From an uncultured Armatimonadota bacterium (GTDB lineage: Bacteria; Armatimonadota; Fimbriimonadia; Fimbriimonadales; Fimbriimonadaceae), in the NCBI GenBank assembly GCA_903899015.1, contig CAIUHP010000087.1, positions 1-36,374 of the forward strand: a stretch of 36,374 nt of DNA, written 5' to 3'. The position numbers and the translations under genes are program-made. Below are positions 1 through 36,374 of this stretch, piece after piece; positions within the stretch are counted from its first letter, which is position 1; each line of letters starts with the position of its first letter. The notes under the pieces were generated by a model, which saw only the letters and a program-made list of their open reading frames with translations, ran no database searches and was not told the origin of the DNA.

Positions 1-79
1 ACGCAATGGCGCCGCCAGCCTCGATTTCCTTGAGCACTTTGAGGATCTCGTCCTCTGTGTAACGCTTGCCTTTTCTCAT
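1..79 (-). CDS. IS3-family transposase OrfA, N-terminal fragment (truncated by window edge)
   Basis: The 26 visible residues begin MRKGKRYTEDEILKVLKEIE and continue AGGAIA. This is the conserved start of IS3-family OrfA proteins, the beginning of the helix-turn-helix that binds the element ends. The ATG lies at 77-79. In full elements OrfA is followed by OrfB, a DDE integrase normally made by -1 frameshifting as an OrfAB fusion. Only the N-terminus is in the window, so whether the element is intact is unknown. Confidence 0.75.
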   Translation of the reverse strand, partial: MRKGKRYTEDEILKVLKEIEAGGAIA

Positions 80-138
80 CGATGTGATTCCAGACGGAAT
101 TCACACTCCATGTGGGTCATCCTAAGGGGAACAGGTCA
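1..138 (-). mobile_element. End of an IS3-family insertion sequence (partial, runs off the window)
   Basis: The minus strand opens at 138 with TGACCTGTTCCCC, which has the TG start and C-rich form of an IS3-family terminal inverted repeat. About 60 nt further in lies an ATG that starts an OrfA-like reading frame, the normal layout of the left end of these elements. The rest of the element, including orfB and the other end, is outside the window, so the exact IS cannot be named. The boundary at 138 is inferred from the repeat-like sequence and no target duplication could be tested. Confidence 0.6.
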
Positions 139-386
139 AACTGCTGCGAGTAGAAGTGTTCCCAATCATAATTTCGCTTTAATCGACGAGTAGATTTGAC
201 TTATGGAAACTTGATCCCCAAAATGAGAATGTCGGAATCAATTTACCAAGACATGTAGGGATATAGTAACACTCATTTCGTTGCCCAACTATGTTGAATT
301 CAAAATTCAAACGGGCTGTTAAAACCTATTGAGGTGAAATTATATCAATCAACACTGTACGACATCGCGGAGAATCAACCAATAAA
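139..386. other. AT-rich non-coding stretch beside the IS end
   Basis: No convincing reading frame is present. The stretch is clearly more AT-rich than the genes around it. It contains one short palindrome, TTGAATT-CAA-AATTCAA, at 294-310. Part of it may be the target sequence into which the IS inserted. I see no promoter or RNA that I could defend. Confidence 0.4.
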
Positions 387-653
387 CTACGTGTTAAGGG
401 GATTCATCATTACGCCACCTAAGTCCGGCTGGCTTAAATAAGAGATAAATTTCGTCAACCGCTGGCTATAGAGTCCACTGTCTAAGACTAACCTCTCCTT
501 GGTCGCAACGCTTAAGTCTTGAAGAGTGCCCGGGCTAAAAACGGTACTGGCTTGAAGCAACTTATCACCTAGCAACTTAAGATTCATCTCGGATTTGAAA
601 TAATCTAGGTTCTCCGCGAGGTAGCCGTGGTCGAAAATTGTTGTGGCTGACAT
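387..653 (-). CDS. Small protein of unknown function
   Basis: This 88-residue reading frame (from the ATG at 653) matches no family I recognise. The frame is open back to a GTG at 665, but the ATG is preceded by a weak GGAG about 11 nt upstream, so I prefer the ATG. The sequence has no signal peptide or membrane segment. It lies about 30 nt downstream of the next gene on the same strand, so it could be the distal gene of a two-gene transcript. It is AT-richer than its neighbours and close to an IS end, so it could also be a remnant or a spurious frame. Confidence 0.4.
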   Translation of the reverse strand: MSATTIFDHGYLAENLDYFKSEMNLKLLGDKLLQASTVFSPGTLQDLSVATKERLVLDSGLYSQRLTKFISYLSQPDLGGVMMNPLNT

Positions 654-683
654 GAGAACATACACTCCACCACCGCCAGCCTC

Positions 684-1319
684 TCAGGTCGAAGGTGGAA
701 TTGCATAACACTGGTTTTCGTCCCACGCAATCCCAATCCCTAAAACCAGCCACCACTGAGAAACACCGATAGATTTGCCCGATACAAGCCTTTCGAAAAC
801 TTCTGGCAGAATTGGGACTGACTGACCAAGAGCATGAAATGCAGCGAGGGGGGAATGAAGCTCATCGCCACTTTTCGGGTCGTAATTCAAAGAGAGGTTT
901 CCACCCCAGTTCTCCACCCCTTCCATGTATGCGTCTACCATCCATGCATAGACTTGCTCTCTCCTCGCCAACGACATCATCTTATGAAATACGCTGCCTT
1001 TATCGATTGCTCGATAGAAATCGCATTCAGATTCAGGTCCTCCACGTCGGCTGAGGAGGCCTTCCCACCAACGAATGAGAAATGCTGGGAAAAGGTAGTC
1101 GAAGAGATCTGGTTGGAGTTCGACGTAGCAGAGATCAAGCAAGTAATGCCAGTAGTCTGATGGATCAATCTCATCCCACCTTTTTCCTGCGGTTACGTGA
1201 AGCGCTTTGTCAGCCCCATCAAACTGGCGCTGAGTGACTTTCATCGGCGGCTTTGGGTGCCAGAAAATTTCCTGGAGCCGTCGAACCAAAGGTCGGTCGT
1301 AAAAGCTCTGCTGTCCCAT
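684..1319 (-). CDS. Hypothetical cytoplasmic protein, tryptophan- and tyrosine-rich
   Basis: This is a 211-residue protein with no signal peptide. Its central part has aromatic helical segments (WDEIDPSDYWHYLLDL, then LFPAFLIRWWEGLL) resembling the W-D-I and PAF-type motifs of DUF6714-like immunity or unknown proteins, but I cannot assign it firmly. The frame can start at GTG 1322 or at the directly following ATG 1319, which I chose. A CATAAT box lies just upstream of the two start codons and there is no Shine-Dalgarno. Two overlapping plus-strand frames inside it look like antisense shadows, because this strand has the protein-like composition. Confidence 0.65.
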   Translation of the reverse strand: MGQQSFYDRPLVRRLQEIFWHPKPPMKVTQRQFDGADKALHVTAGKRWDEIDPSDYWHYLLDLCYVELQPDLFDYLFPAFLIRWWEGLLSRRGGPESECDFYRAIDKGSVFHKMMSLARREQVYAWMVDAYMEGVENWGGNLSLNYDPKSGDELHSPLAAFHALGQSVPILPEVFERLVSGKSIGVSQWWLVLGIGIAWDENQCYAIPPST

Positions 1320-1336
1320 CACAGTGGAATTATGAG

Positions 1337-1726
1337 CTAGCCGCCGTCTGATTTCGGAAACTGAGCCAGAAGATTTGCCGGGGCTTTACATCGCCAGGCA
1401 TCCTCAATGAGTGCGGCAAGCTCATCCACCGGAATGGCTTCAAGCTTTACGAGGACAGCTGGAAAGCCGTTATAGTGATCCTCAGTAAAGTAGTACTCGG
1501 GTTGAGTTGCAATGAGCATGTCCTTAACTAGGAGATGAGGCACGACAACGGCAATGACGCCTTCGTTAATAACCTTTGGCTTTTTGGGATGAACACGTTC
1601 GGACCACGTCCAAAGTATGCCTTTGTACTTCCCTTTGACCGGGACCGAGAAGCCAAACCTACCTTCTCCTTCAACCGTACCGGGCAAGCGTAAGGCGATC
1701 TCGCGAACATCTTCCTGAGTTGCCAT
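1337..1726 (-). CDS. MmcQ/YjbR (DUF419) family protein
   Basis: The protein is 129 residues from the ATG at 1726. It has the MmcQ/YjbR pattern: an N-terminal EDVREIALRLPG helix with EGEGRFGFSV, a central strand pair containing KGILWTW, and a C-terminal EDHYNGFPAVLVKLEAIPVDEL region ending in an EDAWR helix. These are small double-wing, CyaY-like folds often found in defence or stress clusters; the biochemical role is unknown. The frame extends upstream to 1783, but that part overlaps the preceding gene and the family begins at MATQEDV. The ATG is preceded by TAGGAT seven nt away, and the HAD gene ends 26 nt upstream, so it may have its own promoter or belong to a GNAT-HAD-MmcQ operon. Confidence 0.85.
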   Translation of the reverse strand: MATQEDVREIALRLPGTVEGEGRFGFSVPVKGKYKGILWTWSERVHPKKPKVINEGVIAVVVPHLLVKDMLIATQPEYYFTEDHYNGFPAVLVKLEAIPVDELAALIEDAWRCKAPANLLAQFPKSDGG

Positions 1727-1752
1727 TTTAAAAATCCTACTGCGCGTGCCGT

Positions 1753-2025
1753 TCAGGGATATTCGTGTCGAAATCCCCGCCAATTTTCTATCGGCAGATC
1801 ATCGATCATAAGATTGGGTTTTGGCAGGAATCCAACAAAACAAGCATCAATTCCCAGCTCAATCGCTGACTCGCGTGCATATTCAGCCCCACCCGAACTC
1901 CACAGATACAAACTCACACCTTCACGATGGAGTTCTCGAACTCGCTCTACCGTTCGAGGCATCGGTATCCGTTTTGTCCCCGCTGTTCGCACGAGCGTGT
2001 CGTCAACGTCGATGAATGCAACCAT
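1753..2025 (-). CDS. Small HAD-superfamily hydrolase
   Basis: The 90-residue protein carries the HAD phosphohydrolase motifs in compact form. These are motif I D6-V-D8-D-T10 with nucleophile D6, a motif II serine in LWSSGG (residues 41-46), a lysine (K69) near motif III, and motif IV as D75-D76 in NLMIDD. There is no cap insertion, so a macromolecular or open-site phosphate ester is more likely than a small sugar phosphate; the substrate cannot be read from the sequence. It sits 30 nt downstream of a GNAT gene and 26 nt upstream of the MmcQ-like gene on the same strand, suggesting one transcript. Confidence 0.85.
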   Translation of the reverse strand: MVAFIDVDDTLVRTAGTKRIPMPRTVERVRELHREGVSLYLWSSGGAEYARESAIELGIDACFVGFLPKPNLMIDDLPIENWRGFRHEYP

Positions 2026-2055
2026 TACTGGCTCTAGTCTAGCTTCGATTCCAGT

Positions 2056-2874
2056 TCAGACGCTAAACGGTGCGCCCGAAACGTAGACTTTGAACTCGCT
2101 GACCTGTCGAAATCCGATCTTTTCATAGAGGTTTCGAGCCATCTGGGACGAATGCAACATCGCAAGGTGATAGCCCGATTCCATACCAGCGTGTAGTGCT
2201 TCAAGAGTCAAAACCCGAGCGATCCCCTTGCCGCGGGCTTCTGGCTTCGTTGCGACACCGTGGATTCCCGCCACCCCCGCGTCAAGGTTCAATAACACTT
2301 TAGAAACTGGTTTGCCATCAATGCACGCAATCCAACAGCGTAATCGCGAGCCAGGTTGTCCCACTCGAAAGGCATAAGTCATGTCCAGGTGAACTTGAAT
2401 GCTTTCTTCACGGATGTCCCAGCGCCAAGCAATGAGTTGTTGCGCGGCGATTAGGTCTTCGTTTGTTGTGACTTCGCGAACCTCAAAACCGGTGGGTGCA
2501 AGTTCGCGCGGCGGCAATTCTGCCAGATTCATTGTCATCCCCGGGAGCGTATCGACCTTTGTCATTCCACGTGCTTCAAGCAAGTCGGATAGGTCTGCAG
2601 GCGATGAAGACGGGTGGACAACCCACATAAACGGAACGTTACGGTCCCGATAGTGGTCAAAGATTTGGTCGATCAGACTTTCCGCCTCTTTAGTAGGCCG
2701 AAATCTGAGCACTCCGTTGTAAGGTAACTGTTTTAAAGGAGTATCGAACCAAAGGGCGCCTCCAACATCGTGAAGCGCACACTCCGGGCCCTGTCCGAAT
2801 CGTTGCCAAAGCGTCCACAGATTCTCTTCCGTGGCTCGAATTCTCGTTTCCAATGGGACCTCGTCAACGATCAT
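2056..2874 (-). CDS. GNAT-family N-acetyltransferase
   Basis: This 272-residue protein has an N-terminal half of about 120 residues without clear motifs and a C-terminal GNAT domain. Motif A, with the acetyl-CoA pyrophosphate loop, is visible as GVATKPEARGKGIA at residues 206-219. Motif B is NLYEKIGFR at 248-256. The acceptor is unknown. The long N-terminal half resembles degenerate GNAT sequence, as in tandem GNAT proteins where only one domain binds CoA. The ATG at 2874 has GGGAGG almost touching it and a CATAAT box 9 nt upstream. It is the first gene of the probable GNAT-HAD-MmcQ run. Confidence 0.88.
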   Translation of the reverse strand: MIVDEVPLETRIRATEENLWTLWQRFGQGPECALHDVGGALWFDTPLKQLPYNGVLRFRPTKEAESLIDQIFDHYRDRNVPFMWVVHPSSSPADLSDLLEARGMTKVDTLPGMTMNLAELPPRELAPTGFEVREVTTNEDLIAAQQLIAWRWDIREESIQVHLDMTYAFRVGQPGSRLRCWIACIDGKPVSKVLLNLDAGVAGIHGVATKPEARGKGIARVLTLEALHAGMESGYHLAMLHSSQMARNLYEKIGFRQVSEFKVYVSGAPFSV

Positions 2875-3111
2875 GCCTCCCTTATTATGGCAACCCTGCT
2901 CATGGCGTGGCTCGAATTAACCTCAATGCTTCCTACTCGTTTCTTGTCGTTTCGAATTACGGGGCATACCATTGTGAGACGCACCCGTAACAACCTTAAT
3001 TGAAGATTTGGGTTCAGTTGAATACTGGATCCGCCCCCAATACTCTTCGATTTTTTTCTGCCTATCATAAGGAGAACGGTAGAAGTAAAACGGTGGCCAC
3101 TGAAGTCGTTT

Positions 3112-4293
3112 TCAGTCTATTTTGATGGCTTCCGTTAGGTTCATTAACTGAGTACCGAGCCCAGGCACTACGTTAACCGACTTCGCCGAACAGTAGTCCA
3201 TGAATCGCCTAATTGCTACTTCAAGTTCTGTCCAGAATTCTGGTGTCGGATGAGGATCTTCAAGAAGGAATCGCCGAATTTCTAGAACACTTTTTCGACA
3301 GAAGAACTCGATACGCCCCACCAAAATGTCGCCGAACAGGATCGGCAAAACATAATAGCCCCAACGTCGCTTCTCCTCAGGCATGTAGATCTCCCATACA
3401 TAGTCAAAATCAAACAAATGGCCGATCATTGTGCGGTCCCACATGAGTTGATCCAGCGGAGCCACGAAAATCACTCTTGACGGAAGCGAAGGCAAATCCA
3501 GGTGGGAAAGATATTCTGGGGTGGCATGGGCTTTAACTCCATCCACAACAACCGGGACTAGCTCACCTTGCTTCACCAGTAAGTCAATAGCGTCTTTCCT
3601 CATCGGAGCCTTTACGCGGTAGGACCATATTTCGGGCGCTGCGTTGGGGCGAAGTAATCCCACTGCCCGATGTCGTTCGTGAACAAGTTCGCGGATCGAA
3701 ACTTCATCACTCAGTAAAGGTACGTCGAGAAGATGCGTCGGCAAGACTCGTTCGGTTAAGTCGTAGACGTGGTGCCCGTTCCGCCTACTAGTGGTCATCA
3801 CTTGGCCTGAATACCAAAGTGCTCTCAAGGTTTGTTTAGATAAGTTCGGCCCGTGCCAGGAAACCTTCCATTCCTCTTTGCGTTGCTGGAAGACACATTC
3901 TTTAGGAAGCAATGGACCACGCTCCCTAAGCTCCTGGAGAATTGCCTCGACTGCCTCTGGATGACCATCAAAGATTTTCCCAAGCTGCTCTCGGTGCCAC
4001 TTATGAAATATCCTCCGGAGCGGCCAACCTTCGAACGGCACCAATGAAGCCTGTTTGTCCCAGCCGTCATAAATGAATCGGTTTTGATATGCGGCCGCTT
4101 CCCAGTCACCTACCTTATAGTCTGCTAACCGTGCCTGAAGCACTAAATCGTGGTTGCATCCTGCAGGTGCGATAGGATCAAATTGGACGCTCCTCAGCCG
4201 CTTGAAAACAGCTTCGATATCTCTTGCCGGAGCAAAATGGTGTCGCACCAACGCTCGTCGAGCGTCAGACTTTGAAAGAGTGAGGGGCGTCAT
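3112..4293 (-). CDS. YcaQ/AlkX-type winged-helix DNA glycosylase
   Basis: The 393-residue protein belongs to the HTH_42 (DUF1006) winged-helix family that includes E. coli YcaQ (AlkX) and Streptomyces AlkZ, monofunctional glycosylases that unhook interstrand crosslinks and remove alkylated bases. The catalytic motif is at the expected position: Q37-F-D39 within RSVQFDPI. This is the Q-x-D form of the YcaQ branch rather than the Q-x-Q of AlkZ. Other family features are LVLQAR near residues 50-55, FIYDGWDKQASLVP, HLFDFDYVWEIY and the EKRRWGYYVLPILFGD block. The length is close to E. coli YcaQ. No Shine-Dalgarno is seen; -10-like boxes lie 10-13 nt before the ATG. Confidence 0.88.
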   Translation of the reverse strand: MTPLTLSKSDARRALVRHHFAPARDIEAVFKRLRSVQFDPIAPAGCNHDLVLQARLADYKVGDWEAAAYQNRFIYDGWDKQASLVPFEGWPLRRIFHKWHREQLGKIFDGHPEAVEAILQELRERGPLLPKECVFQQRKEEWKVSWHGPNLSKQTLRALWYSGQVMTTSRRNGHHVYDLTERVLPTHLLDVPLLSDEVSIRELVHERHRAVGLLRPNAAPEIWSYRVKAPMRKDAIDLLVKQGELVPVVVDGVKAHATPEYLSHLDLPSLPSRVIFVAPLDQLMWDRTMIGHLFDFDYVWEIYMPEEKRRWGYYVLPILFGDILVGRIEFFCRKSVLEIRRFLLEDPHPTPEFWTELEVAIRRFMDYCSAKSVNVVPGLGTQLMNLTEAIKID

Positions 4294-4329
4294 CGCTAGG
4301 GATAGGATAGTACCGCTACCTCGTTCTTG

Positions 4330-4851
4330 CTAAAGGTCAAGTGCCATAAAGACTAACCAGTTCTGCAGAGCCTCGGTCAATTCGTAGTAAGGAGCAATGT
4401 CAACGAAACCCAAACTGCGATAGAGTGCGTGCGCTTCTATTTGCTTGGCTCCGCTATCCAACACCATTCGGGAATAGCCGAGTCGTCTAGCTTGGCTGAT
4501 GATTTCCAACGCTAGCGACTTGCCAATTCCTAGGCCCTGGTACTTAGGATCGACGAACATGCGCTTCATTTCACAAGAGTCTTCTGAGATCTTGCGAAGA
4601 CCTACACAACCGGCAGGCTCACCGGCATAAGTCGCCAAACACAGCCAACCATTCGGCGCGCCAAATCTTCCGGGTAAAGCTGCTAACTCCAGTTCAAAGG
4701 TAGCTTCGTCGAAATATGCGTTCACGAGATCCAGTTGATCCCAATGACGCTCCTTGTGCCACGCGATAAACATTCGCATCAGGTTTCGAACCGCATCCAA
4801 TTGAAGCTGAGATTCAGGCGAGACGATTTGAAGTTGTAAATTGTTTGACAT
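4330..4851 (-). CDS. GNAT-family N-acetyltransferase
   Basis: From ATG 4851 the protein is 173 residues. It has a clear GNAT core: MKRMFVDPKYQGLGIGKSLA (residues 95-114) with the acetyl-CoA loop Q105-G-L-G-I-G110, and the closing ALYRSLGF at 142-149. The acceptor is unknown. The open frame runs on to 5121, but those 90 residues lack GNAT character and are antisense to the N-terminus of the divergent ornithine cyclodeaminase-family gene, so the internal ATG is the real start. The gene follows the YcaQ-like gene on the same strand only in position: its stop lies 36 nt upstream of the YcaQ start. Confidence 0.88.
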   Translation of the reverse strand: MSNNLQLQIVSPESQLQLDAVRNLMRMFIAWHKERHWDQLDLVNAYFDEATFELELAALPGRFGAPNGWLCLATYAGEPAGCVGLRKISEDSCEMKRMFVDPKYQGLGIGKSLALEIISQARRLGYSRMVLDSGAKQIEAHALYRSLGFVDIAPYYELTEALQNWLVFMALDL

Positions 4852-4939
4852 CGAACAACGGCTTCCCTGCCAATTGTGCCACTTCCGGGCATCAGAACTT
4901 AGCGCTGATCCGTCGAAAGGACAAGGCCCATAGAGGTAA

Positions 4940-5938
4940 ATGAATTCGCCCGCCGGTAGAATGGCAGTCACCTTCATGCCAGATCTTCGCCCACACCTAC
5001 ACATCTCTCGTGAGCAACTTGAGACGTTAAAGATCTCAACCGAGGATGCTGTCAGAAGTGTTGAGACTCTCCTTAAAGGAGTTCGAAATGGCACGGTATG
5101 GAGTGCTCCAAAGGCCGTCATTCAACCGCCTGATGGACGTTACATGATGGCAACGCTCTGCGCCGCTGATCAGCCGCCCTATATGGCCGTGAAAGCGCTC
5201 TTGCTCAACCCGAAGAACAGAGATCGCGGGCTTAAAGATATCCAATCAGTCGTCACCCTTCTTGCTAGCGACACCGGACTACCGGTCGCTACGATGGACG
5301 GCAATTGGGTTACCGAAATTCGGACCGCTGCGATCAGTGCCTTTGCCGCCAAGAATTTAGCCCGATCAGACTCAGAAATTACGTCCTTTATTGGATGTGG
5401 AATTCAAGCTCACCAGCACCTTCGTGCTTTAGTTGAGATGTTCCCCTTACGTGAAATACGAGCGTTTGGAAGAGGATCGGCTAACCGAGACAGCTTGTGC
5501 CTCCTCGCGGAATCAATGGGTCTTAAAGCTGTTGCCTCCACTTCGGCCGAATCCGCGATTTTAGGTTCAGATATCGTCGTCAGTACCGTCACCTTGTCTC
5601 AGGATATGGAACCGTTCGTGAATCCAAAGTGGCTAAAAGAAGGCTCATTCGCCTGCATCACCGATTTAGGCGGGCCATGGATGAAGCAACCAAAGACGGC
5701 TTTTGATCGAATCTTTGTTGACGATCTCGCTCAGGAAAGTAAGATGACTCGCCCGATGGTAGACCTCACGCAAGTGACTGGAGATCTACTCGATTTGGCG
5801 GATCCGGAGTTCATTGGAAGGCGTACCAATGAAGAGAAATCCGCATTTTTCTTCCGTGGAATTGGACTAGGAGATCTGGCCATCGCCGCCCTTGCATTTG
5901 AAAAATTCCGCCACCAAGGGAGGACCGTTTCCCAGTGA
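4940..5938 (+). CDS. Ornithine cyclodeaminase / mu-crystallin family protein
   Basis: The 332-residue protein belongs to the NAD(P)-dependent ornithine cyclodeaminase/mu-crystallin superfamily, whose members deaminate ornithine to proline or reduce cyclic imines. Visible features are K85 in MAVKALLL, the substrate-loop region MDGNWVTEIRTAA at 119-131, and a Rossmann fold with FIGCGIQA (GxGxxA) at 150-157. The strand SDIVVSTV follows near 210. The second glycine of the Rossmann motif is kept, so cofactor binding is likely; the substrate is not known. ATG 4940 has AGAGG close by; ATG 4976 is an alternative. Its TGA overlaps the GTG of the next gene, implying coupled translation. Confidence 0.85.
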   Translation: MNSPAGRMAVTFMPDLRPHLHISREQLETLKISTEDAVRSVETLLKGVRNGTVWSAPKAVIQPPDGRYMMATLCAADQPPYMAVKALLLNPKNRDRGLKDIQSVVTLLASDTGLPVATMDGNWVTEIRTAAISAFAAKNLARSDSEITSFIGCGIQAHQHLRALVEMFPLREIRAFGRGSANRDSLCLLAESMGLKAVASTSAESAILGSDIVVSTVTLSQDMEPFVNPKWLKEGSFACITDLGGPWMKQPKTAFDRIFVDDLAQESKMTRPMVDLTQVTGDLLDLADPEFIGRRTNEEKSAFFFRGIGLGDLAIAALAFEKFRHQGRTVSQ

Positions 5939-7119
5939 GCCTACTTGCCCTGCTACTTGCTATGAACACTCAGCAGACGCTTCCGGCAAGTGAAAAAATC
6001 ACTGTCGCGAGTTACTATTTTGGTAACTACCACCCTGGAGATCCTCGAAATGAGAAACTAAAAGGAACTGGATGGTCCGAGTGGGAACTCGTGAAAAACG
6101 CCAAGCCTAGGTTCCCAGGGCACCACCAACCGAACGTGCCGCTTTGGGGTTACGAGGATGAGTCCGATCCTAAGGTGATGGCCAAGAAGATCGCTGCGGC
6201 CGCGGATCATGGTGTGGACGCATTCATTTTTGATTGGTACATGTATAACGACGGACCGTTTCTCGATAGCCCAATCGATCATGGATTTCTGAAGGCAAAA
6301 AACAATAAACGGCTGAAGTTTGCCTTTATGTGGGCCAATCATGACTGGATCGATATTCATCCCTATCGAAAAGGTGCGCCTCAAAAGCTGCTGTATCCAG
6401 GCAAAGTATTGCCAGAAACGTTTGATCGGATTGGGGATCTACTCATTAAGAAATATTTCCGACACCCCTCCTATTGGAAGGTCGATGGGAAGCCGTATTT
6501 CTCCTTTTACGAGCTGACCAAGTTACTGGAGAGTTTCGGTTCGGTGTCCTCGACTAGAGCAGCTCTGGACCGATTCAGGGCCAAAGCCATGAAGGCAGGG
6601 TTTGGCGGACTTCATCTCAACGCCGTGGTCTGGGGGCAACCGATTTTGCCCGGCGAATCGAAACCTGCAGATACTGTTAAGCTTGTTAAGGATCTTGGAT
6701 TCGATTCCGTCACTTCATATGTATGGATCCACCATGTCGGCCTTCCTGACCAGCAAACGGACTACAACTATGTTCGCGATGCGTATTTCCAATACTGGAA
6801 ATCGGTCGAAACACAATTTGGTGTTCCCTATTATCCGAACGTGACGATGGGCTGGGATTCAAGTCCTCGAGCTGATCAGCGCGATCTTTTCGGCAACTTC
6901 GGTTATCCATTTATGAACACGATATCGGGCAACACCCCGGCTCGCTTCCGTGAGGCACTTGAGTTAACTAAGGAACGACTCCTACAGCGTAAGAACGGCC
7001 CACGCATCCTCAACATTAACTGCTGGAACGAATGGACTGAAGGGAGCTACCTTGAGCCAGATAGGGTTCATGGACTTCAATATTTGGAAGCCATCCGATC
7101 TGTATTCCGAGCCAAATAG
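5935..7119 (+). CDS. WbsX / GH99-like domain glycan-active protein, probably exported
   Basis: This 394-residue protein has the PF14307 (WbsX, GH99-like) pattern seen in O-antigen and glycan-degradation loci. An opening strand ASYYFGNYHPGD leads to GTGWSEWELV (residues 44-53), GVDAFIFDWYMY (93-104) and FMWANHDW (131-138). The signature NCWNEWTEGSYLEPD spans 362-376, with candidate catalytic acids E366, E370 and E374. GH99 enzymes are endo-acting alpha-mannosidases, so a mannose-linked substrate is a fair inference, and manA lies next door. The start is GTG 5935, overlapping the previous stop, with GGGAGG about 10 nt upstream. ATG 5962 is possible, but it would lose the short hydrophobic leader LLALLLAM. 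Confidence 0.85.
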   Translation: MSLLALLLAMNTQQTLPASEKITVASYYFGNYHPGDPRNEKLKGTGWSEWELVKNAKPRFPGHHQPNVPLWGYEDESDPKVMAKKIAAAADHGVDAFIFDWYMYNDGPFLDSPIDHGFLKAKNNKRLKFAFMWANHDWIDIHPYRKGAPQKLLYPGKVLPETFDRIGDLLIKKYFRHPSYWKVDGKPYFSFYELTKLLESFGSVSSTRAALDRFRAKAMKAGFGGLHLNAVVWGQPILPGESKPADTVKLVKDLGFDSVTSYVWIHHVGLPDQQTDYNYVRDAYFQYWKSVETQFGVPYYPNVTMGWDSSPRADQRDLFGNFGYPFMNTISGNTPARFREALELTKERLLQRKNGPRILNINCWNEWTEGSYLEPDRVHGLQYLEAIRSVFRAK

Positions 7120-7131
7120 CCGTTCCTCGTG

Positions 7132-8124
7132 TTAGCCGTTCGGTAAGGAAACTTCTAAGACAGTTACCGATCCGATTGGAACAAAATTACACGCTCCAAC
7201 TACCGCGGGTAGAAATACGACATCACCCTTTTTAACCGAGTATTCAACCGTTCCCGATTCCAAACACCCTTCTCCATCGATACAGACGAGGACTCTCGGT
7301 TTGCCAGATGCTCCCACTCCAAAAGTCTCTTCACCCACGATCCGGGTCAAACCAAAGTGGCTGCACTGAACTAAGCTCTCGCGCAATACCGGTGTCTCGA
7401 TCTCAAGAACCGGAACGGCTGGCTTAACCTCTCCCTTCGAAAAGTCGGTTACTGCGAGACCTTTTTCCACGTGAAGTTCGCGCGCTTGTCCACTCTTCGG
7501 ATCAATATTGCCCCAGTCATAGAGACGGAAAGTGACGTCACTGTTTTCTTGAACTTCAAAAACCATCACTCCCGCACCTAAGGCGTGAACGGTTCCGGCC
7601 GGGATAAATGTTACGTCTCCAATCTTCGGCGAAAAGGAAGCCAATTGGTTCCCGATCGTCCCATCTTCAACACCCTTTCGCATTGTTTCGGGCGTCGTGC
7701 CTTGCTTCAAACCTGCATAAATGACGCTTCCAGACTCCGTCTCAAGTACGACCCATGCTTCTGTCTTACCTAGTTCGCCTTTAGGCAAAAACTCAGTTTG
7801 CTCATCGGAAGGATGAACCTGAACCGAGAGTTTAGCTTGAGCATCCAGGAACTTAAGCAACAGCGGAAACCGCTTCAAATTCGCCCCAAGATCTCCGAGC
7901 ATCTGGTCTGGGAACGACGCAATGAGCCCTGCAAGCGTGTGCCCCTCTAAAGGTCCGTTCTTGACCACACTCGGAAAATCGTCTCGGTCGCTTAGTACCC
8001 AAGCCTCTCCTATCGGGCCTTCGGGCAGCGGCTTAGAGAGAAGGTTTTCGAACCGTCTTCCACCCCAAATTCGATATTGATAGATTGGATCGAAAAAGAG
8101 GGGATACAAAAGTTCGTCGTTCAT
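7132..8124 (-). CDS. manA: Mannose-6-phosphate isomerase, class I
   Basis: This is a type I phosphomannose isomerase, a Zn-dependent cupin converting fructose-6-phosphate and mannose-6-phosphate. It has the short form of about 330 residues typical of Bacillus-like enzymes. Zn ligands are visible (numbered from the GTG one codon upstream): Q103 and H105 in VQVHPSD, E123 in GKTEAWVV, and H181 in PAGTVHALG. R201 lies in TFRLYDWG. The N-terminus has the family pattern QYRIWGGRRFENLL. I chose ATG 8124; GTG 8127 directly precedes it, and AGGGGG lies immediately upstream. It converges on the WbsX-like gene with only 12 nt between stops. It probably feeds GDP-mannose synthesis or uses released mannose. 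Confidence 0.93.
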   Translation of the reverse strand: MNDELLYPLFFDPIYQYRIWGGRRFENLLSKPLPEGPIGEAWVLSDRDDFPSVVKNGPLEGHTLAGLIASFPDQMLGDLGANLKRFPLLLKFLDAQAKLSVQVHPSDEQTEFLPKGELGKTEAWVVLETESGSVIYAGLKQGTTPETMRKGVEDGTIGNQLASFSPKIGDVTFIPAGTVHALGAGVMVFEVQENSDVTFRLYDWGNIDPKSGQARELHVEKGLAVTDFSKGEVKPAVPVLEIETPVLRESLVQCSHFGLTRIVGEETFGVGASGKPRVLVCIDGEGCLESGTVEYSVKKGDVVFLPAVVGACNFVPIGSVTVLEVSLPNG

Positions 8125-8127
8125 CAC

Positions 8128-8497
8128 CCCCTAAGTTTGCCGAAACTGGGAGGAGTTTTGCTGTCTGGGCGAGTGAGAATTCGACAATTCGATACGTCTA
8201 TGTTCCCGAGAAGTCAGCGCAAGACGATCGGGAGTGGGACAGGATGTGGAACCGAATCAGCCATTGTCAGGAGCATCGAAGCGGGCAACCCTGAGTTCCC
8301 CGACCAGAGTTTCATCCAGTGTGAACGGGAAGCCGTCATGTCAGTCACAGGTGGAAACTGGCTCTTCTAAATTCACAAAATCACCACCAAAGATTCCACT
8401 CTCAATAATCTCAAGAGATCTCCACCTTCGTGCCGCTTGGGTCTTCACGTGGGATATGGAAGATGAGCTCAATATCTGTTAGTATTCAGGCCAACTC
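8128..8497 (+). other. Intergenic stretch with possible frameshifted coding remnant and the aminotransferase promoter
   Basis: No intact gene is visible. Two plus-strand frames look protein-like in succession. One, roughly 8140-8294, contains STIRYVYVPEKSAQDDREWD. The other, roughly 8255-8370, contains EAGNPEFPDQSFIQCER and ends at a stop at 8370. A single frameshift near 8260 would join them, which could mean an eroded gene that has lost its N-terminus. This is weak evidence. A TAGTAT box at 8480-8485 lies 12 nt before the aminotransferase ATG and may be its -10 element. Confidence 0.3.
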
Positions 8498-9676
8498 ATG
8501 GAATCCGCGCTAACCTACTTTCCTCCGATGGGCGTGTACGAGACGCTCTTTAAATTTCTCGACGCGACCGGTAAGTACATGGGGACCGAGGGGACGCATC
8601 CTTGGGCACAAGGATTTCCCTTAACGACTCAGTTGCCCGATGGCCCTGAAATTCCAACTTCGATCACTTTCAGCAACGCGGACCTAAAATATCCTCCTGC
8701 CACCGGTGGCATGGAACTATTAACGGCCATTCGCGATTACTACAACCACTTTTATGGCAGTCAAATTTCCACAGACAATATTGCGATCTTCGCCGGTGGT
8801 CGGCCAGGAATCTTTGCGACACTGGCATTCCTTAATCCAGACTATCGAGTTCTTGTCGAGGAGACCGAATACACACCCTATTGGGATGCGCTCCGCCTAT
8901 TGGGAAGGAAATACGCCATTATTCCGAGCAATCCAGAAAACCGATTCCGGCCCTCTTTGGCAGATTATCAAAGTCAACCCGCTCCCTCGTTTCTTCTCAA
9001 GAGTAACCCATGCAATCCAACAGGAGTGACTTGGAGAGGAGATAAGTTGGCATCGCTCGTTCAGTTCTGCCTCGAATCCGGTCGGGGAGGATTGTTCGAT
9101 GAAGCCTATGAATACTTCCAGACCGGAGAGCCGGACAGCGCGATACGCTACATTCCAGAGATCGACAAATCGAATGTATTCATTGTAAGTGCTGCAACCA
9201 AGGGACTGCAGGCCCCCGGATTACGAGTGGGTTGGGTTATTGCTTCAGAGCAAAACATCGAGTTGTTTCGGAATTTCTCCAGCATTGCAATGGGCGGGAT
9301 CGCGAGACCTTCCCAAATCTGTACTGCTCAGTTAATGGAACTCGGCCGAGCAAAACAAGCTCGAGCGGCGGTCGGAAAGTTTTACGATTCTCAAAGGTCT
9401 CGATATAGCGAAGCACTTTCGGCGATGGGCTTGGACCTTTTTACGGGAGATGGTGGGTTTTACCACTGGGGTCGATTACCGGGCGACCTAACCGCAGACG
9501 AGTTCAACGAACGCCTTTTCAAGCATGAAGCGGCCATTCTTCCCGGCACCCTTTGCGACATGTTTCGACGCGGTGAAAAGTCACCGATGGCTGACTTTGT
9601 TCGCTTTTCATTCGGTCCTCTCAGCGCCGAAAGTTTCGAAGACGATCTAGCGATCCTTCGAGACTGCCTGAAATAA
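8498..9676 (+). CDS. Class I/II PLP-dependent aminotransferase
   Basis: The 392-residue protein is a fold-type I aminotransferase. Residues visible are SNPCNPTG at 169-176 (substrate carboxylate and PLP-ring contact), D201 in LFDEAYEYF (pyridine nitrogen), Y204, and the Schiff-base lysine K235 in SAATKGLQAPGLRVGW with R243 binding PLP phosphate. A glycine-rich AGGRPG turn near residue 99 contacts the phosphate. The amino-donor specificity cannot be read. The gene is not close to any plus-strand neighbour and ends at a strong hairpin, so it is probably monocistronic. The start is ATG 8498 with no Shine-Dalgarno and a TAGTAT box 12 nt upstream. Confidence 0.9.
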   Translation: MESALTYFPPMGVYETLFKFLDATGKYMGTEGTHPWAQGFPLTTQLPDGPEIPTSITFSNADLKYPPATGGMELLTAIRDYYNHFYGSQISTDNIAIFAGGRPGIFATLAFLNPDYRVLVEETEYTPYWDALRLLGRKYAIIPSNPENRFRPSLADYQSQPAPSFLLKSNPCNPTGVTWRGDKLASLVQFCLESGRGGLFDEAYEYFQTGEPDSAIRYIPEIDKSNVFIVSAATKGLQAPGLRVGWVIASEQNIELFRNFSSIAMGGIARPSQICTAQLMELGRAKQARAAVGKFYDSQRSRYSEALSAMGLDLFTGDGGFYHWGRLPGDLTADEFNERLFKHEAAILPGTLCDMFRRGEKSPMADFVRFSFGPLSAESFEDDLAILRDCLK

Positions 9677-9680
9677 ATGA

Positions 9681-9711
9681 GCCCTTCCCTCCTGTTGAAT
9701 TCGGGAAGGGC
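9681..9711. terminator. Hairpin terminator between convergent genes
   Basis: A perfect 9-bp stem, GCCCTTCCC at 9681-9689 and GGGAAGGGC at 9703-9711, closes a 13-nt loop. It starts 4 nt after the aminotransferase stop and lies 22 nt before the stop of the converging lipoprotein gene. It probably serves both directions. The T-tract is weak on either side. Confidence 0.75.
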
Positions 9712-9733
9712 CGATTCGTTCTGCGACTCGCAC

Positions 9734-10489
9734 CTAAGGCGAAACAGTAGCCGATGCTTTGAATCTAACTTGAGCTTTTGTCGTGTAGTTGTATGACGAT
9801 ATGCTGCCGGAGGCTGAATTCGCAGTTACGGTAGCAAAATCGGATAGTTTGTAGTTGGCGAAGCTGATCGAAGCAATTGCGATATCGTTAAGTTGAATCA
9901 CGAGCGTCGCATAGCCAGATGAGTAGGCCCAGAAAGTGACATTCAACCCTTGCCATTGACCTCGATATTCGGTCATTGTGCCTCCCGCTTGTACTGAATA
10001 CGGAGTGTTTGACATTGTTAAACGTGCATTTGTGCTACCGGCGTTAAAGTTAAAACTAACTTCTCCTCGGCTAACCTTGGGCGCAGGATGAACGAGATGG
10101 AAATCAAGCACTACCCCCGGGATATCCGATCGCGTGAGCCTGAGAGTTGTGTCGTTTACAACTGTTCCATTCAAATGAAATGATTCGCCGTCTAAAGGCT
10201 CGCAAGTAGCATTGATGGCATTTCCGGTAACAGTTCCTTCAAATGAGCCAGTTTGATGAGCATAAGCTCCCGTCTCTGTCGCCACGGCGAAATCTCCGCT
10301 CCATGACTGGGAATTGTCGCTGAAGATCTCGAGTTCCATGGGCGAACCATCTGGAAGTACCGCTGAATATTCCGAGAGCGGAGCTCCGGCAACGGGAACG
10401 ACCGAAGAAGTCGAAGAACTGGATCCACCGCAACCAATAAGCAAGAAAAGCATACTGGCACTAATAACAGGAACCCAAAATTTGGTCAT
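9734..10489 (-). CDS. Putative lipoprotein of unknown function
   Basis: From ATG 10489 the protein is 251 residues. It has a lipoprotein signal: a short charged start MTKFW, a hydrophobic core and the lipobox LIGC followed by GGSSSS, so the mature cysteine would be lipidated and the protein anchored to a membrane. A low-complexity Ser/Gly linker leads to a beta-rich domain with many Thr/Ser residues and no motif I recognise. The frame continues upstream to 10534 but the extra 15 residues would bury the signal. No Shine-Dalgarno is present. The gene shares the hairpin terminator with the converging aminotransferase. Confidence 0.75.
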   Translation of the reverse strand: MTKFWVPVISASMLFLLIGCGGSSSSTSSVVPVAGAPLSEYSAVLPDGSPMELEIFSDNSQSWSGDFAVATETGAYAHQTGSFEGTVTGNAINATCEPLDGESFHLNGTVVNDTTLRLTRSDIPGVVLDFHLVHPAPKVSRGEVSFNFNAGSTNARLTMSNTPYSVQAGGTMTEYRGQWQGLNVTFWAYSSGYATLVIQLNDIAIASISFANYKLSDFATVTANSASGSISSYNYTTKAQVRFKASATVSP

Positions 10490-10872
10490 GGGGAAGCGTA
10501 GCAGGTATTTGTGCCTAAGACTTCGGTTTCCCAATAATCATGGGATTTTCCACTTGCGGATAGTTTCCCTTCGACCGATCGTAGCTCCCGCTTCACTAGT
10601 TAAGAATCAAAATCAAAAAATCGAATATTCGGTTCAACTCGAAATGCAGCTGATCAAGGAGGCTTTGTTGATCTGCACCCGATTTTTAGTAGAGTTCTTG
10701 AGGGGATTCCATCTGGCTTTACAAACGGAACCAGCGTCTCGGAACATCACCATCGACTTGGTTCGTGCGCCGATCTCCCGGCGCTTGAAGGAAGGATGCG
10801 TTTGTAGCAGGCGTTTTCTTTGATGAGCGGTCTTGGTTTCTATTGATCTCCAGGGTTAGAATTGCCGGGTGT

Positions 10873-10911
10873 AAAACCGGGGGCCAGAACCTTCCCCGAT
10901 CTACAAAAATT
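10873..10911. repeat. Intergenic repeat module 1, copy A (hairpin plus TCTACAA tail)
   Basis: The module reads AAAA, then CGGGG...CCCCG forming a short hairpin, then aTCTACAAaAATT. A second copy at 21897-21934 differs at only a few positions and keeps both arms and the TCTACAA tail. The conservation across non-coding DNA in two places argues for a dispersed repeat rather than chance. Confidence 0.6.
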
Positions 10912-10921
10912 GAGGAAACTT

Positions 10922-10975
10922 ATGCTCCGAAGCATGGGATCCAACCCGTAAGGAATTTACCAACCTGCGGAGCAT
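10922..10975. repeat. Intergenic repeat module 2, copy A (nested palindrome)
   Basis: The outer arms ATGCTCCG (10922-10929) and CGGAGCAT (10968-10975) are perfect inverted repeats. Inside them lies the smaller palindrome GTAA-GGAAT-TTAC followed by AACCTG. The copy at 21787-21832 has the same nested plan with GGAGC/GCTCC outer arms, an inner arm around GGAAT and the AACCTG-like link. Confidence 0.6.
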
Positions 10976-11036
10976 CATCCGTGCGATCTTGAAATCGCGC
11001 TACGAACCATACCCGTCACACACATAGGGGACGATG

Positions 11037-11052
11037 GGCACATGCTTGTGCC
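11037..11052. promoter_or_regulatory. Palindrome in the promoter spacer of the DUF1905 gene
   Basis: GGCACA-TGCT-TGTGCC is a perfect 6-bp inverted repeat ending 2 nt before the TATAAT box. Its position over the -35/-10 spacer suits a repressor or activator operator. No canonical -35 is present, which would fit activator-dependent control. The binding protein is unknown. Confidence 0.4.
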
Positions 11053-11054
11053 GA

Positions 11055-11060
11055 TATAAT
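11055..11060 (+). promoter_or_regulatory. -10 box (TATAAT) giving a probable leaderless mRNA
   Basis: A consensus TATAAT sits exactly 7 nt before the ATG at 11068. Transcription normally starts about 7 nt downstream of a -10 box, so the message would begin at the A of ATG. There is no Shine-Dalgarno, as expected for a leaderless transcript. Confidence 0.6.
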
Positions 11061-11067
11061 CCTAGCG

Positions 11068-11364
11068 ATGCAATTGGAATTCACGGCAGTCGCGATATGG
11101 TGGCGAGGTCCCGCTCCATTTGTTTTTGTTCCGATTCCTGCCGACCTATCCTCCGAGATTAAAGCGATCTCCTCGCGTGTCAGTTACGGGTGGGGAGTCA
11201 TTCCGGTCAGCGTACGAATTGGACATACTCAGTACACGACTTCCCTATTCCCCAAAGACGGTGTCTACTTGGTGCCCATCAAGGTGGCTGTTCAACGGGC
11301 CGAAGAAGTCAATGTGGGCAACCTTGTAGACCTTCAAGTTGAAATCCTAGCGGATAGAGTCTAG
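11068..11364 (+). CDS. DUF1905 domain protein
   Basis: The 98-residue protein is a stand-alone DUF1905 (PF08922) domain, a small beta-barrel. It shows the family order: an N-terminal strand FTAVAIWWRGPAPFVFVPIP, WGVIPVSVRIGHTQYTTSLFP in the middle, then YLVPIKVAVQRAEEVNVGNLVDLQVEI. The function is unknown; the domain is often fused to a YdeI/OmdA domain, as in the gene at 26876 in this window. It has a TATAAT box 7 nt before the ATG. Its stop overlaps the stop of the converging GNAT gene by 4 nt. Confidence 0.85.
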   Translation: MQLEFTAVAIWWRGPAPFVFVPIPADLSSEIKAISSRVSYGWGVIPVSVRIGHTQYTTSLFPKDGVYLVPIKVAVQRAEEVNVGNLVDLQVEILADRV

Positions 11365-11852
11365 GGAAGCCCACGAACCCACCACTCCGACGCTACGGAG
11401 AACTCTAATGAACTTAAAAGCGATCGCTTCCCTAGATGCAGTTGGGGGCAAATGATAACCATTTGATTGCATCCTTTCTCCTTTGCCAAAGGTGACAAGT
11501 AATTGAGAAGTTGCTCCCCAATCTCAATCCAATCCTCGGTGTTTTTGACTCCAAAATCGTCTACGAGACACGTGAGCCCTCCCGGATCATAAACGGGAGG
11601 TGCGGGAACAAAAGCGGCCATCAAAAAACCCTGAATTCCCGTTTCCGATTCGGCAACGAGGACAACCATTTTGTCCTGTGAAATGACAAATTCGAAAAAT
11701 CCGTGCTGTTTCTCGTCCGCACCTTCTGCCACTCGCCAAAACTGAGGCTGAAACCCGGCCAACTCCGACCGGAACTTGGCAGAAATACGCACTAGATCGG
11801 CCACGTCAGATGAAGTTGCTCGCCTGATATCGATTCTTGTTTTGCTAGACAC
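11361..11852 (-). CDS. Putative GNAT-like acetyltransferase
   Basis: The 163-residue protein begins RIDIRRATSSDVADLVRISAKFR, the usual N-terminal strand-helix of GNAT proteins. It continues with VVLVAESETGIQGFLMAAF, matching the central strand pair. The acetyl-CoA loop is poorly conserved: the expected (Q/R)xxGxG is replaced by KNTEDWIEIGEQLL, so CoA binding is uncertain. The start is GTG 11852 with an excellent AAAGGAGG five nt upstream. The gene is divergent from the AlkD-like gene, 79 nt away, and overlaps the DUF1905 stop. Confidence 0.75.
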   Translation of the reverse strand: MSSKTRIDIRRATSSDVADLVRISAKFRSELAGFQPQFWRVAEGADEKQHGFFEFVISQDKMVVLVAESETGIQGFLMAAFVPAPPVYDPGGLTCLVDDFGVKNTEDWIEIGEQLLNYLSPLAKEKGCNQMVIICPQLHLGKRSLLSSLEFSVASEWWVRGLP

Positions 11853-11931
11853 AGGATCCTCCTTTCGGACTCGATCCGCAGGCTACCCTGATGCATCGTA
11901 TGTCTGTTTTGACTCAAGCCATAAATTCCCA

Positions 11932-12645
11932 ATGGTGAGATCCATTGACGTCGTGAGACTCGATAGGCCAATCTACGACATGACCTACGACGAGGTAATG
12001 TCCCAGTTAAAAGCCTTGAGCAACGATATGATCCGAAAGCACAATGCGAAAGCGGGTGTCGGAGACAATCAATTTGGAGTCAAGATGGGAGACATCCGGA
12101 ACCTCGGGAAACTGATTAAGCCTAATCCCGAGTTGGCTGCTCAGCTTTGGGCAAGTAACAACCTGGATGCGATGATGTTGGCAACTCTAATCATGAAGCC
12201 CAAGTTGCTTACAATTGGCGAGATTGAGCAGATGCTCGCCCACATCTCCTACTTCCAAATTACAGATATTTTTGGAACGAACGTCGTAAAAATGCATCCT
12301 GACAAAGAGTCGGTCAGAGAGAAATGGATGGATTCCACAAACGTCATGATCCGTCGAATGGGTTGGAGCTTAACAACCGAGCGTGTTATCAAAGACCCCT
12401 CGGGTATTGACCTCCGTGGCTTGCTGAATCGTATTGAGGCGGAAATGGGCACCGCGCCTAGAGATGCTCAGTGGACAATGAATTTCTGTCTTGCAGAAAT
12501 TGGAATTCGTAATCCGGACCTCCGAGCACGTGCTATCGCAATTGGCGAAAAGATCGGCGCTTTCCGTGACTATCCGGTATCAAAAGGGTGCACTTCTCCG
12601 TACGCCCCCATCTGGATCGAAGCAATTGCCAGCCGCCAGGCTTAG
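11932..12645 (+). CDS. AlkD-like DNA alkylation repair protein
   Basis: This protein of about 238 residues belongs to the DNA alkylation repair HEAT-like family (PF08713), in which AlkD removes 3- and 7-alkylpurines. The order is family-like: MTYDEVMSQLKAL, KMGDIRNLGKLIK, ELAAQLWASNNLDAMMLATLI, then WMDSTNVMIRRMGWSLTTERV. The C-terminal segment YPVSKGCTSPYAPIWIEA is shared with the AlkD-like subgroup that carries this tail. I chose ATG 11932. ATG 11980, at MTYDEV, is a reasonable alternative because many relatives start there. The open frame upstream to 11776 is antisense to the GNAT gene. Neither start has a strong Shine-Dalgarno. Confidence 0.82.
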   Translation: MVRSIDVVRLDRPIYDMTYDEVMSQLKALSNDMIRKHNAKAGVGDNQFGVKMGDIRNLGKLIKPNPELAAQLWASNNLDAMMLATLIMKPKLLTIGEIEQMLAHISYFQITDIFGTNVVKMHPDKESVREKWMDSTNVMIRRMGWSLTTERVIKDPSGIDLRGLLNRIEAEMGTAPRDAQWTMNFCLAEIGIRNPDLRARAIAIGEKIGAFRDYPVSKGCTSPYAPIWIEAIASRQA

Positions 12646-12661
12646 GCGAAGGAAGGTGGCG

Positions 12662-13210
12662 TCAATCTCGAAACCAGCGGGATCGTTTTTGACGTTGCAC
12701 CCATGCTTCAAGCACAGCCTGGACATTGGCTTCAAGCGGATTTATCGAAGACAATTCGAGGTCGTAGACACAGAGTTTGTGAATCGTTAAGAAATCTTGG
12801 CGAGCGCTTCCCACGCGCCGATCTCCTCGCTCTATTTCCCTCCGTTCGAGTTCCTCAATCGGGCAATGTAGCCCAATCATAAACACATCAAACGGGCGGA
12901 GCAATTCTTGTAGATGGGCGCACCACTGATCGGTTTCAATGATATGTTCAACAATAAGGTTGTTTCCCGCCTCAGCGAGGGCCGGCAAACAGCGACGGAA
13001 TCCGTCAAAGAAATGAGGACGAATCTCGTTCCATTCGAATTCAGCGACTTCTGGACGCGAAGGCGGCAGGATCCTGGCGGCAATCAAATGGTCGATGGAC
13101 ACGTGCCAGAAAGGCACCGGAAGCGCGCTTTGTAACGCCTGGGCCAGTGTTGATTTCCCAGAACTTGACGCCCCGTTGATGAAAATTATTTTGCCAGGTG
13201 AGTCGCTCAA
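12662..13210 (-). CDS. Chloramphenicol phosphotransferase-like P-loop kinase
   Basis: The domain of about 183 residues matches CPT-like kinases. It has Walker A GASSSGKST (G13 to K19-S20, counted from TTG 13210), then LPVPFWHVSIDHLI with D40 where CPT has its catalytic Asp. EIERGDRRVGSARQ follows as the lid region. CPT phosphorylates chloramphenicol, but family members also act on other small molecules, so resistance is not certain. The start is a problem: the frame is open to 13462 with no ATG anywhere, and the only upstream starts are TTG or GTG. I chose TTG 13210 because the family begins just before the P-loop and the divergent gene at 13442 needs a promoter here. Confidence 0.7.
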   Translation of the reverse strand: MSDSPGKIIFINGASSSGKSTLAQALQSALPVPFWHVSIDHLIAARILPPSRPEVAEFEWNEIRPHFFDGFRRCLPALAEAGNNLIVEHIIETDQWCAHLQELLRPFDVFMIGLHCPIEELERREIERGDRRVGSARQDFLTIHKLCVYDLELSSINPLEANVQAVLEAWVQRQKRSRWFRD

Positions 13211-13429
13211 TTTCTTCAGTTCTAATTTACGGCAGGTCTCAGCTATTCTACCGAGATAATAGGTTTGCCACAATCCCGATGAACGGGTGCCATTACATGC
13301 TCCAAGGTAACCCACCAAGCGTTTTTCAGGTTCGGTTAGAAATCTCTCAACATCATTGAGAGACGCGCCATTCCTTGCGGTTTGAAGAATGGAAATCCGA
13401 TTTGCGCGCCAGAATGCCGATGCGCTTGA

Positions 13430-13435
13430 TAGACT
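13430..13435 (+). promoter_or_regulatory. -10-like box TAGACT of the GloVer gene
   Basis: TAGACT lies 6 nt before ATG 13442 and no Shine-Dalgarno is present, so the transcript may be leaderless. No -35 box is evident at the usual distance. It lies inside the upstream open frame of the divergent kinase gene. Confidence 0.4.
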
Positions 13436-13441
13436 TCGGCC

Positions 13442-15808
13442 ATGGGCACTTGCGTTAAACAATCCAGCTTAAGTTCCAATGCGTTCCGATCTGGGATCTC
13501 TCTTTGCATTGGACTCGCCGTCGTGCGAAGCGCACAGGCTCAATCGCCGACCTACTCCAAGCTGGCTGATTTGCCCGCGAACAATTTGAGCTTCCCAGGG
13601 GACTATTTTTCCTTGGGATTGACTGAGAGCGTAAATATGCCAGGAACCTTCTTCGGACAATACGCCCTTGATGAAGATAACAGTCAACTGTTCTGGGTGA
13701 ACTCAAAAGGCATATTCAATACGGGCCCTGGCTTTCAGGGAAATTGCCCTCAAGGAACGATGATCAGTCAGGGCGACGGAACCTTTTGGGGAACCAGTGG
13801 CGGGTTTGGCGGTGCCGGGATTATATACTACGGAACACCGACAGTTGCCCTCTACAAAGCAGATATTCGAGGGGGTTATGCTCCCGTTTATAACTTCACA
13901 TTCGATCAGGGCCAGAGCTTCAATCGGCTTACAGTGGCAAGAGGTTGCCTCTATGGTTCTGCGATCACGGGAGGCGTGCCAAATTCCAAGAATTCGGGTG
14001 GCGATGGCACGATCTTCAAGATTACTCCCGGCTACAACGTGATTATGCTGAGACAGCTCGACCGGACCATCAGCACTCCCGAAGCCGGGCTTCCCACTGG
14101 ACCGCTTTTCCTTGCTTCCGACGGCAATTTGTATGGAACTTCGTTGAGAGGTGGTCCGAAAGACGGAGGAACCGTTTACAAGCTCGACGCTAAAGATCGA
14201 TTTTTTGTCGTTCACTCGTTCATCGGGACTGATGGCCAAGCGCCCTTTGGAGGTCTCGTTCAGGGCCGCAATGGAGTTCTGTACGGCACCACGTATGAAG
14301 GTGGCAAGAGTGGCAAAGGCATCGTCTTCGGTGTGACAACAGGCGGAAAATTTACGACCATTCATACCTTTGGTGATGGTTCGGTTGCAAACGATGGAAC
14401 GCACCCAGTAGCCGGACTAACCCTCGGGCCAGATGGCAGTCTATATGGGACGACCGAAGTTGGTGGCAAGTATGGAAATGGCACCGTTTATAGGATTTCT
14501 CCATCAGGCACCGAAACAATCGTGCATGCTTTTGGAACCTCAACTTCCGATGGCATCAATCCCTGCGGTCTGCTCACGGTTGGGTTGGATGGCAATCTTT
14601 ATGGTTCAACCGCATGGGGTGGGCAGAACAATAACGGCACCGTCTTCAAAGTCGTGGTCCAAACGCCACCTTCCGTCAAGCTCTCGATAAGTCCTTCGAC
14701 TCTTACCGTTGCCGCTGGCAACCACATTGTCTACAACATAACCTGCACGAACCTTGGAAAAGTTGCCGCCTACGATGTGAGCATCAATGCGATCGTCCCA
14801 GCACACACTCAACTCGTTGATCAAGGTGCGGGAAGCAACCAATGGTCGCTGAGCAACGGTCACTTAACGGGCAGCATAGGAAGCCTCCTCCCTGGCCAGT
14901 CAGTCGTCTCATCATTTGCTGTTTCGGTTGGACTTACAACACCGGCAGGTACCAAGCTGGTCAGTTCCGTAAGTGGAACCTTCACTGCCGGGACGATTCC
15001 AACTTCCGCAACTTCAGTCGTCACCGTCACGTCTCATGGGTCCAAAAACCTTGGCTACTCAGTTCAGAATGGTGATTCGAAGATCCTTCAGGGATCAGGG
15101 ACAGGAAGCTCACCGGTTTCACCCGTTTCAGGAAAGATTCAATTCGCTAACAAACTCGGTGTGCTTTGGCTAAACGTTGATCTTTCTAATAATGGAACTC
15201 AAAGTTCCTGGAAAGCATCCGGAAGTGTTTCTCAGATCCTTTCTCAACTTCAACTTCTCCCTCCGAATCAGAATCCAGCAACTCTCATCGGTACATTTAG
15301 TCGAGCCGATGACTCGCTAACGGTCCTGGCGAGTCCGTATTCTGGAGGTCTGGGCTTGGCCGGCACGATGAACGCTATGCAACTATTTGACCTTCTTCCG
15401 TTAGGTGGAGCAGATATGTCACGACCTGGGGTTGCTCTGGCCATTCCGGTGTTTATTCAACTTCCCGACTTCGCGTCGGCGTCAAATGCCTTCAATCAAT
15501 CACTTCTCGACTATTCTCATTCAAATTGGACAGCCCTGAATACAGACTTGCAAGCGATGTCCGTTAGCCTTATCGCCCTGTCAAACAACCCTACCGAGTT
15601 ATCAGCGTTTGAAGGCAACCTAGCGGCCCTCAACCCCGGATTGCCTGCACAACTCGTTAAGAGCCGCATACTCAATGCTTCGGGCATCACCGACCTTGGC
15701 GCCTTGTATTTGGCAAGACCGATGATGGTCGCAGACCTTTTAGCTTATGCAAGGAGTGCTGATCTTCACCAAGGTGGGGTCAGTTCAACGTTTTTTGCGG
15801 TGCCATAA
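13442..15808 (+). CDS. Secreted GloVer-repeat and DUF11 protein
   Basis: This is a 788-residue exported protein. A signal peptide covers residues 1 to about 34, ending AQA before QSPTYS. Residues 185-405 hold at least four GloVer tandem repeats (TIGR03803), each carrying a DGxLYGTTxxGG...GTVYK core; a degenerate earlier copy lies near 110-180. These form a beta-propeller-like surface. A DUF11 domain (about 412-530), a beta-sandwich seen in extracellular matrix and sorted proteins, follows. The last 250 residues (about 540-788) match nothing I know; no C-terminal anchor such as PEP-CTERM is visible. The next gene starts 3 nt after the stop, so the two are co-translated or at least co-transcribed. 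Confidence 0.85.
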   Translation: MGTCVKQSSLSSNAFRSGISLCIGLAVVRSAQAQSPTYSKLADLPANNLSFPGDYFSLGLTESVNMPGTFFGQYALDEDNSQLFWVNSKGIFNTGPGFQGNCPQGTMISQGDGTFWGTSGGFGGAGIIYYGTPTVALYKADIRGGYAPVYNFTFDQGQSFNRLTVARGCLYGSAITGGVPNSKNSGGDGTIFKITPGYNVIMLRQLDRTISTPEAGLPTGPLFLASDGNLYGTSLRGGPKDGGTVYKLDAKDRFFVVHSFIGTDGQAPFGGLVQGRNGVLYGTTYEGGKSGKGIVFGVTTGGKFTTIHTFGDGSVANDGTHPVAGLTLGPDGSLYGTTEVGGKYGNGTVYRISPSGTETIVHAFGTSTSDGINPCGLLTVGLDGNLYGSTAWGGQNNNGTVFKVVVQTPPSVKLSISPSTLTVAAGNHIVYNITCTNLGKVAAYDVSINAIVPAHTQLVDQGAGSNQWSLSNGHLTGSIGSLLPGQSVVSSFAVSVGLTTPAGTKLVSSVSGTFTAGTIPTSATSVVTVTSHGSKNLGYSVQNGDSKILQGSGTGSSPVSPVSGKIQFANKLGVLWLNVDLSNNGTQSSWKASGSVSQILSQLQLLPPNQNPATLIGTFSRADDSLTVLASPYSGGLGLAGTMNAMQLFDLLPLGGADMSRPGVALAIPVFIQLPDFASASNAFNQSLLDYSHSNWTALNTDLQAMSVSLIALSNNPTELSAFEGNLAALNPGLPAQLVKSRILNASGITDLGALYLARPMMVADLLAYARSADLHQGGVSSTFFAVP

Positions 15809-15811
15809 AAC

Positions 15812-17953
15812 ATGATTCTAATTGGACTTCTGGTTGGATTTAGCGCGTTTCAATCGACCCTTGCTGAAAATAAAGACCCAAAGATCACTCTCACAGTTCA
15901 GGCGACTTCCGTCAAAACGGCACTTGAACTTATTGGATTAAGCGCTCATGTCACTCTCCTTACGACACCTCAAACAGCGAAAGACATCGTTTCCTTGAGG
16001 TTCGTAAATGTTCCTCTCTCGGAAGCCATGCAGCGTATTGCGAATGTTGATGACGCTGAGTGGAAGCAGGAAAAGGACGGCTATAGGCTGATTCGCCCTG
16101 CAAAACTAGAACGAGCAGAACAGGATTTCGAGCGGAACCGTGCCATCCAAGCATTCTCGAATGCGTTGAATGAACGCCGAACGCAACTTCAAAAGCTAAC
16201 TCCTTGGAGCGAGCAAGAAGCCGACCACTATATTGAGCAGATTCAGGCCCTTATCAAGGATCTGCCAACTACCAACCCACCACCAGCTTGGAGAAAACGT
16301 GGGCAACAGATTCTACTGCAGTCACCGTTTTCAAGGGCGATTAAAGAGTTGGTCGCGACAATGGATCCGGTGGAACTCGCGGGAATCCCAACTTCCTTTC
16401 GAACCGTTTGGTCCTCAAAACCGACTCAAACTCAACGGCCTTTTTCGACTCTCTCTCAAAAAATCCTTGAGCAGTACGCGCAGAATGACTTGATCTGGAA
16501 GAAAGCGATTGTGAGCCATTCTGTAACTCCTCCAACGGTTACCGGCAATCCATTTTGGACTCAACAGCTTGCCACCTTATTAAAGACGGATCGTCATTCT
16601 AGCCCCACTTTTCTACTTGCATTTGACAATGGTCGGGACTTCACTTTAACCGCCTACGACGATGACGGGAAGAAAATAGCGAGTTCGACGGACTCGCTAC
16701 AAGGGAGACTTCCCACAAACGACGACTCGCTTAAGACTCTGTTTAATAACCCTAAAGAAAAGCCGATCTCACTCGAAGGGGATAGTCGTTTATTGACTGA
16801 TTTCATTCGAAAAGGAAATATTGATGAACGCGGGACACCTCCCGCTAACTTACTTGCCAAATTACTCGATCCAGAACGCACCGATCCCCTTGCCTTGACT
16901 GGCTCGCCGCTGTTAGTCCGGGTTACTGAGGCTCGAAATATCAACATGATCGCGCGACTTCCCGATAAATTGGCGGTCATCGACGAAATTGCGGCCATCC
17001 GAGGTCAAGAATCGGACGCTTCGCTGGCACTTGGCCAATATTCTGATTGGGGAGGCCTCATTGATTTCCACGATGGTTGGTTGACCGTTCGACCGGACCA
17101 CCCAGCCCAAACAAGAACCATTCAGGTTGATCGGCGGGCCCTTGGGAAATATCTCAATCGACTCAATCGAAAGACACCCCTGACAGTTGATGAGCAAGCC
17201 AGCTTAATAGCACCCCTCCCTGAATTTGAATCAAATGACTTACCGTTTCGTCAGGCAACGTACTTGAACTGCCCAGAAGCGATGTTTATGGACTTCCCAA
17301 TCCTTCGTTTTTACGCGGAAGTGACTCCTCAACAGCGTGAGCGAATGCAGACCGTTGGAATGCCTCTCGCAAGCTTAACAACACGTGAACATGAGCTATT
17401 GAATCGGATGGTGTACGGACTCTCGTATATCCTAACTTATACGCCACCTCCTAAGATCGATGGTGTGACGGCAATTGATTCTGAGCTCTATGCGTCGGGA
17501 ATTCTGAGTGACGCCACCGAATCCTTACCATCTGGGCTTCCTCCCGAAGGAATCGTCAAGGTGCGGGTCCAGAACCAACCGTGCGTTTATGAGCAAACAC
17601 CAGACCAAAAGGTTCATGGCATGGATCAGCTTCTACCCGATCACTTGGCGATGCTCATTTACGCAGAGAAACACCCGGAAGAGTTCAAAAACAATAACCC
17701 GGTTGCGGGTCGAGATTTCAAACATTTCATGGTTGGAAACCGAACAACGATTACTCTCACCTTTCAATTCACTCCGACTCTTTCCATGACTGGATATTTG
17801 CAGGATGGAAACGTAACGAATCTGAAGAGTTTGCCCTACGAAGAGCTTCCTCAAACCTACAAGAGTGAATTCGAAATTGCCTATGATAAGTGGGCAAGAA
17901 TGATGGCACTACGAATTGCGGGGACCAAAGGGAAAGCTATTCCTCCTCCTTAA
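15812..17953 (+). CDS. Secreted protein with secretin/STN-like N-terminal domain, unknown function
   Basis: The 713-residue protein has a signal peptide (MILIGLLVGFSAFQSTLA) with cleavage near residue 18. Residues 24-95 read ITLTVQATSVKTALELIG, then SLRFVNVPLSEAMQRIANV and a YRLIRP strand. This is the beta-alpha-beta plan of the STN/secretin N0 domain, found in secretins and TonB receptors. The remaining 600 residues have no secretin pore domain and no family I recognise. The gene follows the GloVer/DUF11 gene with a 3-nt gap and no separate ribosome-binding site, so its product probably works with that protein in the envelope. A stop at 17953 is followed by no clear terminator. Confidence 0.75.
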   Translation: MILIGLLVGFSAFQSTLAENKDPKITLTVQATSVKTALELIGLSAHVTLLTTPQTAKDIVSLRFVNVPLSEAMQRIANVDDAEWKQEKDGYRLIRPAKLERAEQDFERNRAIQAFSNALNERRTQLQKLTPWSEQEADHYIEQIQALIKDLPTTNPPPAWRKRGQQILLQSPFSRAIKELVATMDPVELAGIPTSFRTVWSSKPTQTQRPFSTLSQKILEQYAQNDLIWKKAIVSHSVTPPTVTGNPFWTQQLATLLKTDRHSSPTFLLAFDNGRDFTLTAYDDDGKKIASSTDSLQGRLPTNDDSLKTLFNNPKEKPISLEGDSRLLTDFIRKGNIDERGTPPANLLAKLLDPERTDPLALTGSPLLVRVTEARNINMIARLPDKLAVIDEIAAIRGQESDASLALGQYSDWGGLIDFHDGWLTVRPDHPAQTRTIQVDRRALGKYLNRLNRKTPLTVDEQASLIAPLPEFESNDLPFRQATYLNCPEAMFMDFPILRFYAEVTPQQRERMQTVGMPLASLTTREHELLNRMVYGLSYILTYTPPPKIDGVTAIDSELYASGILSDATESLPSGLPPEGIVKVRVQNQPCVYEQTPDQKVHGMDQLLPDHLAMLIYAEKHPEEFKNNNPVAGRDFKHFMVGNRTTITLTFQFTPTLSMTGYLQDGNVTNLKSLPYEELPQTYKSEFEIAYDKWARMMALRIAGTKGKAIPPP

Positions 17954-18072
17954 ACATCTATCTAAATTCATGAGAGCCGCAAAATGTCTCCAGCGAAGGA
18001 AATTCGACGGTCTCTCGAAAAAACAGAAAACTCACTTACAATTCAAGCACGCGACGTTTTATTCGGACTAAT

Positions 18073-18078
18073 GGGGAG
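18073..18078 (+). promoter_or_regulatory. Ribosome-binding site that sets the TTG start of the globin-ankyrin gene
   Basis: GGGGAG at 18073-18078 lies 9 nt before the TTG at 18088. An in-frame TGA at 18079 rules out any start further upstream, and no ATG occurs near the globin N-terminus, so TTG is the supported start. Confidence 0.65.
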
Positions 18079-18087
18079 TGAATAGGT

Positions 18088-19098
18088 TTGAAGGAATCGC
18101 AGTCATTGCTGGATCAACTTGGAGGTGAATTTGGATGTCTGCGACTCGCCACAGAATTCTATTCCCGAGTTGCCGAAAATACCGATCTCAAGCCATTGTT
18201 TCCGGGAAAGAGCTTACGTTGTGCGACAGAAGAGTTCTCGGCTTTCCTCGTTCAATTCCTGGACGGGGATGAAAGTAAAACTCAATATCGTTGGTGGTTG
18301 AGCTTAAAAGAATCGCACGGAAGATTTCAAATTAGTGAAGAACAACGGTCCGCTTGGCTCGGCTTGATGCGTGAAACGATCCACGATTTGTATGAGGACC
18401 CCGAAACGCGACAGACTCTTCAGCGTTTCTTCCTGACTTCATCGGCCTACATCGTCGGCAAAAGTCAAGCGGAGATCGGCCACACGGAATTGAGTCATCG
18501 ATGGGAAACTCCGAAGTCGCTAGATCGCCTCGTCGAATACATTGCGAAGGGCTATGATTTCGATGCGATTGAACTTACCAAAAAGTTCAAATCGAGACCC
18601 GCCGTGTTCGTTGGCATCTTGGAAAAGATGATGGCCACTGGTCGCGAACTACCGGTTGAGTTCGTTTTAGCGAGTATCACGGCCAACCCGGACTTAGTGG
18701 ACCATCCGTACAACGGTAGAGGTCTCCTCCATTTTGCCGCCGGATGTTCCTGTTTGCCGGTCGTACAGCTCCTAATAACTATCGGAGCAGACCCAAACAC
18801 AAGCGATAGCGGCGGGCACGCGCCCTTGTACCGCGTCGCAAGCACGAATGGATCTATCGACGGTTCCACAATCATTCGCGAATTGGTCCGAGCAGGCGCC
18901 GCTATGAATCACAACGGAGGTGTTATGCGTGCCACCGCTCTTCATCAAGCTGCCCGGTTTGGAGACCTTGAAGTCGCGAAAGCACTTGTCGACGCTGGTG
19001 CCAACCCAATGGCAAGAGACAAGAAAGGATTAACTCCCCTTGACCGTGCAGTCAGCGGCCGTCGGCACAAAGTAGCTGCTTTTCTTGCTTCGCTTTAG
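18088..19098 (+). CDS. Group II truncated haemoglobin fused to ankyrin repeats
   Basis: Residues 1 to about 128 are a group II (GlbO-type) truncated haemoglobin. Key residues keep the spacing of Mycobacterium GlbO: Y25 (B10), F38 (CD1, Tyr in GlbO), proximal H77 (F8) in KESHGRFQIS, and W90 (G8) in RSAWLGLM. The HGRFQIS-EEQRSAWL block is diagnostic. A linker (about 129-205) follows, then ankyrin repeats (about 206-336) with the hallmarks GRGLLHFAAG, HAPLYRVAS, ATALHQAARFGDLEVAKALVDAGANP and GLTPLDRAV. The globin would bind O2, NO or related ligands, and the repeats would bind a partner protein. No signal peptide is present, so it is cytoplasmic. Start TTG 18088 is supported by GGGGAG upstream. 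Confidence 0.87.
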   Translation: MKESQSLLDQLGGEFGCLRLATEFYSRVAENTDLKPLFPGKSLRCATEEFSAFLVQFLDGDESKTQYRWWLSLKESHGRFQISEEQRSAWLGLMRETIHDLYEDPETRQTLQRFFLTSSAYIVGKSQAEIGHTELSHRWETPKSLDRLVEYIAKGYDFDAIELTKKFKSRPAVFVGILEKMMATGRELPVEFVLASITANPDLVDHPYNGRGLLHFAAGCSCLPVVQLLITIGADPNTSDSGGHAPLYRVASTNGSIDGSTIIRELVRAGAAMNHNGGVMRATALHQAARFGDLEVAKALVDAGANPMARDKKGLTPLDRAVSGRRHKVAAFLASL

Positions 19099-19369
19099 GT
19101 AGCCAAAAATTGCACGGTGCTGTTGGCAATTCCAATCGAAAACCGAGCAGATTTCCATATTGGATTCACAGGCTTCTTTTAAGATCGATAGGTAGTCGCT
19201 CGGGTCGATTTAGCTACAAAGCAATTGCCAAGCATACATCGCAGCAAACCTAACAATCGCGCATGGATTTGTTTCGACTACCCGTGCCCTTCTTGAGGAT
19301 AAATGGGGCATAAATTCGAATCTAGGGCTAGCTTCTTTCACTTGTTTTTGACCAGAATTCCGCGAGAAT

Positions 19370-19390
19370 TTGGCAACAAAACTTTGCCAA
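19370..19390. repeat. Perfect 7-bp inverted repeat TTGGCAA/TTGCCAA
   Basis: The arms are separated by a 7-nt loop and lie about 110 nt upstream of the AT-rich promoter tract of the beta-helix gene. It could be an operator site or an RNA stem-loop. There is no T-tract after it, so it is unlikely to be the terminator of the globin gene 270 nt upstream. Confidence 0.4.
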
Positions 19391-19456
19391 CGAGTTCTGC
19401 ATTTGGCCCCTGGGCGATCAGCATGTGCTCATAGTTCGAGCGATTATAAGCACAGC

Positions 19457-19505
19457 AATTATTTTTTCATATTTTATTATTTTTATTTCTTTTTGCAGTT
19501 AGAAT
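19457..19505 (+). promoter_or_regulatory. AT-rich UP-like tract and TAGAAT -10 box of the beta-helix gene
   Basis: About 40 nt of nearly pure A and T with long T runs end at TAGAAT (19500-19505), five of six matches to the -10 consensus. The -35 at the right distance is only TTATTT. A transcript from here would carry a leader of about 75 nt with the AAGGA ribosome site before ATG 19591. Confidence 0.4.
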
Positions 19506-19590
19506 ATCACTACGAATACGGGCATAACCAATAGAATGATGTGACTTCGTTTAACCGAGTAAATGCGCCCTCGTTTCAAGGAACTTCTCT

Positions 19591-21552
19591 ATGCAGCTTA
19601 AATATCTGTCCCCTCTTTTTAGCTTGCTGTTTCTGGCTTGTGCCGGAGCAGCTTGTGCCGCCGACATTCACGTCCCGGCCGACTACTCGACGATTCAGGC
19701 TGCGGTCGATGCGGCGAGCCCAGGAGACAACGTGGTTCTTGCTCCAGGCACTTACTATGGCACCGGAAATGTCAACGTAACATTTGGCGGCAAGGCCGTC
19801 ACTGTCAAGAACACCGATGGCCACATGTACGAGAGCATCATAGACTGTCAGTGGAACGCACGCGCGTTTCTCATGCAATCTGGCGAAGGAGCCGGCACAG
19901 TTATCCACGGCCTCGCGATAACTAATGGTTACAGTGGCGTCAATGATGTTGGGGGAGCAATTGTTGTCAGTAATGCAAGTCCTACCATTGAATGGTCACG
20001 CTTCAGCAACTGCTACGCCGACTATCAAGGCGGAGCGATCGATGCAGAAGACTCTCATCTACACGTCCAATACTGCAATTTCGACAGTGACACGAGCAAT
20101 AACGACGGTGGTGCGGTTTTGATCCGACGAGGCAACGCTCAAATCAATAACAGCACATTTGCTAATTGCTTATCGTATTTTTATGGCGATGCGATTGCTG
20201 GAGAAGAGAATGCCCAGGTAACGGTTAGGCAATGCGAATTTGATCGAAACCATGGATTAATTGCGGTTTTCAACTGCAGCTCCATTAGCCAGTCGACCTT
20301 CTTCGAAAACAATTGGGGAGTCTATTTCGACTACCAATATTGCAATACCCCTACCAATGTCGTGAGCGATTGCACTTTCATTCATAATTCACAGGCCGGA
20401 GTCCTTATGGAGGCATGCAGCAATCTTGTTTGCTCCAACTGCTCCTTCAGCAGGAATCAGGCATCGGGCTTTGTTTGCGACAATAGTCAAAACTTGGTTG
20501 TCACCAACTGTTCTTTCTCGAACAATACCTATACCGGCATGAGGTCCGATTTTAACGCGGGCGCAATTTGCTTGTTCGCATACAACCAGAATTTGCAAAT
20601 AAGGAATTCAGTTCTTTGGGGCAATCAGGATCCAGTAATCGGTGAAAGCATCTACTATGGCGGAACTAGTAACTGGACCGTCACCAACTGCGATGTTCAA
20701 GGCGGAGCCTCGGGAACGGGAAATATCAACGTTGACCCGAAGTTCGTTTCTCCTTCCAATGATGATCTGCACATCCTTTCATCGTCGCCCTGCGTAAATT
20801 CCGGATCCAATGCGTTCGCTCCGACTAATCAAGTCGACCCAGGAAAGGCTTACGTCATAGATTTGGATGGTTTCCCACGTATTTCGGGCGGAACGGTTGA
20901 CATGGGTGCTTACGAGATTCAGGGACCTCCTGCACCGGTAACTACATCGCGATTTACGGGACCAGCGGGTCTAAATGGCTGGTATAGAGACACAACCTTT
21001 GTCTATCTCAATTCAACTGTTTCTCAAGGCTATGTTCAAGGGATCTACTACACGGTAGATGGCGGACAGACAACCGCTGGAACAGTCATCACACTCAGCC
21101 GAAGCGGTGTTCACACAGTCACTTACTGGGCAACAAGCACGCATCACGCGACTGAGTCCGCTCATACCATGACGATCATGATCGACAAGGACAAGCCGGT
21201 TCTATCAGATGTCGCTGACTTGCCGGTTATCACGGCTGGCGTCTATGAAAATGCAGGAACTAAAACCAAGAACGTTACGTTCTCAGGACTTGCATCTGAC
21301 TTGACTTCGGGCATCGATGTCACATCAGGAACCTTCAGCGTCTATGACAGCTATGGTCTGTGTCACCCAACCGGTTCGTTCACCATCAACCCTGATGGAA
21401 CTTACTCCTTTGTCATTCCAATAATGGCAACCATTCGATTCGGCGTCAACACTGATGCTCGATACCGAGTGACCTTCACCGTGAAAGACATCGCCGGCAA
21501 CACAACATCCGTCACCACAAGTGTCGGAGTGAAAGTCAACGTTCCCAGCTAG
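19591..21552 (+). CDS. Secreted right-handed beta-helix protein with OmpL47-type domain
   Basis: The 653-residue protein has a signal peptide ending near ACAA-DIHV. The start of the mature part, IHVPADYSTIQAAVDAASPGDNVVLAPGTYYG, is the DUF1565/pectate-lyase-like cap typical of parallel beta-helix proteins. Residues from about 60 to 390 are Asn- and Cys-rich short repeats (such as NCSFSNN, NCDVQGG), each a turn of the helix. Around 455-530 is an OmpL47-type beta-sandwich (WYRDTTFVYLN through GVHTVTYWATS). A C-terminal domain to 653 carries two further beta-rich segments. Such proteins bind or cleave polysaccharide or form surface layers; no catalytic motif was identified. AAGGAA lies about 7 nt before the ATG. 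Confidence 0.85.
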   Translation: MQLKYLSPLFSLLFLACAGAACAADIHVPADYSTIQAAVDAASPGDNVVLAPGTYYGTGNVNVTFGGKAVTVKNTDGHMYESIIDCQWNARAFLMQSGEGAGTVIHGLAITNGYSGVNDVGGAIVVSNASPTIEWSRFSNCYADYQGGAIDAEDSHLHVQYCNFDSDTSNNDGGAVLIRRGNAQINNSTFANCLSYFYGDAIAGEENAQVTVRQCEFDRNHGLIAVFNCSSISQSTFFENNWGVYFDYQYCNTPTNVVSDCTFIHNSQAGVLMEACSNLVCSNCSFSRNQASGFVCDNSQNLVVTNCSFSNNTYTGMRSDFNAGAICLFAYNQNLQIRNSVLWGNQDPVIGESIYYGGTSNWTVTNCDVQGGASGTGNINVDPKFVSPSNDDLHILSSSPCVNSGSNAFAPTNQVDPGKAYVIDLDGFPRISGGTVDMGAYEIQGPPAPVTTSRFTGPAGLNGWYRDTTFVYLNSTVSQGYVQGIYYTVDGGQTTAGTVITLSRSGVHTVTYWATSTHHATESAHTMTIMIDKDKPVLSDVADLPVITAGVYENAGTKTKNVTFSGLASDLTSGIDVTSGTFSVYDSYGLCHPTGSFTINPDGTYSFVIPIMATIRFGVNTDARYRVTFTVKDIAGNTTSVTTSVGVKVNVPS

Positions 21553-21572
21553 TTCGGGTTTGCTTCGTTACT

Positions 21573-21599
21573 CCCTCCGGTCTCGTCGAGGCCGGAGGG
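21573..21599 (+). terminator. Hairpin terminator after the beta-helix gene
   Basis: The stem CCCTCCGG (21573-21580) pairs with CCGGAGGG (21592-21599) across an 11-nt loop, starting 20 nt after the stop codon. The following CGTTCTTGCGTTT is only mildly T-rich. Confidence 0.7.
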
Positions 21600-21786
21600 C
21601 GTTCTTGCGTTTGGCTATTAACCTTATAGGTTTGACCTGTCTCTGGACCGAGCCGTATGCAGTCGCTGCCGCAAGTTGGTCGAGTTACTGGCTTCCTACA
21701 AGTAGCGTTTCGATAGGCATATAAGCCGGGGTTACCAACCCATTTGCGGCAAGAATTGGCTCTGAACTTGGCCAGAATTTCATAGC

Positions 21787-21832
21787 TCGGAGCGTAGATT
21801 TGTGTTTACAGGAATGTGTAAACCTGCTCCGA
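21787..21832. repeat. Intergenic repeat module 2, copy B (nested palindrome)
   Basis: The outer arms TCGGAGC (21787-21793) and GCTCCGA (21826-21832) pair perfectly. The inner arms GTTTACA (21804-21810) and TGTAAAC (21817-21823) also pair perfectly around GGAATG. The architecture matches copy A at 10922-10975, while the inner sequence has diverged with compensating changes. Confidence 0.65.
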
Positions 21833-21896
21833 AGGTGTTGAGACGGGACGTTTGAAAGGCAAAGCTGACCGATGCAGATTCAGGTTTTTGCAAGCA

Positions 21897-21934
21897 AAAT
21901 CGGGGCAAGAGCCATCCCCGGTCTACAAGAATTT
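21897..21934. repeat. Intergenic repeat module 1, copy B (hairpin plus TCTACAA tail)
   Basis: AAAAt, CGGGG/CCCCG hairpin, then gTCTACAAgAATTT. Compared with copy A at 10873-10911, the order of modules 1 and 2 is reversed here, so the two modules move or are kept independently. Confidence 0.6.
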
Positions 21935-22015
21935 GAAGTTTGGTGATTGAATTTCCAATTGGAATCAACTCCAACTCTGTAACGTCGGGACGAGCCAACC
22001 GACGCCTACGAGGAA

Positions 22016-22041
22016 TTTGGGGGAGTAACTTGCCCCCCAAA
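22016..22041 (-). terminator. Hairpin terminator after ychF
   Basis: TTTGGGGG (22016-22023) pairs with CCCCCAAA (22034-22041) around a 10-nt loop, 20 nt past the ychF stop on the minus strand. Reading in the ychF direction the stem is followed by TTCC rather than a long T-tract. Confidence 0.6.
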
Positions 22042-22061
22042 CCCTATGCCCCATCCCCCAG

Positions 22062-23153
22062 CTACACATTAAACAGGAAGTGCATCACGTCGCCTTCTTG
22101 AACGATGTACTCCTTCCCTTCGCTTCGAACCAAACCTTTCGATTTGGCGTTGGCCATGCTGCCATTTTCATCTAAGTCCTTATAGCTCACGGTTTCGGCT
22201 CGAATGAATCCTCGCTCGAAATCGCTATGGATCACACCGGCGGCTTGGGGTGCCGTCATGCCCTGAATAATCGTCCAGGCTCTTGTTTCCTTGGGACCAC
22301 AGGTGAAGTAAGTCTGAAGTCCAAGCAACATGTAAGTTGCCCGGATGAGCGACTGCAATCCGCCTTCCGTCACGCCCAAAGACTCAAGATATTCACGTCG
22401 ATCTTCCGCCGGAAGTTCAAGCAGTTCCGCTTCTACTTGCGCTGAAATAACGACGACTTGCGCCCCTTCCTCTATTGCGATAGCCTTGACGGCGTCTACG
22501 TATTTGTTCCCGGTTGCCAAATCGTGCTCAGCAACATTGGCCGCAAAAATGATTGGTTTCTTCGTAAGCAGACCTAGATTTTTGATCGATTTTTCTTCGT
22601 CTTCAGTCAACGAAATTGTTCGGGCAGCAAATCCTTCTTGAAGAGCGGGCAAGATTTTTTCAAGGGCTTCAACTTCAACTTGAGATTCCTTCTTGGTCCG
22701 AGCTTCCTTTCGAGCTCGCTCTAGTCGGCGCTCAACCTGAGCCATGTCCGACAACACCAACTCCATATTGATAATCTCGATATCACGAGCAGGATCGATC
22801 GAACCAGCGACGTGAATGATGTCGTCGTTGTCGAAACATCGAACCACGTGAATGATTGCATCCACTTCTCGAATGTTGGCCAGGAATTGATTTCCCAAAC
22901 CTTCTCCCTGAGAGGCGCCCTTTACGAGACCGGCGATATCAACGATCTCAAGTTTTGCGGGCAAGATGCGCTCAGAAGATCCTATCTCGGCAAGTCGATC
23001 CATCCGAGCGTCGGGTACATCAACGATTCCTACATTGGGCTCGATGGTACAAAACGGAAAATTAGCGGCTTGGGCCTTTGAATTCTCAACGATGGCATTA
23101 AAAAGAGTCGATTTGCCGACGTTCGGCAGTCCTACATTTCCAGCTCTTAGCAT
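22062..23153 (-). CDS. ychF: Redox-regulated ATPase YchF (OBG family)
   Basis: From ATG 23153 the protein is 363 residues, the same length as E. coli YchF, an Obg-family P-loop protein that hydrolyses ATP rather than GTP and binds ribosomes. Features are G1 GLPNVGKST (residues 8-16), EPNVGIVDVPD at 39-48, G3 D72-I-A-G75 in VDIAGLVKGASQGEG, and NVAE in place of the GTP-specific NKxD. A coiled-coil insertion lies around 125-165. A C-terminal TGS-like domain has GPKETRAWTI and HSDFERGFIRAETV. The frame extends 32 codons upstream, but those residues are not conserved in YchF. A CATAAT box lies 12 nt upstream. It is divergent from the VOC gene. Confidence 0.95.
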   Translation of the reverse strand: MLRAGNVGLPNVGKSTLFNAIVENSKAQAANFPFCTIEPNVGIVDVPDARMDRLAEIGSSERILPAKLEIVDIAGLVKGASQGEGLGNQFLANIREVDAIIHVVRCFDNDDIIHVAGSIDPARDIEIINMELVLSDMAQVERRLERARKEARTKKESQVEVEALEKILPALQEGFAARTISLTEDEEKSIKNLGLLTKKPIIFAANVAEHDLATGNKYVDAVKAIAIEEGAQVVVISAQVEAELLELPAEDRREYLESLGVTEGGLQSLIRATYMLLGLQTYFTCGPKETRAWTIIQGMTAPQAAGVIHSDFERGFIRAETVSYKDLDENGSMANAKSKGLVRSEGKEYIVQEGDVMHFLFNV

Positions 23154-23320
23154 TAGATGGAAGAGATTATGCAAGGTTTGAGCGAAGTGCCGGTTAAGGA
23201 ACCCATTCTGCTCCCCGTGTTCCATCTCACTTTCAAATCGAATCGACACCTTTGGCTCACTATTTTTGAGAGCGCAAGGGTAAGAATCAATCTCCGAGCA
23301 TCGTCCGATAAATGGTGCGA

Positions 23321-23326
23321 TATAAT
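23321..23326 (+). promoter_or_regulatory. TATAAT box upstream of the VOC gene
   Basis: A consensus TATAAT lies in the ychF/VOC intergenic region with no good -35. A transcript starting about 7 nt later would have a leader of about 70 nt carrying two hairpins before ATG 23404. Confidence 0.4.
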
Positions 23327-23364
23327 GGAATCGTTGCCGTAGGGCGCACCGACTGATGGTCGAA

Positions 23365-23397
23365 AGGGCAAAGCCCTCCTACTTACTTAATCGTAGG
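23365..23397 (+). promoter_or_regulatory. Two adjacent hairpins in the leader of the VOC gene
   Basis: AGGGC-AAA-GCCCT (23365-23377) is followed at once by CCTAC...GTAGG (23378-23397), ending 6 nt before the ATG at 23404. The second stem would bury the ribosome-binding region, so it may affect translation. It could equally be a repeat remnant, since the GGGCAAAGCCC core is repeat-like. Confidence 0.35.
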
Positions 23398-23403
23398 TTG
23401 TGC

Positions 23404-24033
23404 ATGCCAAGCATTGAAAATCTCCGCAAGCAAGCCAAGCGCATTGTGCGTTGGCATCGTGACGGCCATCATCCCGTCGCGACACTCATCCGAACCCATT
23501 TGCCGCCTTTCAGCGGGATGTCAGACTTCGAAATCCTGGCGCATCGGTTTCAACTCACCGACGCACAGGACTTGATTGCCCGACAAAATGGATTCGATTC
23601 TTGGCAGGCGCTCCTCGAAGGACCAACCCAAATGCCTGAACCAACAACTAACAACCCTTCTTCCATTGCCTTTGTTCGAGCCGAGCCTCAGCTATTTGTC
23701 ACTGATATAGCCCGATCCTTGACGTTTTACAAAGACTTACTTGGATTCAAAGTCGAGTTCACCTATGGTGAGCCCGCATTCTATGCTCAAGTGTCACGAG
23801 GCGGAGCCCATCTGAACCTGAGATACGTCGATCAACCGTTAAAGGAACCGATTTTGACTCTGGAAGAGGATTTGCTTGCTGCATCCATTTGCGTCCAATC
23901 AATCAAGGAACTTTATCTCGAATTCCAAACGAGAGGTGTCCTCTTTCACCAGAACCTGCACACCGAACCGTGGGGATCCAGAACATTCATCGTGGCCGAT
24001 CCAGATAAAAATCTGATTTTATTCGCCGAGTAA
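23404..24033 (+). CDS. VOC-family (glyoxalase/bleomycin-resistance) protein with helical N-terminal domain
   Basis: From ATG 23404 the protein is 209 residues. Residues 1 to about 76 are helical (IENLRKQAKRIVRWHRDG, then LTDAQDLIARQNGFDSWQAL), a segment seen in front of ankyrin repeats and VOC domains. Residues 88-209 are one VOC module: PQLFVTDIARSLTFYKDLLGFKVEF, then GAHLNLRYVD, and ending RTFIVADPDKNLILFAE, with the usual E of the C-terminal metal site at the end. One module normally dimerises to make an active site. The function could be small-molecule binding, drug sequestration or a lyase. The frame extends to 23356, but the ATG at MPSIEN fits the family. Confidence 0.85.
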   Translation: MPSIENLRKQAKRIVRWHRDGHHPVATLIRTHLPPFSGMSDFEILAHRFQLTDAQDLIARQNGFDSWQALLEGPTQMPEPTTNNPSSIAFVRAEPQLFVTDIARSLTFYKDLLGFKVEFTYGEPAFYAQVSRGGAHLNLRYVDQPLKEPILTLEEDLLAASICVQSIKELYLEFQTRGVLFHQNLHTEPWGSRTFIVADPDKNLILFAE

Positions 24034-24178
24034 GTTACTCAACCAGTCACCAAAGGCTATGGGGTTCTGAGTAGGCGAACTCATGGCCCCTTAGTGAGGA
24101 AATGCATGGCAATAAAGCTTTGCTGCACGATAATTTCTGACAATCCTAATCGGTAACATCAGGCCCGAGAATTCAAAG

Positions 24179-26857
24179 ATGATTTTATTCGCGCTCGTTG
24201 CTCTAGCTCCTCAAACGCTTTTCGGACACGACGTCGGTGTCCGGGTTATTCGATCGGATGGAGAGTTTGTCCAAGAATTCCTCGCGAAGGACTCCCAGAG
24301 ACACTTTCAAAAGATCCTTCTCTCGCCAACTCACCCAGATGTCGCGCGTTTGAAAGGTGGAAGGCAAGCAACTGCGGTCGGAGTGCCAAATTCTGGCCTC
24401 TACTCGAGCCTCCCCACATTCCTGTTCACCGAAGCAAGCGTTGACGAGGACAGACGCACCATTCAGCTAAAGGGCGGAGACACGAACTCGGAAGTAATTG
24501 AAACGATCACGGTTCCCTTGAAGGGAAACCTCATCGATGTTCGGCTAGCCACTCATTTCAAATCGCCGAATCCGGTGCTAGATCATCTCCTAGCAACTTT
24601 TGTATTTGCTCCTGGAAAACCGGATACTACGTGGTCACCGGGACTCCGCAGTCGGCCCGAACAAGTAGTTGGAGACCATTTCTTTCGATCCCCCGCGGTT
24701 CTCACTCAACGCGGCTCTCTCTCTGCGGCCTTGATGCCAGATCTTGACGTTCTATCGGCCAATCGCCCGATCCCAACGATTATTGACCTTAACTGCAACT
24801 CGAAAATATGCAGTCAACCGCTGCTTGGATACGGCTTCTGCGATTATCGACTGGCAGGTCATGTGGCTTACAACCACGATGCATCGATGACGCATGCGGT
24901 TCCATCCAATCTCACATTGGGATTTCAACTCAGGCTCGATGCAGAAGCGAAGCCGTTCGCCGGTTATGAACCGGTTGCCGATCTGATGTGGGAGAAATAT
25001 GGTCACGGCTACCTCGACAAGATCCTTCCCCAAGCCGTCCCTTTCGAAGACTACGCGAAATTTTGTTATCCTGCCGCGTTCACGGAGAAGGAAACGGGCG
25101 GTTGGTTTGAAAAGACCATTGATGGTCAGATCTGCGGTGGATTACCTTCAGGCTGGGGCTTGGGTGATGGCTGGGTGAGTTGGCAGGCTTGGTTCTGCCA
25201 GATTCGATCTGCCTGGGGCCTGCGATGGTGGGGCAAAAAACTAGGGAATGTGGATTGGGTTGCCAAGGGAGACAAGATGCTCAACCTGGCACTTGCTGCC
25301 CCGATGAACGGGGGAGCTTGCCCAACCACATTCGAATCGAAAACAGGGCAATGGCGTGGATCGCTGATCACCCCCTCGAAGGATTGCTACTACGATTTGA
25401 CGAACATTGCCTGGAAAGGAATTCAGCTCCTACGATTCTTGCAACTCTCAGGCTGTCCGCGCAGAGAAGAAATCCAGAAACAAGTTGATGCCATTGCTGA
25501 CCTCATGGTTGGAAAGCAGAATCCAGATGGGTCCTGGCCCTCTTGGCTGGATAAAGATCTCAAACCGGTTCCAATCCTAGATCGATCGGCTCAATCGTCT
25601 CTTCCAGATTGGTTCTTAGGCGAATGGTGCAAAGTCTCCTTGGCTCAGCCTAGCTGTCCCGCCAAGATCAAATCAGTACTCAAAGGGGCGGATTTCCTCG
25701 CCTCCGAAGTCGTCGATCAGCAGCGCTACTATGATTTCGAGACGTTCTTTTCTTGCTCACCGAAGCCGTGTTTGCAACGTGACTACAAGCTAGACGACGA
25801 CGCCATGATCGATCCGTTCACCATGCAACGTCCACAAAACACGCTCAGCATGCAGTGGTCTGCGGAGGCGTTGCGAGTCGCTCACAGCCTGGCACCAACG
25901 AACGAAAGGTACATGGTTCAAGCTCTCAAGGCGCTTGATATGATGTGCCTCTACCAAGAGGTTTGGCCTATTTCTTTCATCAAAACCGCTTACGTTTATG
26001 GTGGCTTTGGAGTCCAAAATTCAGATGGCGAGTACAACGATGCGCGCCAAGCCCAATTTGCCGAGACCCTTTGCAGCTTTGGCGTTGAGTTGGGTCGACG
26101 GGATCTGTTTGAGAGGGGCGTTGCCGCCGCCCGAGCGACCCTTACGTTGATCAACCACCCCCTTCACGAAGAATTGGGGATCTACCCTCATCCAAACTAT
26201 CCACTCGGGCTGGAACCTGAGAATGACGGACACGGTGGTAACGACGAGCAGAATGGTCGGTCTGGATTTGATTGGGCTGAGGGTTCAGGACTTACCACGA
26301 TGGCAGGATTATTGGAAAGTTATGGCCCAACGTATCATTCTCCAAGCGGCTGGTCCGTTAAGATTGATGGCGTTGATCCGGGTCAGCACGTGACTGCACC
26401 TCCTCCGGCAGCTACCATGGTCGATCCAGTTTTTGACTTTTCAGACGGTGCCGCACCAGGTTGGAAATTTGATGGCGACATCCTTCATTGGCCCCATCTC
26501 TCAAAGCGATTGAACTTCGGCAATGGAAACCTTCCCTTCCTTGGAACATGTGAAGATGGCAAGAATGGGTTTGAAGACCGTTACACGGGGGAGATTGAAT
26601 CGCCAAGATTTTTCACTTCTCACTCAAAAATTCATCTTTTGGTGGGTGGTGGTTCGGGGGAGAAAGTATATGTGGAACTCATCGATGATACAGGCAAGCA
26701 ATTGTTTGTCGAACGAGGCAAGGACTCGGAAATAATGGATGAGCGCGTCTGGGATGTCACCAAATTTAAGGGTTTGGCACTTCGAATCCGTATTATTGAT
26801 AAAGACCAAGGTCCGTGGGGCCACATAAACGTTGGCAATATTCGATTAACCGACTAA
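24179..26857 (+). CDS. Large secreted protein, putative alpha/alpha-barrel carbohydrate-active enzyme
   Basis: This 892-residue protein starts with a short signal peptide (MILFALVALAPQTLFG, mature from about HDVG). Residues 20-270 are beta-rich. Residues 270 to about 740 look like an (alpha/alpha) barrel, with GLGDGWVSWQAWFCQIRSAWG, MNGGACPTTFESKTGQW, then YYDLTNIAWKGIQLLRFL, KQNPDGSWPSWLD and MQWSAEALRVAHSLAP. The KQNPDGSWP motif is like those in alpha/alpha-toroid lyases and hydrolases. A final beta-sandwich (about 745-892) contains FEDRYTGEIESPRF and ends WGHINVGNIRLTD, resembling the C-terminal sandwich of GH32-type proteins. I cannot name the family or substrate. The next gene starts 18 nt later, so they form a probable operon. 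Confidence 0.7.
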   Translation: MILFALVALAPQTLFGHDVGVRVIRSDGEFVQEFLAKDSQRHFQKILLSPTHPDVARLKGGRQATAVGVPNSGLYSSLPTFLFTEASVDEDRRTIQLKGGDTNSEVIETITVPLKGNLIDVRLATHFKSPNPVLDHLLATFVFAPGKPDTTWSPGLRSRPEQVVGDHFFRSPAVLTQRGSLSAALMPDLDVLSANRPIPTIIDLNCNSKICSQPLLGYGFCDYRLAGHVAYNHDASMTHAVPSNLTLGFQLRLDAEAKPFAGYEPVADLMWEKYGHGYLDKILPQAVPFEDYAKFCYPAAFTEKETGGWFEKTIDGQICGGLPSGWGLGDGWVSWQAWFCQIRSAWGLRWWGKKLGNVDWVAKGDKMLNLALAAPMNGGACPTTFESKTGQWRGSLITPSKDCYYDLTNIAWKGIQLLRFLQLSGCPRREEIQKQVDAIADLMVGKQNPDGSWPSWLDKDLKPVPILDRSAQSSLPDWFLGEWCKVSLAQPSCPAKIKSVLKGADFLASEVVDQQRYYDFETFFSCSPKPCLQRDYKLDDDAMIDPFTMQRPQNTLSMQWSAEALRVAHSLAPTNERYMVQALKALDMMCLYQEVWPISFIKTAYVYGGFGVQNSDGEYNDARQAQFAETLCSFGVELGRRDLFERGVAAARATLTLINHPLHEELGIYPHPNYPLGLEPENDGHGGNDEQNGRSGFDWAEGSGLTTMAGLLESYGPTYHSPSGWSVKIDGVDPGQHVTAPPPAATMVDPVFDFSDGAAPGWKFDGDILHWPHLSKRLNFGNGNLPFLGTCEDGKNGFEDRYTGEIESPRFFTSHSKIHLLVGGGSGEKVYVELIDDTGKQLFVERGKDSEIMDERVWDVTKFKGLALRIRIIDKDQGPWGHINVGNIRLTD

Positions 26858-26875
26858 ATTTCGAGAAGAAAGGAA

Positions 26876-27421
26876 ATGGCAAAGACTCTTACACCTATCA
26901 AATTCAAGGCACAACTATATAAGCCTGCCGAAGGCGGAGATTGGTTGTTTTTAAGATTGCCCCAAGATGCCAGTGATCAATTGCCAGCTCGCTCTGAGGT
27001 GTCGGTGGAAGGCACCCTTAATGGTCACCCATTCGCGACGACTCTCCAACCCGATAGCGAGGGCGGCCATTGGCTAGAGGTTGAAGCCGACTGGAATTTC
27101 GATTCGAAGGTCAATCCGGGTGAGACGGTTGAGCTAATCGTATCTCCCGCCTTGGTCGAGCCAGAACCCAAAGTTCCCGATGATTTGCGCCAAGCTCTCG
27201 CTGCTTCGCCGGCAGCGTTTGCAACTTGGAATGACACAACTGCGATTGCCAGACGAGATTGGATTACCTGGATGGGCCAAGGTAGAAAGGCAGAAACCCG
27301 CATTATCCGGATCAACAAGATGATCGATATGCTCTCTCACGGCAAGCGCCGCGTCTGTTGTTACGACCGATCGGGTCAGGCTAGTAAAGCATTTTGTTGC
27401 CCTGTTCCAGCAGACGACTAA
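26876..27421 (+). CDS. DUF1905 / YdeI-OmdA fusion protein
   Basis: The 181-residue protein has an N-terminal DUF1905 beta-barrel (about 5-98, with LPARSEVSVEGTLNGHPFATTLQPD and VNPGETVELIVSP). A C-terminal YdeI/OmpD-associated (OmdA, PF13376) segment follows: PDDLRQALAASPAAFATWND, then RRDWITWMGQGRKAETR. OmdA-type proteins are linked to bacteriocin protection and peptide stress in enterobacteria, but the role here is unknown. AAAGGA sits close to ATG 26876. It follows the large secreted protein by 18 nt, so it is probably co-transcribed. It is cytoplasmic, with no signal peptide, which is odd next to an exported partner. Confidence 0.85.
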   Translation: MAKTLTPIKFKAQLYKPAEGGDWLFLRLPQDASDQLPARSEVSVEGTLNGHPFATTLQPDSEGGHWLEVEADWNFDSKVNPGETVELIVSPALVEPEPKVPDDLRQALAASPAAFATWNDTTAIARRDWITWMGQGRKAETRIIRINKMIDMLSHGKRRVCCYDRSGQASKAFCCPVPADD

Positions 27422-27426
27422 ACCGA

Positions 27427-27455
27427 TTGGACCTAACCACAATCTGTTGTATAAA
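27427..27455 (+). promoter_or_regulatory. Promoter of the dienelactone hydrolase gene
   Basis: TTGGAC (27427-27432) and TATAAA (27450-27455) are separated by 17 nt. TATAAA is 9 nt before ATG 27465, and the overlapping TAAAGT box is exactly 7 nt before it. Either way the mRNA would have a leader of 0-2 nt, and no Shine-Dalgarno is present. Confidence 0.5.
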
Positions 27456-27464
27456 GTAGCGAAC

Positions 27465-28325
27465 ATGTGCGACGACCATAGTTTTGAAGAGGATCGACAG
27501 GAATTTGAAAGACAGGGCCTAATTACGAGAAGGCAATTCGGCATTTTGTTGGGAGCAGGCGTAGCGATGATGCTTCCGAGAGTGGCAAATGCTGCGACCG
27601 TCACCGAGTCAGAAGTCACCATCATGACTCCTGATGGAATGGCCGATTGTTATTTCGTGCATCCGGCATCGGGGGCCGCACCTGCTGTGCTTATCTGGCC
27701 AGACATCTTTGGCTTGAGACCCGCTTTTCGGCAGATGGGCAAACGGTTGGCCGAGTCCGGTTATTCCGTTTTGGTAGTCAATCCGTTTTATCGCACGCAC
27801 AAAGCGCCGACCGCGGCAGCAGGCACCGCAACACCCATCAGTGACCTTATGCCGCTGGCAAAGAGCCTCGATGAAAAGACCGTAATGACGGACGCCAAAG
27901 CATTCATCGACTGGCTAGATAAACAAGATTCAGTGGCCAAGAATCGGCATATCGGCACTCAAGGCTATTGCATGGGCGGACCAATGGCTTTCCGTACCGC
28001 ATTTGCGATGCAAGATCGAGTCGGTGCCGTTGCCACCTTCCATGGTGGCGGCTTGGTCAACACCCTGCCCAATAGTCCCCATGTGGAAGCTGCAAAGTCG
28101 AAAGCCCAATTCCTCGTGGCCATCGCGGCCAACGACGATGCGCGGTCGCCAAATGACAAGACCGTTCTCAAGGAGACGTTCGAAAAGGCAAAGTTGAAAG
28201 CAGAAATCGAAGTCTACGAGGGTGCAGCTCACGGATGGTGTCCGCCCGATTCTTCGGTATACAACGAGCCTAAAGCTGAGCACGCTTGGGAAAGATTGCT
28301 CGCCCTATATAAGTCTGCGCTTTAA
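27465..28325 (+). CDS. Tat-exported dienelactone hydrolase family protein
   Basis: From ATG 27465 the protein is 286 residues. A twin-arginine signal is visible (R22-R23 in ITRRQFGILLGAG, then a hydrophobic run ending ANA near 43), so it is folded in the cytoplasm and exported by Tat. The alpha/beta-hydrolase core has GYCMGG with nucleophile C169, an acid at D224 or D225 (AANDDARSP) and H256 in AAHGWCP, a Cys-Asp-His triad as in dienelactone hydrolases. WPDIFGL near 79-85 matches their EIFGV-like loop, with Asp in place of Glu. The substrate is not known. A hairpin terminator follows. TTG 27447 is possible, but the TATAAA/ATG spacing favours ATG 27465. Confidence 0.87.
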   Translation: MCDDHSFEEDRQEFERQGLITRRQFGILLGAGVAMMLPRVANAATVTESEVTIMTPDGMADCYFVHPASGAAPAVLIWPDIFGLRPAFRQMGKRLAESGYSVLVVNPFYRTHKAPTAAAGTATPISDLMPLAKSLDEKTVMTDAKAFIDWLDKQDSVAKNRHIGTQGYCMGGPMAFRTAFAMQDRVGAVATFHGGGLVNTLPNSPHVEAAKSKAQFLVAIAANDDARSPNDKTVLKETFEKAKLKAEIEVYEGAAHGWCPPDSSVYNEPKAEHAWERLLALYKSAL

Positions 28326-28350
28326 CAGACGCTTGCTATCTACAATGTTT

Positions 28351-28379
28351 GGACCCAGGGCATGCTATGTCCTGGGTCC
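28351..28379. terminator. Hairpin terminator between convergent genes
   Basis: A perfect 9-bp stem, GGACCCAGG (28351-28359) with CCTGGGTCC (28371-28379), lies between the stops of the dienelactone hydrolase and TPR genes. It probably serves both. Confidence 0.75.
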
Positions 28380-28389
28380 GAATTCTAAA

Positions 28390-28989
28390 TCAAGGATATT
28401 TAGTCTCAAAGCTTTGAGCTAGTTCTTGAGAGGTCTCGTCAGTTCCCTTTTTGACCTGCTCCCACTGAGCCCGGGCGTCTTGGGTGCGTCCAACCGAGTA
28501 GTAGACCATCCCTAATGTCACTTTCTGAGCATCGTTCGCTACTTCCCCGTTAACCATCACGTAAGTAGTCTCGATATCCAATGCCTCCTTTCCTCTTCCA
28601 GAAATGGCAAGCGCCATCGCTAAAGTATCGTAGTACGTTGGGCGCGGAGCAATCTCAACTGCCTTTTTCGCTTCCTGCACCGCCTCTGGACCTTGGCCGT
28701 CGAGCGCAAGGCACCAAGCCAAGTTGTTGTGTGCTGCACTTACGGCGGGCATCTTCTCGACTACCGAACGGCAGGCAGGAATTGCTTTCTTATATTCTCC
28801 GCTGGCCATGTAATTACTACATGCAACCGTGTCCCCTACACCGGATCTCCAAAGGAACAAAGATCCTCCTCCACAACAAACTGCTCCAACTGAACCAAGC
28901 ACACCGAAAACAATAAGGAGCACATTGGGGCCTTTATTTCGGCGAGAAGGTGGCGGGGTGTTCCACTGTTGATAGGGCGGAGACTGCAT
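28390..28989 (-). CDS. Membrane-anchored TPR-like protein
   Basis: I place the start at ATG 28989, giving 199 residues. A Pro/Gln-rich cytoplasmic N-terminus (MQSPPYQQWNTPPPS) leads to one membrane segment at about 22-47 (VLLIVFGVLGSVGAVCCGGGSLFLW). Two to three tetratricopeptide-like helical repeats follow, e.g. ACSNYMASGEYKKAIPACRSVV, AHNNLAWCLALDGQGPEAVQEAKKAVEIAP and YDTLAMALAISGRGKEALDIE, and VTLGMVYYSVGRTQDARAQWEQV may be another. TPRs bind partner proteins; the partner is unknown. ATGs at 29007 and 28998 are in frame, but the TATAAT box overlaps the latter, so transcription would start downstream of both. Confidence 0.82.
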   Translation of the reverse strand: MQSPPYQQWNTPPPSRRNKGPNVLLIVFGVLGSVGAVCCGGGSLFLWRSGVGDTVACSNYMASGEYKKAIPACRSVVEKMPAVSAAHNNLAWCLALDGQGPEAVQEAKKAVEIAPRPTYYDTLAMALAISGRGKEALDIETTYVMVNGEVANDAQKVTLGMVYYSVGRTQDARAQWEQVKKGTDETSQELAQSFETKYP

Positions 28990-28996
28990 CGCTTGC

Positions 28997-29024
28997 ATTA
29001 TAAGCATGAATCACCCAAGTGCAA
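28997..29024 (-). promoter_or_regulatory. Sigma-70-type promoter giving a leaderless TPR mRNA
   Basis: On the minus strand TTGCAC (29024-29019) and TATAAT (29002-28997) are 16 nt apart. The ATG at 28989 lies 7 nt after the TATAAT box, exactly where transcription should start. The box overlaps the ATG at 28998, so that ATG and the one at 29007 cannot be in this transcript. Confidence 0.65.
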
Positions 29025-29066
29025 GCCTTTTTATGAAAATTGTTATTCAAGTCCGGCTTACCTTAA

Positions 29067-29633
29067 CTAGCTGACCCTATGAGCGGCGACGAACGTGTCC
29101 AGCTCGTCAATTAATCGTGAGATTCGAGATTGTGATTTGGCTGACGTGAGCTTACAATCGACCGAGAAGTCAGACTCGCTGAGCTCGATATGGGTTGGCG
29201 CTAACCAGGCTCTTAGCTCTCTCGCGCAATCTCGCATAGCTGCGAAGGTGGTGGAATCATTGATTGCTATCAGCCCAACCGGACGACCTTGAAGGTATGG
29301 GCTTTCGTCGCGACTGAGAAACTCCGCGAAGTCGAGCATGTTTTTAAACACTCCACTCACGGTCCCATGATACGTTGGACTCACCCAGACCATCGCGTCT
29401 GCTTGTCGATAAGCCTGAACGAGTCGCTCAATTCCCGCCTGCTTCGTGCCATATTCGGGCATTTTGAAGTCGGGTACATACATCGGAAGATCCAGTTCAC
29501 GGGGATCGACTATCTCGACATCAATGGACGATTTGCCTGCGATTTCTCGAATCGCCTCGCAAGTTGCCCAACTGTAGGATGGCACTCGAAGACTTCCAGA
29601 GACGCAAAGGAGCGTAAATCGATTGTTGGACAT
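29067..29633 (-). CDS. NADPH-dependent FMN reductase family protein
   Basis: From ATG 29633 the protein is 188 residues. It is a flavodoxin-like NAD(P)H-dependent FMN reductase (PF03358). The FMN phosphate loop is seen as VSGSLRVPSYS (residues 11-21). The signature WVSPTYHGTVSGVFKNMLDF matches the family's S-P-x-Y-x-G/N-S-x-x-x-x-x-K-N-x-L-D-x motif. PRELDLPMY is the usual region between. Such enzymes reduce quinones, azo dyes, chromate or flavins. AAGGAG lies 4 nt before the ATG, so this gene is leadered. The frame extends to 29699 but those residues are not conserved. Confidence 0.9.
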   Translation of the reverse strand: MSNNRFTLLCVSGSLRVPSYSWATCEAIREIAGKSSIDVEIVDPRELDLPMYVPDFKMPEYGTKQAGIERLVQAYRQADAMVWVSPTYHGTVSGVFKNMLDFAEFLSRDESPYLQGRPVGLIAINDSTTFAAMRDCARELRAWLAPTHIELSESDFSVDCKLTSAKSQSRISRLIDELDTFVAAHRVS

Positions 29634-29734
29634 TTTCTCCTTCGAGTATCCACTTTTTCCCAACATGATTGATTCAGGAGCGGCAAGAACTGATCTCACT
29701 TACCTACCGAATGCAAAGCCGTGCAAGACAGCGC

Positions 29735-30223
29735 CTAACCCCTACTGCTCCAATAGTCACTCTCGATGCCTTGAGCCATGAGTAGCTCGGAAAGTTGACC
29801 GACATGGGTTTGCAGATGGCGAATGTTGAGAATCTGATGCTCCAGCTTCCCCATTTCCTTGTACCAAGGAACGCCCGTCGATTCGCAATCGAGATCTAAG
29901 TGATCGACGACGTGATCGATCATGGCATCGACAGTCGCGATGTATCCCAAAACATCCGCTTGATTGTAAGGTTCCACAATCTCCGGGTTGGCGTCTGACC
30001 AAAGGTCTGTGACACCCTCACGATTCTTCTCCCACGCCTGAAAATCATCAACCGTTTGCCCAAGGTAGAGGTGAGTGTAAAACGCGGCGTGATAGGCAAT
30101 TCTCCAAAAAGTACGCGGATGTGTTCCGGAAAGCCATACCGTCTCGGGAGCTAACTCGACGCACTCTCGCAACATGGCGAGTCCGGCATGATACTGCCGC
30201 TTCAACGCAAACTGAACGTCCAT
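29735..30223 (-). CDS. DinB-family protein
   Basis: The 162-residue protein is a DinB/YfiT-type four-helix bundle with metal-binding histidines. H45 lies in RIAYHAAFY, and H136 and H140 in RHLQTHVGQLSELL (HxxxH), the standard triad of the fold. DinB proteins often act as thiol S-transferases or stress proteins. YciI lies divergently next door, 132 nt away. The ATG at 30223 is preceded by TAGACT exactly 7 nt away with no Shine-Dalgarno, so the message may be leaderless. Confidence 0.9.
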   Translation of the reverse strand: MDVQFALKRQYHAGLAMLRECVELAPETVWLSGTHPRTFWRIAYHAAFYTHLYLGQTVDDFQAWEKNREGVTDLWSDANPEIVEPYNQADVLGYIATVDAMIDHVVDHLDLDCESTGVPWYKEMGKLEHQILNIRHLQTHVGQLSELLMAQGIESDYWSSRG

Positions 30224-30230
30224 CGAGCAC

Positions 30231-30236
30231 AGTCTA
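30231..30236 (-). promoter_or_regulatory. -10-like box TAGACT of the DinB gene
   Basis: TAGACT on the minus strand lies exactly 7 nt before ATG 30223. The -35 at 17 nt is TTCTTC, a weak match. It is part of the leaderless-spacing pattern seen in other genes of this window. Confidence 0.4.
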
Positions 30237-30355
30237 CGCTCAAGAAATGTCCTGAAGAAAAAACTTTATCAAAATGTCGACCTGCGTATTTCTTGTTCGA
30301 TTAAGTCAATGACGGCAGTTCGCAGAACTCGCCAAGTAAAGTTAAAGGAAAAACC

Positions 30356-30691
30356 ATGAGATATTTAGTTGCCATTCACCACCCCGATGATTACGATTCT
30401 TCAATTGAACAAGGTGAGATCTCGCAGGCTATCGACGACCTCAACATTGAAATGAAGTCGAAGAACATCCGACTTTTTGTTGGGGGCTTACAACTCGCAT
30501 CCGAGGCTAAGTCGATTCGACCTCAAAAGGGTGGAAAGGTTCTTATCACCGACGGCCCTTATCTAGAAACAAAAGAGCACATTGCTGGTTTCTGGGTTTT
30601 GGAAGCTGCGGACATGGAAGAAGCGATGGAATGGGGCCGTAAAGCAGCCCTCGCTTGCCGCGTTCCCGTTGAAGTCCGCGAATTTCGTTGA
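30356..30691 (+). CDS. YciI family protein
   Basis: The 111-residue protein is a YCII-related (PF03795) dimeric alpha+beta-barrel domain. It begins MRYLVAIHHPDD. It carries KVLITDGPYLETKEHIAGFWVLEAADMEEAMEWGRKAA in the middle, the signature of the YciI subgroup with a conserved D-G-P-Y/F segment. No enzymatic function can be assigned from sequence; some family members bind small aromatic substrates. AAAGGA lies 7 nt before ATG 30356. It is divergent from DinB and ends at a shared hairpin. Confidence 0.9.
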   Translation: MRYLVAIHHPDDYDSSIEQGEISQAIDDLNIEMKSKNIRLFVGGLQLASEAKSIRPQKGGKVLITDGPYLETKEHIAGFWVLEAADMEEAMEWGRKAALACRVPVEVREFR

Positions 30692-30720
30692 GACACGAGT
30701 AAACGAGCCAGCTAAGCCAT

Positions 30721-30762
30721 AAAAAAGGGTCCGTCGATCAGAAAACTCCCATCGACGGACCC
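30721..30762. terminator. Strong hairpin terminator between yciI-like and GH92 genes
   Basis: A perfect 12-bp stem, GGGTCCGTCGAT (30727-30738) with ATCGACGGACCC (30751-30762), has six A residues at 30721-30726. On the minus strand these become a T-tract after the stem, so it is a full intrinsic terminator for the GH92 gene and probably also works for the plus-strand gene. Confidence 0.85.
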
Positions 30763-30768
30763 GATTCA

Positions 30769-33534
30769 TTAACCGGGCAAAATTTCAATGCCGCTGATTT
30801 TGGCGTTCTGGTCCGGGCTATTGGGCGTTGCCTGAATCCGAACGGAGATCACCCCATGGGCATCGGGAGCAACATCCAAATACTCCTTGACGACCGCTCG
30901 ATTCACTTTCCCTGCTTCCGCTAAGATATCAAAGTTCTTGAGAATGAGCTTGCCTCCAAGAGAGATATTCTCGATTCGTTGAGCCTTGTCGGCGTCGAAC
31001 AGTTCGGCAAAATGCAATCGAACGGTGTATCGCTTTCCAACTGGAACGTGGAACCGGTAGGTCATGTCGCTCGAATACCGCTCGTACTTGTAGACGTCAG
31101 CAGGAGCCGCATTATCGACCGAAGTATCGATCGAAGCATCGGAGCGAGCAGTGGATCCATCGAGCATGTTGGGATCAGAAACCCAGCCCTGAACGGGCTC
31201 ATCGCTGCCACAGACGATCCGAATGGGCAGGCTGAGTGCGACAGGACGATCGTCGGCGGCCTTAGGAAGGCCTGCATATTGAAACCCTTTAGGCATGGTA
31301 GCGAGGGGACGCTCGTTTAAGCTATGACCCCACGATTTGTTTGGCTTCGAACCCATCACAAATCGCAAGGTTCCGCCAGCGACCAACTCCTGATGGGTAA
31401 ACCAAGATCGCTTAAGGAGCCTTCCGTTCAGGGTTGCTTGTTGGATATAGACATTCTTAGGACTGTTATTCTCCGCGATAATTGAGAAGGTTCGGCTACC
31501 ACCCACATGTATCACCGCGCTCGAAACGGTTGGGCTGCCAATTGCATAAACCCCCAAACCTGGATTGACCTGATAGAATCCCATCGCGCTGAGCACGTAC
31601 CAAGCGGCCATCTGTCCACAATCGACGTTTCCGCAATGGCCATCAGGCTTATCCGTGAAGAACGTCCTCATGACTTGGCGAACCCGGCTCTGGGCTAACC
31701 AGGGAGCACCTGCGTAGTTGTAAAGGTAAGCCACGTGATGGCACTGCTCATCACCTTGCGAATACTGCCCCACAAGTCCGGTGATATCGGGAATGCCGGT
31801 GTGAATGACGGAATTCTCGGCAAATAGATCACCCATTCGATGAATGAAACCTGCGTCCCCACCGTACAGACTGATCAACCCGGGTACGTCTTGAGGAACG
31901 TAGAACATGTATTGCCATGCGTCCGCTTCGGTGTATTCGTCGTTCACAAGTCCGTGGGTATCAAATGGACGTCGCCATTCTCCATTCGCATGGCGCCCCC
32001 GGAAGAAGCGAGAGGTGCGGTCAAAGACGTTCCGGTAACTGGCCGAACGTGCGTAGAACATTTTCGCATCATCGTGGTGACCCAAAGCGTCCGCGAAACG
32101 AGCCGCGCACCAATCGTCGACCGCATATTCTAGTGTCTTGGAAGTTGCTGAGTCACCGCTTCGACTGGCAACATAACCTAGCTTCCTGTATGAATCGAGA
32201 CCACTTCGGCGCTGCATCGACGTGTCTTTAATCGCTTGATAGGCAGTTTCTGCGTCAAAACTTCGAATGCCCTTGAAGTAAGCATCGACGATGACCGGAA
32301 TCGAATGGTTTCCGATCATGCACCATGTCTCATTGCCCATGAGCGGCCAGACAGGCAGGTTGTGATAGCCGTTTTCGCGATACTCTGCGAGGAGAGTTTG
32401 GACCATCTCGCCATCGCGCTTTGGATCGATAATTGTCATGAGCGGGTGAAGCGCCCGATGCGTGTCCCAGAGAGAGAATGTCGTATAGGTTGCAAATCCT
32501 GGGTTGGAATGAACCTTCTTGTCCATTCCCCAATACGAACCATCTACGTCAGAAAATGTTGTAGGAGCAAGGCATGAGAGGTAAACGTTGGTATAGAAGG
32601 TCGATAGAATGTGTCGGTCTGGACTCTGAACCGTTACCTTCCCAAGCGTTTGATTCCACTGTGCCTCGGCTAATCGCTTAACACCGTCAAAATTGAGCCC
32701 TGAAGCCTCGGCCTTGAGGTTCTTTCTAGCTCCTTCGATGCTAGTTGACGAGAGCGCAACTTTGACTTCAATTGCTTCACCCTTGTGAGTTCGAAATGCT
32801 AAACCTGCAACTAGAATCCCTTTCGCTTCCAAGGTCTTGGGTGGAAGAACTTTGCCGTTTTGGCTCAAAGTCAGCGAAGTAAATGGTTTCGAAAGTGTTA
32901 ATGAGAAGTAAACGGTTCGCCCTCCACCCCATCCGTTTGACTTTCGGAATCCGGAAAAGCTTTTGGGGCCATCTTGGTGAAAGTAAGTTTGAGTCGCTTC
33001 ACTCGAGACACCATGCCCCAAATCAATGACCAAATTGGAGTGCGAACTGGCTGGGAAGGTGTAACGATGGAGTCCCACTCGATTAGTAGCCGTCAACTCC
33101 GCAAGGACGCTGGGATCTTTAAGAAAGACTCGGTAGTAGCCGGCGTGGGCAACTTCGGTGGAGTGAGAAAAGCGGGAGATATATCCTTTCCCAGGTGTGC
33201 CAGGCGTGAGTTGAAGGTCTCCAACCGTCGGCATAACCATGATGTCTCCAAGACCTCCGACACCGGTTCCAGTGAGGTGTGTGTGGCTGAATCCGATGAT
33301 GGTGGAGTCACTATAGTGATAGCCGGAACTTCCGTCCCAACTGTCGGTTTGAGAGTCGGGGCTTAGTTGCACCATTCCAAATGGAACGGAAGCACCAGGG
33401 AACGCATGCCCGTGAGCATCGGTTCCAACGATAGGATTGACGTAGTCCGAGAGCGGCTTTGCTCCAGCGAAACAAGATACTGCGAGGAGCGTTCCCATGA
33501 TGGTCACGCACGATGAAAGAGAAAAGCGGTGCAT
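30769..33534 (-). CDS. GH92 family exo-alpha-mannosidase with C-terminal malectin domain
   Basis: The 921-residue exported protein has a signal peptide (cleavage near CFAGA-KP) and the GH92 fold. After SDYVNPIVGTDAHGHAFPGAS comes SFSGF-type sandwich sequence, then the (alpha/alpha)6 barrel. Barrel motifs are SLWDTHR at 354-360, EYTEADAWQYMFYVPQD with E536 as likely general acid, DEQCHH around 595-600, and HCGNVDCGQMAAWYVLSAMGFY at 633-654. GH92 enzymes remove terminal alpha-mannose, using Ca2+ and a single-displacement reaction. From about 770 to 920 a malectin-like carbohydrate-binding domain is visible (FHVPVGKRYTVRLHFAELFD). A TAGAAC box is 7 nt from ATG 33534. The preceding same-strand gene ends 75 nt upstream. 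Confidence 0.92.
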   Translation of the reverse strand: MHRFSLSSCVTIMGTLLAVSCFAGAKPLSDYVNPIVGTDAHGHAFPGASVPFGMVQLSPDSQTDSWDGSSGYHYSDSTIIGFSHTHLTGTGVGGLGDIMVMPTVGDLQLTPGTPGKGYISRFSHSTEVAHAGYYRVFLKDPSVLAELTATNRVGLHRYTFPASSHSNLVIDLGHGVSSEATQTYFHQDGPKSFSGFRKSNGWGGGRTVYFSLTLSKPFTSLTLSQNGKVLPPKTLEAKGILVAGLAFRTHKGEAIEVKVALSSTSIEGARKNLKAEASGLNFDGVKRLAEAQWNQTLGKVTVQSPDRHILSTFYTNVYLSCLAPTTFSDVDGSYWGMDKKVHSNPGFATYTTFSLWDTHRALHPLMTIIDPKRDGEMVQTLLAEYRENGYHNLPVWPLMGNETWCMIGNHSIPVIVDAYFKGIRSFDAETAYQAIKDTSMQRRSGLDSYRKLGYVASRSGDSATSKTLEYAVDDWCAARFADALGHHDDAKMFYARSASYRNVFDRTSRFFRGRHANGEWRRPFDTHGLVNDEYTEADAWQYMFYVPQDVPGLISLYGGDAGFIHRMGDLFAENSVIHTGIPDITGLVGQYSQGDEQCHHVAYLYNYAGAPWLAQSRVRQVMRTFFTDKPDGHCGNVDCGQMAAWYVLSAMGFYQVNPGLGVYAIGSPTVSSAVIHVGGSRTFSIIAENNSPKNVYIQQATLNGRLLKRSWFTHQELVAGGTLRFVMGSKPNKSWGHSLNERPLATMPKGFQYAGLPKAADDRPVALSLPIRIVCGSDEPVQGWVSDPNMLDGSTARSDASIDTSVDNAAPADVYKYERYSSDMTYRFHVPVGKRYTVRLHFAELFDADKAQRIENISLGGKLILKNFDILAEAGKVNRAVVKEYLDVAPDAHGVISVRIQATPNSPDQNAKISGIEILPG

Positions 33535-33609
33535 AAGGACAGTTCTAAAGAACGTATCCGACCTCCGAAACGTTCGCGATGTTGGTTTCAGGCTTCGAAA
33601 GCGAGAAAG

Positions 33610-35361
33610 TTATTGAATCTGTTTGCCGACCTTGCTTGAAGGTCCGTTCACCTTCAGAGGGTCAATCTGAGCGATCACATATTCCCCGACGATGTCTACA
33701 TTACTGTCGAAGGGAGCTTGCAGGTCAACGGTGCAGCTCTGACCTGGACCGATCGATGGAACTCGAACCTCTTGAACAAGCACGGCCCAATCGACGACAA
33801 GATTCGGACCATCTTGCAAATAAAAACGGACAACCATTGGGTGAGTTGACTGCGTTCCATCATTCTTGATCGTGATACTGCCGTCAATTTCAATCGTTAG
33901 ATTTTCGCCTGCTCCTTTCGCCTGCCGTTCTAACGCCTTCCAGGTCGCACTCAAACCAGTGGATTCCCCGGCAGAGGAACTCGGTGTCCCCATCTCAAGT
34001 TTCGTATGCGGAACGAACGAAATCCCTGGATAGACGTTATTGGTAGTGTCTGGATCGGGATCGAAACTTCGAACGACTGCGCAGAATCCTCCAGATCCCC
34101 TATTGATCATGCGAATCGAAACCTTTACCGTTGCTTCGCTACGTGCAGGAATCGAACCAAGATCTGCCCGAATCGCTCCCTGTGCAAAGATCGCCGTCCC
34201 CTGACTTGCGACGACACTCTTGATCTCAGTTACACCTGGAATCGTGTCCGTCAAGAAGGTTCCGTTCGATGGGCTGTCGCTGTTGTTCTTCACCGTGAGC
34301 GTATAGGTAAACGACTTCCCTTCCGGGTTGCCTTTGGGGAAGCCAGATCGATCCACGGAGAGGTCAACCGAAGGTGAAGCTTTCCCGAGAGTCCAGGGAC
34401 CACAAACGACATAACCTTTGTCGAGGTAAGCAAAACCGGAAACACCGTACCGGATGGGGCAACAAGGGTGGTGGTGTCCTTCCCATGTTGGCAAATCGGC
34501 TTTCCAAAGCTCACGAAAAGTCTGAAGGTCGAAGCAGCATACGGACGGATGCTGATCGTCATAAATCTCGTAAACTGCGGGCCGGATCGGGTCAACACAG
34601 ACTTCGTCACACTCAATTGGAACGCGGCCCAAGTTCTGATGCGATTCAGGATCGATGATGTAGCCTTGACTCGCAATTACCAACCCAAATCCGTTGGATA
34701 TGAGCGGCATGTTCCTACCATTCGATAGGCTGGGTCCCTCGTCGGTATGCAACAGCGCGTTGATCCCGAAGTAGAAGTTTGAACAGTTATCGTCCGACGA
34801 TGTGATGACCCGAGCAGGGTCAATGCCAAGAGCAAAGTTCTTCCCGCATGGGGCTCCTTCCATCTTCGTTTGCCCCTTTACAAAGACGCAAAGATTATCG
34901 CCTTGCGGATCATAGCCCGGATGGTAACGGTGGACGATCACGGCATCGGGCAATTCGGGAACACAGACGACTCGTCGAGCTGCAAAGTCTTCACCAACGG
35001 GGAAATTTACGCCCGCTTCCATCGACGCTCGGTCAATTTGCCGGATCATTTTGTTGTCGGCTACGATGACGTAGAGACTTTTCCCATCTGGCGACCGAAC
35101 AATTCCCTTTGGGTCGCTTCCCACAAATACGGATGCCTCTATCTTGCCCGAACTGGGATTGATACGACAGACCGAGTTTGCAAACACACCTTTTGCGTCG
35201 GAAGCTCCGGTTGCATAGATCCGGTTGTCTTGCGGACAGTACACCATGCTCGTTGCCTTCAACTCGACGAATCGAATTTGAGCGGAACTGATGCGTGCAG
35301 AAGCGGCTGCGAAAATCAGAACTCCCAGCCGAACCCAATCCGTTCTGTTGACACTAAGCAT
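33610..35361 (-). CDS. Secreted beta-propeller-like protein with DUF11 domain
   Basis: The 583-residue protein has a signal peptide ending SSA near residue 27. Residues about 30-320 contain YVTN/NHL-type propeller sequence: MVYCPQDNRIYATGA, SDPKGIVRSPDGKSLYVIVADNK and similar blocks. DUF11 lies at about 331-445 (SVDLSVDRSG, then YTLTVKNNS, then DTIPGVTEI). A further beta-sandwich at 450-583 has HPMVVRFYLQDGPN. No C-terminal anchor is visible. It may be a cell-surface or matrix protein. The gene precedes GH92 by 75 nt on the same strand and has a TAGAAT box 14 nt before its ATG, so it has its own promoter and could be co-transcribed with GH92. Confidence 0.82.
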   Translation of the reverse strand: MLSVNRTDWVRLGVLIFAAASARISSAQIRFVELKATSMVYCPQDNRIYATGASDAKGVFANSVCRINPSSGKIEASVFVGSDPKGIVRSPDGKSLYVIVADNKMIRQIDRASMEAGVNFPVGEDFAARRVVCVPELPDAVIVHRYHPGYDPQGDNLCVFVKGQTKMEGAPCGKNFALGIDPARVITSSDDNCSNFYFGINALLHTDEGPSLSNGRNMPLISNGFGLVIASQGYIIDPESHQNLGRVPIECDEVCVDPIRPAVYEIYDDQHPSVCCFDLQTFRELWKADLPTWEGHHHPCCPIRYGVSGFAYLDKGYVVCGPWTLGKASPSVDLSVDRSGFPKGNPEGKSFTYTLTVKNNSDSPSNGTFLTDTIPGVTEIKSVVASQGTAIFAQGAIRADLGSIPARSEATVKVSIRMINRGSGGFCAVVRSFDPDPDTTNNVYPGISFVPHTKLEMGTPSSSAGESTGLSATWKALERQAKGAGENLTIEIDGSITIKNDGTQSTHPMVVRFYLQDGPNLVVDWAVLVQEVRVPSIGPGQSCTVDLQAPFDSNVDIVGEYVIAQIDPLKVNGPSSKVGKQIQ

Positions 35362-35650
35362 GGTCGTTTGCCGCCATTCTAGCAGAGGCTCCGAATTGAT
35401 GGAAGTTGGTAAGCGGAGACACTTCGAGTGTCCTCGTCTTAATGCGTGCTATGGGAGGTTAGCGCCGATATTCTTTCCGGCGTAAGAGAACGATGAATTC
35501 GGGCCCTCGATGCCGCACATGGGTAAAGAAGGGTTCGGGCGCAGTGGGCATTGCGTCGAGTTAAAGCCTAATCTCTGCCGCCTAGTCTATCGCAACTGTC
35601 AGTTGTCAGTACATCGAACCGACTGGAGAAAGAATGAATCAGCACCCCCT
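35362..35650. other. Non-coding gap before the last gene
   Basis: No supported gene. Small hairpins are GACAC-TTCGA-GTGTC near 35413-35427 and CGCCG...CGGCG near 35463-35482. A plus-strand frame through 35510-35794 has no family character and overlaps the minus-strand gene. The region contains the TAGAAT box of the DUF11 gene near its left edge. Confidence 0.4.
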
Positions 35651-36061
35651 TCAGTGAGCTTTAGAACCATGGACTTTCTCGAAAATTCTAACTTGGAGTC
35701 GCTTCTGAATTTCCATGGCGCTTGGCACTCCGTTTGGATAGATGCGGCACGAAATGCCTCCTTGTCGCGATGCTGGAGGTTGCTTACCAAATAGGTCTTT
35801 GCCGTCAACAAGAACCGTCGGTGCTCCGTAATCTCTCCTGCGATCTCCAGAAGGCAACTTCATGATGTCAATGACGGTAACTTCCCTTTTAAGGTGAAGC
35901 GCCTTTAAAGCAGATCCAAGATTCGCTTTCATTGCGGGAGAGTTCGGGCAACTCTCGAAGACCAGTAGAGAAAACCTTAGTTGCTTTGGTTGATTGGCAT
36001 GTTGGGCAGCGGCGAGCCCTATCGTCAACCCAAGGCAAAGACTCACTACGAGTCGATTCAA
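35651..36061 (-). CDS. Exported thioredoxin-like DF-family (seleno)protein homologue
   Basis: The 136-residue protein has a signal peptide (MNRLVVSLCLGLTIGLAAA, cleavage near 19-20). The mature part resembles the DF family of small thioredoxin-fold proteins: LLVFESCPNSPAMKANL with C38 in CPNS, the strand VTVIDIMKLP, the GAPTVLVDGKDLFG motif (79-92), and a second Cys in ISCRIYPNG (C105). It lacks the CxxC of true thioredoxins; in some relatives the first Cys is a selenocysteine. The start is TTG 36061 with GGTGG 7 nt upstream; an in-frame stop just beyond it excludes a longer form. The function is likely redox or metal-related but unproven. Confidence 0.75.
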   Translation of the reverse strand: MNRLVVSLCLGLTIGLAAAQHANQPKQLRFSLLVFESCPNSPAMKANLGSALKALHLKREVTVIDIMKLPSGDRRRDYGAPTVLVDGKDLFGKQPPASRQGGISCRIYPNGVPSAMEIQKRLQVRIFEKVHGSKAH

Positions 36062-36374
36062 ATTTCTGCCACCAAGAGCATTTTAAACCCATTCCAGGGT
36101 TACGATTCAATTGGGTGATCGTTTTTACCGATTCATAGCAGTTGTATCTATTTACACTGTTTGAGGATATGCGTTTATTGCCAATATTTCCGCCCTTAAG
36201 AAAAAGGATTGAAAAACCGATGTTTGTTACTAACGTTTTTTGAACTTAAACGCTGACTTGTATCGAAGCGTCATTTTTGGGGTCTATGAAGATTTGTGTG
36301 GATTCAACCTATGGTTCTGGCCGGATCAGAAACGCTGTTTTCCTCTGATTTGAACCTGCGCATGGGCACTAGAG

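Follow-up and report, generated by a model that had tools for sequence, protein, structure and literature searches.

What physiological role group II truncated haemoglobins play is a question of long standing, in part because most of them are single-domain proteins without an evident partner. Those of Mycobacterium (GlbO), Thermobifida, Geobacillus and Chloroflexus consist of the globin domain only. The protein described here is encoded in a stretch of 36,374 nucleotides ("the window"; contig CAIUHP010000087.1 of assembly GCA_903899015.1, an uncultured Armatimonadota bacterium of the Fimbriimonadaceae) and resembles these group II (O) globins in its fold, in its F8 His, G8 Trp and B10 Tyr and in the spacing of these residues, but differs from them in being joined to ankyrin repeats and in its F region, which reads WWLSLRESH where group II structures have GHPxLRxRH. 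This F region is the distinguishing mark of clade A, the group of fusions delimited below.

Globin-coupled sensors combine an N-terminal globin with a C-terminal output module (PMC1457004), an order of parts that the fusion shares. Their globin is however of the 3/3 type, which was not found here, whereas the fusion consists of a 2/2 group II globin with ankyrin repeats as its C-terminal module. The AnkB-type ankyrin proteins are reported to support catalase in Pseudomonas and Campylobacter, probably via haem binding, and Leptospira has an ank-katE operon (PMC7567364); the likeness lies in the ankyrin repeats and the link to haem. These proteins are encoded by separate genes beside catalase genes whereas here the haem module is the fused globin, and catalase linkage was absent with the exception of one katG neighbour (genome G002). 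Each element is already known separately, namely truncated haemoglobins, ankyrin repeats and globins coupled to an output domain (for the last, see PMC1457004). A search of the open-licence literature, which covers few subscription journals, brought up no account of a globin or truncated haemoglobin joined to ankyrin repeats, and the domain pair has probably already been encountered by automatic annotation.

Globin domain and predicted ankyrin solenoid

The features of the fusion gene are listed in Table 1. Its frame is closed upstream by an in-frame TGA at 18079-18081 and the TTG is the only start codon before residue 8, and as such the earliest start possible. This start is consistent with the homologues, a few of which likewise begin with TTG or GTG. 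The original prediction had derived a low but real expression level from the TTG and its Shine-Dalgarno sequence; a start codon is no basis for judging expression. The host genome (4.94 Mb) carries one trHb2-ankyrin fusion gene and, on another contig, one single-domain truncated haemoglobin. As had been proposed for verification, the full protein was searched against Pfam: Bac_globin (6.3e-12, residues 7-111), Ank (2.1e-16) and Ank_2 (2.5e-16; both at residues about 214-334) were all matched well above cut-off in one frame which, together with the homologous fusions, confirms a group II globin fused to ankyrin repeats.

Table 1. Positions in the window of the fusion gene, its domains and the putative haem-pocket residues
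Feature	Position	Strand	Remarks
trHb2-ankyrin fusion gene	18088..19098	+	336 aa, TTG start, stop TAG
GGGGAG, Shine-Dalgarno-like	18073..18078	+	9 nt 5' of TTG; sequence
Group II truncated-haemoglobin domain, residues 7-120	18106..18447	+	Pfam, PDB profile, Foldseek of globin model
Tyr25 (B10)	18160..18162	+	Tyr in 31/36 fusions, His in 5/36
Phe38 (CD1)	18199..18201	+	invariant, 36/36 aligned fusions
His77 (F8), putative proximal haem ligand	18316..18318	+	invariant, 36/36 aligned fusions
Trp90 (G8)	18355..18357	+	invariant, 36/36 aligned fusions
Conserved middle part, residues 121-207	18448..18708	+	ankyrin-like helical hairpins from about 139-167 on
Pfam-recognised ankyrin repeats, residues 208-335	18709..19092	+	Pfam, structure model

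In the PDB, the sequences closest to the globin half all belong to group II truncated haemoglobins, from Geobacillus (2bkm, 4.4e-13), Thermobifida (2bmm, 1.9e-12) and Mycobacterium (GlbO, 1ngk, 4.0e-9). Because structure searches with the whole chain listed almost solely ankyrins, the globin was modelled and searched separately; the resulting model (pLDDT 82) has its best Foldseek matches in the group II structures 2bkm, 5d1v, 1ngk and 2bmm (TM 0.78-0.83) and matches the 3/3 sensor globin DosC weakly (TM 0.55). A profile of 31 fusions also has group II structures at the head of its PDB matches. It aligned without gaps to 1ngk from before B10 to G8, which places Y25, F38, H77 and W90 at GlbO spacing and agrees with what had been predicted for the B10, F8 and G8 positions. 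R68 and K41 are also invariant among the 36 aligned fusions. On sequence grounds, the domain would probably bind haem. Truncated haemoglobins usually stabilise their ligand with TyrB10 and TrpG8 (PMC4720485), and the occurrence of His at B10 in some members suggests that their ligand chemistry may differ. The view that F38 is a replacement altering ligand stabilisation did not stand: truncated haemoglobins mostly carry Phe at CD1, Tyr or His being variants of group O (PMC4720485), and Phe is also found at this position in the group II globins of Geobacillus and Chloroflexus.

The middle part gave no significant Pfam match for residues 121-207, and is kept across clade A; conservation of the domain pair together with the intervening stretch, which was to be checked in relatives, was found for both. 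The whole-chain AlphaFold2 model, built with 31 sequences, has a mean pLDDT of 91.7 and a pTM of 0.87. In this model, residues 208-335 superpose on the designed ankyrin 1n0r (Z 22.8, 1.4 A), residues 167-335 align to designed ankyrin over 157 residues (2.1 A, Z 22.3), and residues 139-335 align to natural ankyrins over about 186 residues (3.3-3.9 A, Z about 21). Tandem 33-residue helix-turn-helix repeats, the hallmark of ankyrins, are present. The description of the C-terminal half as an ankyrin array is thus upheld as to its nature and amended as to its extent, which is longer, the modelled chain being ankyrin-like from about residue 139-167. Since the model alignments begin at these residues, the ankyrin-like solenoid is predicted to start close to the globin, with no long flexible linker in the model. 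Residues 61-80 are better predicted in the whole chain (block pLDDT 79/75) than in the globin alone (57/58), a difference in pLDDT which suggests packing of the proximal F region against the solenoid.

Within the fusion family alone, ankyrin conservation is of 2.80 bits at binding-face positions, 2.99 at structural positions and 1.86 at outer-surface positions, with p=0.004 for binding face versus outer surface; the binding-face positions are those so treated by DARPin designers. Groove residues that stand out are the consensus H244, N252, R290, N323 and C324 and the invariant R320. The window copy departs from the groove consensus at 252, 253, 291, 323 and 324, so that its own groove may have drifted or changed in specificity. 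The fact that different phyla share this groove points to a single kind of partner, or else to the groove packing against the globin itself. Pairwise distances in the globin and ankyrin parts are correlated (r 0.77 in clade A and 0.83 overall, with 0/2000 permutations as high), as expected for any single gene inherited whole. The conserved groove and the correlated divergence would be compatible with the predicted regulation of a partner protein.

Distribution, relationships and gene neighbourhoods

Two DNA patterns derived solely from the globin half were run against 84,980 species genomes and retrieved 32 loci, 30 of which have ankyrin repeats in the same open frame. These loci are labelled Acidobacteriota (most), Armatimonadota, Eremiobacterota, Chloroflexi and Rhodanobacteraceae, mostly the first two; the single MAGs labelled Chloroflexi and Rhodanobacteraceae may reflect binning errors. 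The remaining two loci are decaying copies, namely a frame-shifted one in which both parts are still recognisable (L044:5974-7007) and a truncated relic (L046:5902-6306). Homologues having the two halves in separate frames, which would have spoken against the fusion, were sought and are represented solely by these two copies, the former being a MAG sequence. A scan of genome contigs with a single sequence yielded no relative while the profile scan did retrieve relatives. Carriage by phages or plasmids was considered and rejected: no relative was found on viral contigs, and plasmid records gave two distant, partial globin matches only.

In the globin tree, clade A forms one group (99% SH-aLRT) whose members are exclusively fusions and the two damaged copies. 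Acidobacteriota and Armatimonadota rows are intermixed in this clade, which suggests that the fusion gene has been transferred between phyla. A second form, clade B, has a shorter middle part and one further C-terminal repeat. Among 20 genomes of the genus, the clade A form occurs in 7, the clade B form in 4 (G003, G008, G010 and G018) and both in none. A single clade made up of A and B could be neither established nor refuted (p-AU 0.34). Of 251 sampled genomes of the phylum, 64 contain a Bac_globin match, and in 21 of these 64 an ankyrin fusion was recognised from the long open frames.

Other architectures were also encountered. Two more divergent Bac_globin proteins of 477-513 aa with long ankyrin arrays (L140:822-2360 and L142:386-1813) possibly represent a third fusion lineage. 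Armatimonadota proteins of about 290-336 aa (L098, L100, L102, L146, L147, L150 and L151) contain two tandem globin-like domains, several with an apparent signal peptide, and their position in the tree is far from group II globins.

Clustering of 347 ORFs from 33 loci revealed no recurrent neighbour indicative of a function, nine further neighbourhoods showed nothing consistent, and neither a conserved neighbour naming a partner nor a recurrent nearby reductase gene was found in the neighbourhoods examined. In G002 (L155:3323-7049), a Fur/PerR-like gene and, after it, katG are oriented divergently from the fusion gene, the sole such arrangement seen, and in G169 the fusion gene lies near a gene that by eye resembles superoxide dismutase; these two single cases hint at an oxidative-stress link. 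A small gene, DinB/YfiT-like by eye, adjoins the fusion gene in three genomes (L155:7042-7524, L029:6966-7607 and L022:5444-5908), which may be due to chance as such genes are common. Catalases of the Pfam Catalase type occur in 0/20 genomes of the genus, and no gene of this family was found in the window or recognised beside the 32 loci; KatG is absent from 4/11 fusion carriers and present in 9/9 non-carriers of the genus. A link to copper nitrite reductase was also rejected, no genome of the genus having a match above cut-off.

A proposed coupled haem protein and alternative readings

Recurrence of the fusion in at least two phyla with conserved haem residues and groove suggests a so far undescribed haem protein that depends on a partner. 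The reading preferred here, to which we give a probability of roughly 0.4, is that of a protein acting via a bound partner, with its haem state coupled to a rigid ankyrin docking surface. The truncated-haemoglobin module would hold haem via His77 and place Tyr25 and Trp90 distally, and would be seated rigidly on the ankyrin solenoid, the concave groove of which would hold a specific partner. A change in haem state, that is O2 or NO bound or unbound, or oxidation, would be relayed via the F-helix region (residues 61-80, with the conserved R68-W69-W70) to the ankyrin part and would there alter partner binding. Computed support comes from the fusion itself and its conservation, the haem residues, the continuous predicted solenoid, the co-divergence and the groove conservation; haem binding, the nature of the ligand, the relay, and that a partner exists and what it is, are inferred. 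Points against this reading are that no neighbouring gene names a partner, that the groove might bind the globin itself, and that the window copy departs from the groove consensus. A wider version can be put forward tentatively, in which the fusions would make up a widespread class of 2/2-globin sensors, spread in part by horizontal transfer between Armatimonadota and Acidobacteriota, whose haem ligand or redox state gates the ankyrin groove; such sensors would parallel the globin-coupled sensors but be built on a truncated haemoglobin, their output being protein docking.

The main rival to the coupled haem protein is a tethered enzyme in which the globin would be a catalyst, of a type like NO dioxygenases or peroxidases, and the ankyrins would serve only to anchor it to a client, to a site on the membrane or to a reductase that donates electrons, the haem state having no signalling role. 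This is possible but somewhat doubtful: the B10 and G8 residues are those usual in ligand-stabilising pockets (PMC4720485), the fusion has no reductase domain, so that a docked donor would be needed, and the groove is conserved, but the F region is more highly conserved, and the joint predicted to be more rigid, than a simple tether needs, and a reductase gene is not recurrent nearby. Both readings predict haem binding and a partner, and they differ on whether affinity for the partner depends on the haem state.

It is rather unlikely that the protein is a scaffold without functional coupling, its domains having been joined by chance and kept since each is useful alone; ankyrin genes are abundant in these genomes, where fusions may thus arise easily, and the more divergent fusions L140 and L142 would fit, but the pair is retained in different phyla together with a conserved middle part, and its separation was seen in the two damaged copies only. 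By analogy with the catalase-supporting ankyrin proteins of Pseudomonas and Campylobacter (PMC7567364), the fusion could deliver haem to, or guard it for, a haem-dependent enzyme such as KatG, as the G002 arrangement would allow; this is improbable given the lack of Pfam-type catalases in the genus, the distribution of KatG among carriers and non-carriers, and a katG neighbourhood that occurs once. That two separate genes were joined artificially during sequencing or assembly is favoured by nothing beyond the fact that most homologues come from MAGs. The recurrence of this fusion, middle part included, in >30 independent assemblies, and the presence of a clade B fusion in the single-contig genome G008, make it exceedingly improbable; a sequencing-error fusion is ruled out by these homologues. 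Because nature has joined it to a docking groove that is conserved, this globin gives a way into the question of what a truncated haemoglobin works on and, if true, the coupled haem protein would add to the known modes by which globins are coupled to output modules.

Upstream sequences and adjacent genes

TACAAT-like -10 hexamers were observed close upstream of the start in Acidobacteriota homologues (L021, L022, L025, L027, L030, L032 and L035), ending in many homologues about 7-9 nt 5' of the start codon. This short distance suggests that the fusion-gene mRNAs may be leaderless in Acidobacteriota. The window copy differs in having the Shine-Dalgarno-like GGGGAG instead of such a hexamer near the start.

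Directly upstream of the fusion gene in the window, 15812-17953 (+) encodes a probably secreted protein of 713 aa that has no Pfam match above cut-off. Further upstream, 12662-13462 (-) encodes a chloramphenicol phosphotransferase-like P-loop protein (Pfam CPT 9.3e-44, residues 90-240) whose first 85 residues may result from an over-extended start.
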